DNA from: Croceicoccus sp.
GTDB lineage: Bacteria > Pseudomonadota > Alphaproteobacteria > Sphingomonadales > Sphingomonadaceae
Direction of reading: 5' to 3'
DNA: 64,000 nucleotides
Assembly: GCA_002694745.1 (NCBI GenBank)
Contig: NZMY01000017.1
Coordinates: 1-64,000 of the forward strand
Part shown: piece after piece, positions 1 to 64,000 of the stretch
Layout: each line of letters starts with the position of its first letter
How positions within the stretch are numbered: position 1 is the first letter of the stretch
Notes under the pieces: generated by a model
Seen by the model: the letters and a program-made list of their open reading frames with translations, nothing else
The model's database searches: none
What the model was told of the DNA's origin: nothing
Translations under genes and position numbers: made by a program

Positions 1-89
1 CTGCAGCAGGGCCGGTGTAGACACCCAGTTCCTAATTCAGATCAGAGGCTTATGCCACTCCCGCCAACCCTTCGTAGCCAACCCCGTGA

Positions 90-689
90 ATAAGACGGGA
101 TAGATACGTCGTCCCTCCGCAAGGGATCGTCGAGGTCATAGCTGCGGAAACCCTCGCTGTACCAAGAAATGTATCTGGGCTAGCGTCGATTAAAACTTCA
201 GTTTCCACGAACGGCATGCTCGCTCTTAACATTGGGATTATTGATCCTGGCTACCAAGGTCCAATGTCCAGCTTTCTGGTGAACTTCAGCAAGAATAATT
301 TTTTAATCGAGGCGGGCGATGTGTTCCTTCGATGCCAGTTTTTCAATTTATCGCAAGTAGAGGATTCAAGTCTTGGTGATCCTATTTCGTATAGGACTTA
401 TCTACAGGAGAAAAAACAGAAGGTGGCCGGAAGATTTGGAGACACTTTCCTTAATGTCGAAGATATTGTCTCGTCCGCTGCAAAAGGGTTGGTGTTTCGA
501 GGTTTAGGTTTCGTCGCAACTGTCGCGTTGATTATTACCTTTATGTCTTTTTTGCTGAACCTAGGGTTTTTTCGAGTGGCCGTAGACACAGATTCTCGGA
601 GAGACGAATATATTTCTCGGTACGAGGATGAAATACGAGAATTAGAGGCCAAGGTATCTCAACTTGAGGACAGGCTGAAAGATGAATAG
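90..689 (+). CDS. dUTPase/dCTP deaminase-like protein with C-terminal membrane helix and coiled coil; 5' end unresolved
   Basis: The frame reads YVVPPQG, AVPRNVSGLA, KTSVSTNG and GIIDPGYQGP, which is the order of conserved segments in the trimeric dUTPase/Dcd fold. Counted from the first ATG (216), a hydrophobic helix spans about residues 95-118 and a charged heptad-like stretch about 128-155. Homology starts upstream of that ATG, but there is no ATG, GTG or TTG between 90 and 216, and in-frame stops lie at 75-77 and 87-89. Frame 2 is open from 2 to 100, and removing one G near 97-99 would join the frames, so a frameshift is likely. The Asp of GIID is kept. By hand alignment, the position of the Dcd catalytic Glu holds Phe, so deamination is doubtful. 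GC is well below the rest of the window. The gene overlaps the next by 8 bases, suggesting coupled translation. Confidence 0.6.
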   Translation: MRRDRYVVPPQGIVEVIAAETLAVPRNVSGLASIKTSVSTNGMLALNIGIIDPGYQGPMSSFLVNFSKNNFLIEAGDVFLRCQFFNLSQVEDSSLGDPISYRTYLQEKKQKVAGRFGDTFLNVEDIVSSAAKGLVFRGLGFVATVALIITFMSFLLNLGFFRVAVDTDSRRDEYISRYEDEIRELEAKVSQLEDRLKDE

Positions 690-1527
690 TTTCCTAAAGT
701 TTGATTCATCTGATGATGTTGTCAAATGGGCTTTTGAAATGTGTAGAGATGAAGGAGAAAAAGTTTCTCCTAGGGGTATGCTTACTTATGAGGTGCCGGT
801 CGTCGGCTTCGAGTTAACCTCTCCGAGAAAAAGAAAGATAAGCTGGTCCAAGAGAGGCTGGTCTTCGGGCTTGGGTGCGGCTGAAGCTGCTTGGCATTTA
901 TCCGGGTCAAGAGACGTGGATATCTTAGCCCACTATGCGAAAAGCTGGAAAAAATACAGTGACGATGGCCTTCGTGTAAATGGAAGTTGTTATGGTGCTA
1001 AGATATTTTCGGGGGGAGAGAACTCGCAATGGGAAGTGGCAAAACAAATATTAAAAAATGATTTAGACAGTCGTCGATCTGTGATCGTAACAGATGCGAC
1101 AGTATCCAGTGATTTATATACTCTCGATAAATCATGCCTAACAAGCATGCAATTCTTGGTAAGGGACGGGAGGCTTCATGCTGTGGTGAACATGAGGAGT
1201 AATGATGTTTACCTAGGTTTACCATATGACATATTTCTATTTACAATATTTCAAGAGCGGATGGCCTTTGAACTTGACATCTCTCTTGGTAGTTATTTTC
1301 ATATTGCTAGCTCTTTTCATTTATACGACCGAGATCTTGAGAGGGTAAACCGCAAAGGTGGTTTCGGTTCTTCTTATACTCAGGAAATGGCAACTCTCGA
1401 TTTTAATGAGGTAAATAACTTTATTGCTGCTGAGGTTGCGTTTCGAAAATCCGGCGCTTGGTTGGGTAATGTAAGCTCCGGCTGGGAGGAGCTTGTTGCT
1501 GATCTCCGCAACTTCGCTAATAAGTAG
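682..1527 (+). CDS. Thymidylate synthase-family protein with dCMP-type Asp (putative dCMP methylase/hydroxymethylase)
   Basis: This 281-residue protein follows the thymidylate synthase fold. It has an EAAWHLSG segment (Glu68), a YG motif near 104-105, SRR at 130-132, the nucleophile region SCLTSMQF (Cys152), the phosphate and base loop RSNDVYLGLPYD (Arg172, Ser173, Asp175) and HLY (His213, Tyr215). The residue equivalent to E. coli ThyA Asn177, which reads uracil, is Asp183. In phage dCMP hydroxymethylases the same position is Asp and selects cytosine. The last 60 residues do not resemble the folate-closing ThyA C-terminus. The start overlaps the preceding dUTPase-like gene by 8 bases, so the pair probably forms one unit acting on deoxypyrimidine nucleotides. 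The family is clear; substrate and biological role (defence, DNA modification or salvage) are inferred. GC is low, which suggests transfer. Confidence 0.75.
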   Translation: MNSFLKFDSSDDVVKWAFEMCRDEGEKVSPRGMLTYEVPVVGFELTSPRKRKISWSKRGWSSGLGAAEAAWHLSGSRDVDILAHYAKSWKKYSDDGLRVNGSCYGAKIFSGGENSQWEVAKQILKNDLDSRRSVIVTDATVSSDLYTLDKSCLTSMQFLVRDGRLHAVVNMRSNDVYLGLPYDIFLFTIFQERMAFELDISLGSYFHIASSFHLYDRDLERVNRKGGFGSSYTQEMATLDFNEVNNFIAAEVAFRKSGAWLGNVSSGWEELVADLRNFANK

Positions 1528-1608
1528 AATGAAGTTTTATTGTCCTACACACCCCGACCTGTATAACTAACCCGGTTCCCTCAACCCTCGCACAGAGAGG
1601 AACCGGCC

Positions 1609-1815
1609 ATGCCCCTTGAAATCCCCGCACCATCCGACCGCGATACCATCGATCACGCCCGCCGATGGCGCGCGCATGTCGAGGCTGGGCGGATCGGGAC
1701 CGGAACGCCTTCCACCGCCGAGATAGCGCTCCAGCACCTCTATAACGAGGAAGTGCTGTGGGGCAGGGCGCGGACCTTTGCATATCCTGCGCCGCGGCGG
1801 TCGCGCTGGCCGTGA
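1609..1815 (+). CDS. Small hypothetical protein
   Basis: I do not recognise this 68-residue protein. It starts with ATG preceded by a good ribosome-binding site (GAGAGG). The first 50 residues look like a normal soluble alpha-helical protein, with a stretch containing DTIDHARRWRAHVEAG. The last dozen residues are rich in Arg and Pro. GC returns to the chromosomal level here, so the boundary of the low-GC block lies between 1527 and 1609. It is followed by the helix-turn-helix gene on the same strand. A long antisense frame covers the same stretch but has only shadow-like composition. Confidence 0.5.
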   Translation: MPLEIPAPSDRDTIDHARRWRAHVEAGRIGTGTPSTAEIALQHLYNEEVLWGRARTFAYPAPRRSRWP

Positions 1816-2031
1816 TGTTGCCGGTTGCGGCCTTGCCGCGACGTTGGCGTAATTCGCCGTTTTTTGTTTGGGTCCCTCAAACGCCGGGCGCGGCCCATCC
1901 GGGCCGCTTGGCTTCGCCGCATAAGCGGCGGCGCGCGTTCGCGCTTGCGGGAGTCGCTTCGCGCCCCGTTCCAGCGCTCCGCTGACGGGTTGCGCTCTTC
2001 CGCCCTTGATCAAACCTCGGGAGATTCCTCC

Positions 2032-2595
2032 ATGAACGATCTCACCCCCTGTGACTCCGCCCCCACCGACCTCGCTCCCCCCTCGCGCAACCGTCACGCG
2101 GGCTGGACCCGCGCGAAAATGGTCACCTTCCTGCGCGAACTGGCTGCGTCCCAATCCGTCGCGCAGGCCGCGTCTGCCGTGGGCCTTACGCGCCAGAGCG
2201 CCTATCGCCTGCGTGACCGTCTGGTCGGCACGCCTTTCGCGCTCGGCTGGGAAGTCGCGCTGGAGGCGGGGCTGACGCAGCTTGCGCATGCGATGCTCGA
2301 CCGGGCGGTGAACGGGGTCGAGGTTCCGCACTACTACAAGGGCGAGCTGGTCGGCACCTCGCGCCAGTATGACGAGCGGCTGTCGATCTGGATCGCCTCG
2401 AACCCGTGGAAGATCGGCCGCCACCAGTTCGCGCGCGAGCACGGCGCCAAGGGCTTCGACCATCTGCTCGCCCGGATCGAGAGCGGCCCGCTCGACTGGA
2501 CCGACGAGGAAGCCGGCGATCAGGGCAGCGCCGAACTGCGCCGCGCCCGCTCCTACGAAGGCGCGCTGGAAGGCTGGTACGGATCGAACCCCTGA
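2032..2595 (+). CDS. Helix-turn-helix domain protein (sphingomonad hypothetical)
   Basis: The protein has 187 residues from the ATG at 2032. The frame is open further upstream to 1825, but that part is Arg/Pro-rich and lacks a protein-like pattern; the ATG has a purine-rich GGGAG upstream. Residues about 25-65 hold a helix-turn-helix: WTRAKMVTFLRELAAS, then SVAQAASAVGLTRQSAYRLR, typical of a resolvase/transposase-like or AsnC-like recognition helix. The rest is helical and acidic at the C-terminus. It is probably a DNA-binding regulator; no target is visible. Proteins of this layout are common in sphingomonads but lack an assigned function. Confidence 0.7.
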   Translation: MNDLTPCDSAPTDLAPPSRNRHAGWTRAKMVTFLRELAASQSVAQAASAVGLTRQSAYRLRDRLVGTPFALGWEVALEAGLTQLAHAMLDRAVNGVEVPHYYKGELVGTSRQYDERLSIWIASNPWKIGRHQFAREHGAKGFDHLLARIESGPLDWTDEEAGDQGSAELRRARSYEGALEGWYGSNP

Positions 2596-2902
2596 TCTCC
2601 GGCCCGCGACCCCGATGTTTGCCCGCACATCTCTCCGCACTCCCGCGGTGTCACTTTTCGCCCCAAGGCCCAGCATTTCCGCGGCACAGGGCCGGGTTAC
2701 ACAGCCTGTAGGACGTGTCACCTTTGTCACTTTTCGCGGGGGTATGCCGGGGCGGACGGTGGCGGCGGGAGAGGGAAAATCCGGTCCCCATGGTCGGGGC
2801 TTGCCGCGTGATATTGGGGTGATCCCCCGATACCGCCGCCATCCGCATCGGCCCAGTCTGCGCGTCAGAGGTCGCAACCGACCGACCAGAACGGAGGGAT
2901 CC
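2596..2902. other. 307-base intergenic region
   Basis: I see no credible gene here. The stretch contains two copies of the 13-mer TGTCACTTTTCGC (near 2650 and 2725) on the same strand, which may be a regulator site upstream of the next operon. A purine-rich GGAGGG just before 2903 is the ribosome-binding site of the following gene. Confidence 0.4.
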
Positions 2903-3268
2903 ATGATCCGCTGGAGAGAGAGAAAACTGGGCGCCATCGCGGCGGCATGTCTTGCCGTCACCGCGATCTCCGCCCCCGCCATGGCAGAAGTGCGCCAGGT
3001 CGACGGCGATCTGTGGATGCAATCGACCGCAGAGCAGAAGCAGGCCTATCTGGTCGGCGTCGTCAACGTGCTGGCCGTCAACCAGGCGCTGCGGCAAAAG
3101 CGCGGCACCGCCGACGCCAGCGATCCGCTGTCGCGCTATCTGGCCGCCGCGGACCAGCAGTCCATCGCGCAGATGCAGGCCAGCCTCGACAGCTATTACG
3201 CCAATGCGGCCAATCGCTCGGTCCCGGTGCTGGGCGCCCTGTGGCGCGCATCGGTCGCGGCACGATGA
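2903..3268 (+). CDS. Exported hypothetical protein
   Basis: This 121-residue protein has a clear Sec signal peptide (basic MIRWRERK, hydrophobic core, AMA cleavage near residue 29), so it should be periplasmic. The mature part is helical, with a central VVNVLAVNQAL segment. I do not recognise the family, and no catalytic motif is visible. The ATG has a strong GGAGGG ribosome-binding site six bases upstream. The gene ends in TGA at 3266-3268, overlapping a possible ATG of the next gene at 3265, so the two are likely cotranscribed. Confidence 0.7.
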   Translation: MIRWRERKLGAIAAACLAVTAISAPAMAEVRQVDGDLWMQSTAEQKQAYLVGVVNVLAVNQALRQKRGTADASDPLSRYLAAADQQSIAQMQASLDSYYANAANRSVPVLGALWRASVAAR

Positions 3269-3288
3269 AGCGCGGAAAGGATAGAGCC

Positions 3289-3462
3289 ATGACAAAGCAC
3301 AACAGGATCGCCATCGCGGCCATGGTGGCGCTCTCCATCGCCGCCTGCGCCACCACCAAGGGCGCGGTCATCGGCGGCGGCATAGGCGCCGTCGCGGGCG
3401 ACGCAGGCAAGGGCGCCGCCATCGGAGCCTCTGCCGGCGCGGTGATCGACATCATCGACTAG
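3289..3462 (+). CDS. Small glycine-zipper lipoprotein
   Basis: A 57-residue lipoprotein begins at the ATG at 3289, preceded by AAAGGATAG. An in-frame ATG at 3265 overlaps the previous stop codon and would add eight residues, but it leaves a less typical signal. The signal peptide ends in the lipobox IAAC (Cys20). The mature part is a glycine zipper (GAVIGGGIGAVAGDAGKGAAIGASAGAVI), as in small outer-membrane-associated glycine-zipper proteins. It sits directly behind the exported hypothetical protein and ahead of a terminator-like hairpin, so the two genes form a short operon. Confidence 0.75.
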   Translation: MTKHNRIAIAAMVALSIAACATTKGAVIGGGIGAVAGDAGKGAAIGASAGAVIDIID

Positions 3463-3485
3463 GGGATCAGCGGCGCATCCCCCGG

Positions 3486-3523
3486 AGCGGTGCGGGTTAC
3501 TGCCACGGCCCGCACCGCTTTCA
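3486..3523 (+). terminator. Rho-independent terminator-like hairpin
   Basis: A perfect 11-bp stem (3486-3496 with 3509-3519) is followed by a short T-rich stretch. It lies just after the lipoprotein gene and before the next gene on the same strand. Confidence 0.6.
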
Positions 3524-3654
3524 CTTCATCGCTGCTGAGGCACGACTGCCTCATTTCGGCCTCAATTGCGGCACGTAGTGGCGGGAACGCCGTTGAATTC
3601 AGGGCCGGGGATTGGGACTTCTTGTCGCATATTGGCGAAAAGGAGTATCGTGAC

Positions 3655-4068
3655 ATGAAAAAACTGATGATCTTCAGCGCGATGGCCGCAACCGGCCTCG
3701 CAGCACCCGCAATGGCCCAGGACGCGACCGACCACGCCGGTCACGCAATGGACGCCGAAACGGCAGAGGCCCCGGCAACGGCACCGCAAACCGCCGCTCC
3801 GATGGCCGAAGGTGAGGCAATGGCCGCAACCCCGGTGACCGAGGCAGAGGTCGACAGCTTTGCCGCCGCGATCGTCGACATCCAGAAGATCGAAGGCGAC
3901 GCCGCAATCCCGGCCGAGGAAAAGCAGGCCCAGATGGTCGCAACCGTCAGCGAACACGGCCTGACCCCTCAGCGGTTCAACGAGATCAGCACAAGGACGC
4001 AGACGGATACGGAATTGCAACAGCGTATCCAGGTGGCAATGACGGAACTGATGTCGCCGGCCGGATAA
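3655..4068 (+). CDS. Periplasmic DUF4168-like protein
   Basis: The protein has 137 residues from the ATG at 3655. A longer in-frame start exists at 3490 but precedes the signal peptide. The N-terminus is a Sec signal (MKKLMIF, then AAPAMA). A low-complexity Ala/Thr/Met linker follows, and then a C-terminal domain with the pattern VDSFAAAIVDIQKIE ... GLTPQRFNEIS ... TELQQRIQ, which matches the DUF4168 layout. The function is unknown for the family. The gene stands alone between two hairpins, with its own promoter region at 3524-3654. Confidence 0.7.
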   Translation: MKKLMIFSAMAATGLAAPAMAQDATDHAGHAMDAETAEAPATAPQTAAPMAEGEAMAATPVTEAEVDSFAAAIVDIQKIEGDAAIPAEEKQAQMVATVSEHGLTPQRFNEISTRTQTDTELQQRIQVAMTELMSPAG

Positions 4069-4116
4069 GAGACAGGGTCGCGGCGGCAGTCCATAGAGAC
4101 TGCCGACTAATCAGAG

Positions 4117-4149
4117 GCGGGCATCCGATCGAACGATCGGGTGCCCGTC
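4117..4149. terminator. Bidirectional terminator-like hairpin
   Basis: An almost perfect 15-bp inverted repeat (GCGGGCATCCGATCG against CGATCGGGTGCCCGTC) with a 2-base loop lies between two convergent genes and can serve both. Confidence 0.6.
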
Positions 4150-4162
4150 CTGTCACGGAATA

Positions 4163-4771
4163 CTAGTCGGAGGGAACGGTATCGGCGCGATCGGCCATGT
4201 TCTCATCGACCGGGGCGGGCGCGGCATCGCCCTCGGTCTCGTCCGTTGCGGCGCGGGCAGAAGGCAGCGCCACGCTATATTCGGAGACGATCTTCCATGA
4301 CCCGTCCGCCTGCCGCTGCCACACCGACTGGCTCGTGCTGGAAACAATCGGGCTTCCCACCGGATCGGTGCTGTTGATCGAAATCCGGGCTGTAGTAACC
4401 GCGAAATCGGCCCCCGCCGAAACCCAGGTCTGGGTAGGGGTCACCGCGATCTTCACATTTTCATCGCCGAGAAGAGAGGCGTAATTCGCCCGGATCGATG
4501 CCGGGTCGGTCAATGGCTCAACATTCGGAATGACCAGCGTGGCATTAGGCGCATAGACCGATACGGCGCCATCGACATCGCGATTGTTCAAGGCGGCGAT
4601 GCGGACTGCCTGCGCCTTTTCGATCGAAACCTCTGCCTGCGCGGGATCGGGGGCCTGCTTGGTCGGGGCTTCTACCAGCGTGTCCTGCTCGGACTGGTTG
4701 CAGCCCGCAAGTCCTGCAAGCGACATTACGACGGCAGCGGCAGTGGCCCTGCGAAACAGCGAATTCATCAT
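4163..4771 (-). CDS. NTF2-like (SnoaL/DUF4440-type) lipoprotein
   Basis: The protein has 202 residues when started at the ATG at 4771, which follows a CAGGAGAGG ribosome-binding site; the open frame continues 15 codons upstream. The signal peptide ends in the lipobox LAGC. The body has the cone-shaped NTF2-like pattern: EKAQAVRIAALNNRDVDGAVSVYAPNATLVIP, a central strand pair, and the late VWQRQADGSWKIVSEYS motif typical of DUF4440/SnoaL-like proteins. It ends in an acidic, Ala/Pro-rich tail. This family includes ketosteroid isomerase-like enzymes and ligand-binding proteins, but no active site can be assigned here. Confidence 0.75.
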   Translation of the reverse strand: MMNSLFRRATAAAVVMSLAGLAGCNQSEQDTLVEAPTKQAPDPAQAEVSIEKAQAVRIAALNNRDVDGAVSVYAPNATLVIPNVEPLTDPASIRANYASLLGDENVKIAVTPTQTWVSAGADFAVTTARISINSTDPVGSPIVSSTSQSVWQRQADGSWKIVSEYSVALPSARAATDETEGDAAPAPVDENMADRADTVPSD

Positions 4772-4852
4772 GCCTCTCCTGCACGCAATTCGCTTGGAAA
4801 TGCACGCCTTTTTCAAGAAAGCCAGCAGAGCCGACCGATTATCGACAGCAGA

Positions 4853-6229
4853 CTAGCGGACCGTCTCGGTTTCTTCGATCATTTTCACGAACTTTTCGCG
4901 CCACCAGTGAACGTCTTCGTGCTCCACCCCTTCGCGAAGGCTTGCAAAGCGGCTCTTGCGTTCGGCCAGCGGCATCTTGAGGGCACGCTGGATGGCGTCG
5001 GCAACTTCTTCCGGTGCATATGGATTGACCAGCAGGGCTTCGGGCATCTGCGCCGCCGCGCCGGCAAATCGGGACAGCACCAAGACGCCCGGATCGTCGG
5101 GATCCTGCGCCGCGATATATTCCTTGGCCACAAGGTTCATGCCATCACGTAGCGGAGTCACCAGACCAACCCGTGCGGCCCTGTAAAGCGCTGTCAGTTC
5201 TTCGCGCCGATAGCCGCGATTGACGTATCGGATCGGCGTCCAGTCGACCTCTGCGAACATCCCGTTGATGCGGCCTGCCAGCTCATTCAGTTCCTCGCGG
5301 ACGTGGCGATATTGCTCAACCTCGCCGCGAGATGGGGGCGCGACCTGTACCAGCACGACGGAGCGACGAAGCTCGGGATGGGCCGACAACATATGCTCGA
5401 AACTGACGAGCCTTTCCTGCAGGCCCTTGGAATAATCCAGCCGGTCGACACCGATGATCATGGTCAGCTGGCGCAGCGAGATCCGCATGCGTTCGGCCAG
5501 CTCGTTAGCAAGGCCGGTATCGCCCGCCTCGACGAAATTCTTGAAGTCGATGCCGATCGGGCACACGACCGCGCGCATCCGCTGGCCGTCGACGGTGATG
5601 TAATCGCCATCGACCGATCCACCGAGTTCATTCTCGCAGTAATGGCGAAAGCTTTCGAGCCATTCGGCGGTCTGGAAGCCGACCACGTCATAGCCGAACA
5701 TGGACCTGACGAGCCTCTGGTGATGGGGCAGCGAAACCAGAAGGCGCGTCGGCGGCCAGGGGGTGTGAAGAAAGAAGCCGATCTTGTTCTTCACCCCATG
5801 ATCGCGCAGCAGCGACGCCATCGGGATCAGGTGATAATCGTTGATCCAGATCGTATCGCCAGGCTCGATCATCACATGCAGCGGTTCGGCAAAGCGCTTG
5901 TTTACGCGCTCGTAACCCGATCCGAAGCTGCGGTTATACTTCGCGATGTCGATCCGGTAGTGAAACAGCGGCCACAAGGTGCGATTGGCAAAGCCGTTGT
6001 AATATTCCTCGACGTCCTGCGGTTCCAGATCAACGACGGCAGACCGGACGCCATCGACTTCCTCGAAGTTCACCGATCCGGTGAATTCCTCGACCTCATG
6101 TCCCGACCAGCCGAACCAGAGCCCGCCCGATTGCCGCAAAGCCGCCTGCAGCGCGACGGCAAGACCGCCTTGCGAGCCATCGGGACTGGGCATCGATACC
6201 CGGTTCGATACGACGATTAGGCGGCTCAT
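4853..6229 (-). CDS. otsA: Alpha,alpha-trehalose-phosphate synthase
   Basis: This 458-residue cytoplasmic GT20 glycosyltransferase transfers glucose from a nucleotide sugar to glucose-6-phosphate, giving trehalose-6-phosphate. Family landmarks are all present: VVSNRVS at the N-terminus, GGLAVAL, WPLFHY, WINDYHLIP, FFLHTPWPP, GVDRLDYSKGL and the C-terminal LRDGMNLVAKEY. Length is normal for the bacterial enzyme. Its start overlaps the stop of the phosphatase gene upstream (ATGA), so both steps of the OtsAB osmoprotectant route are made from one message. The operon lies downstream of the lasso-peptide genes on the same strand. Confidence 0.97.
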   Translation of the reverse strand: MSRLIVVSNRVSMPSPDGSQGGLAVALQAALRQSGGLWFGWSGHEVEEFTGSVNFEEVDGVRSAVVDLEPQDVEEYYNGFANRTLWPLFHYRIDIAKYNRSFGSGYERVNKRFAEPLHVMIEPGDTIWINDYHLIPMASLLRDHGVKNKIGFFLHTPWPPTRLLVSLPHHQRLVRSMFGYDVVGFQTAEWLESFRHYCENELGGSVDGDYITVDGQRMRAVVCPIGIDFKNFVEAGDTGLANELAERMRISLRQLTMIIGVDRLDYSKGLQERLVSFEHMLSAHPELRRSVVLVQVAPPSRGEVEQYRHVREELNELAGRINGMFAEVDWTPIRYVNRGYRREELTALYRAARVGLVTPLRDGMNLVAKEYIAAQDPDDPGVLVLSRFAGAAAQMPEALLVNPYAPEEVADAIQRALKMPLAERKSRFASLREGVEHEDVHWWREKFVKMIEETETVR

Positions 6230-7023
6230 GGCATGTCCTCGCTTGTTCCGGTTCCGGCGTGCTGCGACTTGTCTTTATGCAACGAACGTTTCAGCCAATC
6301 GTTCACATCGCGAACGCCGGGAAGGCGGTGGCTTGCAACGGTCCGTCTCGGTGCGCCGACCAGGATCCCCATACCGCCCGCGTCCTCTACCGTTCGGAAG
6401 CCATCCTCATCGGTCACATCGTCGCCCAGGAACACCGGCCGATGACCGGCGAAAGGCGACAGGCTGAGAAGTTCGGCAATGGCAGTGCCCTTGTCGACAC
6501 CGGCGACCCGCACCTCGACCATGTCATGCCCATGCTGCACGTGGAGCGCGTGCTTGTCGGCCAGCTGTTTGGCCAGCTCCTGCGCCGCCTCGCGCATGTT
6601 GGGTGCACGCCTGTAGTGCAGGGCGGCTCCCAGCGGCTTGTCCTCGAACAGCAGGCCGTCGGCCGTTTCGGCGAAAACGGCAAATTGCTGCTGCGCAATG
6701 TCCAGCCCGTCGGGACGCGGCAGATATTCGCGTTCTCCTCCGGCGAGGCGCCATTCCGAGCCGTGACTGCCCGCTGCCGCCAGTCCGATCATGCCGAAAC
6801 CGTCCAACACCTCGATCGCGCGCCCGCTGACCAGCGCGAGCCGGCCTTGCAGACGATCGTTCAATTCGTGGAGCGTGCGTAAAAGCTGGTCGGGAACGTC
6901 GACGGCGTCTGGCCGGTCGCACAATTCGACAAGCGTGCCGTCGAAATCGAGGAAAAGCGCGTCAGTGCCGAAATCGAGTAACGGAGGCTCTGAAAGCGGG
7001 CGATCGGGGTCAGGATCTGTCAC
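6226..7023 (-). CDS. otsB: Trehalose-phosphate phosphatase
   Basis: The 265-residue HAD-superfamily enzyme removes phosphate from trehalose-6-phosphate. The nucleophile motif FLDFDGTLVEL (DxDGT) lies near residues 25-35; LVSGRAIEVL is motif II, KGTAIAELL carries the motif III Lys, and FLGDDVTDEDGF is motif IV. The start codon is GTG at 7023. It overlaps otsA by 4 bases. The 75-base gap to the nucleotidyltransferase gene upstream leaves open whether trehalose genes are read through from the lasso cluster. Confidence 0.95.
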   Translation of the reverse strand: MTDPDPDRPLSEPPLLDFGTDALFLDFDGTLVELCDRPDAVDVPDQLLRTLHELNDRLQGRLALVSGRAIEVLDGFGMIGLAAAGSHGSEWRLAGGEREYLPRPDGLDIAQQQFAVFAETADGLLFEDKPLGAALHYRRAPNMREAAQELAKQLADKHALHVQHGHDMVEVRVAGVDKGTAIAELLSLSPFAGHRPVFLGDDVTDEDGFRTVEDAGGMGILVGAPRRTVASHRLPGVRDVNDWLKRSLHKDKSQHAGTGTSEDMP

Positions 7024-7098
7024 ACATTGGATTTGGCCGCTGCGGCGAGCGGGGTCAACCCTGTATGCTGCGATAGCGAAGATGGATGTCCCGCCTGC

Positions 7099-8337
7099 CT
7101 ATCGTTCCGTTTCCTGACGCAGCCATTGCAGCATGCGGGCATCGCGTCTTGCGGCCTCTCGCAATGAGGGGTTGGTCATCGAGGCGAGATAATCCCGCCC
7201 TCGCTGCAGCACCCATCGCGGATAGCCGGTCCATCGCAGCCGATCCTGCGCGCTAGTGCTGGCAAGCTCGGCCAGTTTTTGCGGGGTAGGGTGAATGGCT
7301 TTCTGCAGCGCGCCGAGCGGTCCCGAGCCGGCATTCCCCGTTTCGAGCCGGCGCATCATCGCCCGCTGGTCGGCCTCTGCGGGAACCTGGAACATGGCCT
7401 GCAGCGCATCGGGAACAAAGCGTCCCGCGCGGTCCACGTCCGGCCTGATTTCCGCAGGAATGTCGATCTGCCCGGCTTCCCTTGCCAAGGCGAGCAGCAG
7501 ATCGAGCGAGCGTCTGAGTTCCAGCCTGTCTGCGACCTTCACCGCGGCCTTCTGGTCGAGGTCGGGATGGCGCCACAACCGATGGATATCCGCAATCGTG
7601 AGCGGGCCATTGTCAAAGCAATTGTGCAAGGTCGCATGAACCGTCAGGTGCAGCAGGTTGGGCAGGGGGGCTGCATAGGCGATGGGGTGGCCGGAACTCG
7701 TGACCGGGCAAGCCGTGCCGAGCAGCATCGCGGTCAGCTCGGAATCTCCGGCCCAATGCCTTGAAAAGACCCGGTGATGAATTTCAACCGTGACCCCGTG
7801 CTGCTCGCACACGATCTCGGGCAATTGGTGGTTGTATTCGGTGCCATAGCTCTTCGCCCATGGCGCAGGCGCGAACCCGTTGACCAGCAGCCATTCGCGC
7901 GCCTCGACGGCCCGCTCCGCCGGGACCAGTATGTCGAGATCGCGCAGCGGACGCATCGCGGGCTGATCATAGAGCGAATAGGCGAGCGCGGAACCTTTCA
8001 GGGCCACATGCTCAATGCCCTTGTCGTCCAGCAGGGCTGCGATGCGGCCCAGAACCAGCTTTTGTTCAAGCGCATAGATGGACTGCCGCCGATAGAGATC
8101 GGTCAACCGCAACGCGGTATGCTGCGGTACCGCGACAGTGCTGGCGCGGAGATGGCGGTGCAGCAAATTGGCCGTGCGCGTCCGGACGGCAATCGCCTCG
8201 ATCGCGGTCCATCCTGCGTCGTCCAAGGCCGCAAATTGCCCGTCATCAGGCTCGCTACCGCCGCAGATTTTCAAAAGGATCAGTTCGGCAAGTTCGTGGC
8301 GGGGTACGCGAAAGGTCCAGTCGTCGGCCTTATGCAT
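7099..8337 (-). CDS. Nucleotidyltransferase-family protein of the lasso-peptide cluster
   Basis: The 412-residue protein matches the large uncharacterised nucleotidyltransferase family (NTP_transf_5 type) often found in RiPP and polysaccharide clusters. The active-site region reads ALKGSALAYSLYDQPAMRPLRDLDILV, with the Lys-Gly and paired Asp of the fold near residues 107-130. A second region, VTVEIHHRVF, follows. Its ATG overlaps the end of the macrocyclase gene by 8 bases, so it belongs to the lasso operon. Related genes occur in paeninodin-like clusters, where they may further tailor the phosphorylated peptide; the exact reaction is not established. Confidence 0.8.
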   Translation of the reverse strand: MHKADDWTFRVPRHELAELILLKICGGSEPDDGQFAALDDAGWTAIEAIAVRTRTANLLHRHLRASTVAVPQHTALRLTDLYRRQSIYALEQKLVLGRIAALLDDKGIEHVALKGSALAYSLYDQPAMRPLRDLDILVPAERAVEAREWLLVNGFAPAPWAKSYGTEYNHQLPEIVCEQHGVTVEIHHRVFSRHWAGDSELTAMLLGTACPVTSSGHPIAYAAPLPNLLHLTVHATLHNCFDNGPLTIADIHRLWRHPDLDQKAAVKVADRLELRRSLDLLLALAREAGQIDIPAEIRPDVDRAGRFVPDALQAMFQVPAEADQRAMMRRLETGNAGSGPLGALQKAIHPTPQKLAELASTSAQDRLRWTGYPRWVLQRGRDYLASMTNPSLREAARRDARMLQWLRQETER

Positions 8338-10290
8338 TGCCGCGTTCCTGAAACTTCACGAAGCGCGCGGCGGTAAGGCCGCGGCCCACGGCGCAGAAGA
8401 TGCGCGCGGCTTCCAGACCGCCGACGGAGTTGCCCCCCGACCATTCGCGCATCCAATTCTTGAGCCGAGGCAAATCGAGCATCTCGGCAATGTCCGCATC
8501 GTCTTCCAGCCGGTCAAGCTCGGCCATGATCGCGTCGCGTTCCTTCGACCAGCGCAGCGGCCAGTCGCTGCTCTGGATGCCGAGGCGCGTTTCGCATCGC
8601 ACCTCCTCGGGCACGCGGCCCTTCAAAACGCGCCTTGCAAGCCAGCGGGTCTGCCCGTTCCGCAAATATTGTTCGTCGGGAATGCCCGCCGCCAGCTCGA
8701 AGAGCGGCCGATAGGCAAGCGGCGAGCGTTTCGGAACACCGTGCAGCAACTCAAGCGCCAGGGCCAGATCGGCACCGTCGCCGGAGGATCCGGCAATGAC
8801 GGCCGCCCGCCATTCGCGCGCATCGCTTCGGTCAAGGAACAGCGGATCGTGTCCCATCGCTCTTCCGCGGGCGAGCACTCCGCTCCGCTCGGCATAATCG
8901 GAGCGCAGGGGGCACCAGCTCTCGAAGGGGTCGAGAGCCCGACCTCGCGCTCGCCGCAGTCTTGCGCGAAGCGTCAGCGACAATTGCGGCATGACGGCCT
9001 GGCTGATGAAGCGCCGAAAGTCCGATCCTTTCCCGCCCCGAGCCGAAACCTCGCGCCATGCAAGGCCCGCCCTGCCTTGCCGCAGCCAACTGGCGGGACC
9101 GGTCAGACCGTCATAGCTGAACCGCTATTGCCGAAATCGCCGTCGAGGACGACATCGCAGCCCGTGCGCGATGCGCGCCGCAGGATTTCGTGCCCCCAAT
9201 GCAGATTGCCTGCGCCCATGGGGGCAAGGCCGGCCAGAAGGAACAGCTTGTCCTCTTCGTCCGACAAGGGCGCCGATCCCGTGTCGACAAGCTCGAGGTC
9301 GATGCGCGGATGCATGGCCGCAAATGCCTCTGCATTGGCTGCCTCATTGCCGTGGGCATTGGGCCAGTCCAGCGCCTCGAAACCCTCTTGCGGGACCCAG
9401 CAATAGGCCTTGAGCGGGCTGTCCGGGGGCAGGGCATCCAGCGCGAAGCTCGCGACAGCCTGCGAATCCAGTCCGCCGGACAACTCGGTGGCCACCTTGC
9501 CGAAACCGCGCAAGGTCTCGCGCGAGCCATGCGCCATCGCCGTTTCGACCGCTTCGACATAGTCCGCGTCTTTCGCGAAACGGACTTCGGGGAGCGAGAA
9601 TATATCCCAGAAGCGGCGGCGGCTGAGGCCGGACCGATCGAGATGAACCACCTCGCCGGTCGCCACGCGTTCGATATCCCGAAACCAGCCGCGCCTGCTG
9701 TCGCCGAAGTTCAGATAGAGGGCGTCTGCCATTTGCGTCCGGTCGACGCGATCGCTTGCGCCCGCGGCAATCGCGGCCCGAGACGTCGATGCCGCGACGA
9801 TACGCCCGGAATCGCGCCACAGGTGAAGAGGCGGCGCAGCCAGCGCCGAACGGGCAAGCCGCAGCCGATGCTCATCGGGGTAATAGGCAATGGCGGCGTA
9901 ACGCCCGCTCAGCCGGCGGTCGCAATCGTCACCGAACTGCGTTAGGGCCGCGGCATAGATCGCATCGTCGCCCTGGCCGGCAGGCCTTTCGGGCAGATTT
10001 GCCAGGATAGCATCCCGGTCATGCAGTTCACCGGCAAACAGGACATAGGCGCCATCGGCACCGCGATGCGGCGTCCAGGGCGGTTTGCGTGCCCCCAGGC
10101 GAGGGGGCGGCGCATCTCGCAAGGCGGCACGGGTGAATAGCAGGCCGCAGTCGACCCGTGCCGATCCGACAGGTCCGCCTTGCCCAAGCCCCAGCGAATT
10201 GGCGATCCTGCCCCGTAGAGCAACGTCCGCACCCCCGCACCAGCTTCCATCGCCCAGGTCGATCGCGGCGGCGACAAGCAGCGAACCCAT
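8330..10290 (-). pseudogene. Lasso peptide macrocyclase (asparagine synthetase-like), interrupted by an apparent 1-base frameshift
   Basis: Reading from the ATG at 10290 (ribosome-binding site GAGGGA), the N-terminal half resembles the glutaminase-like domain without a catalytic Cys. The synthetase domain has the ATP pyrophosphatase loop ELSGGLDSQAVASFALD and VVLDGDFGNSG. The frame then ends at a TGA at 9103. In the next frame the expected continuation starts at once: SYDGLTGPASWLRQGRAG, then DPFESWCPL and IPDEQYLRNGQTRWLARRVL, to 8330. One missing T in GGTTCAGC near 9121 would give GNSGFSYDG and a normal cyclase of about 653 residues. It is therefore either a sequencing error or a recent inactivation. 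The protein would form the macrolactam using ATP. It overlaps the nucleotidyltransferase gene by 8 bases. Confidence 0.85.
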
Positions 10291-10295
10291 CGAAA

Positions 10296-10763
10296 TTATC
10301 CCTCGGCGCGGGGGACTTGCCCAACCGCTGCATTCGAGAAAGTCATCAACGGGCGGTACAGGCGGCGATCGCAATGGCCGAGGATGATGTCTCCCCCGAC
10401 TTCGACCCACGCGTGATATTCGTCCATCGCGGCATCCGATCCCCGGTAGACCGCGATGATCAGCCGCGCTTCGATATTCCGCCTTCGCAGCATCCACTGC
10501 AAGGCGACCGCGCGCGGAAGACATTTGGTATGGAAGGGCAGGCGTCCTGCCGCTCGCTCCACCTGTCTGGCCAATCGGCGCGACAGGCCGAGGTTCTCAG
10601 TCGTAGAGGCTGGTCCCATGACAGGCGGATCGACCGGTTTGACGATAGCGCCCAGAGTTCGGCGCCAATTCTTCATCGGGACATGGTTCACAAGTCCGCG
10701 AGCGATGGGCAAGAAAACCATCGCTTCGAGTGTCATCCGGCGGGAGGCGCTCCGTGTGGTCAT
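10296..10763 (-). CDS. Lasso peptide leader protease (B2, transglutaminase-like)
   Basis: The 155-residue protein is the split B2 protease that removes the leader peptide. The Cys protease triad is visible as TKCLPRAVALQWMLRRRNI (Cys81), DEYHAWVE (His117) and the following GGD (Asp125). The ATG at 10763 is preceded by GTGAGGAC. The open frame reaches 10832 with a TTG, which would overlap B1, but family members begin near the LEAMVFLPIARG segment seen at residues 12-22. It lies 5 bases before the macrocyclase start and acts with B1, which presents the leader. Confidence 0.9.
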   Translation of the reverse strand: MTTRSASRRMTLEAMVFLPIARGLVNHVPMKNWRRTLGAIVKPVDPPVMGPASTTENLGLSRRLARQVERAAGRLPFHTKCLPRAVALQWMLRRRNIEARLIIAVYRGSDAAMDEYHAWVEVGGDIILGHCDRRLYRPLMTFSNAAVGQVPRAEG

Positions 10764-10825
10764 CGCGCCGTCCTCACGCCTTTGCGCTATCCTCGACGGA
10801 TCTGCCGCAAAGAACATATAATCGA

Positions 10826-11098
10826 TCAGCAATATCGGGCGAATCCGGCATTGACGAGACTTTCGGCAAATCGCGCGACCCCTTCGCGTGCTTCCGTCGG
10901 CTCCACCTCATACTCGGAGCAAAGCTTTTCCGAAATGGCTTCCAGATCATCATCGCTATCGAGCAGTGTCCAGATGCGCAGTGCGACATCCTTGAGCGCG
11001 AAAAAACGCCCCGTATCGATATCGATCAGCATAAGCTCGTCATCGACGGGGCTCGCTTCGTATCGTTCGGTGATCTTCGAAAGTTTTTTCAGCGGCAT
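10826..11098 (-). CDS. Lasso peptide RRE protein (B1, PqqD-like)
   Basis: This 90-residue PqqD-fold protein is the RiPP recognition element that binds the precursor leader and hands it to B2 and the cyclase. The diagnostic pattern is DDELMLIDIDTGRFFALKDVALRIWTLLDS, followed by a helical C-terminal segment ending GFARYC. The ATG at 11098 is the best start; the frame is open to a TTG at 11134. No strong ribosome-binding site is visible for either. B1 and B2 are separate genes here, as in most proteobacterial and firmicute lasso clusters outside the microcin J25 type. Confidence 0.88.
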   Translation of the reverse strand: MPLKKLSKITERYEASPVDDELMLIDIDTGRFFALKDVALRIWTLLDSDDDLEAISEKLCSEYEVEPTEAREGVARFAESLVNAGFARYC

Positions 11099-11245
11099 GT
11101 CACGACATATGCCGAAACCTAAGCCGCAAAGCAAAGCCTATGCAAAGCAACGGTAAGTGCTGACAATTTATCAGACGCGCAAATTTGTAGACAATGCTTT
11201 TGCTAGCGACTGACCCAAATATAGGGCTTCAACGCAGCGCATACG

Positions 11246-11269
11246 AAAACCCCGGCCAGAAAGCCGGGG
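11246..11269 (-). terminator. Terminator between lasso precursor and processing genes
   Basis: A 7-bp GC stem (11250-11256 with 11263-11269) is followed on the minus strand by TTTT. It lies 29 bases after the precursor stop. Partial termination here would make precursor mRNA more abundant than mRNA for the enzymes, an arrangement common in RiPP operons. Confidence 0.7.
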
Positions 11270-11297
11270 CGCGCATGATACTAATAAAGGCTCGGCG

Positions 11298-11429
11298 TCA
11301 GGAATTACGCGACAAGTTGTTCTTCCCGCTACCGTCCACGTAGTAGTTGTTGCCCGACGCGACCGAAGACAGGTCGACGTCCAGCGCTTCCAGCTTGGGT
11401 TCGCTCCAAAGGGCTTTCGACTGTTTCAT
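11298..11429 (-). CDS. Lasso peptide precursor
   Basis: A 43-residue peptide starts at the ATG at 11429, with AGGA about a dozen bases upstream; the frame is open to a TTG at 11507. The leader contains LWSEPKLEALDVDL, fitting the aromatic-xxPxLxxL motif (Trp8, Pro11, Leu13, Leu16) read by lasso RRE proteins. The only acidic residue in the core region is Asp32. If the core starts at Ala24, Asp32 is residue 9 and Ser22 is at -2, giving a nine-residue ring and a 20-residue core. If it starts at Gly26, the ring has seven residues. The last residue is Ser43, the site type phosphorylated by lasso-cluster HprK-like kinases, one of which is the next gene upstream. Confidence 0.85.
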   Translation of the reverse strand: MKQSKALWSEPKLEALDVDLSSVASGNNYYVDGSGKNNLSRNS

Positions 11430-11511
11430 AATTGTCTGGCGTCCTGCATTGTCCGCGTCTGATACTGAGGTCTTATACACCATTTCGCGTAATTCGCAAA
11501 TGCACAATTTC

Positions 11512-12366
11512 TCAGAGACGGCTGAGTTGATCCACGATCCTCGGCAGATCCGATTCGAAACTGCCCCGATCTCTACGTCTATTCAACGTCCACACCCGCA
11601 GCCCTGTTCCCAATGACATCAGATCGCGCCGATAACGCGCTTCGTCCTGCAGCGCGATCGCGATTTCGATGCGGTACATCGCTTTGACAATACACGGCAA
11701 TTTGGATGCTCCCGTGCACGGCTCCAGCATCGGTTCATCGCGATCCCAGGTTTGGAGGACGATAAGGTCCGTCAGGGGCAAGGGCTGCCCGCCTTTCGTC
11801 TCCAGGTCAGACTTTTCCGCCTCCAGAAGCTCGGCAAAATACTTGGCCGCGCCCGGTTCGATGGGCGAAAGCGCACGCGCGCCCGTCATTGCAAACGCGT
11901 CCTCGCATAATTTGATGCGGTTCCGGTCCGGCCAGGCAAGTATGCCATCATCGGCGAATTGAAGCAGCAAGACATCATCCGACCTGTGAGCAAAGCCATA
12001 TCGCCCCAAGGCTGCGGCCAGCGTGGATTTGCCTTCGCCCGAATCGCCGGTAAACGCGACGATCCTGCCTCCCATGACCACGCTGCTGGCGTGAAGCGGC
12101 ACCAGCCCGTTCAGCCATGCGACCGCGCCATAGACGGTGCCGTTGTAGAAAAGATCGGTTTCCTCGGTCGAACCGTCATCGCCCTGCGCAATCGCGATGC
12201 CCTTGCCCCTGGCATAATGGAAACGCGTGCCTCGCGGCGTGGTGAACAGGAATGCGTCACGGTTCAATTGCATGACGGGCCATTCCATCACGCAATGCTC
12301 CAGCCGATCGGGCAGCGTGCGCGCCTCGATGCGCATTTCCTCACGGATGATGGCGGGAAAGCTCAT
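11512..12366 (-). CDS. HprK-like lasso peptide kinase
   Basis: The 284-residue protein has an HPr kinase-like C-terminal core: LHASSVV, then the P-loop GDSGEGKST (residues 107-115), followed by RSDDVLLL, equivalent to the Asp-Asp of the HprK fold. Kinases of this type in lasso clusters phosphorylate the C-terminal Ser of the precursor. The precursor directly downstream indeed ends in Ser. The start at the ATG at 12366 is chosen because the frame upstream (to a GTG at 12462) runs into recJ. It is the first gene of the minus-strand lasso unit, 82 bases before the precursor. Confidence 0.85.
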   Translation of the reverse strand: MSFPAIIREEMRIEARTLPDRLEHCVMEWPVMQLNRDAFLFTTPRGTRFHYARGKGIAIAQGDDGSTEETDLFYNGTVYGAVAWLNGLVPLHASSVVMGGRIVAFTGDSGEGKSTLAAALGRYGFAHRSDDVLLLQFADDGILAWPDRNRIKLCEDAFAMTGARALSPIEPGAAKYFAELLEAEKSDLETKGGQPLPLTDLIVLQTWDRDEPMLEPCTGASKLPCIVKAMYRIEIAIALQDEARYRRDLMSLGTGLRVWTLNRRRDRGSFESDLPRIVDQLSRL

Positions 12367-12412
12367 GCTTCCGGGTTCTACTGCGCCGGATGCGAATCGC
12401 CAGCAATTGGTC

Positions 12413-14221
12413 TCAATCCGCGAACGCCGCGTCTTCCAAAAGCAATTCGGCGACCGGAACACTACCCCAGTCGTCGATCTTGGCCCGTCCGGCCAGCCAC
12501 AACTTCCGCCCGCGCGATCCGTGGAGCAAGGCTTGGCCCAGATCGCTTTCCTCGGCCCGAAAGGCGATGGCCTTGAACCGCGCGCCGTCCTGTCCGGCCG
12601 CGATCAGGCGCACGTGCCCCTGTCCGACGACATCCGCCTTGATAAGCGACACCGGCCCGACCGCCACCCTCGGCGCCGGCCAGCCGACGCCATACGGCCC
12701 CGCGGCTTCCATCTGTTCGATCAGCTCGGCATGCAACCCGCGCGGCGCCAGCGAAAGGTCGAGCGTCAGCGCGCGCGACGCCATTGCCCGTTCGACATCG
12801 CGGCCAAGGCGCTCGTCCAGCCAGTCCCTGAACGCGTCAATCCGGCCTTCCTCGATCGTCAGGCCTGCTGCCATTGCATGCCCGCCGCCCTTGACCAGCA
12901 AGCCCGCATCACACGCGGCGATGACCGCTGCGCCAAGATCGACGCCCGTGACAGAGCGGCCCGATCCCTTGCCGACGAACGATCCGTCCTTAGCGTCCTC
13001 TTCCACGGCGATCACGAAGACCGGCTTGTTCGTCTTTTCCTTGATACGACCCGCGACGATACCGATCACGCCGGGATGCCAGCCGCGACCGGCCAGCACG
13101 AGCACCGACCGGTTATGCTGGCCCAGCAGCTGCGCTTCCGCGGCAAGCTGCACCTCTCCCTCGATCGCGCGGCGCTCTTCGTTGAGCCGGTCGAGCAGGG
13201 CGGAAATCTCGCGTGCCTCGGCAGTGTCTTCGGTCGTCAGGAGCCGGACCCCAAGGCTTGAATCCCCGATCCGTCCCGCTGCATTGATGCGCGGACCCAG
13301 GGCAAAGCCAAGGTCGCTCGCGTGCGGAGCGCGCTTAACCCGGCCGGCGTCCAAGAGCGCCGCGATCCCGACATTCTGTCGCCGCGCCATCACCTTGAGC
13401 CCCTGCGCGACGAACGCGCGGTTAAGGCCGTGTAGCGCCGCGACATCGGCCACCGTTCCCAGCGCCACGAGATCGAGCAGGCCCATCAGGTCGGGCTCTT
13501 GCCTTTCGACGAAATAGCCCTCGGCACGCAGCAGTCTCACCAGCGCGATGCCGAGAAGAAAGGCGACACCCACTGCCGCGAGGTGGCCATAGGATGCCGC
13601 CTCGTCGCTCGAATCCAGCCGGTTCGGGTTCACCAGCGCGGCCGCGCGGGGCAATTCGCTGGCGCATTTGTGGTGATCGACGACGATAACGTCCACCCCG
13701 GCATCCGCCGCCGCCGCCAGCGCGTCATGCGCCATCGCGCCGCAATCGACCGTGACGATCAGGCTGGATCCGCTTTCCGCCAGCTGGACAAGCGACTGGC
13801 CCGTCGGACCATAGCCTTCCAGCAGGCGATCCGGAATGTAATGGCCCGCCTCGACGCCCAGCTGGCGCAGCAGACGGATCAGAAGCGCCGCGCTGGTGGC
13901 GCCGTCGACGTCGTAGTCGCCATAGATCGTGATCGTCTCACCGCCCAGAACGGCCTGCGCAAGACGCTCGGCCGCGCCGTCCATATCGGCGAAGATCGAC
14001 GGATCGGGCAGAAACGCGCGCATGGTGGGCTGCATCTGGCGGTCGACGTCATCCTCCTGCACGCCGCGGGAAAGCAGCAATTGACGAAGCAGGCCCGCGC
14101 CGTCCGCCGCCATGCCAAGCGCCATGTTCCCGCCGCGCCATTGCCACGCCCGCCCTGAAAGCGAGGACGAGACATTGCAGACAAAGCCCTTGATATTGCG
14201 TTCGTCGATCCGGGAAGCCAT
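12413..14221 (-). CDS. recJ: Single-stranded-DNA-specific exonuclease RecJ
   Basis: The 602-residue DHH-superfamily 5'-3' exonuclease acts in recombination and mismatch repair. DHH motifs are IYGDYDVDGATSAALL, VDCGAMAHD and VVDHHKC; the DHHA1 region contains GPRINAAGRIGDSSLGV and GKGSGRSV followed by GGHAMAAG. The ATG at 14221 was chosen over a 102-codon Arg/Pro-rich upstream extension. It is transcribed toward the lasso kinase, 46 bases upstream of that gene, so read-through into the cluster is possible. Confidence 0.95.
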   Translation of the reverse strand: MASRIDERNIKGFVCNVSSSLSGRAWQWRGGNMALGMAADGAGLLRQLLLSRGVQEDDVDRQMQPTMRAFLPDPSIFADMDGAAERLAQAVLGGETITIYGDYDVDGATSAALLIRLLRQLGVEAGHYIPDRLLEGYGPTGQSLVQLAESGSSLIVTVDCGAMAHDALAAAADAGVDVIVVDHHKCASELPRAAALVNPNRLDSSDEAASYGHLAAVGVAFLLGIALVRLLRAEGYFVERQEPDLMGLLDLVALGTVADVAALHGLNRAFVAQGLKVMARRQNVGIAALLDAGRVKRAPHASDLGFALGPRINAAGRIGDSSLGVRLLTTEDTAEAREISALLDRLNEERRAIEGEVQLAAEAQLLGQHNRSVLVLAGRGWHPGVIGIVAGRIKEKTNKPVFVIAVEEDAKDGSFVGKGSGRSVTGVDLGAAVIAACDAGLLVKGGGHAMAAGLTIEEGRIDAFRDWLDERLGRDVERAMASRALTLDLSLAPRGLHAELIEQMEAAGPYGVGWPAPRVAVGPVSLIKADVVGQGHVRLIAAGQDGARFKAIAFRAEESDLGQALLHGSRGRKLWLAGRAKIDDWGSVPVAELLLEDAAFAD

Positions 14222-14334
14222 GGTCGGATCATAGCACGTGGGGAGAGAGCCTTTCGGTCCCTCTCCATCATGTCGGCGACTTATCCACGATTTAGCTTTA
14301 TTCACGATCCAGCGGGACAATCGGCGAGACGGGT

Positions 14335-14862
14335 GTGAGCGGCAACCGAACGGACAAGCCAGACGCGGCGCGCCAGATTCTGATCGTCTGGCATTCACGC
14401 ACAGGCGGCGCGGAGGCCATGGCTCTGGCCGCAAGGGAAGGGGCCGATGCGCAGGATGACAATGTTGCCGCCGCTCTTTTGCGCGCGAGGGATACCGAAC
14501 CGGGCGATGTTCTGGACGCGGCGGCATTGCTGTTCGTGTGTCCGGAAAATCTGGCCGCGATGTCTGGCGAGATGAAGGAATTCTTCGACCGCTGCTATTA
14601 CCCCGTTCTCGGCAAGGTCGAGGGAAAGCCCTTTGCCACCGCCATCGCGGCAGGATCGGATGGCGAAAATGCGACCCGCCAGATCGACCGCATCGCGACA
14701 GGCTGGCGGCTGCGACGGGTGGCCGATCCGCTGATATGCAATTTCGGCGCGCAGACGCCCGAGGACATCATGGCGCAAAAAACCTTGTCGCCGGCAGACC
14801 GCAAAGCCTGTTTCGATCTGGGAGCCGCCCTGGCGGCAGGCACGGCGATGGGTGTGTTCTAG
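14335..14862 (+). CDS. Flavodoxin-family protein
   Basis: The 175-residue protein starts with GTG and has the flavodoxin/NADPH-dependent FMN reductase layout. The first strand and phosphate loop are ILIVWHSRTGGAEAMA, a second strand is DAAALLFVCPENLAAMSGEMKEFFDRCYYP, and a third is PFATAIAAGSDGEN. The loop HSRTGG corresponds to the FMN phosphate-binding turn. It is probably an FMN-dependent oxidoreductase or electron carrier; its partner is unknown. It is divergent from recJ with 113 bases between the starts. Confidence 0.75.
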   Translation: MSGNRTDKPDAARQILIVWHSRTGGAEAMALAAREGADAQDDNVAAALLRARDTEPGDVLDAAALLFVCPENLAAMSGEMKEFFDRCYYPVLGKVEGKPFATAIAAGSDGENATRQIDRIATGWRLRRVADPLICNFGAQTPEDIMAQKTLSPADRKACFDLGAALAAGTAMGVF

Positions 14863-15019
14863 CCGGATGACCGACAGGACATATCCGATTCTGTCCTGAG
14901 TCGGGATAGGTCCAATACGGATCGAACCGGATCTCGTCAGCAACCGATGTTTGCTCTACTAGGCAACGCCGTGGGAGATTTGTGGCGGCTGCCCCGCGTG
15001 GTAGCGCTCGCAATTTTAG

Positions 15020-15754
15020 ATGATGAGGGACGAACAGAAATTGCGGGGTCGGCATTTAACCCTCTTTTTCCATGATAAGCGGACCGAACGTGAACGGCTG
15101 CTTCGCACCCGGCTGCAGTCGGCGGGCCGGGCCGTCGAGACCCTCGGGGTCGACCAATGGCGCGTCGGCGACGGCGTGGCGGGCGAGGATGGGATGGAAC
15201 TCACCATTCGCTTCGCGGACAGGTCGGCCTGGGGCGGGGGCAGTCCCGCACATTGTTTTGAAATCGATCGCGATCTGATTGGCGACTGTCTCGCGGTGAC
15301 GATCGCCGCTTCGCCGGCCTTCGTTTCCGATTTCGACCCGGTGGACATGTTGCGGCATCAATGCGCGCTGGCACTGGAATTGCTCGACGCGCAAGCGGTC
15401 GGAGTCTTCTGGTCCGGGGCCGATTGCCTGATGGGCGCCGACTATTTCCGCCGAATGGTTTCGGTATGGATCGACGGCGGCGCCTTTCCGGCGCTGGGCC
15501 TGACCGCTCTGGTGCGCGAGGATACGGGCGTAATGCGCTCAACCGGCCTCGAATTTCTCGTCGGTCAAGAGGTCGCGGTGCTTCCGGGGGAGGGCATGGA
15601 GGGCCGCGATCAGGCCAGGCTGGCGATCCGCATGATCGACTTTCTTGTGCGCGAGGGGCCGATCCAGCAGGACCAGACGATCGATGTCGACGGCTTCGGA
15701 CCGGTCCACGTGCAAGTCGATGCGAATAAAGGCCACATTAACCTCTATCGCTAA
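15020..15754 (+). CDS. Hypothetical protein resembling DUF4261
   Basis: This 244-residue protein has no signal peptide or membrane segment. It alternates strands and helices, with a conserved-looking centre: HQCALALELLDAQAVGVFWSGADCLM, then YFRRMVSVWIDGGAFPALGLTALVREDTGVMRSTGLEFLVGQEVAVLP. This recalls the DUF4261 pattern, in which a GlaalGlpEi-type segment follows a vyW motif. The assignment is by eye and weak. Two ATGs (15020 and 15023) compete for the start. No operon partner is evident; the next gene follows after 43 bases. Confidence 0.6.
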   Translation: MMRDEQKLRGRHLTLFFHDKRTERERLLRTRLQSAGRAVETLGVDQWRVGDGVAGEDGMELTIRFADRSAWGGGSPAHCFEIDRDLIGDCLAVTIAASPAFVSDFDPVDMLRHQCALALELLDAQAVGVFWSGADCLMGADYFRRMVSVWIDGGAFPALGLTALVREDTGVMRSTGLEFLVGQEVAVLPGEGMEGRDQARLAIRMIDFLVREGPIQQDQTIDVDGFGPVHVQVDANKGHINLYR

Positions 15755-15797
15755 GATTGGTATTAGCATTTGATCGCGTAGTGCAGGCCTAACAGGC

Positions 15798-16367
15798 ATG
15801 CAAAAATCGTCAGCGAATATCGGTTCGTCCGGAACCAGGTTTTCGTCGGTCAACAGGAGGGGTTCGGCAGGCTATTCTCCGGGATGGCAGCGGCACCATC
15901 TGTTGCCTCGGCAGTTACTTTCACACGGCAGTCTGGAACGTTTCTTTGCGGAGCTTCTTCCGCAGGGGTTGGGGTTTGAGAATTTCGGGACCAACGGTGT
16001 CCTGTTGCCGGCTACGGAAAAGCTGGCTCTCAAACATGGGCTGCCGCTGCACCGCGGCCCGCACCGCCTCTATAATGAATTGGTGCTGGAAAGGGTCGCT
16101 GCGATCGAGATGTCTTGGTCACAGTCAAGAAATCGAAGGCAAATCCTGGGCTCGGCCGCGGCGGATCGATCGCGGCGCCAGCGTGCCAATGATGATGCGC
16201 TCGAAAGGATGGCCCTGCTTCAGCGGGCCTTGAAGCGCCGCCTGCTGACCTGTTCGGGCAAGCCGCTGATTCTGAACCGTAAGGATCCGGTCGGTACCGG
16301 GATCGATTTCTCGCATCTCGACGCCATGGCCGATCTGCTGTGGGATGATACGCGCCCGTACAGCTGA
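15798..16367 (+). CDS. AHH/HNH-like nuclease domain protein
   Basis: The 189-residue protein contains WQRHHLLPRQLL near residues 30-41, then FENFGTNGVLLPATEKLALKHGLPLHRGPHRLYNELV. This is the order of the AHH family of the HNH/EndoVII nuclease superfamily: paired His, an NG(V)LLP strand, and the later HRGPHxxYN His. Such domains appear as toxin tips and as free-standing proteins in sphingomonads. There is no secretion module or obvious immunity gene beside it. The C-terminal third is basic and ends in DTRPYS. Nuclease activity is inferred from the motif only. Confidence 0.7.
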   Translation: MQKSSANIGSSGTRFSSVNRRGSAGYSPGWQRHHLLPRQLLSHGSLERFFAELLPQGLGFENFGTNGVLLPATEKLALKHGLPLHRGPHRLYNELVLERVAAIEMSWSQSRNRRQILGSAAADRSRRQRANDDALERMALLQRALKRRLLTCSGKPLILNRKDPVGTGIDFSHLDAMADLLWDDTRPYS

Positions 16368-16387
16368 CGGGCGCGCATCCCTATGCG

Positions 16388-18070
16388 TCAGTCACGCTCG
16401 GCCCACGCGCCATTGGCGGCGCTCAGGATCGCACGCACGCTGGCGGTGGCGACGTCCTCGTCGATGCCCACGCCCCATATCGTGCAGCCGTCCGGCGTGA
16501 TGCACTCGACATAGGCCGCCGCCCGCGCGTCGGAACCCTTGTTCATGGCGTGCTCCGAATAATCGTTCACCTCGAGGGTCAGGTCGAAACTGTCGCGCAA
16601 GGTCGCGATGACCGAGCTTATCAGCCCATTGCCGCGGCCCGAAACCGAACGTTCCTCGCCATTGACGGACACTTTGCCTGAGAAGATGCGCGTGCCGTCG
16701 GCGGCGCGGGCTTCCTCATATTCGACAAGCTGGAAGTGCTGGGGGCGCGAGAGGCGGTATTCGTTCCGGAAAGCCTGCCAGATATCCTCGGCGTTCAGCT
16801 CGCGGCCGGTCTGGTCGGCCATTTTTTGCACCGCGCGCGAAAAATGGGCCTGCATGCGCTTGGGCAGCTTCAGCCCCTTGTCCTGCTCCAGCACCCAGGC
16901 AAAGCCGCCCTTGCCGGACTGCGAATTGACGCGGATCACCGCCTCGTAATTGCGGCCCAGGTCCGCGGGATCGATCGGCAGATAGGGCACGCGCCACAGC
17001 TCGTCGTTCTGCTGTTCGTGCGCCTCGAACCCCTTCTTGATGGCGTCCTGGTGGCTGCCGGAAAAGGCCGTAAACACCAGCTCGCCGCCATAGGGATGGC
17101 GCTGATGGACGGGGATCTGGTTGCAATATTCCACCGTCTCGATCACCGCGTCGATGTCCGAGAAGTCGAGGCCGGGATCGACACCCTGCGTGTACATGTT
17201 GAGCGCCATCGTCACGAGGCAGCAATTGCCCGTCCGCTCGCCATTGCCGAACAGGCACCCCTCGATCCGGTCCGCGCCCGCCATCAGTCCCAGTTCCGCC
17301 GCCGCGACCCCGGTGCCGCGGTCGTTATGCGTGTGGAGCGAGATCACCGCGCTGTCGCGGTTCGGCAAGTTGCGGCAGAAATACTCGATCTGGTCGGCAT
17401 AGATGTTGGGCGTCGCCGCCTCGACCGTGGCGGGCAGGTTCAGGATGATCGGGCGTTCGGGCGTCGGCTGCAGTATCTGCATCACCGCCTCGCAGCACTC
17501 GATCGAGAAATCGAGTTCGGCGGTCGAGAACGTTTCGGGCGAATATTCGAAATGCCAGTCGGTATCGGGGCGCTTGCCCGCCTCGTCGCGGATGACCTTG
17601 GCGCCGGCGACCGCGATCTCGCGCACCTCGGCCTTGGTCATGCGGAACACGATGTCGCGCCACGCCGGGCTGACCGCGTTATAGACATGGACGATGGCCT
17701 GCTTCGCGCCTTCGAGGCTTTCGAAGCTGCGGCGGATCAGATCCTCGCGGCTTTGGGTCAGCACCTGCACCAGCACATCGTCTGGAATCCGGCCCGACCG
17801 CACAAGGCCCTTTATGAAGTCGAACTCGGTCGCGCCCGCAGCGGGGAAGCCGACCTCGATCTCCTTCAGCCCCACCTTGACCAGCATGTCAAAGAAGCGG
17901 TTCTTCTTCACCGCATCCATCGGATCGATCAGCGACTGGTTGCCGTCGCGCATATCGGTGGAGAGCCAGCGCGGCGCCTTGTCGATCACGCGCGAGGGCC
18001 ACTGGCGGTTTTCCAGCGGCACGGTCGGAAACGGCCGGTACTTGGCCGAAGGGTTCTGCAGCATAGTCAT
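16388..18070 (-). CDS. leuA: 2-isopropylmalate synthase
   Basis: The 560-residue enzyme condenses acetyl-CoA with 2-oxoisovalerate in the first committed step of leucine synthesis. The catalytic barrel shows RWLSTDMRDGNQSLIDPM, with the metal-binding Arg-Asp, and HTHNDRGTGVAAAELGLMAGADRIEGCLFGNGERTGN. The C-terminal regulatory domain (about 430-560) is present, as in the long LeuA type 2. Leucine feedback is known for the family. Upstream on the minus strand lies a Leu-rich leader ORF and a hairpin, consistent with attenuation. Confidence 0.96.
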   Translation of the reverse strand: MTMLQNPSAKYRPFPTVPLENRQWPSRVIDKAPRWLSTDMRDGNQSLIDPMDAVKKNRFFDMLVKVGLKEIEVGFPAAGATEFDFIKGLVRSGRIPDDVLVQVLTQSREDLIRRSFESLEGAKQAIVHVYNAVSPAWRDIVFRMTKAEVREIAVAGAKVIRDEAGKRPDTDWHFEYSPETFSTAELDFSIECCEAVMQILQPTPERPIILNLPATVEAATPNIYADQIEYFCRNLPNRDSAVISLHTHNDRGTGVAAAELGLMAGADRIEGCLFGNGERTGNCCLVTMALNMYTQGVDPGLDFSDIDAVIETVEYCNQIPVHQRHPYGGELVFTAFSGSHQDAIKKGFEAHEQQNDELWRVPYLPIDPADLGRNYEAVIRVNSQSGKGGFAWVLEQDKGLKLPKRMQAHFSRAVQKMADQTGRELNAEDIWQAFRNEYRLSRPQHFQLVEYEEARAADGTRIFSGKVSVNGEERSVSGRGNGLISSVIATLRDSFDLTLEVNDYSEHAMNKGSDARAAAYVECITPDGCTIWGVGIDEDVATASVRAILSAANGAWAERD

Positions 18071-18147
18071 GGGGTTGTTCGCTTTACGTCCTGGATCTGT
18101 GCGATGATCTGGCTGGTTCGGCCCTCAAGCCCTTCAGCAGAGTGGAT

Positions 18148-18183
18148 CGTGTCCCCCGGGGCGCAGACGGCGCCGCGGACACG
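18148..18183 (-). promoter_or_regulatory. Hairpin in leuA leader (putative attenuator element)
   Basis: CGTGTCC and GGACACG (18148-18154 with 18177-18183) flank a GC-rich core that can fold further. The hairpin starts 10 bases after the Leu-rich leader ORF stop, and its CCCCGGG core could pair instead with CCCCCGGG at the end of that ORF. No T-run follows, so a classic terminator is not certain. Confidence 0.45.
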
Positions 18184-18193
18184 ACGCATCGCT

Positions 18194-18244
18194 TCACGCC
18201 CGGGGGCGGATAAGTCGCAGGAGTAGTCCAGGCTTCGCGTTCAT
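18194..18244 (-). CDS. leuA leader peptide
   Basis: A 16-codon ORF reads MNAKPGLLLRLIRPRA and lies 123 bases before leuA on the same strand. It carries four Leu codons within five positions (CTA CTC CTG CGA CTT), followed by Ile. Ribosome stalling at these codons when leucyl-tRNA is scarce would control the hairpin that follows. Leader peptides of this kind control leucine genes in other proteobacteria. The ribosome-binding site is weak. Confidence 0.55.
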   Translation of the reverse strand: MNAKPGLLLRLIRPRA

Positions 18245-18292
18245 GGGGCTGCCTATGCTGCACCATCCGCCGCTTGTAAAGCGAAAGACCGC

Positions 18293-18335
18293 GGGCAGCG
18301 GGGACGATTTCGATACAAATCGCCCCTCGCTGCCC
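18293..18335 (-). terminator. Hairpin after yceI
   Basis: An outer 8-bp stem (GGGCAGCG with CGCTGCCC) continues into an inner CGATTT/AAATCG stem. It lies 16 bases beyond the yceI stop. The minus-strand tail has only scattered T residues, so terminator strength is uncertain. Confidence 0.45.
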
Positions 18336-18350
18336 GTCATCCGCGCAAGA

Positions 18351-18998
18351 TTACTGCTTTTCGAATGCCGCCGTGATGTCCAGTTCGACTTCGTCCGACA
18401 CCAGCGGAATGAAGGCGTCGACACCGAAATCGGACCGCTTGATCGTGGTGCGCCCTTCGAAACCCAGCGTCTGGACCTGGCTCATCGGATTGGCACCCGC
18501 GCCGGTGAACTCGGCGGCGATCACCACCGGCTTGGTCACGCCGTTCAGCGTCAGATTGCCCGTGATGTTCGCGCTGGTGTCGCCGGTCATCGCCACCGAA
18601 GTCGAGGTGAAGCGCGCCGCGGCCGGATCGGGACCGAAGAAATCGGGGTCGCCGCCGTCCTCACCGGCACGCAGCAGATGATCCTTGAGGCCTTGCGCGG
18701 CCACGGTGACATCGGCAACCGGGATCGTCACGTCGACGCTGGCGGCGGAAGGATTGGCCGGATCGATCTGCAGCGTGCCGGTCACGCCGCCGAAAATCCC
18801 GAAATAATCGTTGAAACCGAAATGGTTGACGCGAAAGCCGACCAGCGTGTGCAGCGGATCGGCGGCATAACTGCCTGCCGCCACGCGCGAGACGTCTACC
18901 TGACCGGGAAGGGCGGGCACGTCGTTCTGTGCGAATACGGGGGCGGCAACAATGGCCCCTGCCATCGCGAAGGCCGCAAGCTTTGTCTTCACATTCAT
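18351..18998 (-). CDS. YceI-family periplasmic protein
   Basis: The 215-residue protein begins with a Sec signal (AAPVFA cleavage near 23). It shows the YceI lipocalin-like barrel landmarks: AADPLHTLVGFRVNHFGFNDYFGIFGGVTGTLQID, a DFFGPDPAAARFTSTSV segment, ITGNLTLNGVTKPVVI and the closing KRSDFGVDAFIP. YceI proteins bind isoprenoid-type ligands in the periplasm. The gene stands alone between leuA and ilvC, with a hairpin downstream. Confidence 0.9.
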   Translation of the reverse strand: MNVKTKLAAFAMAGAIVAAPVFAQNDVPALPGQVDVSRVAAGSYAADPLHTLVGFRVNHFGFNDYFGIFGGVTGTLQIDPANPSAASVDVTIPVADVTVAAQGLKDHLLRAGEDGGDPDFFGPDPAAARFTSTSVAMTGDTSANITGNLTLNGVTKPVVIAAEFTGAGANPMSQVQTLGFEGRTTIKRSDFGVDAFIPLVSDEVELDITAAFEKQ

Positions 18999-19111
18999 GA
19001 TTATAATCTCCTCAATTCCCGAACCGTCCGCGCCGCTATTTGGCCATCAATGCGGACAATAAAAGTAGGCACAGCCATGTAACCCAGCCTAGTGGATTGA
19101 GATCGCTCAAC

Positions 19112-19143
19112 AAAAAACCCGCCGCCCACGATGGGGCGGCGGG
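19112..19143 (-). terminator. Rho-independent terminator of ilvC
   Basis: A 10-bp GC stem (CCCGCCGCCC with GGGCGGCGGG, small loop) is followed on the minus strand by six T residues. It lies 35 bases after the ilvC stop. Confidence 0.85.
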
Positions 19144-19177
19144 TCCATAATGTCAGCGGCCCGTCAGGGCCGAAGGA

Positions 19178-20224
<1,047 letters not shown>

Positions 20225-20305
20225 TCACGCAGGGCGATTATACGGGCTGCCGCCTCACTTCAACGCATGAGGGGGCAGCAAACGAATGGATGTATTGCCT
20301 GGCGT

Positions 20306-20821
20306 TCAGGCGCTGTCCGGACCGCGCATCATGCCGACGATCCCGGTGCGACCGACCTCGACCAGCCCCAGCTCGCGCATCAGCGCGATGAAGCTGTCGA
20401 TCTTCTCGGGCGCGCCGGTGATCTCGAAGATGAAGCTCTGCGTGGTCGAATCCACGACCTTGGCGCGATAGACATCGGCCAGCCGCAGCGCCTCGACCCG
20501 GTTGTCGCCGCGGCCCGATACCTTGACCAGCGCAAGCTCGCGTTCGACATGCGGACCCTGTTCGGTCAGGTCCACCACCTTGTGCACCGGGACCAGCCGG
20601 TCCAGCTGCGCGTGGATCTGGTCGATCACCTGCGGCGGGCCATGCGTCACGATGGTGATGCGCGACACGCGGTGGTTCTCGGTAATGTCGGCGACGGTCA
20701 GGCTGTCGATGTTGTAACCGCGCGCGGTGAACAGCCCAGCGATCTTGGCAAGAATGCCCGGATCGTTGTCGACGGTGACGGCCAGGACGTGGCGTTCCTG
20801 TTCCCTGTGCTGGATATGCAT
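20306..20821 (-). CDS. ilvH: Acetolactate synthase small (regulatory) subunit
   Basis: The 171-residue regulatory subunit has an N-terminal ACT domain (VLAVTVDNDPGILAKIAGLFTARGYNIDSLTV ... RITIVT) and the usual C-terminal ALS_ss_C domain ending GIVGMMRG. It binds valine and stimulates the large subunit. Its ATG shares one base with the stop of ilvB (TGATG arrangement), so the subunits are translationally coupled. Confidence 0.96.
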   Translation of the reverse strand: MHIQHREQERHVLAVTVDNDPGILAKIAGLFTARGYNIDSLTVADITENHRVSRITIVTHGPPQVIDQIHAQLDRLVPVHKVVDLTEQGPHVERELALVKVSGRGDNRVEALRLADVYRAKVVDSTTQSFIFEITGAPEKIDSFIALMRELGLVEVGRTGIVGMMRGPDSA

Positions 20822-22581
20822 CAGACCGACGCCTTCGCTTCTGCGCTGACGGTGATGGCGGCGGGCGCCTCGTCACCATAGAGCATCATGTCGGTGTGCG
20901 ATGCGCCCGAACGGAACATCGGCAGGCAATTGGCCAGCTTGGCCACGCGGCAGTCGACGATCACCGGACCGTCATGATCCAGCATGGCCTGAATGCCCGC
21001 ATCCAGATCGGCGGGATCCTCGATCACGATGCCCTTCCAGCCATAAGCCTCCGCCAGCTTCACGAAATCGGGAAGCGCGTCGGAATAGCTGTTCGAATAG
21101 CGGGATTCATAGGTCAGTTCCTGCCACTGGCGGACCATGCCCATGAATTCGTTGTTGAGGATGAACACCTTGACCGGGAGGCGGTACTGGCTCGCCGTGC
21201 CCAGTTCCTGGATGTTCATCTGGATCGATGCTTCGCCCGCGATGTCGATCACCAGCGCATCGGGATTGCCGATCTGCGCGCCGATGGCGGCAGGAAGGCC
21301 ATAGCCCATCGTGCCCAGACCGCCGCTGGTCAGCCATTTATTGGGCCCGAAAAAGCCGAAATGCTGGGCCGCCCACATCTGGTGCTGGCCAACCTCGGTG
21401 CTGATGATCGGATCGTGCTCGCGGGTGAGCGCGAACAGACGCTCGATCGCGTACTGCGGCATGATCTCCTGCTCGGACTTGGGATAGGCGAGCGACTGGC
21501 GCGCCTTCCAGCCCGTGATCCGCGCCTTCCATTCGGTCAGTTCGTTCGCCTCGTGCCCCGCCGCCTTCCAGCGCGCGATCATCTGGCGCATCACCTCTCC
21601 GACGTCGCCGATGATCGGCAGGTCGACGGCGACGGTCTTGTTGATCGACGAGCGGTCGATATCGACATGGATCTTGCGCGCGTCGGGAGCGAAGTCCTCG
21701 ATCCGGCCGGTGACGCGGTCGTCGAAACGCGCGCCGAGGCACAGGATCAAATCTGCGCGGTTCATCGCGTGGTTCGCTTCCCACGTGCCATGCATGCCCA
21801 GCATGCCCAGCCAGTCGTCATGATCGGCGGGGAAGGCACCCAGACCCATCAGCGTCGAGGTGACGGGCGCACCGCACAAGGCCTGCAGTTCGCGCAGCAG
21901 TGCGCTGGCTTCGGGCCCCGAATTGATGATGCCGCCGCCCGTATAGAGAACCGGCGCTTCGGCCGCTGCCAGCAGGTCCATGGCCTGCGCAATGGCTTCC
22001 GCGTCGCCGGAGAAGGGCGGGTTGTAGCGGCTTGGCATCTGGTGCGGCTTGCCGTCGACGCTGGCGACCTGCACGTCCTTGGGAATGTCGATGACCACCG
22101 GACCGGGCCGACCGCTGGTGGCGATGCGAAACGCCTCGTCGATCGTGGCGGCAAGATCGGCAGGGTCCTTCACCAGATAGTTGTGCTTGGTGCAGTGGCG
22201 CGTGATGCCGACGGTATCGGCCTCTTGAAAGGCGTCGGTCCCGATCATCGCGGTGGCGACCTGTCCGGTCAGCACGACCAGCGGAATCGAATCGAGAAAG
22301 GCGTCGGCGATGCCGGTGACCGCATTGGTCGCACCCGGACCGCTGGTGACGAGCACCACGCCGGGCTTGCCGGTCGATCTTGCATAACCCTCGGCAGCAT
22401 GGGCCGCGCCCGCTTCGTGCCGCACGAGGATGTGACGGATGCGATCATCGTTGAAGAGGGCGTCATAGATCGGAAGCACCGCGCCGCCGGGATAGCCGAA
22501 GACGACTTCGACCCCCTGCTCGACCAGCTTGTCGATCAATATCTCTGCGCCGCTGCGCTCGCTCACAATACGCTCCATCAT
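20821..22581 (-). CDS. ilvB: Acetolactate synthase large (catalytic) subunit
   Basis: The 586-residue thiamine-diphosphate enzyme makes acetolactate or acetohydroxybutyrate from pyruvate. The N-terminal domain shows [17 protein letters not shown] with the catalytic-region Glu in [18 protein letters not shown]. The ThDP motif is [33 protein letters not shown] (GEAS in place of the usual GDGS). Two Met codons open the frame; either could start. Upstream lies a strong hairpin and a TTGACA box at the end of miaA. Confidence 0.97.
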
Positions 22582-22644
22582 CCTGATTGGCGGGTCGTCC
22601 CGACCTGTGGTCCAGACTTGCCCAAAACGAAAGCCCCGATAGAG

Positions 22645-22676
22645 ACGGGCCCGAGCGTGTTGGTCGCCGGGCCCGT
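22645..22676 (-). promoter_or_regulatory. Hairpin in the ilvB leader
   Basis: ACGGGCCCG and CGGGCCCGT form a perfect 9-bp stem with a 14-base loop, 64 bases before the ilvB start. On the minus strand the right arm runs into GTCTCTATCGGGGC, which could form an alternative hairpin with GCCCG and is followed by TTTCGTTTT. This resembles an attenuator, but no branched-chain-rich leader peptide is visible. Confidence 0.45.
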
Positions 22677-22700
22677 ACAGGTCTTCCTAACTTGCGGGGC

Positions 22701-22729
22701 GGGTTAGGAGACATAAACATTCATGTCAA
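22701..22729 (-). promoter_or_regulatory. Possible ilvB promoter
   Basis: On the minus strand TTGACA (22724-22729) is followed after 17 bases by TAACCC (22701-22706). The -35 element is perfect but overlaps the last codons of miaA, and the -10 element is poor. Confidence 0.35.
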
Positions 22730-23674
22730 CCCAAAATAATGTAATAAAGTTGCTTTGTTTGCCGAGGAAAGGTAATCATCGGCATTCGCGCGCTTCCAAT
22801 CATGCGGAGGCTGGTGGCGAAACCAGGTATATTGCCTTTTCGCATAGCGCCGCGTGGCGAGCGCGCCCTGTTCCGCGCACTCCTCAGGCGAGATGTCGCC
22901 GCGAAGCATTGCCGCAATCTCGCGCACCCCGATGGCCCGCATGACGGGCAGGTCGGGTGACAGCCCGCGCGCCAGCAAAGCTTCGACCTCGGCGGCGGCT
23001 CCGCGTTCGAGCATCAGGGCGAAACGGCGGTCGCATCGTTCGTAAAGCCATTCCCGATTGGGCAGCAAAACCAGCGCCTGCAAGTCGATCCGATCACCGA
23101 TCCCGCCTTCCAGCCGCTGCTGCCAATGGCTGAGCGGCTGTCCGGTCGACCTGACGACCTCCAAAGCGCGCGCGACGCGCGTCGTGTCGGTCGGTGAAAG
23201 CCGGGCGGCGGCCACAGGATCCTCGCGGCTCAGCGATGCATGCGCGTCGGCCACGGGTAAATCGCGGACCTGCGCGCGGACCGCTGGATCGATCTGCGGC
23301 ACCGGCGCGATGCCGTCGATCAATGTCCGTAAGTAAAGCCCCGTACCGCCGACCAGTATCGGCAATCGGCCGTTATCGTGCGCTGCATCGATCTCCATGC
23401 GCGCCGCCGCTGCCCATTCCGCCGCCGAACACGCCGCCGCACCGTCCCAGGTGCCGAACAACCGGTGCGGGACGCCTTGCATCTCATCCTCGGCAGGGCG
23501 GGCGGACAATATCTTCAAATCGGCATAGACCTGCGCGCTGTCGGCGTTGATCACCACTGCCGGCTGCCCGCGCTCGGCCGCTGCCAGCGCAAGCCGGACG
23601 GCGAGATCGCTCTTGCCGCTGGCGGTCGGCCCTGCGATGAGCGCCACCCCTGGTTTATCCGCGACGCGGCGCAT
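22721..23674 (-). CDS. miaA: tRNA dimethylallyltransferase
   Basis: The 317-residue enzyme adds an isopentenyl group to A37 of tRNAs that read UNN codons. The P-loop is [12 protein letters not shown] (residues 14-25); [36 protein letters not shown] and [14 protein letters not shown] are the family landmarks. The ATG at 23674 was chosen. An in-frame ATG at 23716 would overlap the divergent serB start, and the longer open frame beyond it is antisense to serB. Confidence 0.94.
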
Positions 23675-23708
23675 TCCCGCCTGACTCGCTTTTTCGGAGA
23701 CTTGTCCC

Positions 23709-24590
23709 GTGCTCATCGCCCGGCTGATAGCAGACCACGCCACGCTTGAAAGCGCGCTCGACACAGCCAGTGCCGCGCTGGCGGACAAGGGTTGGCCCGT
23801 GGCGGAGGCGACCATGCTCGATTTCTGCGGCGACGTGTTGCAGATCTCGATGGCGGGCGGGGATGCGGCGCAGGTCCGCGCGATCCTGTCCGATGCCTTT
23901 GCGCCGTCCGACCTGCTGCTGTCGGCAGGACCGATCGTGGTCCCGCACCTGCTTGTGTCCGATATGGATTCGACCATGATCGGGCAGGAATGCATCGACG
24001 AGCTGGCCGATTTCGCGGGGCTGAAAGACCGCATCGCCGCGATCACCGAACGCGCCATGCAGGGCGAACTCGATTTCGAAAGCGCGCTGAAGGAAAGGGT
24101 CGGCCTGCTCAAGGACCTACCCGAAACCGCCATCCAGCAATGCCTTGCCGATCGCATCCGCCCGATGCCCGGCGCGCACACGCTGGTCGAAACGCTGAAC
24201 GCGCGCGGCTGCCACACGGTGCTGGTGACGGGCGGGTTCCATTCCTTCGCCGACCCCGTTGCCGAAATGCTGGGCTTCCGGCGCGTCGTCGGCAATGTGC
24301 TGGGCGTTACCGATGGGCGGCTGACCGGCGATCTCGCCGCGGCCATCGTCGACAGCGGGGTGAAGAAGAAGACGCTGGAACAGGAAATGGAGCGCTTGGG
24401 GAAGGGCGACCATAGCCTTGCCATGGGCGACGGCGCCAATGACATCCCGATGATTCAGGCCGCCGATTACGGCATCGCCTATTACGCCAAGCCCAAGGCG
24501 CGCGCAGCCGCCGATGGCTGGATCGAACGCGGCGATCTGACCAGCGTGCTGAAGCTGTTCGACATTCCCGAGGCTGACTGGGTCAAGTGA
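23709..24590 (+). CDS. serB: Phosphoserine phosphatase
   Basis: The 293-residue HAD-family enzyme carries out the last step of serine synthesis. The N-terminal ACT-like domain (about 1-75) is followed by the catalytic motif [24 protein letters not shown], then [14 protein letters not shown] and [26 protein letters not shown]. The start codon is GTG and lies only 34 bases from the divergent miaA start, so the two promoters must overlap. Confidence 0.95.
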
Positions 24591-24595
24591 CCGCT

Positions 24596-24616
24596 GGCGG
24601 GGAACGGCTCCCCGCC
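24596..24616. terminator. Hairpin between convergent serB and purL
   Basis: GGCGGGGA and TCCCCGCC form a perfect 8-bp stem with a 5-base loop, six bases after the serB stop and eight before the purL stop. There is no T-run on either strand. Confidence 0.5.
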
Positions 24617-24623
24617 GGAGGCG

Positions 24624-26843
24624 TCAGCCTTCCATCCATTCCTCGAAAAAGGCGCGGTGTGCGGCCTTGATTTCGGCCAGCGACACCATGCTTTCGCCAT
24701 AGACGGAGCGGAAGATGATCCGTTCGCCGCCGGTTTCGCCCAGAGCCACAGCCGCGAGTCCTGCTGCTTCGGCGGCCTCCAGAATGGGTTCGGCTTCGGC
24801 GGCGGTGACGACATAGCGCGCCTGATCCTCGCCGAACCAGAATGCCGCGAGCGAGGCGCGATCTTCCGGCATGGCGACCGCGCAGCCGATGCCGCCCGCC
24901 AACGCCATTTCCGCCAGCGCCACGGCAAGCCCGCCGTCAGAACAGTCGTGCACCGCCGTAACCGCGCCGTCCGCGATCAGCTGGCGCACTGTCTCGCCCG
25001 CCTTGCGTTCCAGATCCAGCATCACGGGCGGGGGCGTGCCTTCCTCGCGGCCCGCAATCTCGCGCAGCCATAGCGACTGGCCCAGATGGCCGCTTTCGCC
25101 GCCGATCACCACGATCTGCTCGCCCGCCGCCTTGAAGGCAGACGTCGCCATGATGCCGTAATCCTGCATCAGCCCGACGCCGCCGATGGCGGGGGTGGGC
25201 AGGATGGCACTGCCGCCGCCGGTCGCCTTGCTTTCGTTGTAAAGCGACACATTGCCAGACACGATCGGGAAATCGAGCGCGCGGCACGCTTCGCCCATGC
25301 CTTCGAGGCAGCCGACGAACTGGGCCATGATCTCGGGCCGCTGCGGATTGGCAAAGTTGAGGCAATTGGTAACGGCAAGCGGCAGCGCGCCCACCGCGCA
25401 GATATTGCGCCATGCCTCGGCAATCGCCTGCCGCCCGCCTTCCTGCGGATCGGCATAGCAATAGCGCGGCGTGCAATCGGTGCTGATCGCCAGCGCCTTG
25501 CGCGTTCCATGCACGCGCACCACCGCCGCGTCTCCGCCGGTCTGCAGCGTGTCGGCGCCGACCTGCGAATCGTATTGCTCCGCGATCCACGCGCGCGAGG
25601 CGAGATCGGGCGATCCGATCAGGCGCTTGAGGTCGCCCGCGACGTCATCGGTGCCGGGCGTGTCGGACAGCGGGGAGATACCCGCCCATTCGGCATATTC
25701 CTCGCGCCCGATATAGGGCCGGTCGTACAGCGGCGCGTCCGCGGCGAGGGGACCCAGCGGAATGTCGCACACCACATCACCGCCGAATTCCAGCACCATG
25801 TGCCGCGTGTCGGTGACTTCGCCGATCACCGCGAAATCCAGCTCCCACTTTTTGAAGATCGCCTCGGCCATGGCTTCCTTGCCGGGCTTGAGCACCATCA
25901 GCATGCGTTCCTGCGATTCCGACAGCATCATCTCGTAAGGCGTCATGCCTTCCTCGCGGCACGGCACCTTGTCCATGTCGAGCCTGATGCCCGCCTTGCC
26001 ATTGGTCGCCATCTCGACCGAGGACGAGGTGAGGCCCGCCGCGCCCATGTCCTGGATCGCGACGATGGCATCGGTCGCCATGAGTTCAAGGCAGGCCTCG
26101 ATCAACAGTTTCTCCGTGAACGGATCGCCGACCTGCACGGTGGGGCGTTTCGCTTCCGCGTCCTCGCCGAAATCGGCGCTGGCCATAGTCGCGCCATGGA
26201 TACCGTCGCGCCCGGTCTTCGACCCGACATAGACGATCGGATTGCCCACGCCCGTCGCGGCGGAATAGAAGATGCGGTCGCTGTCCGCGACGCCCACCGT
26301 CATCGCATTGACGAGGATGTTGCCGTCATAGGCCTTGTGGAAATTGGTTTCGCCGCCGACGGTCGGCACGCCGACGCAATTGCCGTATCCGCCGATGCCC
26401 GCGACAACGCCCTGCACAAGATGCTTCATCTTCGGATGATCGGGCCGCCCGAAACGCAGCGCGTTCATGTTCGCGACGGGACGCGCGCCCATGGTGAACA
26501 CGTCGCGCAGGATACCGCCAACCCCCGTCGCCGCGCCCTGATAGGGCTCGATATACGAAGGGTGGTTGTGACTCTCCATCTTGAAGATGCAGGCCTGGCC
26601 GTCGCCGATGTCGATCACGCCCGCGTTCTCGCCGGGACCGCAGATCACCCACTCCGCCTCGGTCGGCAGCTTCTTCAGGTGCAGGCGGCTGGACTTGTAG
26701 CTGCAATGCTCGGACCACATGACCGAGAAGATGCCCAGTTCCACCAGATTGGGCTCTCGCCCAAGGGCGTGCAGGACACGTTCGTATTCCTCGGTGGACA
26801 GGCCGTGGGCGGCAACGACATCGGGGGTGATTGCATCGGTCAT
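24624..26843 (-). CDS. purL: Phosphoribosylformylglycinamidine synthase subunit PurL
   Basis: The 739-residue small-type PurL converts FGAR to FGAM with ATP and glutamine-derived ammonia, working with separate PurQ and PurS subunits not in this window. Motifs include [69 protein letters not shown] and the late [18 protein letters not shown] 7-bp GC hairpin lies just upstream (26847-26867) in the leader. Confidence 0.96.
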
Positions 26844-26982
26844 GGCGCGCGCCTTACCTAGGCGCGCGGGCGGGCGCTAGCCCGTTTTATCCGCAAAATG
26901 CACGCCATCCACCGCCTGCGGCGTGGACAGTCTGCCCCTGCATGGCTTGACCCGGTCACGGCCACGTTCCAAACACGCTGCG

Positions 26983-27237
26983 ATGAGCGACGCAGCACCC
27001 GATATTTCGCAGATGAGTTACGAACAGGCCCTTTCCGCGCTGGAGGATGTCGTCCGCCGGCTTGAGGGAGGAGACGCCGCGCTCGACGAATCGATTGCGC
27101 TCTACGAACGGGGCGAGGCGCTCAGGAAGCATTGCCAGGCCCGGCTCGACGCCGCGCAGGCCCGGATCGAGGCGATCGTCGCCGACAGCGAAGGGCGCGC
27201 GTCGGGCACGCGGCCTTTCGACGAACCGGCGGCCTGA
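26983..27237 (+). CDS. xseB: Exodeoxyribonuclease VII small subunit
   Basis: The 84-residue all-helical protein shows the XseB signature: SYEQALSALEDVVRRLEGGDAALDESIALYERGEALRKHCQARLDAAQARIE. It binds the XseA catalytic subunit, which is not in the window. The ATG at 26983 was chosen; the frame upstream has only weak starts. It ends 5 bases before ispA, a common alphaproteobacterial pairing. Confidence 0.93.
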   Translation: MSDAAPDISQMSYEQALSALEDVVRRLEGGDAALDESIALYERGEALRKHCQARLDAAQARIEAIVADSEGRASGTRPFDEPAA

Positions 27238-27242
27238 TTACG

Positions 27243-28148
27243 ATGGCGGAAACGCTCGTCACCGACGATCTGGGAGAGGCGCTGCGGCAGATCGCCCATG
27301 ACGTCGACACCTGCTTCGACGCATTGCTTCCGGTGCCGCAGGACGCGCGGGCGCGGCTGATCGAGGCGATGCGCTATGCCGCAATCGGCGGCGGCAAGCG
27401 GATGCGTCCGCTGCTGTGCGTGACAACGGCGGGCATGCTGGCCGTGGACCGCGAAACGGCGGTGCGCGTCGGCTGCGCGATCGAGGCAATTCATGTCTAT
27501 TCGCTGATCCACGACGATCTGCCCTGCATGGACGATGACGCCCTGCGCCACGGCAAGCCAACACTCCATCGCCAGTTCGACGAAGCGACCGCGGTCCTCG
27601 CCGGCGATTCGCTCCACGCGCTGGCGTTCGAGGTACTGAGCGAAGCCGAGCGTATTCCCGATCCGTTCGTTCGCGCCGAACTGGTATCCTGCCTTGCGCG
27701 AGTCAGCGGCGCCGACGGCATGGCAGGCGGCCAGATGATGGATATCGTGGCCGAGGAAAGCGAGTTCGACCTGCCGACCGTCACGCGCCTGCAGCAGCTC
27801 AAGACCGGTGCATTGCTGGCGGCGAGTGTCGAAATGGGCGCCATTCTCGGTCATTTACCTGCCGAAGGACGGCGCGCGCTGCGCCATTATGCGCATGATA
27901 TCGGCCTGGCCTTCCAGATCGCGGACGATCTGCTCGACCACGAAGGGGACGAGGAACTGGCCGGCAAGGCCCTGCGCAAGGATGCCGAGGCGGGCAAGTC
28001 CACCTTCGTATCGCTGCTGGGGGCCGACCGCGCGCGCGAACAGGCCAGGATCCTTGTCGAGCAGGCGATCGGCCATCTGTCGTCCTATGGTGCCGAAGCG
28101 GACCTGCTTCGGTCGGTCGCGCGATTTGTGGTCGAACGTCAGCGCTGA
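27243..28148 (+). CDS. ispA: Polyprenyl (farnesyl) diphosphate synthase
   Basis: The 301-residue trans-prenyltransferase elongates allylic diphosphates with isopentenyl diphosphate. The first Asp-rich motif is HDDLPCMDDDALRHGKPTLH and the second is FQIADDLLDHEGDEE; GGGKRMRPLL carries the phosphate-binding Lys and Arg. It is tightly spaced behind xseB. Product length (C15 or C20) cannot be fixed by eye, although the CM spacer before the second Asp pair is bacterial FPP-synthase-like. Confidence 0.94.
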   Translation: MAETLVTDDLGEALRQIAHDVDTCFDALLPVPQDARARLIEAMRYAAIGGGKRMRPLLCVTTAGMLAVDRETAVRVGCAIEAIHVYSLIHDDLPCMDDDALRHGKPTLHRQFDEATAVLAGDSLHALAFEVLSEAERIPDPFVRAELVSCLARVSGADGMAGGQMMDIVAEESEFDLPTVTRLQQLKTGALLAASVEMGAILGHLPAEGRRALRHYAHDIGLAFQIADDLLDHEGDEELAGKALRKDAEAGKSTFVSLLGADRAREQARILVEQAIGHLSSYGAEADLLRSVARFVVERQR

Positions 28149-28200
28149 GCGGACAAAGACGCCAGGACAATACGGCCAGTACAACACGGGGAGCAGGAAC

Positions 28201-28722
28201 GTGAGCGACACAAGAGCACAGGTCGGCATATATCCGGGTACATTCGATCCGATAACCCTGGGCCATTGCGACATCATCCGGCGCGGGGCCAAGCTGGTCG
28301 ACCGGCTGATCATCGGCGTTACCACTAACCCTTCGAAAAACCCGATGTTCTCGCCCGAAGAGCGCATGGAAATGGTCGAGCGCGAAGTGAAGGCCATGGG
28401 GGTCGAGAATGTCGAGGTGGTCGGCTTCAATGCGCTGCTTATGCATTTTGCCGAAAAGCAGGGCGCGCAGATGATCGTGCGGGGCCTGCGCGCGGTCGCC
28501 GATTTCGAATATGAGTACCAGATGGCAGGCATGAACCAGCAGCTGAACGACGATATCGAGACGGTCTTCCTGATGGCCGACGTTTCGCTTCAGCCAATCG
28601 CGTCCAGGCTGGTCAAGGAAATCGCCCAGTTCGGCGGCGATATCTCGCGTTTCGTCAGCCCTTCGGTAAAGGAGGATGTCGTGGAGCGGGTGGCCCGGCA
28701 AGGCTTGAAGGGCGATCGTTGA
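28201..28722 (+). CDS. coaD: Pantetheine-phosphate adenylyltransferase
   Basis: The 173-residue nucleotidyltransferase makes dephospho-CoA. GIYPGTFDPITLGHCDIIRRG carries the T/HxGH motif, GLRAVADFEYEYQM the adenosine and pantetheine contacts, and SSRLVKE-like SRLVKEIAQFGGDI the closing helix. The start is GTG at 28201, preceded by GGGGAGCAGG. Spacing fits an xseB-ispA-coaD-cyclophilin run on the plus strand. Confidence 0.96.
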   Translation: MSDTRAQVGIYPGTFDPITLGHCDIIRRGAKLVDRLIIGVTTNPSKNPMFSPEERMEMVEREVKAMGVENVEVVGFNALLMHFAEKQGAQMIVRGLRAVADFEYEYQMAGMNQQLNDDIETVFLMADVSLQPIASRLVKEIAQFGGDISRFVSPSVKEDVVERVARQGLKGDR

Positions 28723-28813
28723 ACCGGCCGCCTTACGAGGTAATACCGCCTTCTATTCATTTCGCTGACAGCCCGTGCAGGCTAAGCGGCTGCACGGTTT
28801 GCAAGGATTTCAG

Positions 28814-29566
28814 ATGACTATCGCTATTTCCCGATCGGCCCGCCTGTGGGTCAAGTCAGGCATCGCCGCCATTGTGCTGGCAACCGGCGGCATGGCGCTC
28901 GCGCAGGACGAGGCTGACGATGCGGCTGTCACGGAAGAAGCGGTTCAGGCCGATCCGGCCCCCTTCGCCGGAATGGGCACCGCCTATTGGACCGTGAATA
29001 CCGATGTCTCGGTCGAGCCTGAGAATGTGTGGATGCTCGACCTGTCGAATGGCGGGCGCGTGGCCATTCGGCTCAAGCCGGAATGGGCGCCCGAACATGT
29101 CGAGCGGATCAAGACGCTGACGCAGCAGGGTTTCTATGACGGGGTGATCTTCCACCGCGTGATCGACAGTTTCATGGCGCAATCCGGCGATCCCACCGGC
29201 ACGGGGCGCGGTGGATCGGAACTTCCCGACCTCAAGGCCGAATTCAACCGCGTGCCGCATCTTCGCGGAACCGTTTCGATGGCGCGCATGGGCAATTCGG
29301 AAGATTCCGCGAACAGCCAGTTCTTCATCGTGTTCTATCCGACCATGGCGATCGACGGGAAATACACCGTTTTCGGCCGCGTGATCTCGGGCATGGACAA
29401 GGTCGACGCCATTACCCGCGGCGAACCGCCCGCGAACCCGACGCGGATCGTTCAGGCATCGCTGGCCAGCCAGAACAAGGCTCCGCCCGCGACATCGGCA
29501 CCAGCGCCCGGCGCGGAAATCACGGCGGACATGCTGAACAATGCCGCTTCGGGCAGCGACGAGTAA
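28814..29566 (+). CDS. Periplasmic cyclophilin-type peptidyl-prolyl isomerase
   Basis: The 250-residue protein starts at the ATG at 28814, preceded by AAGGA; an in-frame GTG at 28775 precedes the signal and is less likely. The Sec signal ends in MALA. The cyclophilin core shows FYDGVIFHRVIDSFMAQSGDPTGTGRGG, LRGTVSMARMGNSEDSANSQFFI and YTVFGRVISGMDKVDAI, so the catalytic Arg, Gln and Phe are present. The Ala/Pro-rich C-terminal tail is not part of the fold. Confidence 0.93.
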   Translation: MTIAISRSARLWVKSGIAAIVLATGGMALAQDEADDAAVTEEAVQADPAPFAGMGTAYWTVNTDVSVEPENVWMLDLSNGGRVAIRLKPEWAPEHVERIKTLTQQGFYDGVIFHRVIDSFMAQSGDPTGTGRGGSELPDLKAEFNRVPHLRGTVSMARMGNSEDSANSQFFIVFYPTMAIDGKYTVFGRVISGMDKVDAITRGEPPANPTRIVQASLASQNKAPPATSAPAPGAEITADMLNNAASGSDE

Positions 29567-29610
29567 CGAGAGCGCTTTCCAATCGCATCGCGCCTGACTA
29601 GTGGAGCGCG

Positions 29611-30678
29611 ATGCGAGTAGATGCCTTCGATTTCGATCTTCCGAACGAGCGGATAGCGCTGCGCCCTGCGCGTCCGCGGGATGCGGCGCGCATGCTTGTC
29701 GTGGAAGGATCGGACGCAAGGCTGACCGATCGGCAGGTCCGCGATCTTCCCGCGTTGCTGTCGCCCGGCGATGTGCTGGTATTCAACGACACGCGCGTCA
29801 TTCCGGCCCAGCTCGAGGGTGTCAGGCCGCCCCGCGGGGGCGAGGCGGGCGATGGCGCCTCGATTGGCGCCACCCTGCACAAGCGGATCGACCTGCGCCG
29901 CTGGCAAGCCTTCGTGCGCAACGGAAAGCGTCTGCGCGAAGGAGACCGGATCCAGTTCCCGGCCGATGTCATGGCCATTGCGGAAGGCAGGCTGCCGGAT
30001 GGCAGCTGGACCCTGCATTTCGGCGGCGAAGAGCCGGTCGAGGTCCTGCTCGAACGAGCGGGCCGCATGCCCCTGCCGCCCTATATCGCGGGGAAGCGCG
30101 GGACGGACGAGCAAGACCGAACAGACTACCAGACCATGTTCGCAGAACGCGACGGCGCGGTGGCGGCACCGACTGCCGCACTGCATTTCACGCCCGAATT
30201 GATCGCCGCGCTCGACCAAAGGGGCATCGCGCGCGAAACGCTGACCCTGCATGTCGGCGCGGGTACATTTCTGCCGGTCAAGGCGGATGACACCGACGAC
30301 CATGCCATGCACGCCGAATGGGGCCGGATAGACGCGGCGACCGCCGACCGCCTGAACGAAGCGCGAAAGGCCGGGGGAAGGATCGTCGCCGTTGGAACGA
30401 CGGTGCTGCGTCTATTGGAAAGTGCAGCCGATGAAAACGGCGTAATTCAACCGTTTGAGGGCGATACCTCGATCTTCATCACACCCGGCTACCGGTTCCG
30501 CGCCATCGACGCTTTGATGACCAATTTCCACCTGCCCAAATCGACCCTGTTCATGCTGGTCAGTGCCTTGATGGGGCTGGATGTCATGCAATCGGCCTAT
30601 GCGCACGCGATTGCCGGTGAATATCGTTTCTACAGCTATGGCGACAGTTCGCTGCTGCTGCCCGAACGCGGCGCATAG
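29611..30678 (+). CDS. queA: tRNA preQ1(34) S-adenosylmethionine ribosyltransferase-isomerase
   Basis: The 355-residue enzyme forms epoxyqueuosine on t[28 protein letters not shown] opens it, [23 protein letters not shown] follows, then [15 protein letters not shown] with [10 protein letters not shown], and [31 protein letters not shown] near the end. Its partner in the pathway, tgt, lies 4 kb downstream on the same strand rather than adjacent. Confidence 0.96.
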
Positions 30679-30688
30679 GGATGGCGGC

Positions 30689-31684
30689 TTGAAAAGCGCT
30701 GGCCTCGCGCCCAAACAGTCTTTCGTGGACACCATACTCGATATTCGCGGCCTGTCGAAAACCTATCCCGGCAGGGGCAACGCGCCGCCGGTAACCGCTC
30801 TCGACAATGTAGACCTTCAGATCCGCAAGGGAGAGATTTTCGCTCTTCTGGGCCCCAATGGCGCGGGGAAAACGACACTGATTGGCGCGGTTTGCGGCAT
30901 GGTGAGGCCTACCGGCGGCAGCGTCAGTGCGTTTGGCCACGACATGGCAAAGGACTGGCGCCGGATGCGCTCGCGCATTGGCCTGGTGCCGCAGGAACTG
31001 TCCGTCGACATCTTCGAGAAGGTTCACCGATCGGTGGCCTATTCGCGCGGCCTGTTTGGCAAGCCTGCGGATCCTGCGCGGATCGAGGAAGTCTTGCGGA
31101 CCCTTTCATTGTGGGACAAGCGCGACTCCCAGCTTCGTGCCCTTTCGGGCGGGATGAAGCGCCGGGTGCTGATCGCCAAGGCACTTGCCCACGATCCCGA
31201 CCTTTTGTTCCTGGACGAGCCGACCGCCGGAGTTGATGTCGAACTTCGCCGCGACATGTGGCAGACCATCGGACGACTGCGCGAGCAGGGCGTGACGGTC
31301 ATTCTGACGACCCATTACATCGAGGAGGCCGAAGAGATGGCCGACCGCGTCGGGGTCATCAGCAAGGGCCGTATCCTGCTGGTGGACGATAAGCACGAGA
31401 TGATGAAGCGCCTAGGCCGGACCGAAGCCAGTTTCACGCTTGCCGCGCCGCTCGATAGCTTGCCCGCGGCCTTGGCGGATTATCCGGTTACGCTTGAAGA
31501 GGGCGGCCGCAGCATCGTGTTTCGCGGCGGTGACGGCAGCGGTCTGGGCAAAAAGCAGGTGGCCGAGATCGCCCGAATTCTCGTCAACGGCGGCATAGAA
31601 TTCGACGGCATCGACCAGCACGAATCGAGCCTTGAGGACATTTTCGTCCGGCTCGTCGACGAAAAGGGCGCGAAAGCGGCATGA
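30689..31684 (+). CDS. ABC-2 type transporter ATP-binding protein
   Basis: The ATPase has Walker [18 protein letters not shown]-loop LVPQELSVD, signature [16 protein letters not shown], Walker [13 protein letters not shown] and the switch His in [14 protein letters not shown]. It belongs to the DrrA/YadG-type exporters. The start is uncertain: TTG at 30689 follows AGGGATGG, while GTG at 30725 begins just before the fold. It overlaps the permease gene by 4 bases, forming a two-gene exporter of unknown substrate. Confidence 0.92.
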
Positions 31685-32448
31685 GTTTCAATCTGACTAG
31701 CGCCTTCACGATCTATCGTGCCGAGCTTCTGCGCTTTCTACGTACAGCGTTTGGATCGCTGGTTTCGCCGGTGCTGACGACATGCCTCTATTTCATCGTC
31801 TTTGGCGCGGCCATCGGCGGCCGGATGAACGAGGTCGGGGGCGTCCCTTATGGCGCCTTCATCGTACCGGGCCTGCTGCTGCTCACCATGCTGTCGGAGA
31901 GCACGTCGAACGCCAGCTTCGGCATCTATATGCCGCGCTTTACCGGCTCGATCTATGAATTGCTGTCCGCACCCGTCGGTGTGGCCGAAACCCTGTTCGG
32001 CTATGTCGGGGCGGCGGTGACGAAATCCCTTATCCTCGCGGCGATCATCCTGCTGACCGCGACGCTGTTCGTCGATTTTCACATCGCCCATCCTGTGGCG
32101 GCGTTCTTCTTCATCCTGCTGGTCGCATCGGCCTTTTCGCTTCTGGGCTTCATCCTTGGGCTTTGGGCCGACGGGTTCGAAAAATTGCAGATGGTGCCGC
32201 TGCTGCTTCTCACCCCGCTGACCTTTCTGGGCGGGACGTTCTATTCGATCGACATGCTGGCAGAGCCGTGGCGGACAGTCGCTCTCTTCAATCCAATCGT
32301 CTATCTCGTCAGCGGCCTGCGCTGGACGTTCTACGGTCAGGCAGACGTGTCGATCGCGGTCGCGACGGGACTGACCCTGCTGTTTCTGACGATCTGCATC
32401 GTTATTATCGGTACGATTTTCCAAACAGGCTGGCGGCTTCGAGAGTGA
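31681..32448 (+). CDS. ABC-2 type transporter permease
   Basis: The 255-residue inner-membrane protein has six predicted helices, including FLRTAFGSLVSPVLTTCLYFIVFGAAIG, a central LILAAIILLTATLFV and a C-terminal LTLLFLTICIVIIGTIF. The helix-loop LTFLGGTFYSIDMLAEPWRTVALFNPIVYLVSGLRW is the typical ABC-2 signature. Its ATG sits within the stop of the ATPase gene. It resembles YadH-like exporters; the cargo is unknown. Confidence 0.93.
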   Translation: MSFNLTSAFTIYRAELLRFLRTAFGSLVSPVLTTCLYFIVFGAAIGGRMNEVGGVPYGAFIVPGLLLLTMLSESTSNASFGIYMPRFTGSIYELLSAPVGVAETLFGYVGAAVTKSLILAAIILLTATLFVDFHIAHPVAAFFFILLVASAFSLLGFILGLWADGFEKLQMVPLLLLTPLTFLGGTFYSIDMLAEPWRTVALFNPIVYLVSGLRWTFYGQADVSIAVATGLTLLFLTICIVIIGTIFQTGWRLRE

Positions 32449-32467
32449 TTTGATACCGGCCTGCGTC

Positions 32468-33457
32468 ATGAAATCACGGGCGCTTTTCCTTGCATTGTTG
32501 GCATCGTCGGTGGCGGCCCCGGCTTTCGCCCAGGAAGCCATCTATATCGAGCCATATCCGCGCCCGGAAATACCCGAGCCGGAAGCGCCCGGCTTGCCCG
32601 ATGCGGCACGGGAGATGGTCGAAACCGCCATCGCCACGGGCGATCCGGACAAGGTGAAGACTGTTATAGAAATCGCGCGCCATACCTATCCGGCGGGCGG
32701 CACCGAACTCGACGGGCTGGAGGCAAGCTTCAAGGAAAACCGCCAGCGCATCCTCGCCGCCGAGCAGGAGCGCAAGCGCCAGTCGCTCGCGACGGCCGGG
32801 CCACTTGAAGGGTGGACCGGCAATGGCGAATTCGGCGCGCTGGCCTCTACCGGCAACAGCCAAGATGTCGGCGTGACCGCCGGTTTCAAGGCCAATCGCG
32901 TCGGCCTTACCTGGCGGCACAGGGTCACAGCCCGTTTCGACTTTCAAAGCTCGGACGGCGACACCACGCGAGAGCGTTATATTGCGTCCTACGAGCCCAG
33001 CTTCGACCTGTCCTCCAAGGCATTTGTCTTCGGCCTTGCGCAATATGAAAAGGATGAGATCCAGGGCTTCTCGTCACGCTATTCGGCATCGACGGGCATC
33101 GGCTATCGCCCCTTCGACCGCGACGGTTTGCGGCTTGAACTCAAGGGCGGGCCGGCTTGGCGGCGAACCGTCCTTGTCGATCCGATGCAGGAGAGCGAGG
33201 ACGACACCTATCTCGCCGCGCTGGGCGCTGTGGAACTGGAATGGCGCATCGCCGAAAACCTGACGCTGACCGAGAGCGCCAATGCCTTCATGCATTCGGA
33301 CAATTCGACCTTCGCCGCGCTGACCGGACTGGAAGCCGGCATTGCAGAGCGTCTCAAGGCGCGGCTTTCCTATGGGATCGAGCATGACACCGATCCCCCG
33401 GAGAATACCAAGCCGACCGACACGCTTTCGCGCATTTCGCTGATTTACGACTTTTAG
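32468..33457 (+). CDS. DUF481-family outer-membrane beta-barrel protein
   Basis: The 329-residue protein has a signal peptide ending APAFA and a helical N-terminal linker. A DUF481 barrel then starts at GWTGNGEFGALASTGNSQDVGVTAGFKANR and ends in the outer-membrane-type terminal Phe (SLIYDF). Alternating strands with Arg and aromatic girdle residues are visible throughout. Salt-induced YdiY proteins belong to this family. It follows the ABC exporter by 19 bases, so the three genes may be cotranscribed, suggesting a link with envelope export. Confidence 0.88.
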   Translation: MKSRALFLALLASSVAAPAFAQEAIYIEPYPRPEIPEPEAPGLPDAAREMVETAIATGDPDKVKTVIEIARHTYPAGGTELDGLEASFKENRQRILAAEQERKRQSLATAGPLEGWTGNGEFGALASTGNSQDVGVTAGFKANRVGLTWRHRVTARFDFQSSDGDTTRERYIASYEPSFDLSSKAFVFGLAQYEKDEIQGFSSRYSASTGIGYRPFDRDGLRLELKGGPAWRRTVLVDPMQESEDDTYLAALGAVELEWRIAENLTLTESANAFMHSDNSTFAALTGLEAGIAERLKARLSYGIEHDTDPPENTKPTDTLSRISLIYDF

Positions 33458-33469
33458 GCGGGCTCCGGT

Positions 33470-34228
33470 TCAGCCGCTGAACCATCCCCAGATCAGCCGC
33501 GCGGTCAGCCCGAGGCTGACGGCGACGAGCAATGGGCGGATCAGCTGAGCGCCGTGCCTGACCGCGAATTTCGATCCGATCCACGAACCCGTCATCGCGC
33601 CGGCCGCGCAGGCCAGCCCCAGTGCCCAGACGATCTTCCCGCCCGCGGCAAACACGATGACGCTGGCGATGTTGGTCATCATGTTGAACAGCTTGGCATG
33701 CGCAGTAGCGCGGGTCAGGCCTTCGCCGCGCAGGCCCACCTGGCTTGCCGCGAAAAAACTGCCGGTTCCGGGCCCGAAGAAGCCGTCATACAGACCGATG
33801 ATGCCAGCGACGGGCGCATAGCCCTTGCGCGTCAGGATCTGGTGCGCCTGCGTATCGTCCATCCGCGGCGATAACAGTACATAGAGCGCCACACCCGCCA
33901 GCAGCAGCGGCACGATCAGTTCCAGCGCGCGGGTCGAGACCTGCTGCACCAGCAGCGAGCCCGCCGCCGCCCCGGCCAGCGCGATCAGCCCCAGCCATTT
34001 CTCTTTGCGCCAGTCGACCAGCCCCGCGCGGGCATAGTTCACGAACGCCATGGTCGTTGCGAAGATTGACTGCGACTTGTTGGTGCCCAGCGCAAGCTGC
34101 GGCGGCAAACCCGCGAACAATAGGGCCGGCATCATGACCAGCCCGCCGCCGCCCGCTACGGAATCCAGAAAGCCCGTAAGCACGGCCACGCAGGCCATTA
34201 CGATCAGAAGCCAGGGTTCGATGTCCAT
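33470..34228 (-). CDS. TauE/SafE-family (TSUP) membrane permease
   Basis: The 252-residue inner-membrane protein has about eight helices. Family signatures are ACVAVLTGFLDSVAGGGGLVMMPALLFAGLPPQLALGTNKSQSIFAT and GIIGLYDGFFGPGTGSFF, repeated in the two halves. TSUP proteins move sulfite, sulfoacetate or other organosulfur anions, but the substrate is not readable here. It is convergent with the DUF481 gene (12 bases) and divergent from the AlkB-like gene. Confidence 0.92.
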   Translation of the reverse strand: MDIEPWLLIVMACVAVLTGFLDSVAGGGGLVMMPALLFAGLPPQLALGTNKSQSIFATTMAFVNYARAGLVDWRKEKWLGLIALAGAAAGSLLVQQVSTRALELIVPLLLAGVALYVLLSPRMDDTQAHQILTRKGYAPVAGIIGLYDGFFGPGTGSFFAASQVGLRGEGLTRATAHAKLFNMMTNIASVIVFAAGGKIVWALGLACAAGAMTGSWIGSKFAVRHGAQLIRPLLVAVSLGLTARLIWGWFSG

Positions 34229-34322
34229 TGACCGCCCTTAGCGCCAGTTCGTCCCGCTGGGGAAGGGCTGATGGCCCCGCTCGACCCTTGAGCGGGTGGG
34301 GCGGACAGCCCATATCGCCAGC

Positions 34323-36245
<1,923 letters not shown>

Positions 36246-36331
36246 GATGCCGGATGAATGCCGCAACAAGGCCCCGGTTCCGGCAATTCGGCCCGTATTG
36301 TAACGGCTTGGCGCATTTCGGGACAGGCCAC

Positions 36332-36369
36332 GAAAAAGGGCGGCCTCCCGCAGGAAGCCGCCCTGTTTT
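36332..36369. terminator. Bidirectional terminator downstream of rpsD
   Basis: GGGCGGC and GCCGCCC flank a TTCC/GGAA extension and loop. Five T residues follow on both strands (AAAAA at 36332-36336 and TTTTT at 36365-36369). Confidence 0.85.
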
Positions 36370-36388
36370 TCTGGTCTGAACCGATGGA

Positions 36389-37003
36389 TCAGCGCGAGTA
36401 GAACTCGACCACCAGGTTCGGTTCCATACGCACCGGATAGGGCACTTCGTCCAGCGTGGGAACGCGGGTGAAGGTCACCTTGTCGGTGCCGTCGGGCGCG
36501 ACATAGTCGGGGATTTCACGCTCGGGCAGGCTCTGCGCTTCGATCACCAGCGCCATTTCCTGCGCCTTGTTGCCCAGCGAGATGACGTCGCCGACGAAGC
36601 AGCGGCGTGATGCGATGTTGCACTTCACGCCATTGACCTTGATGTGGCCATGCGAAACGATCTGGCGAGCCGCGAAGATGGTCGGCGCGAACTTGGCGCG
36701 ATACACGATCATGTCGAGGCGCTGTTCCAGCAGGCCGATCAGGTTCTGGCTGGTATCGCCCTTCATGCGCGACGCTTCCTGATAGGTGCGCTTGAACTGC
36801 TTTTCGGTGACGTCGCCGTAATAGCCCTTCAGCTTCTGCTTGGCGCGCAGCTGCAGGCCGTAGTCGGAAACCTTGCTCTTGCGGCGCTGGCCGTGCTGGC
36901 CGGGGCCATAGGAACGACGGTTGACGGGGCTGTTGGGACGGCCCCAGATGTTTTCGCCCATACGGCGGTCAAGTTTATGCTTCGAGGCTTTACGCTTCGA
37001 CAT
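36389..37003 (-). CDS. rpsD: 30S ribosomal protein S4
   Basis: The 204-residue primary rRNA-binding protein starts at the ATG at 37003 ([21 protein letters not shown]). The S4 domain is [35 protein letters not shown]. It lacks the zinc Cys set, as usual for the C-minus form. It is encoded alone, away from the main ribosomal operons, which is normal in Alphaproteobacteria. A perfect inverted repeat lies 137 bases upstream of the start. Confidence 0.97.
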
Positions 37004-37139
37004 AGTCTTTCCTTCAATATGCAGACCGCGGCGCCAGATGCGCATTGCGATCGAGTTTTTCGTGGCCCGGACACGCACCGCCCGACATAGATGTCTGGCG
37101 CGGCCACCGCTTCACCGGGGTGCGGGGCCTATTGCGAGC

Positions 37140-37163
37140 GCGCGCATTTGCAGAAATGCGCGC
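37140..37163. repeat. Perfect 10-bp inverted repeat between rpsD and chorismate mutase genes
   Basis: GCGCGCATTT and AAATGCGCGC with a GCAG loop form a perfect hairpin in the 244-base gap between divergent genes. No T-run follows. It may be an operator or a structure in the rpsD 5' leader. Confidence 0.6.
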
Positions 37164-37247
37164 TTGCGTCAAGTCCGGCACGCCCCGGCGCATGAACCGC
37201 GCGCCCTGCACTGGACAACCGCCCATGCGCACGGCAATGGCGGCGCC

Positions 37248-37556
37248 ATGGAAAAGGCAATCGAACCCGAACTCTGCCGCACGATGAAGGAAGTGCGCCA
37301 AGGCGTCGACACCGTCGATGCGGCCCTGGTCGAGCTTCTGGCCCAGCGCTTCGGCTATATGCGCGCGGCCGCCCGTATCAAGCAGGATCGCGAAGCGGTG
37401 CGTGACGAAGAACGCAAGCAGGCCGTGATCGAGGCCGCGGTCGCCGCCGCGCGCAGGCACAAAGTTCCGGAAGGGCTGGTTGCCCGCTTCTGGGAAGATC
37501 TGGTGGAAACGTCGATCGCCTATGAAGACGAGGAATGGATTCGCCTGCGCGACTGA
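37248..37556 (+). CDS. Chorismate mutase (AroQ class)
   Basis: The 102-residue all-helical protein starts at the ATG at 37248. It shows the AroQ pattern: Arg in MKEVRQGVDTVDAALVELLAQRFGYMRAAARIKQ, an ERKQAV helix, then VPEGLVARFWEDLVETSIAYEDEEW. It would convert chorismate to prephenate, or act as an isochorismate pyruvate lyase-like homologue. It is monofunctional here, with no fused prephenate dehydratase. It is divergent from rpsD. Confidence 0.88.
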   Translation: MEKAIEPELCRTMKEVRQGVDTVDAALVELLAQRFGYMRAAARIKQDREAVRDEERKQAVIEAAVAAARRHKVPEGLVARFWEDLVETSIAYEDEEWIRLRD

Positions 37557-37629
37557 CGCCTATCCCACCGCCGTGTGCGGCAAATTGCGCGGACCCTTCT
37601 ACGAACCGAAATACAGGTAAGCGGCGCAG

Positions 37630-38376
37630 CTATCCGTCTTGGCGCGGCCCCTTCGCCAGCGCGCTCAACACGCCGCGCATGGTGCGGATCTCGAGGTGGT
37701 TCCAAGCCGGCTTTGTCAGCATGGTCCGCAACGTCCGCCGCGTGGCTGTGGCGCGGCTCTCGGGGCGAAAATAGCCGCAAGGTTCAAGCATGCCCTCCAG
37801 CTGCGCAATCATGCCGTCAAGCTCCTGCTGCGGGGCAGGGGGGAGGATCTCCTCGCTCGTCGGCTGGGCCATCATGCCGCCGTCCGAATGCTGCGATTTC
37901 GACCATTCATAGCTTAGAAGGATGACGGCCTGCGCCAGATTGAGCGAACCGAATTCCGGATTGATGGGCACCGTGACGATGGTCCGGGCGAGCGCCACGT
38001 CGTCGGTTTCCAGACCCGATCGTTCCGGGCCGAACAGGATCGCATGCCGCCCGGCCATGCTCGCCATCTCGCCCGCCGCCTGCTCCGGCGTCAGGACCGG
38101 CTTGGTCACCCCGCGTTTGCGCACGGTGGTCGCATGGACATGCGCGCAATCGGCGACCGCATCGGCCACGCTGTCGTAAACCCGCGCCTGTTCCAGAACG
38201 ATATCAGCACCCGACGCCGCCGGGCCGGCGGATGGATTGGGCCATCCGTCGCGCGGGGCGACAAGGCGCATCTCGGTCAGTCCGAAATTCAGCATGGCGC
38301 GCGCGGCCTTGCCGATATTCTCGCCCAGTTGCGGACGGACCAGAACGATGACCGGATTGCTATTCGGCGGCGACAT
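37630..38376 (-). CDS. trmJ: tRNA 2'-O-methyltransferase (TrmJ-like SPOUT family)
   Basis: The 248-residue SpoU/TrmH-family protein begins [41 protein letters not shown], with the [14 protein letters not shown] motif and the knot segment [25 protein letters not shown]-terminal helical extension follows. These features fit TrmJ, which methylates position 32 of tRNA. Its start overlaps nrdR by 17 bases. The start used is the ATG at 38376. Confidence 0.88.
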
Positions 38377-38836
38377 CGCGCACCGTGCTGGCGAATTGCT
38401 CGAAGTCACTGGCTTCGCTGAATTCGCGGTAGACGCTGGCAAAGCGGATATAAGCCACCGAATCGAGCTGGCGCAGCCCCTCCATCACCAGCTCGCCAAT
38501 TACGGCCGAGGGGATTTCGCTGTCGCCGCGCGTTTCCAGCTGACGCTGAACGCCCGAAACCAACCGATCGATCTGCTCGTGCGAGATGGCTCGTTTGCGG
38601 CAGGCCAGGCGAACCGCATGTTCCAGCTTTGCCCTGTCGAACGGCTCGCGGCGAATCTCATCGCCCGTTCCACCCGACTTGAGGACCGTGACCTCGCGCA
38701 GCTGAATACGCTCAAACGTCGTAAAGCGTGCGCCGCAGCCCTCGCACTGGCGCCGCCGGCGGATGGCGCTGCCATCTTCCGCCGGCCGGCTGTCCTTTAC
38801 CTGGCTCGATTCATTCGCACAGAACGGGCAACGCAC
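38360..38836 (-). CDS. nrdR: Transcriptional repressor NrdR
   Basis: The 158-residue repressor of ribonucleotide reductase genes has the zinc ribbon [46 protein letters not shown] and an ATP-cone (LKSGG, then [19 protein letters not shown]). It senses dATP/ATP. It lies between trmJ and a small membrane gene in a minus-strand run with glyA and rpiB, a common nrdR-glyA neighbourhood. Confidence 0.97.
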
Positions 38837-38850
38837 TTAAATCATGACCT

Positions 38851-39030
38851 TCAGATCTTGCCCTTGGCCTTGGCGTAACCCAGCCCGCCGCCGACGATGC
38901 CGCCGATGATGGGTCCGACGAAAGGCACGGGGATCGCGATAACAGCGCCAACCGCACCCCATTTCGCCGCTTTCTGCGCTTCGGGCGAAAGGCCGTTCCA
39001 GTAATCCTTGATGCCGCCGGGTTCGCTCAT
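38851..39030 (-). CDS. Small glycine-rich membrane protein
   Basis: A 59-residue protein starts at the ATG at 39030. It has a short polar head (EPGGIKDYWNGLSPEAQKAAK) and a hydrophobic, glycine-rich segment VGAVIAIPVPFVGPIIGGIVGGGLGYAKAKGKI, likely one or two membrane helices. I do not recognise a function. It lies 10 bases after glyA and 14 before nrdR, all on the minus strand, so it is probably cotranscribed. Confidence 0.65.
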   Translation of the reverse strand: MSEPGGIKDYWNGLSPEAQKAAKWGAVGAVIAIPVPFVGPIIGGIVGGGLGYAKAKGKI

Positions 39031-39040
39031 GATGGGCTCC

Positions 39041-40339
39041 TTAGTCCTCGTAGATCGGGAATCGATCGCACAGGGCCTCGACGCGCGCGCGGACGTTCTG
39101 TTCCACCTGCGCGTCGCCGGCTTCGCCGCATTTTGCCAGACCGTCGAGCACATCGGCGACCATATGGCCGATCTCGCGGAATTCCTCGGGCCCGAATCCT
39201 CGCGTGGTGCCCGCGGGGCTGCCGACGCGTATGCCGCTGGTCTTCATCGGCGGCAGCGGATCGAACGGAATGCCGTTCTTGTTGCAGGTGATGCCTGCAC
39301 GTTCCAGCGCCTCGTCCGCGTCCTTGCCAGTGACGCCTAGCGGGGTCAGGTCGATCAGCGCCAGATGGGTATCGGTGCCGCCGGACACGACTTCCGCGCC
39401 GCGCTCTTTAAGCGTGGCAGCAAGGACCTGCGCGTTCTCGACAACGAGCCGGCTATAGGCCTTGAATTCGGGCCGCAGCGCCTCGCCGAATGCGACGGCC
39501 TTGGCGGCGATCACGTGCATCAGCGGGCCGCCCTGAAGGCCCGGGAAAACGGCGGAGTTCAGCTTCTTCGCCAGTTTCTCGTCATTGGTCAGGATCATGC
39601 CGCCGCGCGGGCCGCGCAAAGTCTTGTGCGTGGTGGTCGTGGCGATATGCGCATGGGGGAAGGGCGAGGGGTGGATGCCCGCCGCGACCAGACCGGCGAA
39701 ATGCGCCATGTCGACCTGAAAGATCGCGTCGACCGAATCCGCGATCTGGCGCATGCGCGCAAAATCAATGATGCGGGGATAGGCGCTGCCGCCAGCGATG
39801 ATCAGCTTGGGCTGATGCTCCTTGGCAAGACGCTCCACCTCGTCGTAATCTATCTGGTGCGTGTCCCTGGTCACGCCATATTGCACGGCGTTGAACCATT
39901 TGCCCGAAAGCGCGGCGCGTGCGCCATGCGTCAAATGCCCGCCCGCATCGAGGCTCATGCCCAGAATCGTATCGCCCGGCTTGACTGTCGCCAGCAGAAC
40001 CGCGCCATTGGCCTGCGCGCCCGAATGCGGCTGCACATTGGCGAATTCGCAGCCGAACAATTCCTTCGCGCGGTCGATGGCAAGCTGCTCCACCGCGTCG
40101 GACGGTTCGCAGCCCTGGTAATAGCGGCGGCCGGGATAGCCTTCGGCATATTTGTTCGTGAACACCGAACCCTGCGCGGCAAGGACCGCCTTGGAGACGA
40201 TGTTCTCGCTCGCGATCAGTTCGATCTGCTTGCGCTCGCGCTTCAGCTCATGATTGATGGCCTTGGCGACGGCGGGGTCCGACGCGGCAAGGTCATCGGT
40301 GAAGAATCCGGTGCTGCGGATCGCGGTGTCGACGGTCAT
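39041..40339 (-). CDS. glyA: Serine hydroxymethyltransferase
   Basis: The 432-residue pyridoxal-phosphate enzyme makes glycine and methylenetetrahydrofolate from serine. It shows [52 protein letters not shown] and the PLP Lys in [17 protein letters not shown]. Its length is usual. The supply of methylene folate to the TS-like protein at 682-1527 is a pathway link only, not a genomic one. Confidence 0.98.
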
Positions 40340-40365
40340 GATGTCTCTTTCACGCTTATTCTTGA

Positions 40366-40821
40366 TCAGGAAACTGTCTGGGGCACGAAGGGGGGCGAGG
40401 AAAGCTTGTCGACGCGGCCCTCGTGACGGCCGCCTTCGAAACGGCCGACCATGAAGGCGGCGATGCAGGCTTTAGCCATGTCGATGCCGCCCAGCCGTGC
40501 ACCCAGCGCAATGGCATTCGCGTCATTATGCTCGCGCGCCAGCATCGCGGACAGCGGCTCGTTCACCAGAGCGCAGCGCATTTTCGGATGACGGTTTACT
40601 GCGATCGAGATGCCGATTCCCGATCCGCAGATGGCGATGCCGAAATCACTCGCGCCGCCGGTGACGGCCAGGGCCAGCTTGTATCCGAAGTCGGGATAAT
40701 CGACCCGCGCATTGCTCTGCGGACCGCAGTCGGTCACGACGTGGCCTTCATCCGCAAGCCAGCGGGCAATATCCTGCTTCAGGTCGAAACCGGCGTGATC
40801 GGAAGCGATGGCAATGCGCAT
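40366..40821 (-). CDS. rpiB: Ribose-5-phosphate isomerase B
   Basis: The 151-residue LacAB/RpiB enzyme interconverts ribose-5-phosphate and ribulose-5-phosphate. It shows [82 protein letters not shown], with the active-site Cys in CGSGIG. The C-terminus is extended by a short Pro-rich tail. It precedes glyA by 26 bases. Confidence 0.96.
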
Positions 40822-40952
40822 GAGCGGCCTGTGTCAGTTTTGAGACTCGGGTGTTTGCGACGCGCATAATGTGAACGCGCGCAATTGACCACCGCAATCG
40901 GGGTTTTGGCCAATAAAGCGCGCATATCAGCGTCCGGCCCGGCGCATATGAC

Positions 40953-40987
40953 AAAAGGCCCCGCATGGAATTACCACGCGGGGCCTT
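40953..40987 (-). terminator. Rho-independent terminator of rpoD
   Basis: AAGGCCCCGC and GCGGGGCCTT form a 10-bp stem with a 13-base loop; TTTT follows on the minus strand. It lies 23 bases after the rpoD stop. Confidence 0.8.
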
Positions 40988-41009
40988 GCGTAAATGGCCG
41001 TAACCGAAG

Positions 41010-43037
41010 TTACTGGTCGAGGAAGCTGCGCATCTTGCGGCTGCGGCTCGGATGCTTGAGCTTGCGCAGCGCCTTCGCCTCGATCTGGCGGATACGTTCG
41101 CGCGTGACCGAGAACTGCTGGCCCACTTCCTCAAGCGTGTGATCGGTGTTCATGCCGATGCCGAAGCGCATGCGCAGCACGCGTTCCTCACGCGGGGTAA
41201 GGCTGGCGAGCACGCGGGTCACGGTTTCCTTGAGGTTCGCCTGAATCGCGGCATCCACCGGAATGATCGCGTTCTTGTCTTCGATAAAATCGCCCAGATG
41301 CGAATCTTCCTCGTCGCCGATAGGCGTCTCAAGGGAGATCGGCTCCTTGGCGATCTTCATCACCTTGCGAACCTTTTCGAGCGGCATCGACAGGCGTTCG
41401 GCCATTTCCTCGGGCGTCGGCTCGCGGCCTTGTTCGTGCAGGAACTGGCGGCTTGTGCGGACCAGCTTGTTGATCGTCTCGATCATGTGGACCGGGATAC
41501 GGATCGTGCGGGCCTGATCCGCGATCGAACGCGTGATCGCCTGCCTGATCCACCAGGTCGCATAGGTGCTGAACTTGTAGCCGCGGCGATACTCGAACTT
41601 GTCGACCGCCTTCATCAGGCCGATGTTGCCCTCCTGAATGAGATCCAGGAATTGCAGGCCGCGATTGGTGTATTTCTTGGCGATGGAAATCACGAGGCGC
41701 AGGTTCGCCTCGACCATTTCCTTCTTGGCGATGCGGGCCTCGCGCTCGCCCTTCTGCACCATGTTCACGATGCGGCGGAATTCGGGCAGGGCCATGCCGG
41801 TCTGGCTGGCGATGTCCGCGATCTCGGCGCGGATGCGCTCGACCGGCTCGGCTTCCTTATCGGCGAAGGCGGCCCATTTCTTGTCCTTCTTCGCGACCGT
41901 GGTCAGCCAGCCTTCGTCGATCTCGTGCCCGACATAGGCCTGCAGGAAGTCGGCGCGCTTCACCTTGTGCCGTTCGGCAAGGCGCAGCATCTGGCCGCCA
42001 AGCGCGGTCAGGCGGCGATTGAAGGCATAGAGATTGTCGACCAGAAACTCGATCTTGGTCGCGTGGAACTGGACGGATTCGACTTCGGCGGTCAGTTCCT
42101 CGCGCAGATTCTCGTACTTGTCTTCCTTGCCCTTGGCGAACACCTCGCCCCGGCCCATCGCATCGACACGCTCGTTCTGCAGCTTCTCGAAGCTGCGGAA
42201 CAGCTTGGTGATGCGGGCGAAACGCTCAAGCGCGTCGGGCTTGAGCGCGGCCTCCATCTGGGCGAGCGAGAGGGTGTTGTCCTCCTCGTCGTCGTCCTTG
42301 CGGCGGCCTTCGCCTTCCTCGCCGTCTTCGCCTTCGCCGTTCTCTTCCTCGTCGTCGTCGTCATCGTCCTCTTTATAGGACGGGCCGGCGGTTTCCTCGG
42401 AGATCTCGCCGTCGCCTTCGTCGTCGTCGGTCAGGTTCTCGGGCGCGGGTTCCTTGGACAGCATGGCGTCGAGATCGAGGATCTCGCGCAGCTGCATTTC
42501 CTCGTTATTAAGGGCCTCTGACCACTGGATGATGGCGTGAAACGTGATCGGGCTTTCGCACAGGCCCATGATCATCATGTCGCGGCCGGCCTCGATCCGC
42601 TTGGCGATGGCGATCTCGCCCTCGCGGCTCAGCAGTTCGACGGCGCCCATCTCGCGCAGATACATGCGCACAGGATCGTCGGTCCGCTCGACCGTTTCCT
42701 TTTTCTTGGCCGGTGCCTTGTGATCCTTAGGGGCGGTGCCATCATCCGAATCGGAATCGTCGTCATCCGACGCGTCGATTTCGTCCGGCGTATCCTCGCC
42801 CTCTTCGGAATCGTCGTCGTTTTCGACGATATTGACGCCCATTTCCGAGATCGCGGACATCACGTCCTCGATCTGCTCGGACGACATCTGGTCCTGCGGC
42901 AGCGCCTCGTTCAGCTCGTCATAAGTGATCACGCCGCGCTTCTTGGCGCGGGCGATAAGCTTCTTGATGGACGCTTCGTTGAGGTCGATCAGCGGTGCAT
43001 CACCGTCGCCGCCGCCGTTTGTCGTTTTGGTTGCCAT
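41010..43037 (-). CDS. rpoD: RNA polymerase sigma factor RpoD (sigma-70)
   Basis: The 675-residue primary sigma factor has region 1.1 at the N-terminus, region 1.2 [23 protein letters not shown], region 2 [76 protein letters not shown], then regions 3 and 4.2, the latter ending [20 protein letters not shown]. The non-conserved part contains a long, very acidic insert (about residues 200-255, runs of Asp and Glu), and another acidic stretch lies near 75-100. It lies downstream of dnaG in the usual macromolecular-synthesis arrangement. Confidence 0.98.
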
Positions 43038-43124
43038 TACCGCCTATTCATCTGCCCTGATCTACGCCTGCCGATCATCGCCTGCTGTCGTGTCGATAAC
43101 CCGCTGGATAGTTGATCGTATATT

Positions 43125-45008
43125 TTACTGATTGCCACCTCGCATGGCCGCCATTTGCATGAGGCGGGCATCGAATTCCAGCTTTCTCTTCAACAAGCGC
43201 TGCTGCTCGGCAAAGGATCCTTCCGGATCATCGCCGAACCGAGCGGTCGCCGATACGAGGGCCGCCTCGATCGCCGGTCTTTCGACCAGCAGCGAGATTG
43301 CCTCCGTCAATTCTTCCGCAGCCTCGGCCGGTGTCGTGCGATCGGACAGGAAGGCAAGTTTCATGCCGCCGATCGCGTCCCCATGGGGCAGGGCCAGTCC
43401 ACGTTCGGCCAATATGGCGGCAATATCGGGACTTTCAAGCGACCCCCCGCCGATTTGCCCCGTTTCCGCAAGCTCGAGCAAGGCATCGAGGAGCCGCGCC
43501 TGCCCGGCATCTTCGGGACGCAATTGCGAGATCTGCTCGGCCTTGCCGTTCAGCAGGGACGGGTGGCGGACAAGCCCCAGTATGACGGCGGCCATCAGGC
43601 GCGTGCGTGCGCTGGCCGGTCCAAGCTGCCTGAGCAGCGGGGAGGGCGGGGTATTGTCGCGCTGAAACCGTTCGAACCGCCGCGATCCGCCGAACTCGCC
43701 CGCAAGCTTGCCACCAAAGCCGCGCGCTGGCTGGCGCTGCCGGGGCGGAAAGGCAAAGGCCGAAAAGCGGTCGCGCAATTCGCGGGCATAAAGCGCGCGT
43801 ATATCGGGATGCTGGATAGCGTCGGCATGCGCCATCAACCGTTCCTTCAACCCGGCCTTGGCCTCGGGCGTGGCGGTTGCGGTGGCGGACTTTTCGAAAC
43901 GCCAGATCAGATCGATCAGGCTTTCACCGCCGCCCAGCAGTGACTTCATGGCGGCAGGGCCATCGCGCCTGATGAGATCGTCGGGATCGAGGCCCTCGGG
44001 CAGCGTAACGATCGAAAGGCTATGCCCCGGCCTTAGCATGGGCAGAGCGCGTTCGACGGCGCGCATGGCCGCGCGCTGGCCTGCCGCATCACCGTCGAAA
44101 CACAGCACCGGGACCGGCACCATGCGCCACAGCAGTTCGATCTGCTGTTCGGTCAGCGCGGTTCCCATGGGCGCGACAGCCTCGGCAATGCCTGCACCTG
44201 CCAGCGCAACGACATCCATATAACCCTCGACGACCACCAACCGCTCGCTCTGGCGCGAGGCGGCGGAGGCGCGGTGGATGTTGTAAAGCGTGCGGCTCTT
44301 ATCGAAAACGGGCGTGTCAGGGGAATTGAGATATTTGGGGGCGTGATCGACCTTGCGCAGGATACGCCCGCCAAACCCGATGACCCGCGCGCGCCGGTCT
44401 TGAATCGGCAGCATCAACCGCCCTCGGAACCGGTCATAGGGTTCCTTGCCATCGACGGTTATCAGCAAGCCCGCCTCGATAAGCATGTCGCGTTCGAAAC
44501 CCGACAAGGCCTTTTCGATCCCGCCCTTTGCATCGGGTGCAAAGCCGAAACCGAATTCGCGTATTTGCGCCTCGGAAATTCCCCGCTGCTTCAGATAGGC
44601 GCGGGCTTCCGCACCCTCGGGCGCCGACAGATTGCTAACGAACCACGCCTGCGCTTCGCCCAACACGTCATGCAGCGAAGCGCGCTGCTGTGCCGCCTGC
44701 GCATAGCGCGGATCGGGCGCGGGCACTTCCATGCCCGCCTGCTCGGCTAGTTCCTTGACCGCATCCATGAACGGTAGACCGCGCTGATCGGTCATCCAGC
44801 GGATCGCATCGCCATGCGCGCCGCAGCCGAAGCAGTGATAGAACTGCTTCTCGTCATTGACGTAGAAGCTGGGCGTATTCTCGTTATGGAACGGGCAGCA
44901 TGCCTTGAACTCGCGCCCCGCGCGCTGCAGCTTTTCGGTACGACCGATCAGCGCGGACAGCGTGATCCGCGACCTCAGTTCGTCCAGCCATTGGGGAGAG
45001 AGCGCCAT
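43125..45008 (-). CDS. dnaG: DNA primase
   Basis: The 627-residue primase makes RNA primers for replication. The zinc finger is CCPFHNENTPSFYVNDEKQFYHCFGCGAHGDAIRW (CHC2). The catalytic core holds the TOPRIM segment VVVEGYMDVVALAGAGIAEAVAPMGTALTEQQ and CFDGDAAGQRAAMRA. The C-terminal helicase-binding domain is divergent, as usual. It sits between yqeY upstream and rpoD downstream, the standard order. Confidence 0.97.
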   Translation of the reverse strand: MALSPQWLDELRSRITLSALIGRTEKLQRAGREFKACCPFHNENTPSFYVNDEKQFYHCFGCGAHGDAIRWMTDQRGLPFMDAVKELAEQAGMEVPAPDPRYAQAAQQRASLHDVLGEAQAWFVSNLSAPEGAEARAYLKQRGISEAQIREFGFGFAPDAKGGIEKALSGFERDMLIEAGLLITVDGKEPYDRFRGRLMLPIQDRRARVIGFGGRILRKVDHAPKYLNSPDTPVFDKSRTLYNIHRASAASRQSERLVVVEGYMDVVALAGAGIAEAVAPMGTALTEQQIELLWRMVPVPVLCFDGDAAGQRAAMRAVERALPMLRPGHSLSIVTLPEGLDPDDLIRRDGPAAMKSLLGGGESLIDLIWRFEKSATATATPEAKAGLKERLMAHADAIQHPDIRALYARELRDRFSAFAFPPRQRQPARGFGGKLAGEFGGSRRFERFQRDNTPPSPLLRQLGPASARTRLMAAVILGLVRHPSLLNGKAEQISQLRPEDAGQARLLDALLELAETGQIGGGSLESPDIAAILAERGLALPHGDAIGGMKLAFLSDRTTPAEAAEELTEAISLLVERPAIEAALVSATARFGDDPEGSFAEQQRLLKRKLEFDARLMQMAAMRGGNQ

Positions 45009-45031
45009 CGCCCCCTAATGCCGCAGGCGCC

Positions 45032-45484
45032 TCAGGAAAGCGAGGCTTTCACAAGCCCGCTCGCCTTGCTCATGTCCAGCTCGGTGCCGTGGCGCGCCTT
45101 CAGCTCGGCCATGACCTTGCCCATGTCCTTCATGCCGCTCGCGCCTGTCTCGGCCTTGATCGCCTCGATCGCGGCTTTCGTTTCCTCCTCGCTCATCTGC
45201 GCGGGCAGGAATTCCTCGATGACGGCCAGTTCCTTTTCTTCCGCCTTGGCCAGCTCGGCGCGGCCGCCCTCGTTGTACATCGCAATCGATTCGCGGCGCT
45301 GCTTGGCCATCTTCTGCAGCACGTCGATGACCAGCGCATCGTCGTCGCCGGTCGCCTCGCTGGTGCGCAGTTCGATGTCGCGGTCCTTCACCTTGGCCAG
45401 GATCAGGCGAATGGCATTCAGCCGTTCCTTGTCCTTGTCCTTCATTGCCTGGATCTGGGCGGCCTTGAGATCGTCGCGGAGCAT
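45032..45484 (-). CDS. GatB/YqeY domain-containing protein
   Basis: The 150-residue protein has the YqeY layout: MLRDDLKAAQIQAMKDKDKERLNAIRLILAKVKDRDIELRTS ... DVLQKMAKQRRESIAMYNEGGRAELAKAEEKELAVIEEFLPAQMSEEE ... MGKVMAELKARHGTELDMSKASGLVK. The ATG at 45484 was chosen. It resembles the C-terminal domain of the amidotransferase GatB and may bind tRNA; its exact role is unknown. It precedes dnaG by 23 bases. Confidence 0.94.
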   Translation of the reverse strand: MLRDDLKAAQIQAMKDKDKERLNAIRLILAKVKDRDIELRTSEATGDDDALVIDVLQKMAKQRRESIAMYNEGGRAELAKAEEKELAVIEEFLPAQMSEEETKAAIEAIKAETGASGMKDMGKVMAELKARHGTELDMSKASGLVKASLS

Positions 45485-45676
45485 GATTTTTCTTCTTCGT
45501 TCGATAGGATGATGTCGATGTGCCCCGGCAGATAGGGCGGATCGCGGGTGATGCAAACCCAACTTGGGGTCGGTAATCCCGATTTATGCGGAAACCCCGC
45601 TTGACGGTCTGCGCTCCCATCTCTAGCGGACGGGACTTAGCACATATCGCCGGACCCCTAGCTAACGGAGCGCCTC

Positions 45677-46861
45677 ATGGCCGACCCCGCATCTTCACGC
45701 GCGCCTATCCCCCAGGGGGCTACCGCCGTTCTCGTTTTTGCCGATGGCCACGTCGCATATGGCAAGGGTTTCGGCGCCACGGGCGACGCGGTGGGAGAGC
45801 TTTGCTTCAACACCGCGATGACCGGCTATCAGGAAGTGATGACCGATCCGTCCTATGCCGGGCAGGTGGTCTGCTTCACCTTCCCGCATATCGGCAATGT
45901 CGGCACCAATGACGAGGATGTCGAAGGCAAGGTCGATTCGGCACTGGGCTGCGTGGTGCGCGAGGATGTGACCGATCCCTCCAACTTCCGCGCCATGGGC
46001 GACTTCCCGGCATGGATGGAGCGTATGGGCAAGATCGGCATCGCGGGCCTCGACACCCGCGCGCTGACCCGCCGCATCCGCATCCAGGGCGCGCCGAACG
46101 TGGTCATCGCGCATGATCCGGATGGTAACTTCGACATCGACGCGCTGGTCGCCAAGGCCGCCGCGTGGAGCGGTCTGGAAGGTCTGGACCTCGCCAAGGG
46201 CGTCAGCCGTGAAATCAGCGAAGGCTGGACTGGCGGCCACTGGGTGCTGGGCGAGGGCTATGGCGCGCCCTCCGATGAAGGCCGTCCGCATGTCGTCGCC
46301 ATCGACTACGGCGCGAAAGACAATATCTTCCGCAATCTGGTGAGGGCAGGGGCCAAGGTTACCGTCGTCCCTGCTGAAACCGGCTTTGAAGAGATCAAGG
46401 GCCTGAAGCCCGATGGCGTGTTCCTGTCGAACGGCCCCGGCGATCCGGCGGCGACGGGCGTGTACGCGGTGCCGGTGATCAGGGCGCTGCTGGATGCGGA
46501 TGTGCCGCTGTTCGGCATCTGCCTTGGCCACCAGATGCTGGCGCTGGCGGCGGGTGCCAAGACCGCCAAGATGTTCCAGGGCCACCGCGGCGCCAACCAT
46601 CCGGTACAGCGCGTCGGCGGCAACTGGGGCGAGACCGAGGGACTGGTCGAGATTACCTCGATGAACCACGGCTTCGCGGTCGACGGCGAGACCCTGCCCG
46701 AAGGCGTGATCGAGACGCACAAATCACTGTTCGACGGCACCAATTGCGGCATCGCTATCACCGGCAAGAAGGCGTTCGGGGTGCAGTATCACCCCGAGGC
46801 TTCACCGGGCCCGCAGGACAGTTTCTATCTGTTCGAGAAGTTCGTGGGTGCGCTTCGCTGA
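45677..46861 (+). CDS. carA: Carbamoyl-phosphate synthase small subunit
   Basis: The 394-residue glutaminase subunit supplies ammonia to CarB for arginine and pyrimidine synthesis. The N-terminal domain shows GEVVFNT-like GELCFNTAMTGYQEVMTDPSYAGQVVCFTFPHIGNVG. The class I amidotransferase part has FLSNGPGDP, the nucleophile in FGICLGHQMLALAAG and the distal His in FGVQYHPEASPGP. It is divergent from yqeY and 48 bases before carB. Confidence 0.97.
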   Translation: MADPASSRAPIPQGATAVLVFADGHVAYGKGFGATGDAVGELCFNTAMTGYQEVMTDPSYAGQVVCFTFPHIGNVGTNDEDVEGKVDSALGCVVREDVTDPSNFRAMGDFPAWMERMGKIGIAGLDTRALTRRIRIQGAPNVVIAHDPDGNFDIDALVAKAAAWSGLEGLDLAKGVSREISEGWTGGHWVLGEGYGAPSDEGRPHVVAIDYGAKDNIFRNLVRAGAKVTVVPAETGFEEIKGLKPDGVFLSNGPGDPAATGVYAVPVIRALLDADVPLFGICLGHQMLALAAGAKTAKMFQGHRGANHPVQRVGGNWGETEGLVEITSMNHGFAVDGETLPEGVIETHKSLFDGTNCGIAITGKKAFGVQYHPEASPGPQDSFYLFEKFVGALR

Positions 46862-46909
46862 TAACGCTCATCCTGCTGCATCCTTGATATTCGTTAGGCG
46901 AGAACAATA

Positions 46910-49900
46910 ATGCCCAAACGCACTGACATCTCCTCCATCCTCATCATTGGCGCGGGTCCGATCATCATCGGGCAGGCGTGCGAGTTCGATTATTCGGGCA
47001 CACAGGCGGTCAAGGCGCTGAAGGAAGAGGGGTACCGGGTCATCCTGGTGAACTCGAACCCCGCCACGATCATGACCGATCCGGAAATGGCCGACGCCAC
47101 CTATGTCGAGCCGATCACCCCGGACTTCGTCGAGCGCGTGATCGCAAAGGAGCGGCCAGATGCGCTGCTGCCCACCATGGGCGGGCAGACCGCGCTGAAC
47201 ACCGCGCTCAAGCTCTTCGAGAACGGTATTCTCGACAAATACGGCGTCAAGATGATCGGCGCGGACGCCGATGCCATCGACAAGGCCGAAAACCGCCAGC
47301 GGTTCCGCAAGGCGATGGACAAGATCGGGCTGGAATCGGCGCGCAGCGGTGTCGCCAACACGCTCGACGAAGCGATCAAGGTGCTGGATCACACCGGCCT
47401 TCCCGCCATCATCCGCCCTTCCTTCACGCTGGGCGGCACCGGCGGCGGCATCGCCTATAACAAGGCGGAGTTCGAGCGGATCGTTCGCGAAGGCCTCGAC
47501 GCCAGCCCGACCACCGAGGTGCTCGTCGAGGAATCGCTGCTCGGCTGGAAAGAGTACGAGATGGAGGTCGTCCGCGACCGCAAGGACAATTGCATCATCA
47601 TCTGCTCGATCGAGAATGTCGATCCGATGGGTGTGCACACGGGCGATTCTATCACCGTGGCGCCGGCGCTGACGCTGACCGACAAGGAATACCAGATTAT
47701 GCGCACCGCCAGCATCGAGGTGCTGCGCGAAATCGGTGTGGAAACAGGCGGTTCGAACGTACAGTTCGCAGTCAATCCCAAGGATGGCCGCCTGATCGTG
47801 ATCGAGATGAACCCCCGCGTCTCGCGCTCCTCCGCGCTGGCGTCGAAGGCTACCGGCTTTCCCATCGCGCGCGTCGCGGCAAAGCTGGCCGTCGGCTACA
47901 CGCTAGACGAGATCACGAACGAGATCCCCGGCGCGACGCCCGCCAGCTTCGAGCCGACGATCGATTATATCGTCACCAAGATACCGCGCTTTGCCTTCGA
48001 AAAATTCAAGGGCGCCGAGAACAAGCTGGCCACCGCGATGAAGTCGGTGGGCGAAGTCATGGCCATTGGCCGCAACATGAAGGAATCGCTGCAAAAGGCG
48101 CTGCGCGGCCTCGAAACCGGGCTCGACGGGTTCAACCGGATCGAGGAGCTGGAAGGCGCCAGCCGTGACCAGATCACCGCCAGGCTTGCCGAACGCACGC
48201 CTGAGCGTTTGCTGATCGTGGCGCAGGCCTTCCGCGAGGGCCTGACGCTCGACGAAATCCACGGGATTACCCAGTACGACCCCTGGTTCCTGCGGCATAT
48301 CGAGCAGATCATTGCCGAGGAGGCCGACATCATCGCCAATGGCGTGCCGCGCACCACCGAGGGTCTGCGCCGCCTGAAGGCCATGGGCTTTTCCGACAAG
48401 CGGCTGGCCACGCTGGCCGTCCGCTCGGTCGGTGTCGCGGGCGGCATGGGCGAAACGCAGGCCAAGCGTTCGGGCCTGCTTCACGATACGCTGAAGGCCA
48501 TGGCAGGCGGCACCTCGGAAGAGGAAATCCGCGCATTGCGCCACAAGCTGGGCGTGCGCCCCGTGTTCAAGCGCATCGACAGCTGCGCCGCCGAGTTCGA
48601 GGCGATCACGCCCTACATGTACTCGACCTACGAAAACCCCCTGTTCGGAGAAGCCGAGAACGAGGCCGACCCTTCAGACCGCAAGAAGGTCGTAATTCTT
48701 GGCGGCGGTCCGAACCGGATCGGGCAGGGCATAGAATTCGACTATTGCTGCTGCCACGCCTGCTTCGCGCTGGACGAGGCGGGCTATGAAACGATCATGA
48801 TCAACTGCAATCCGGAAACCGTGTCGACCGATTACGACCCCTCCGACCGGTTGTATTTCGAACCGCTGACCGCCGAGGACGTTCTGGAAATTCTCGACGT
48901 CGAGAAATCGCGCGGAACGCTGCACGGTGTCATCGTCCAGTTTGGCGGCCAGACTCCGCTCAAGCTTGCGCAGGCGCTGGAGGATGCGGGCATTCCGATC
49001 CTCGGCACCAGCCCCGACGCGATCGACCTCGCCGAAGACCGCGAACGATTTGCGCAGTTGGTCAACAAGCTCAACCTGCTGCAGCCCGCCAATGGCATCG
49101 CGCGCAGCCAAGATGAGGCGCGGGGCATCGCGGCCAAGATCGGCTATCCCGTGCTGATCCGCCCGTCCTATGTGCTGGGCGGCCGCGCGATGGAGATCGT
49201 GGACAGCGAAGCGCAGCTTGACGAGTACATGGAGACCGCCGTTCGCGTATCGGGCGACTCTCCGGTGCTGATCGACCAGTATCTGCGCGATGCGGTCGAA
49301 TGCGATGTCGACGCGCTTTGCGATGGCACCGATGTGGTGGTCGCGGGCGTCATGCAACATATCGAGGAAGCCGGCGTCCATTCGGGCGACAGTGCCTGCA
49401 CGATCCCGCCCTACAGCCTTCCCGCCGACATTATCGAGGACATGGAACGCCAGGCCGATGCGTTGGCGCGCGCCCTGAAGGTCGTAGGCCTGATGAACAT
49501 CCAGTTCGCGGTCAAGGACGGCAAGGTCTACTTGATCGAGGTCAATCCCCGCGCCAGCCGTACCGTGCCCTTCGTCGCCAAGGCAATCGGCCAGCCCATC
49601 GCGAAAATGGCGGCGCGGGTCATGGCTGGCGAAATGCTGGGCGACATGCCGCCGATCAAGCGCGACATCGACTATTTCGCGGTCAAGGAAGCCGTTTTCC
49701 CGTTCAACAAGTTCCCCGGCACCGATCCGGCGCTTTCGCCCGAGATGAAATCGACGGGCGAAGTCATGGGCATCGACCCGGACTTCACCGGCGCCTTCAT
49801 CAAGAGCCAGCTTGGCGCAGGCGCGATGATGCCCGAAAGCGGCGTGCTTTTCGTGTCGGTCAAGGACAGCGACAAGCAGATCATCCTGCCCGCGGTGAAG

Positions 49901-50233
49901 CAGCTGGCCGAAAATGGCTTTACGGTGATTGCCACCGGCGGCACGCAGCGGTTCCTTGCGGAAAACGACGTTGCGGTCGAAGCGGTCAACAAGGTGGCCG
50001 AAGGCCGCCCGCACATCGTCGATGCGATCATCGACGGTAAGGTCAGCCTGATCTTCAACACGACCGAAGGTTGGCAGAGCCTGAAGGACTCGAAGTCCAT
50101 CCGCCAGGCCGCGCTGGTCGAGAAGGTCCCGATCTATACGACGGCGGCGGGGGCTATCGTTGCCGCGCAGGCAATCGCCGCGCAACGCGGTGGCAAGCTT
50201 GAAGTGCGCTCTCTTCAGGCCTATTATAGCTGA
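46910..50233 (+). CDS. carB: Carbamoyl-phosphate synthase large subunit
   Basis: The 1107-residue subunit has two ATP-grasp halves. The first starts [24 protein letters not shown]; the second near residue 590 reads [30 protein letters not shown]. The C-terminal MGS-like allosteric domain ends the protein ([33 protein letters not shown]). Both halves keep metal-binding [14 protein letters not shown] motifs. It uses bicarbonate, ammonia from CarA and two ATP. Confidence 0.98.
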
Positions 50234-50341
50234 CCGCTAACGTTCCTCCCTGCAACGTCGGTTCCGATTTCCACCGCTGCTGTTCGCGGCGGTGGCAGGA
50301 ACCTGTTTCGCTGGAGAGGGACCAGGAGGAAATGAATTAGA

Positions 50342-50818
50342 ATGGCGAGTGTCGAAAAGGTACCGATGCTGGCGGAAGGCTATGAGAAGCTGACTGCCGA
50401 ACTGAAGCTGCTGCGTGAAGAGCGTCCCCGTATCGTCGACGCGATCGAGGAAGCGCGCGCGCATGGCGATCTGTCGGAAAACGCGGAATATCACGCGGCG
50501 AAGGAACGTCAGGGGCAGGTGGAAGCGTCGATTGCCGATCTTGAGGACAAGGTCAGCCGCGCGCAGATCATCGATCCGGCGACGCTTTCGGGCGACAAGG
50601 TCATTTTTGGCGCCACCGTCACCCTGCTGGACGAGGACGACAAGCCGGTCCGCTATCAGATCGTTGGGCCGACCGAGGCAGATGCCAAATCCGGTCGCAT
50701 CAGCTATTCAAGCCCGCTCGGCCGGGCGCTGATCGGCAAGAAGGTCGATGACGAGATCGAAGTGACCGTCCCGTCGGGCGAGCGCTTCTACGTGATACAG
50801 AAGATCGAATTCATCTGA
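50342..50818 (+). CDS. greA: Transcription elongation factor GreA
   Basis: The 158-residue factor rescues backtracked RNA polymerase. The N-terminal coiled coil carries the catalytic acidic tip in [21 protein letters not shown]. The C-terminal FKBP-like domain contains [22 protein letters not shown] and [22 protein letters not shown]. The ATG at 50342 is preceded by GAGGAAATG. It follows carB by 108 bases, in a frequent carAB-greA order. Confidence 0.98.
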
Positions 50819-50821
50819 AAT

Positions 50822-50856
50822 AATGGGGCGGAGGGCCATGCCTGCTCCGCCCCATT
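50822..50856. terminator. Bidirectional terminator between greA and the DUF4170 gene
   Basis: AATGGGGCGGAG and CTCCGCCCCATT form a perfect 12-bp stem with an 11-base loop, between convergent genes. Confidence 0.75.
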
Positions 50857-50868
50857 GCCGATCCGGGA

Positions 50869-51090
50869 TCAGTCGTTGAGATCGGGTTCGAGCAGGCGGT
50901 GGAGGTGGACCACCACATATTTCATCTCGGCATCGTCGACGGTCTGCTGCGCCTTGCTGCGCCACGCGTTTTCGGCCGAGGAGAAATCGGGAAACACGCC
51001 CACGATATCGAGCGCCTTGAGGTCCTCGAACTCATGACCACGCGGATCTTTCACGCGACCGCCCATCACCAGATGCAGTTTCTGCGACAT
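50869..51090 (-). CDS. DUF4170 family protein
   Basis: The 73-residue protein begins at the ATG at 51090. It shows the small DUF4170 pattern LHLVMGGRVKDPRGHEFEDLKALDIVGVFPDFSSAENAWRSKAQQTVDDAEMKYVVVHLHRLLEPD. The family is common in Alphaproteobacteria and has no known role; the predicted fold is a short alpha-beta sandwich. It ends in a shared hairpin with greA and is separated from the next upstream gene by a terminator. Confidence 0.88.
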   Translation of the reverse strand: MSQKLHLVMGGRVKDPRGHEFEDLKALDIVGVFPDFSSAENAWRSKAQQTVDDAEMKYVVVHLHRLLEPDLND

Positions 51091-51111
51091 CAAACACTCC
51101 GCTTGTAAATG

Positions 51112-51144
51112 AAAAGCCGCCCCGTCGGGCAGGACAGGGCGGCT
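51112..51144 (-). terminator. Rho-independent terminator
   Basis: AGCCGCCC and GGGCGGCT form an 8-bp stem; on the minus strand TTTT follows. It lies 51 bases past the gene ending at 51195. Confidence 0.75.
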
Positions 51145-51194
51145 AGTAGCGTATCGGCGGGTCTATCCAAAGACCCAATTTTCTGCGTGTTCGA

Positions 51195-51785
51195 TCAGCG
51201 GCGGATCCGCGACATCATCGAACGGGTCTTGAATCCTGCGTCCTCGCCAGCGTGGCGAGCAGCAAGGGCAGCCTTGTCGCCCAGATGGCGCGCAGAGAGC
51301 ATCGTGCCTTCGCCGCGTTCGGCCAGGCCATGCGCCAGATTGCTGCTGGCGTCGGCAACCGTATCGCCCAGTTCGCCCAGCTTCTCGCGCGATTCTTCTG
51401 CTGCATTCTCTGCCAGTTCGAGGATCTGGTGGCCGTAGGTCGATGCCAGTTCCGCCAGCAAACCGCCCGCGGTCATGACCGAACCGCGAACCTTGCGTCC
51501 CGGCCTTCCGGGCAGTGCCAGCGCGATCAGCGCACCGATGGCGACGGCGCCGCCGATTGCCACGAACGGATGATCCTTGACGAATTCCTTGGCGCTATCC
51601 GCGGCGGCCTTGGATTGCTCGGCCGCCTTAGCGCGGGCCGGGGCGGTGCGTTCGGCAATGCGTGCCTGCGCAGCGGACAGTTTCTCGGCAAGCGTCGGAT
51701 CCTGCGGAGCCGACAGATCATTGGCGGGCGGAACGACGGCCTGCGGCTTTTCGTCGGGTTGCGGAGCAGTGGTTGTGTCAATCAC
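51195..51785 (-). CDS. ElaB/YqjD-like (DUF883-type) membrane-anchored protein
   Basis: The 196-residue protein starts with GTG behind AAGGACCT. It has an Ala-rich, charged helical N-terminal half (AEKLSAAQARIAERTAPARAKAAEQSKAAADSAKEFVKDHPFVA) followed by one glycine-rich membrane helix (IGGAVAIGALIALALPG). A further amphipathic segment and a basic C-terminus follow. The KEFVKDHPFVAIGGAVAIGAL joint is the DUF883/ElaB hallmark; such proteins sit in the inner membrane and are induced in stationary phase. It heads a run of similar small membrane genes. Confidence 0.75.
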   Translation of the reverse strand: MIDTTTAPQPDEKPQAVVPPANDLSAPQDPTLAEKLSAAQARIAERTAPARAKAAEQSKAAADSAKEFVKDHPFVAIGGAVAIGALIALALPGRPGRKVRGSVMTAGGLLAELASTYGHQILELAENAAEESREKLGELGDTVADASSNLAHGLAERGEGTMLSARHLGDKAALAARHAGEDAGFKTRSMMSRIRR

Positions 51786-51857
51786 GAGCGGAGGTCCTTA
51801 ATATGAGTTGCCTTTGCAGAACTAATGGCCCGCGCGGAATACGGTTCCGCTTTACCC

Positions 51858-52232
51858 TCAGATCCGGCGATCTTCTGCGTATTCGGCGTGTTTTCCACGA
51901 TATGCGGCATCTTCGTAGTGATCGTCACCGTCGTTATACTCGTCCTCGTCGCCCGAAAGCCCAAGCAGACTGGCAGCAAAGGCGCCGATGGGACCGCGCA
52001 GGAACCAGCCCGTCAGGCCAAGTGCGCCGATCGTCACGAGTGCGCGATGGCTGCTGGCGACGTCCGCCGCCTCTTCGGCAATGGTCTTGCCTTCGGTGAC
52101 AAGCTTGGTCGTAACGCGCTTGCCGACTCCAGCAGCGTCGAGATCCGCGCGAACCATTTCGCGCTGCGTGTCGAAGACCTGGCGCGCCGCATGACGCAGG
52201 CGCTTGGCTTCAAGAACATCTTGTTCGCCCAT
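51858..52232 (-). CDS. Hypothetical protein with one hydrophobic segment
   Basis: The 124-residue protein starts at the ATG at 52232. Charged helices (EQDVLEAKRLRHAARQVFDTQREMVRADLDAAGVGKRV) are followed by one hydrophobic segment (RALVTIGALGLTGWFLRGPIGAFAASLLGL) and a very acidic tail rich in Asp, Glu and Tyr. I do not recognise a family. It starts 4 bases after the holin-like gene stop and is clearly in the same operon. Confidence 0.7.
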   Translation of the reverse strand: MGEQDVLEAKRLRHAARQVFDTQREMVRADLDAAGVGKRVTTKLVTEGKTIAEEAADVASSHRALVTIGALGLTGWFLRGPIGAFAASLLGLSGDEDEYNDGDDHYEDAAYRGKHAEYAEDRRI

Positions 52233-52236
52233 GGGA

Positions 52237-52599
52237 TCAGCCTTCCTTGTCCGAAATGACGCGCTTCGTACGCTCCAGCCGCGATTGTCCGCTTTTGGCA
52301 AGGACAATTGCGATGATGCCAAGCACGGCCGTGACGAGGGCCGTGGAGCCCCAATAGGTAATGATCTGGCCCAGAGCGAGGACAAGCCCCACCACGAGCG
52401 CCATCAATGCAAAGAAGCCGAAGACCGCGGCGGCGGCGAAGCGGGCGCCGATGCCCTTGGCGGCTCCGGCGGCGTAGAGGGCGCGTTTCTTGTGAAAATC
52501 GATCTCTGCTTCGGCCAGCAGCTTGCCATCGTCGACCAGAGCGCGAACATCCTCAACAAGTGAGCGTTCGGCTGCGATATCGTCGGCAGTTTCCGACAT
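52237..52599 (-). CDS. Phage-holin-family-like (DUF1469-type) membrane protein
   Basis: The 120-residue protein has an N-terminal amphipathic helix (SLVEDVRALVDDGKLLAEAEIDFHKKRA) and two membrane helices (AAAAVFGFFALMALVVGLVLALG and ALVTAVLGIIAIVLA), ending in a charged tail. This is the layout of the bacterial phage-holin/DUF1469 group, which accompanies DUF883 and DUF3618-type genes in stress operons rather than prophages. No phage genes are nearby. Confidence 0.75.
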   Translation of the reverse strand: MSETADDIAAERSLVEDVRALVDDGKLLAEAEIDFHKKRALYAAGAAKGIGARFAAAAVFGFFALMALVVGLVLALGQIITYWGSTALVTAVLGIIAIVLAKSGQSRLERTKRVISDKEG

Positions 52600-52687
52600 G
52601 AAGCATTTCCCCTGTCACGTGGTCTCCGGACTGGAAAACCGCGCCTCTTATTGATGTCATGGCCGTGGACATGGATTCCACAGGGAG

Positions 52688-52719
52688 GAGGGGGCGGCAT
52701 CCGCTGACGCCGCCCCCTC
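52688..52719 (-). terminator. Terminator-like hairpin
   Basis: GAGGGGGCGGC and GCCGCCCCCTC form a perfect 11-bp stem with a 10-base loop, 15 bases past the gene that ends at 52734. No T-run follows. Confidence 0.5.
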
Positions 52720-52733
52720 TTAACAGATTTCGA

Positions 52734-53273
52734 TCACTTGCTGCGGAACATCCGGGCAAGCAGATAACCTGCACCGGCCGCGATCGCGACAGCCGTTCCG
52801 GGGCTCTTGCGCACGAATTCCCGTGCATCCTCGCCGAGCTGCTCCAGCGATTTCTCGTCGAGCGAAGCAGCATTCTTCTCAAGGCTGCCGGCAGCCGTAC
52901 GGGCATAATCGCCGTATTTGACGCCAAGCTTCTCATCGAGAGTAGGCGCGTTATCGGTAATCAGGCGCGACAGTGCGACAAGACCTTCGCTGGCCTTCGA
53001 CTTACCGTCATTGGCAAGCTCATACGCCTTCGCCTTGGCCTGATCGCCATAGACGGCGGCATCGCCTTTCAGCTGCTCACCCTTTTCGCCGGCACGATTC
53101 TTGTAGCTGTCCGACTTTTCCAGCGCTTCGGCCTTCAATTCGGCCACACCGGCCTTTGCTTCGTCCAAAGCCTTGGAAAAGCGGCTCTTCGCTTCGGCCT
53201 TGTGATCCGTGGCACCGAGGCCGGCGGCGGGAGTCGTCTGGGAAGGAGTAGTTGAGTCGACCATGGTTTGCAT
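52734..53273 (-). CDS. DUF883-like stress protein with C-terminal membrane anchor
   Basis: The 179-residue protein is long, helical and rich in Ala, Lys and Glu (SRFSKALDEAKAGVAELKAEALEKSDSYKNRAGEKGEQLKGDAAVYGDQAKAKAYEL). It ends with KSPGTAVAIAAGAGYLLARMFRSK, the ElaB/YqjD-type C-terminal anchor. It looks like a distant second copy of the gene at 51195, with the anchor at the very end. It is likely membrane-associated; the function is unknown. Confidence 0.72.
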   Translation of the reverse strand: MQTMVDSTTPSQTTPAAGLGATDHKAEAKSRFSKALDEAKAGVAELKAEALEKSDSYKNRAGEKGEQLKGDAAVYGDQAKAKAYELANDGKSKASEGLVALSRLITDNAPTLDEKLGVKYGDYARTAAGSLEKNAASLDEKSLEQLGEDAREFVRKSPGTAVAIAAGAGYLLARMFRSK

Positions 53274-54864
<1,591 letters not shown>

Positions 54865-55020
54865 AGCTAAACCTCCACATCGGGGTGGCCATTCCGTTTC
54901 AAGGAATTGTCACCCCGACACCGGCAGGCGCCGGAACGATTTGCACGCGGCGGTTCTGTTCCCTAGAAGACATGTGCCATTTTTTCGCCACATAGTCCGC
55001 ACGCCCTTTGGTGCGGTTCA

Positions 55021-57132
55021 TTGCCAGAGCCGTTTGTGTCCTATCACCCTATCGCATTGATTTCGCTGTCACTCCGCAGATTGCGGGTGCTGCTGGGCAT
55101 GCTCGCGGTGTTGACGGTCCTCGGCTGCTCCGGCGCGGAAGATCAGGCGGTTTCGCCGTTCCAGGGAACGGGCATCGGCATCAGCACCGCCGACATCGAC
55201 ACATCGATCGATCCGGGCAATGATTTCTATCGCTATGCGAACGGAAACTGGCTCAGCGCGGTCGAGATACCGGAAGGGTCCGACATCGTCACGCGCCAGT
55301 CGCGCGCTTCGGCCGAACTGGAAAGGCGGCTGACGACCATTGTCGAGGATATCGCCGGCAGACCGCAGGACGACGGATCGCCCGAAGCGATCGTGCGCGA
55401 CTATTACCGCAGTTTCGTCGACCGCGCCTCGATCAACCGGCAGGGCATCGGCCCGGCTTTGGGCGACATCCGGCGCTTTCAGTCGGTGGATGACGTGGGC
55501 ATGCTGTCCGAAGTCATCGGTGGAACCTTGCGGGCCGATGTCGATCCGATGGCGGATGCATCACGCGGCACGCCAAATCTTTTCGCCATAGCGGCAAGGC
55601 CCGCGCCCGATGATGGGCGCACCGTTCCATGGCTGATGACCGGCGGGCTCGGTCTGCCCGATCGATCCGATTACCTGGCCGATACGGCGGCAGCGCGCGG
55701 CAATAGGGCGGCCTATCGGGACTATGTCGCCCGTATTCTGTCGCTTGCCGGTCTAGATGGTGCAACTTCGCGTGCGGATGGCGTGCTGGCACTGGAAAGC
55801 GCGATTGCAGAGGCGACGGGGGAAGGGCTGGCCGAACAGGACCGGCTGGCCGCTGCGACGATATGGAGCAGGCAGGATCTGGCCGAAAACGCGCCGGGCA
55901 TCGACTGGCAGCGCCTGCTGGTCGCGGCAGGACTGGATGAGGCAGAGCGTTTCGCCCTGTTCAGACCCGATGCCATACGGGCGCTTTCCGGGCTCGTCGC
56001 CTCCGAACCTGTCGGTGCATGGCGCGACTGGCTCGTTTTTCATCGGCTCTCCAGCCATGCAGAGGTTCTGCCCGACAGATTCGGCAGTGCGCATGCCGGC
56101 TTTTACGAGCGTCGGTTCAACGTTCCGTCGCGGAGCCAATCGCTCGAACGGCGGGTTGTCGACCGGATCGGCGCTCTCTTCCCCCAAACCATCAGCCGCC
56201 TTTATGCGGAACGCTATTTCTCGGACGAGGAGAAGCGCGATGTCGAGATCATTGCCGAGCGCATTCGTTCCGCATCGATAGCGAGGATCGAGAGCGATGG
56301 CGAACTGGGCGAGGATGCGCGGAGCGAGGGCGTCAGGAAGCTTGACGCGATGACGATTGCGGTCGGCTATCCGGAGCGCCACGGAGAAATATCGAAGCTG
56401 CGAGCCGTCGGCGACAACGCCTATGCGATGACGATTGCGGCCGAGCGTGCAGCCTATGCGCAAGAGCTGGCAGCGCTGACCCGTGCAAGATCGGACCTGC
56501 GCTGGCGGGTCGGCGCGCATCAGACGGAGGCCCAATATCTGCCGCTCGAAAATGCGCTGATCATTCCCGCTGCCCTGCTGCAACCGCCGTTCTACGATCC
56601 CGAGGCGGATGCGGCGGCCAATTACGGTTCGATTGGCACCATCATCGGACGCGAGATCAGCCGGGCGATCGGTTCGGTGGGCGGGCTGATCGATAGTCGA
56701 AACATTGTGAGCGGATGGCTGACCCCTGCCGACGGTGAAATAATGACCGGCCGCAGCGACCGTCTGGCCCGGCAACTCGGCGAACTGGGGGGCAATCCAG
56801 CGGAAAAGGACGAGGTGATGGCGGGGCAATACGATGCCCAACTCGCCGGTTTGGTCGCCGCCTATGACGCCTATCGGGCTTCTCTCGATGGGCGTGAACC
56901 GCGGGTGATAGAGGGCTTCACCGGCGACCAGCGCTTCTACATCGCTTTCGCGCAACTATGGGCCACCAAGGCGGACGCCCAATATGCCCGCCGGATGTCG
57001 CAGGGCGGAGATTGGATGGCACCACGTCTTCGGGTCGCGACGGTGCGCAATGTTGACGCTTGGTACAGGGCGTTCGATGTCCAGCCGAACGATGCGCTCT
57101 ATCTCGCCCCGGAAGACCGGGTATCGTTCTAG
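55021..57132 (+). CDS. M13 (neprilysin)-family protein lacking all zinc ligands
   Basis: The 703-residue lipoprotein-like protein (lipobox LTVLGC near residue 36) follows the M13 domain order, starting SIDPGNDFYRYANGNWLSAVEIPEG. The C-terminal part aligns as LPLENALIIPAALLQPPFYDPEADAAANYGSIGTIIG. Active members have HExxH next; here it is R544-E-I-S-R548. The third ligand motif (GENIAD) appears as G602-Q-Y-D-A-Q607. All three metal ligands are therefore gone and peptidase activity is very unlikely. The start codon is uncertain (TTG at 55021; GTG at 55036 also possible). Confidence 0.85.
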   Translation: MPEPFVSYHPIALISLSLRRLRVLLGMLAVLTVLGCSGAEDQAVSPFQGTGIGISTADIDTSIDPGNDFYRYANGNWLSAVEIPEGSDIVTRQSRASAELERRLTTIVEDIAGRPQDDGSPEAIVRDYYRSFVDRASINRQGIGPALGDIRRFQSVDDVGMLSEVIGGTLRADVDPMADASRGTPNLFAIAARPAPDDGRTVPWLMTGGLGLPDRSDYLADTAAARGNRAAYRDYVARILSLAGLDGATSRADGVLALESAIAEATGEGLAEQDRLAAATIWSRQDLAENAPGIDWQRLLVAAGLDEAERFALFRPDAIRALSGLVASEPVGAWRDWLVFHRLSSHAEVLPDRFGSAHAGFYERRFNVPSRSQSLERRVVDRIGALFPQTISRLYAERYFSDEEKRDVEIIAERIRSASIARIESDGELGEDARSEGVRKLDAMTIAVGYPERHGEISKLRAVGDNAYAMTIAAERAAYAQELAALTRARSDLRWRVGAHQTEAQYLPLENALIIPAALLQPPFYDPEADAAANYGSIGTIIGREISRAIGSVGGLIDSRNIVSGWLTPADGEIMTGRSDRLARQLGELGGNPAEKDEVMAGQYDAQLAGLVAAYDAYRASLDGREPRVIEGFTGDQRFYIAFAQLWATKADAQYARRMSQGGDWMAPRLRVATVRNVDAWYRAFDVQPNDALYLAPEDRVSF

Positions 57133-57135
57133 GCG

Positions 57136-57558
57136 TCAGGCGGCAAATCGTCCGGACAGTTCAAGCAGGGACAGCGCCGCCTTTGCCGCTTCACCGCCCT
57201 TGTTCTTCTGGGCCGGGTCGGCACGAACGAGGGCCTGCTCCTCGTTCTCCACGGTAAGGATACCGTTGCCGATGGCGATACCGTCCATTGTCAGGGCCAT
57301 GATCCCGCGTGCACTTTCGCCCGCGACAATCTCGAAATGATAGGTTTCGCCGCGTATCACTACGCCGATGCCGACATAGCCTTCGTATTGACCGCTCTCC
57401 GCCGCCAGCGCGATCGCCGCGGGTATTTCCAGTGCGCCGGGGACCGTGACGACCTCTACCTCATGCCCCTTTTCCTCTAGTTCATCGCGAGCGCCGGCGA
57501 TTAGCATGTCGTTGAGATGCGAGTAGAAGCGTGCTTCCACGATCAGGAAACGGGCCAA
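57136..57558 (-). CDS. ribH: 6,7-dimethyl-8-ribityllumazine synthase
   Basis: The 140-residue enzyme is the penultimate step of riboflavin synthesis. It shows [59 protein letters not shown] and [21 protein letters not shown]. The catalytic His of the GETYHFE loop is present. It lies 34 bases after the RibB gene on the same strand, giving a short riboflavin operon. Confidence 0.96.
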
Positions 57559-57592
57559 GAAATTTCTCCGCAGAATTTGAAAAGTTTGGGGC

Positions 57593-58912
57593 TCAGGCGT
57601 CGGCAGTCGCGGAAGATGGCTCGCGCGTCAGAAACCGTTCCTCGACGATCGACAGGCCATATCCCTCAAGCGCGATGAGCGAATGATGCGAGGTCGTCAG
57701 CAAGATCATCTCATGCACACCCAGTTCCGCCAGGATCTGCGCCCCGACGCCATAGTCACGCAATTCGTCCATGTCGCTGCCGCCGCGACCTTCGCGAAAG
57801 TCCAGCATTCTGCTAACCGCACCGCCTTTGAGCTTGCTGATAGCCACAATGACGCCGGCACCGGTCTTTTCGATTTCCCGCATCGCTTTTTGGAACAGCC
57901 CGTTTCGGAAACCGTCCTCTCCGAACACGTCCGAGAACATGTCGAGCGTATGCATGCGCACGAGCACTGGCTCTTCAGGATTGATCCTGCCGTGGACGAG
58001 GGCGAGCATCTCGTCCCCTGTCGGCTCGTTGCGAAAGGCCATAGCCTTCCATTCGGCACCGCCTTCGGTCTTGAACCGGCTTTCCGACACCATTCGGACA
58101 TGGCGATCGTGATGTCGGCGATAGGCGATCAGGTCGCGGATCGTACCGATTTTCAGATCGTGGAGACGCGCGAAGCGCAGAAGGTCGTCCATCCGCGACA
58201 TCGAACCGTCCTCGTTCATGATTTCGCATATCACGCCCGAGGGGTTGAGTCCGGCAAGCCGGGAAATATCGACAGCCGCTTCGGTGTGTCCGGCGCGGGT
58301 TAGCACGCCTCCGTCCCGCGCGATAAGCGGAAACACATGCCCCGGCGTGACGATGTCGTCGCGGCTCTTGGATGCATCGATTGCGACGCTGATCGTGCGT
58401 GCGCGATCCGCCGCGCTGATGCCGGTGGTGACACCCTCGCGCGCTTCGATCGAGGTCGTGAAAGCCGTTTCGTGGCGAGTCCGGTTGTTGCGGCTCATCA
58501 GCTCGAGGCCTAGTTGCTCGACGCGCTGCTTTGCAAGGGCCAAACAAATCAGGCCGCGTCCGTGCGAAGCCATGAAGTTGATGGCGGAGGGTGTGGCCAT
58601 CTGGGCCGGGATGACCAGATCGCCTTCGTTCTCGCGGTCTTCGTCATCGACCAGGATGAACATCCGGCCATTGCGGGCTTCGTCGATGATTTCCTCGGGC
58701 GTGGCGATGACATTGCGGTCGCTGTTGGCGCGAAGGAACTGATCGAGTTTCGACAGGGTTTCAGCCGTAGGGTTCCATTGCGGCTCTCCGCAATCGCGCA
58801 GGCTATTGGCGTGAAGCCCGGCCGCGCGAGCAATCGCGCTTTTCGTCATGCGGCCCGAATCGACCAATTCCATGATCTGACCGAGAGTCGAACTGGTTGC
58901 TGTGCTGTTCAT
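57593..58912 (-). CDS. ribB: 3,4-dihydroxy-2-butanone-4-phosphate synthase with N-terminal helix-turn-helix and RibA-like C-terminus
   Basis: The 439-residue protein begins with about 60 residues of helix-turn-helix type ([31 protein letters not shown]), in frame with the ATG at 58912. Residues about 65-270 are DHBP synthase: [66 protein letters not shown] and TPGHVFPL. Residues about 275-430 resemble RibA but lack the three zinc Cys (the CLTGDVFGSxRCDC motif reads as [15 protein letters not shown]), so GTP cyclohydrolase activity is unlikely. The N-terminal domain and a palindrome directly upstream suggest self-regulation. Confidence 0.93.
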
Positions 58913-58923
58913 TAGGGCGATGT

Positions 58924-58959
58924 GTCACATTGCAATGTGACCTGCAACCCCAATGTGAT
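58924..58959 (-). promoter_or_regulatory. Palindromic operator-like site upstream of ribB
   Basis: GTCACATTGCAATGTGAC (58924-58941) is a perfect 18-bp palindrome 12 bases before the ribB ATG. A third half-site, CAATGTGAT (58951-58959), lies exactly 18 bases from the second. The arrangement suits a repressor binding as a dimer plus an extra subunit. Confidence 0.65.
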
Positions 58960-59042
58960 CGGTAGGCGAGCATTCAAAATTATTTAAATGCGCCTCTTAC
59001 GCGAAGTGGCGGAAGACCGCGGCTTTTATGAGCGAACCAACG

Positions 59043-59068
59043 AAAAACCCCGCCCAAATCGGGCGGGG
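59043..59068 (-). terminator. Rho-independent terminator of the 23-codon ORF
   Basis: CCCCGCCC and GGGCGGGG form an 8-bp stem with a 5-base loop; TTTTT follows on the minus strand. It lies 24 bases after the small ORF. Confidence 0.8.
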
Positions 59069-59091
59069 TCCGATCTACAAAGCCTGACCGA

Positions 59092-59163
59092 TTAACGCTC
59101 GGTCGTAAGGCCCCACAGCCAGTTGATCAGTCCGCGGGTCGCGGTCGGTTTACGATTACGCAT
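59092..59163 (-). CDS. Small 23-residue peptide
   Basis: An ATG ORF encodes a 23-residue basic peptide opening MRNRKPTATRG, then LINWLWGLTTER, so a basic head is followed by a short aromatic amphipathic helix. GGAGG is seven bases upstream, an ideal ribosome-binding site, and a strong terminator follows. It lies between ribB and the EAL gene. I do not recognise it. The combination of ribosome-binding site, own terminator and plausible composition supports a real small protein, but no homologue was checked. Confidence 0.55.
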   Translation of the reverse strand: MRNRKPTATRGLINWLWGLTTER

Positions 59164-59168
59164 GTTTA

Positions 59169-59188
59169 GGCCTCCAGTTACTGAGGCC
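59169..59188 (-). promoter_or_regulatory. Hairpin covering the ribosome-binding site of the small ORF
   Basis: GGCCTC and GAGGCC form a perfect 6-bp stem with an 8-base loop, and the GGAGG of the small ORF lies in one arm. Folding would hide the site. Just upstream, TTAACC (59195-59200) and GGTTAA (59211-59216) form a second stem that overlaps the stop codon of the EAL gene. Confidence 0.5.
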
Positions 59189-59212
59189 CTCTTGTTAACC
59201 TTAAAATGAGGG

Positions 59213-61504
59213 TTAATAAAGAGTTAATTTTCTAGGTTCGTTATAATCTTCCACGTTTAGCATCGTGAGCAGTTCCGAAATGCGCATCGGCCGCCCATAG
59301 AAGAACCCCTGGCCGATCACACAGCCCAGCGAAACAAGCAGATCCTGCTCGTCCGTCGTTTCGATCCCCTCGGCGACAAGCCGCATGCCCGCCTTGCGAG
59401 CGGTGTCGTTCAGGGCACGAATGACGATACGCGCGCGCTCGTTATGTTGTGCAAGAGCGACGAAGCTGCGATCGATCTTGATCTCGTCGCAGGGCAGCCC
59501 GACGAGGAGGGACAGATTGGCCTCTCCCGTTCCGAAATCGTCGAGCGAGATGTGGAAGCCGCGTTCCTGTAGTCGTTCCAAATTGCGTGCAGCGGTGCGG
59601 AAATCATCGATCTTCGCCGTTTCGGTTATCTCGATGGTAATGGCCTCGGGCCGTCCACCGCCGGCTGCAATATTGTCACAGACCAATGACACGAAATCGT
59701 GTTCGGCAAGAAGCGTAGCGGAGACGTTGACCGAGATGCGCGCGCCGGCGTTCAATGCCACATTGGCCGACCGCGCGGCCAACCTCAGCGTATGGGCGGT
59801 CAGCGGCTTGAGCCGACCGGCCTTTTCGATGAAAGGAATGAATTCGGTCGGGCTTATTTCGCCGCGTTGCGGATGCTTCCAGCGGACGAGCGCCTCCGCA
59901 CCGACAACGTGACCGCTTTCAAGCAGGCATTGGGGCTGGAACAGCAGATAGATATGCTGATGCGCGATGGCATGATCGAGCGACGAATGGAGCGATAGCT
60001 GCCAATCCGTATCCGATCCGCCTTGTTCGCTCACCAATGCAAGCTTGCTGGGGCGCCGCGAAGCCACCTCAGCCGCAACGATGGTCGCACTGATCGCCTG
60101 TCGCGGCTTGGGAATGTCGTTGTCGAGTATTCCGAAGGAGCAGGAGAAATCGAGCGTGCGCTCCTCGACTCTTACCGGAGCGCTGGCCAGCGCTAGCAGA
60201 CCGGTAATATGACTCCTCGCGTGCTCCAGTTCATCGAACCAGGCAAAATGTCCGGTGTTGTCGGTATAGACCTGAACGTCCGTACCAATTGACAAGCGGT
60301 CCGATATTTGCCGGATGAAATTGCGATGGAGCGACGGTTCGAGGCTTGCCAAAATCTCTTCGAAATTTTCGACACGTGCGACCACGAGGCGCCCGCGCGA
60401 TTTTCCGAAGTCATCCTGTAATGCATTGAAATTGGGCAAACCCGACACCGTATCGACGCCTGCCGCGCGTTCCCGCCAATTGTCGCGAATGCGAATTGCC
60501 CCATAGATTGAGAGCAGTGTGTAAACCATGCCCATAAGCAAGAGCAGGTCGAACTGGGCGGCGATAAATGGCGCAGAAAGTGAAATGACGACAAGACCGG
60601 CGTAGCCGCATCGCCGGACAATCCTTGGAAGCAACGCAACCGAAAATAGGGCGATCCCAAATACGAGAAAAGGAACGAACCATCCTACCGGCTTGAGACT
60701 TTCGGAAATGAGCGTTTCCGCTGCGAGCGCGCCCACTATGGCACTGGGCATAGACTTGCTGAGCGGCGTGTTCACCAAATTGGCGGTTCCGCTGGCGGGC
60801 GCGGTGATCAGGATCCGTTTTCCCGCAATAGCGGCATCGGGCACCAATCCGCTTTCAAAATCTTCAAAGGCGATGATAGGTATCGCTTGCGGAGAGATTC
60901 TGAAATCGATCGGATACGTTCCGCCGGTCGCATCGCTTGCTCCTGCAAGGGCGGCGCCAAGCTTTGGAAAGCTCTCCCCTCCGGTTGTGAAGCGGTAGTC
61001 CGCGTCGAATACGAACCCGGTAATCGACGTTATGTTCGCGTCGACCGCTTCGCCATCGACGGGCAGCACGGCGGTTCGCGATACACTAAGTGGATCCTCG
61101 GAAGACACGGTACCGGCGGTGGCAGGCCATGCAACGATGACGGTTGATTGTGCAGCCGCAATCGCTCTACCCAGATTATCGATTCCCGTATCTGTTTCGT
61201 TGAAACGTCCTTCGATAACGATCCGTTCGGGGCGCATGGCGTCCAGCGATGGGATAACCTGGGCATATCGCTCGGCGATCGTGTCGTTCCGCCCCGCTTC
61301 GCGTTCGGTGGTAACGATGACGATTTCGCCCGACACAGGCTTTTGCATGGTGCGCGAAACGATAAGGCGCGGCACTTCGTCGATGAGTTTCGGGATATCC
61401 AGCGCGAACAGCACCACGAGTGCCGCAACAAGCGACAAGAGGACCTGGAGCAGGCGGCGAAGTGTTCGCGGCTCGATCCGGAGGCGAGGGGTATGCGCGC
61501 GCAT
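59213..61504 (-). CDS. CHASE2/degenerate GGDEF/EAL cyclic-di-GMP phosphodiesterase
   Basis: The 763-residue inner-membrane protein starts with one membrane helix (about 17-35), then a periplasmic CHASE2-type sensor (IVSRTMQKPVSGEIVIVTTEREAGRNDTIAERYAQVI, about 40-250) and three further helices (270-345). The GGDEF domain is degenerate: the active-site loop reads TGHFAWF. The EAL domain is intact: GAEALVRW (Glu537), ITETAKI, LDDFGTGEANLS, IKIDRSFV and LVAEGIET. It should hydrolyse cyclic di-GMP in response to an extracytoplasmic signal, possibly with GTP sensing by the GGDEF remnant. Confidence 0.9.
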   Translation of the reverse strand: MRAHTPRLRIEPRTLRRLLQVLLSLVAALVVLFALDIPKLIDEVPRLIVSRTMQKPVSGEIVIVTTEREAGRNDTIAERYAQVIPSLDAMRPERIVIEGRFNETDTGIDNLGRAIAAAQSTVIVAWPATAGTVSSEDPLSVSRTAVLPVDGEAVDANITSITGFVFDADYRFTTGGESFPKLGAALAGASDATGGTYPIDFRISPQAIPIIAFEDFESGLVPDAAIAGKRILITAPASGTANLVNTPLSKSMPSAIVGALAAETLISESLKPVGWFVPFLVFGIALFSVALLPRIVRRCGYAGLVVISLSAPFIAAQFDLLLLMGMVYTLLSIYGAIRIRDNWRERAAGVDTVSGLPNFNALQDDFGKSRGRLVVARVENFEEILASLEPSLHRNFIRQISDRLSIGTDVQVYTDNTGHFAWFDELEHARSHITGLLALASAPVRVEERTLDFSCSFGILDNDIPKPRQAISATIVAAEVASRRPSKLALVSEQGGSDTDWQLSLHSSLDHAIAHQHIYLLFQPQCLLESGHVVGAEALVRWKHPQRGEISPTEFIPFIEKAGRLKPLTAHTLRLAARSANVALNAGARISVNVSATLLAEHDFVSLVCDNIAAGGGRPEAITIEITETAKIDDFRTAARNLERLQERGFHISLDDFGTGEANLSLLVGLPCDEIKIDRSFVALAQHNERARIVIRALNDTARKAGMRLVAEGIETTDEQDLLVSLGCVIGQGFFYGRPMRISELLTMLNVEDYNEPRKLTLY

Positions 61505-61615
61505 CGAACCCCCGATAGCATAGGATAGTTAATAGTTCGCTGCTTAACGCCGCCGTCGAACCCGTCGGTTCGGGGATGCTGATCGCGCTTTTATCCCTTG
61601 TGCCGGAACGAGGGA

Positions 61616-62278
61616 TCAGTCGGTGGCAGGATCGGGAAGTTCGGTTGCCGGAACGCCCTGATCGTCGATTGCGGGAACATCCTCTTCCTCGGGCGGGGGC
61701 ATGACGGTTACAGCGACGCGCCGGTTCTTCGCTCGTCCCTCTTCGTCGGGTTCACCATCCGGCCTTGCATTGGGGGCAATCGGGTTCTGTTCGCCCATGG
61801 CGATGATGGTAATCCTGTCTTCGCTCGCGCCCGCCTCAACCAGATGTTCGGCGACTGCCTCGGCCCTTCGGCGCGATGCGCGAAGGTTGACTTCATCCCG
61901 ACCGCTCGAATCCGTATGACCGCGCAGGACGATGGCACCGCCCTTGCGGAACTGCTCGCTCTCGACGATCTCTTCGATCATGGCGGCGGCATCGGGATTC
62001 AGGTCGCTGCCGCTGTCGCCGAAGGGGACTATGACATCAAGCGGTTCGAGGGGCGGTTCTGCAATCGGCCGGACGTCCATGTCGGCGCGCAGGATCGAGT
62101 TGGTCGACAGGTCTTCCTGCACTTCTTCCGGCAATGGCTCCTGACCTTCGGCGGCCGGCTCCTCCTCGATGGGGAGGGTGGTGTCTTCGCGCCTTTCACA
62201 GCCGGTCAGCGCGGACAGCAGCAATGCTGCGCCCATTGCGGTGCAAATTCGGTTTCTGTGTGTATGCAATCCTCTCAT
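61616..62278 (-). CDS. OmpA-family lipoprotein
   Basis: The 220-residue protein has a signal peptide with lipobox LTGC near residue 27 and a Glu/Pro-rich linker. A C-terminal OmpA/MotB peptidoglycan-binding domain follows: DVIVPFGDSGSDLNPDAAAMIEEIVESEQFRKGGAIVLRGHTDSSGRDEVNLRASRRRAEAVAEHL ... NRRVAVTV. The Asp and Arg residues of the diaminopimelate pocket are present (TDSSG, NLRASRRR). Its start overlaps the antiporter stop by 4 bases (ATGA), so the two are cotranscribed. Confidence 0.92.
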   Translation of the reverse strand: MRGLHTHRNRICTAMGAALLLSALTGCERREDTTLPIEEEPAAEGQEPLPEEVQEDLSTNSILRADMDVRPIAEPPLEPLDVIVPFGDSGSDLNPDAAAMIEEIVESEQFRKGGAIVLRGHTDSSGRDEVNLRASRRRAEAVAEHLVEAGASEDRITIIAMGEQNPIAPNARPDGEPDEEGRAKNRRVAVTVMPPPEEEDVPAIDDQGVPATELPDPATD

Positions 62279-64000
62279 GCGGGTTTTGCCTCCTCGCCTG
62301 AGGGCCCCTCAGGCCCTTTTTCTTCGTCGCCGGTCTTTGCCAGTGCGGTGTCTCCTTCGCTCGACTGGCCGGACTTCGCCTGCGCCTTCGCTCGCTTCTC
62401 ACGCTTGGCATGAACCTTTTCGGTGACCGGGTCTTCCGGCGGCGAATAGGATATGATGATGTCGCCCGGACCGGGGATCGGCCGCGATGCGTGGGTGAAG
62501 AACCGCAGCTGGCCGCTCTTGAGCAGTACGAGCACGAAATCGGCCTTGTCGGGCAACGCTTCGCGCGCCTTGTCTACGCCGAACTGCTCAGACAGGCGGG
62601 TCTTGCGAAATTCCCATCCCTGCGCCTGGCGCTGATGCATTTCTTCCATGTCGACGCCGGACTCGAATAGCGAGCGCCCGCGGATCGAGGGCGGGAGCGA
62701 GCGTGGATCGTCAGGATGCCCTGCCTCGCCAAGCTGATAGACGGCGTCGCGGCCGATTTCAGGAGCGAATTCATTGCAGACGAGGGCGTTATAGGCCTCG
62801 TTCTCGGTCGCGGCGACAAGGACCTGATAATGGCTGAGGTCGAGCGAATGCTCCGTCGCCTCGGCAAGAATTTCGCCGTGATAGGTGTCCAGCCCCTGCT
62901 GCCGCGCCCGCGACAACCGCCACCAGCTGGTGTCCGCCAAGGTTACGGGAACATCGAGTTCGTCCAGTTCCTTGGCCAGGGCGATCGACCATGGCGTAGC
63001 GCCAACCAGCAGCAGGCCGGGCGTAGTCGAACCCGTAACGCCCAGCCAGCGCGCAACGGGCGCCATGGTAAAGCCATGCGCGACGATGGTCGCCACGCAG
63101 ACGGCAAAGGAGAGACTGATCAGGATCGTCCCGTCGGCATAGCCCAGATCCGAAAGGCGCAAGGCGAACAGGCCGGAGATCGCGACCGCCACGATGCCGC
63201 GCGGTGCGATCCAGGCAAGAAAAATCCGCTCGTTCCACGGGATTTTCGAGAATGCCAGGCTGATAAGGACGGTGGCCGGGCGCACCAGAAACAGGATCGC
63301 CAGAAGGAACAGCGTGAACTGCCATTCCAGCAGCCGCAAAGTTTCATAATCCAGCTGCGCCGACAGCAGGATAAAGATACCGGACACGAGTATGACGGCG
63401 ATGTTCTGCTTGAACGGATGAATATCCCTAAGCGAGTCGACATTCATATTCGCCAGCGCCACGCCCATCAGCGTAACCGCAACAAGCCCTGTTTCCTGCT
63501 GGATCAGGTTCGAAATCACGAACAGCCCGACCACGACGACCAGCAAAACCGGCGCTTTCAGATATTCGGGCACCAGCCCGCGCGGGAAGCTCCACGCAAT
63601 CGCCCAGGCCGCGACGTAACCCAGCACTGCCGCGGCAAGCGTGGCGAAAACGAGTGCGGGCACCACGTCGAACAATGTCGCGCCTGCGGCCGATGCACGG
63701 AAATATTCGTAAGCCAGAACGGCGCACATCGCGCCGAACGGGTCGTTGACGATCGCTTCCCATTTGAGGATCGCGGCGGGCCTTTGCGCAACGCTCGACT
63801 GGCGGAGCAGCGGCAGCACCACCGTCGGGCCAGTGACGACCAGAATGCCCGCGAACAGAATGGCGACCGGCCACACCAGCCCCGCAATATAATAGCAGGC
63901 CAGCGAGCCGGCGACCCATCCGACAGGGACTCCGAAGACCACCAGCCGCCAGACCGCGCTTCCCGTGCGTCGCAATTCGCGGAAATCAAGGCTCAGGCCG
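62275..64000 (-). CDS. Cation/proton antiporter with RCK (TrkA-N) domain, 5' end outside window
   Basis: The reading frame is open to the window edge (the upstream codons read GLSLDFRELR before the TTG at 63975), so the N-terminus is missing. At least nine membrane helices are visible. ILFAGILVVTGPTVVLPLLRQ and ILKWEAIVNDPFGAMCAVLAYEY are CPA-type ion-binding helices, with the Asp in NDP. After residue 300 comes a TrkA-N Rossmann domain (PGLLLVGATPWSIALAKELDELDVPVTLADTSWWRLSRARQQG) and a RCK-C-like part ending in a charged Lys/Glu tail. It is likely a K+ or Na+/H+ antiporter. Confidence 0.9.
   Translation of the reverse strand, partial: GLSLDFRELRRTGSAVWRLVVFGVPVGWVAGSLACYYIAGLVWPVAILFAGILVVTGPTVVLPLLRQSSVAQRPAAILKWEAIVNDPFGAMCAVLAYEYFRASAAGATLFDVVPALVFATLAAAVLGYVAAWAIAWSFPRGLVPEYLKAPVLLVVVVGLFVISNLIQQETGLVAVTLMGVALANMNVDSLRDIHPFKQNIAVILVSGIFILLSAQLDYETLRLLEWQFTLFLLAILFLVRPATVLISLAFSKIPWNERIFLAWIAPRGIVAVAISGLFALRLSDLGYADGTILISLSFAVCVATIVAHGFTMAPVARWLGVTGSTTPGLLLVGATPWSIALAKELDELDVPVTLADTSWWRLSRARQQGLDTYHGEILAEATEHSLDLSHYQVLVAATENEAYNALVCNEFAPEIGRDAVYQLGEAGHPDDPRSLPPSIRGRSLFESGVDMEEMHQRQAQGWEFRKTRLSEQFGVDKAREALPDKADFVLVLLKSGQLRFFTHASRPIPGPGDIIISYSPPEDPVTEKVHAKREKRAKAQAKSGQSSEGDTALAKTGDEEKGPEGPSGEEAKPA

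Follow-up and report, generated by a model that had tools for sequence, protein, structure and literature searches.

Two described enzymes of the thymidylate synthase (TS) family stand closest to the enzyme considered here: the dCMP hydroxymethylase of phage T4 (gp42) and MilA, the mildiomycin CMP 5-hydroxymethylase. Excerpts from published work tie the T4 residues Asp179, Ser94, Tyr96, Asp145, Glu60, and Cys148 to dCMP hydroxymethylation (PMC6400193), MilA Asp186 to cytosine, and MilA Ala176/Lys133 to the ribose preference (PMC5175136). According to the same excerpts, this Asp marks cytosine users, and the D179N substitution in the T4 enzyme lowers kcat up to ~3600-fold (PMC5175136, PMC6400193). 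As to defence by nucleotide depletion, known from AvcID and dCTP deaminases, the abstract of PMC10511110 describes AvcD as a deoxycytidylate deaminase. Passages of the DefensePredictor study place a TS domain and a 5-hydroxymethyluracil kinase among newly validated defence domains and a dUTPase in a predicted system (PMC13092281).

The window analysed here, a 64,000-nucleotide stretch of a Croceicoccus sp. genome, corresponds to contig C45 of the assembly of this genome from base 1. It opens with what is left of a gene for a dUTPase/Dcd-fold protein with a predicted membrane helix, called Dcd-TM below, followed by a TS-family gene (Table 1). Unlike T4 gp42, this TS is bacterial and coupled to a gene for a membrane dUTPase-fold protein. 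In our reading, which we think has an even chance of being right, the locus is a copy, disrupted by an IS, of a recurring module of two to three genes, and the module diverts deoxycytidylate and acts as antiphage defence. This module resembles the systems of the DefensePredictor passages in domain names and may or may not be identical with one of them; for example, one distant relative, L128, pairs a Dcd-TM-like protein with HMUDK_hel. A literature search returned no title or abstract on the Dcd-TM pair, by which its absence from print is not claimed.

Table 1. Features at the beginning of the window (coordinates of the window)
Feature	Coordinates	Strand	Remarks
Insertion element end	1-99	-	Present in several copies in this genome; interrupts the Dcd-TM gene
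ATAG	100-103	no strand	Read as target-site duplication of the insertion element
Dcd-TM gene, 3′ part	104-689	+	dUTPase/Dcd-fold core, hydrophobic helix, coiled-coil-like tail
Most hydrophobic 19-residue segment	501-557	+	Mean Kyte-Doolittle 2.29; predicted membrane helix
TS-family gene, dCMP type	682-1527	+	Intact, 281 aa; predicted deoxycytidylate 5-hydroxymethylase
Ser102	985-987	+	T4 Ser94
Asp149	1126-1128	+	T4 Asp145
Cys152	1135-1137	+	Nucleophile position; T4 Cys148
Asp183	1228-1230	+	Cytosine-reading residue; T4 Asp179, MilA Asp186
Right flank also seen in genus relatives	1535-1815	+	Contains a small ORF (1609-1815); bounds on the right the interval starting at uvrA

The TS-family enzyme and its predicted substrate

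The initial annotation had assigned the second gene to the TS family, with Asp183 in place of the Asn that reads uracil, and proposed action on deoxycytidine nucleotides. The family assignment is confirmed by a Pfam thymidylate-synthase match (4.8e-19), and the predicted substrate, dCMP, is well supported by the residues. All 11 active-site residues of T4 dCMP hydroxymethylase that were checked are identical in the window TS and in seven homologues likewise linked to Dcd-TM (8/8). Ser102, Tyr104, and Asp149 (T4 Ser94, Tyr96, and Asp145) are kept in all eight linked enzymes, while the ThyA rows have P, Y, and L/V at these places; the positions of T4 Ser94, Asp145, and Asp179 are occupied by P, L/V, and N in 9/9 ThyA rows. 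The uracil-reading Asn (EcTS Asn177) is replaced by an invariant Asp in 8/8 linked TS and is present in 9/9 ThyA rows, which were obtained by picking 11 ORFs from 26 ThyA-search loci and dropping the mis-picks L030 and L037. The catalytic Cys and the conserved Glu of canonical ThyA (here Cys152 and Glu68) are also kept in all eight. Where MilA carries Ala176/Lys133 (ribo type), each of the linked TS has Ser173 and Arg131 (deoxy type); the MilA-type Ala/Lys occurs in a TS from a Streptomyces plasmid. The product is expected to be 5-hydroxymethyl-dCMP, and hydroxymethylation rather than methylation is predicted from the residues.

MilA is the closest solved relative both in sequence (9.6e-35 with the window TS, 2e-58 with a profile of eight sequences) and in fold: the AlphaFold2 model of the window TS (pLDDT 88) matches MilA best, with E 2.1e-23 and a query TM of 0.83, and the Asp for cytosine is common to both. 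T4 gp42 shares the TS fold (fold-match ranks 31, 33, and 49) at 20-22% identity in the fold alignment.

In the gene tree, the eight linked TS form one clade with support 99/98 when three long rows are left out (T4 gp42, one Geobacillus TS, and L124), and with support 1.0 in a FastTree tree of 117 tips. With T4 gp42 included, the T4 enzyme falls inside this clade, so that the eight are not exclusive; its branch is long (5.25) and its place unsure. By residues and tree, the linked homologues are not ThyA. None of the outcomes that the initial annotation had named as refuting (Asp183 not conserved, the pair not recurring, a homologue that is an ordinary ThyA) was observed. A second TS match of ordinary strength in this genome (G000:C11:97364) is taken as the housekeeping, ordinary ThyA. 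G459 and G416 were rejected as members of this TS type, since they carry Asn; of the three class-level TS matches at 1e-25, only that of the window qualifies.

Four phage TS were compared as well. The enzyme of phage ATCCB keeps 11/11 residues and adjoins an annotated beta-glucosyltransferase. That of phage AB434P2 keeps 10/11, including the Asp, and is annotated as a deoxyuridylate enzyme, which, as far as an annotation goes, counts against the main reading. Asp was also present in 80/80 viral TS (the best 80 of 129 confirmed stretches), a result rejected as evidence because one of the two search patterns itself contained Asp and the best 80 of 129 were kept.

A second type of module was seen on plasmids and chromosomes (L040, L042, L043, L045, L046, L047, L076, and L077). 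It consists of a TS with Asp, a gene of ~305-315 aa, and a convergent gene of the ImmA/IrrE type, identified by annotation or by resemblance. In L077 only, the ~305-315-aa gene is assigned by Pfam to aGPT-Pplase3/ADDT. The eight TS of this type carry Asp at the position of T4 179 but differ at that of Ser94. In Geobacillus and Streptococcus salivarius plasmids (L041, L178), a TS lies beside genes annotated as PqqD-family, QueA-type, and phosphotransferase, perhaps a nucleoside product cluster.

The interrupted Dcd-TM gene and its surroundings

The first gene had been annotated as starting at position 90, and this start had to be abandoned. The frame is open from 90, yet insertion element sequence extends up to ~104. 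Bases 1 to ~99-104 of the window match eight other places in the genome with 86-99% identity, and these places are copies of the end of an insertion element. Its full copy on contig C9 encodes a 456-aa transposase and is putatively of the IS1380 type. In the seven of the eight other copies that could be seen beyond the end, the common end GACGGG is followed by TTAG, TTAA, CTAG, or CTAA. On contig C9, CTAT, which is the ATAG of the window on the other strand, comes directly after the right end of the element. Since the window begins with an IS end and this duplication, the first ORF represents only the 3′ portion of a gene that has been split.

The 5′ part lies on contig C9 (2501-2623, minus strand) and adjoins uvrA; read from uvrA towards the element, this flank encodes a Dcd-TM-like N-terminus. 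In a profile of 17 Dcd-TM proteins, positions 1-41 match C9:2501-2623 and positions 41-243 match C45:93-683. In four of six loci from the genus (L159, L169, L170, and L171), uvrA ends 1.0-1.3 kb before the small ORF that begins at 1609 in the window, and Dcd-TM has no match in these four genomes; in the other two, L160 and L168, the retrieved flank did not include uvrA. The Sphingorhabdus pair (L095) likewise lies downstream of uvrA. Because the two halves of the profile abut and the uvrA synteny is found in genus relatives, contigs C9 and C45 very probably belong together, with the module in the interval downstream of uvrA. The Dcd-TM gene is thus broken by an insertion element in this genome, and, with this gene cut and only the TS gene intact, the pair probably does not work here.

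The full copy of the element on C9 (L062, 844-2498) has the site TTAG at its left flank and CTAT at its right. As these flanks do not match, either IS copies have recombined at this place or the assembly is chimeric.

Two further statements of the initial annotation were borne out. The genes overlap by 8 bases, with the TS start at 682 and the upstream stop codon at 687-689, and the GC content is low, 0.434 over 100-1530 vs a mean of 0.627 (sd 0.023, minimum 0.553) in 610 overlapping 1430-bp segments elsewhere in the window. Promoter and terminator scans gave results near chance.

Farther along, positions 1862-1978 and 2632-2746 belong to two families of dispersed repeats, both present many times in the genome. 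The first family is also found in genus relatives, and some of its copies form close inverted pairs. The region 7099-12462 has asparagine-synthase-like, B2-like, kinase-like, and nucleotidyltransferase-like ORFs, which together resemble a lasso-peptide cluster; the asparagine-synthase part seems to be split over two frames (9103-10524 and 8330-8992).

Recurrence of the pair and its genomic setting

A scan of genome contigs with three Dcd-TM rows confirmed 22 loci out of 167 stretches; scanning these contigs with the TS protein alone gave no match. Most of the records are named alphaproteobacteria, L091 being a Binatia MAG; several loci are cut by contig ends. Among the loci collected in the whole analysis, L108 duplicates L086, and L125 duplicates L089. 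As tblastn queries against all 22 loci we used 17 reference proteins, part of which come from the loci themselves. TS directly follows Dcd-TM in seven of them (L087, L088, L089, L091, L094, L095, and L101), the two genes overlapping by up to 4 bases or being separated by up to 13, so that the pair recurs besides the window. The commonest neighbour, present in 19/22 loci, is a divergent dCMP deaminase; an earlier survey by longest ORFs had missed deaminases that tblastn picked up. Four loci have both TS and deaminase, and every one of the 22 has at least one of the two. The deaminase form is also found on S. meliloti psymA (L039) and in G349 (L070). While deaminases likewise characterize AvcID and dCTP deaminase depletion defence, here, unlike AvcID, the deaminase is a lone ORF of ~155-190 aa beside a membrane dUTPase-fold protein. 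The trees of the two genes agree only in part: in that of Dcd, L101 groups with the window, but in that of TS it groups with L091, and the Dcd-TM proteins that have a TS partner do not form a single clade (2 changes).

No Dcd-TM was found in viral contigs by two peptide patterns, in the phage collection by P0001 and the prophage-type protein, or in E. coli genomes searched with the prophage-type DNA. At viral TS loci, Dcd-TM was seen in 0/80 (the best 80 of 129), the positive control giving 22/22, of which 16 were in the profile.

Concerning the setting, a C5-methyltransferase and/or Vsr was found in 9/22 Dcd-TM loci (248,697 bases) vs 0/60 control loci (239,273 bases; 25 from the Dcd-profile search, 27 from the ThyA search, and eight stretches of the own genome), a contrast that is rough because the control loci are each shorter. 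DruF- and DruM2-like genes accompany Vsr in L091, and L087 combines a C5-methyltransferase and Vsr with a weak Arm-DNA-binding match; L096 has a weak NotI-like match below Pfam's cut-off. Some relatives sit in plasmid and prophage settings. With a limit of E 1, neither window protein matched a PADLOC family, and the L095 Dcd-TM had no match either; two of the neighbouring dCMP deaminase homologues match the dCTPase model of PADLOC over the deaminase motif region. It had been supposed in the initial annotation that the pair could be a defence or a DNA-modification module. For the former there is only indirect support, from the restriction-type and Druantia-like neighbours, the plasmid and prophage settings, and the published system with a TS domain, whereas the latter received no direct support.

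The 11/11 T4 residues in 8/8 linked TS, the recurrence with TS or deaminase, and the C5-methyltransferase/Vsr setting are the grounds for the deoxycytidylate-diversion reading, according to which the TS would use methylene-THF to convert dCMP to 5-hydroxymethyl-dCMP. Dcd-TM would bind or hydrolyse a pyrimidine dNTP at the membrane and supply or sense the dCMP-level nucleotide. On phage infection, the module would then take usable deoxycytidylate out of the pool, much like depletion systems of the deaminase type, and an antiphage role is probable. Simple depletion leaves the membrane binding of Dcd-TM unexplained, which speaks against this reading.

The same genes could make an ordinary supply route, since dUTPase, dCMP deaminase, and TS catalyse steps on the way from dCTP or dCMP to dTMP; the module would then be a horizontally acquired dTMP pathway. 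The steps do match, and the deaminases keep HAE and PCxxC in 8/8 checked. Still, we hold this to be very unlikely: the uracil-reading position carries in 8/8 linked TS the Asp that, according to the excerpts cited above, belongs to cytosine users and whose replacement by Asn costs the T4 enzyme up to ~3600-fold in kcat. Besides, a second, ThyA-like gene exists in the same genome, and Dcd-TM is rare in relatives (2/148 genomes, the window's own included).

Hardly more probable is a role in DNA modification. As T-even phages do, the host or its mobile element would then phosphorylate 5-hydroxymethyl-dCMP and incorporate it into its DNA, and Dcd-TM would stand in for the T4 dCTPase. The full T4-type active site and the phage relative beside an annotated beta-glucosyltransferase would fit such a role, as would the pairing of genes, because T4 gp56 and gp42 combine a dNTP hydrolase with a dCMP hydroxymethylase in a similar way. 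However, none of the 22 loci matched the references for deoxynucleoside kinase (dNK) and 5-hmdU kinase, and the ORF lists of the seven TS loci, in which part of the ORFs were family-scanned, showed no evident kinase or glucosyltransferase. Moreover, the dCMP deaminase present in 19/22 loci would not bring about a DNA modification of this kind.

The Dcd-TM protein and its more distant relatives

The dUTPase/Dcd fold and membrane anchor proposed for the first protein agree with the Pfam DCD match (1.1e-06) and with the hydrophobic C-terminal segment predicted as a helix; the membrane location is thereby only presumed. In the 18 Dcd-TM members, the 19-residue segment of highest hydrophobicity follows the core, with means of 1.67-2.88; in nine ordinary Dcd rows (10 from 21 loci tried, the mis-pick L147 being dropped) the means are 0.92-1.77, so that the ranges touch. 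The model of the intact 255-aa homologue from L095 (pLDDT 85 but pTM 0.61) has a core whose best fold match is the Thermococcus pacificus dUTPase (8y1w, 3.4e-12), followed by predicted long helices, and the core fold is also shared with bifunctional DCD-DUT proteins; compared with these, Dcd-TM is extended by a hydrophobic helix and a tail, and the Glu of dCTP deaminases is missing. The Dcd-TM profile matches the 8y1w chain at 6e-20, the chain being named dCTP deaminase there. The 17-protein profile gave 87/398 phylum hits, with only G1043, G000, G1095, and G859 stronger than 1e-15; most of the weaker ones are open frames near 193-215 aa, like ordinary Dcd. G397 and G502 were rejected as Dcd-TM, as the longest-ORF view showed other genes.

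The catalytic residues of Dcd-TM bear on the main rival of deoxycytidylate diversion, a sensor-effector pair. It is possible, though we hold it to be less likely than the main reading, that the Dcd-fold domain is no longer catalytic and gates the membrane helix, the partner enzyme making or removing a nucleotide ligand; a change in the dNMP pool on infection would open or cluster the membrane protein, and the cell would be killed or stalled. The deaminase catalytic Glu138, present in 9/9 ordinary Dcd rows, is kept in 0/18 Dcd-TM, as is the Arg115 position, which is what such a loss of catalysis would look like, and the hydrophobic helix with the long C-terminal helix would suit an effector. 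However, the Thermococcus dUTPase, the closest fold, is also devoid of this Glu and is nevertheless titled a dUTPase. Since the Asp of the DP motif, presumably the catalytic Asp of dUTPase motif 3, and a basic-Thr pair are each kept in 18/18, Dcd-TM may well be catalytic. Both pore and ligand are purely putative.

A sensor-effector role is also favoured by the constancy of the Dcd-TM architecture beside changing enzymes (dCMP deaminase, TS, ThyX, PurA-like, dNK, HMUDK_hel, and DUF1643), most of which accompany more distant Dcd-TM-like proteins. These are grouped with the main clade by likeness, their common descent being putative. A hydrophobic helix was computed for L071, L074, L110, L111, L114, L119, L127, L128, and L129.

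ThyX lies beside three Dcd-TM-like genes (L071, L110, and L111), and its motif reads SQLSQQY in 3/3 vs SQLSQRY in the best-matching solved ThyX; it may have a changed substrate. In these ThyX, the Arg of the motif is replaced by Gln, and RHR is followed by one additional residue.

PurA-like synthetases are found beside L114, L115, L118, L119, and L129, as well as beside a Sinorhizobium medicae plasmid copy, with a dNK in addition in L129. Only the L129 synthetase was compared with solved chains; PurA or PurA-like entries of 339-367 aa come closest to it, and PurZ scores lower (2.2e-25). L155 is also among the PurA-like loci, where the Dcd-TM-like partners are larger. These purine neighbours count against the main reading, as a dC-only pathway does not explain them.

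In L128, a 196-aa protein lies upstream and HMUDK_hel, a 5-hmdU-kinase domain, downstream (1.1e-95); L074 and L112 have the same upstream family, with DUF1643 nearby. L127 adjoins a phage portal gene, and no partner was found for it; none of the partner references matched at L109, L113, L116, L117, or L156, and in L109 a SAM methyltransferase follows. The L156 protein, from an Acuticoccus plasmid, is annotated as a dCTP deaminase and weakly resembles the ThyX-type Dcd-TM (8e-6); its gene is followed by ImmA/IrrE, uracil-DNA glycosylase, and MazG genes.

These neighbours suggest a broader view, which we offer as a conjecture rather less likely to be right than wrong: Dcd-TM may be the constant membrane part of a modular family of nucleotide immunity, in which the partner acting on dNMPs is swapped (dCMP deaminase, dCMP hydroxymethylase, ThyX variant, PurA-like synthetase with or without dNK, 5-hmdU-kinase-domain protein, or DUF1643), while the dUTPase-fold domain reads the nucleotide of the partner and acts through the membrane.

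Gene sets suitable for testing deoxycytidylate diversion are available in L095, L087-L089, L091, L094, and L101. If the reading is true, T4-type dCMP hydroxymethylases would exist in bacteria as accessory genes, linked to a membrane protein of the dUTPase fold whose relatives have other nucleotide enzymes for neighbours, and nucleotide-based defence would extend from destroying dNTPs to remodelling dNMPs.
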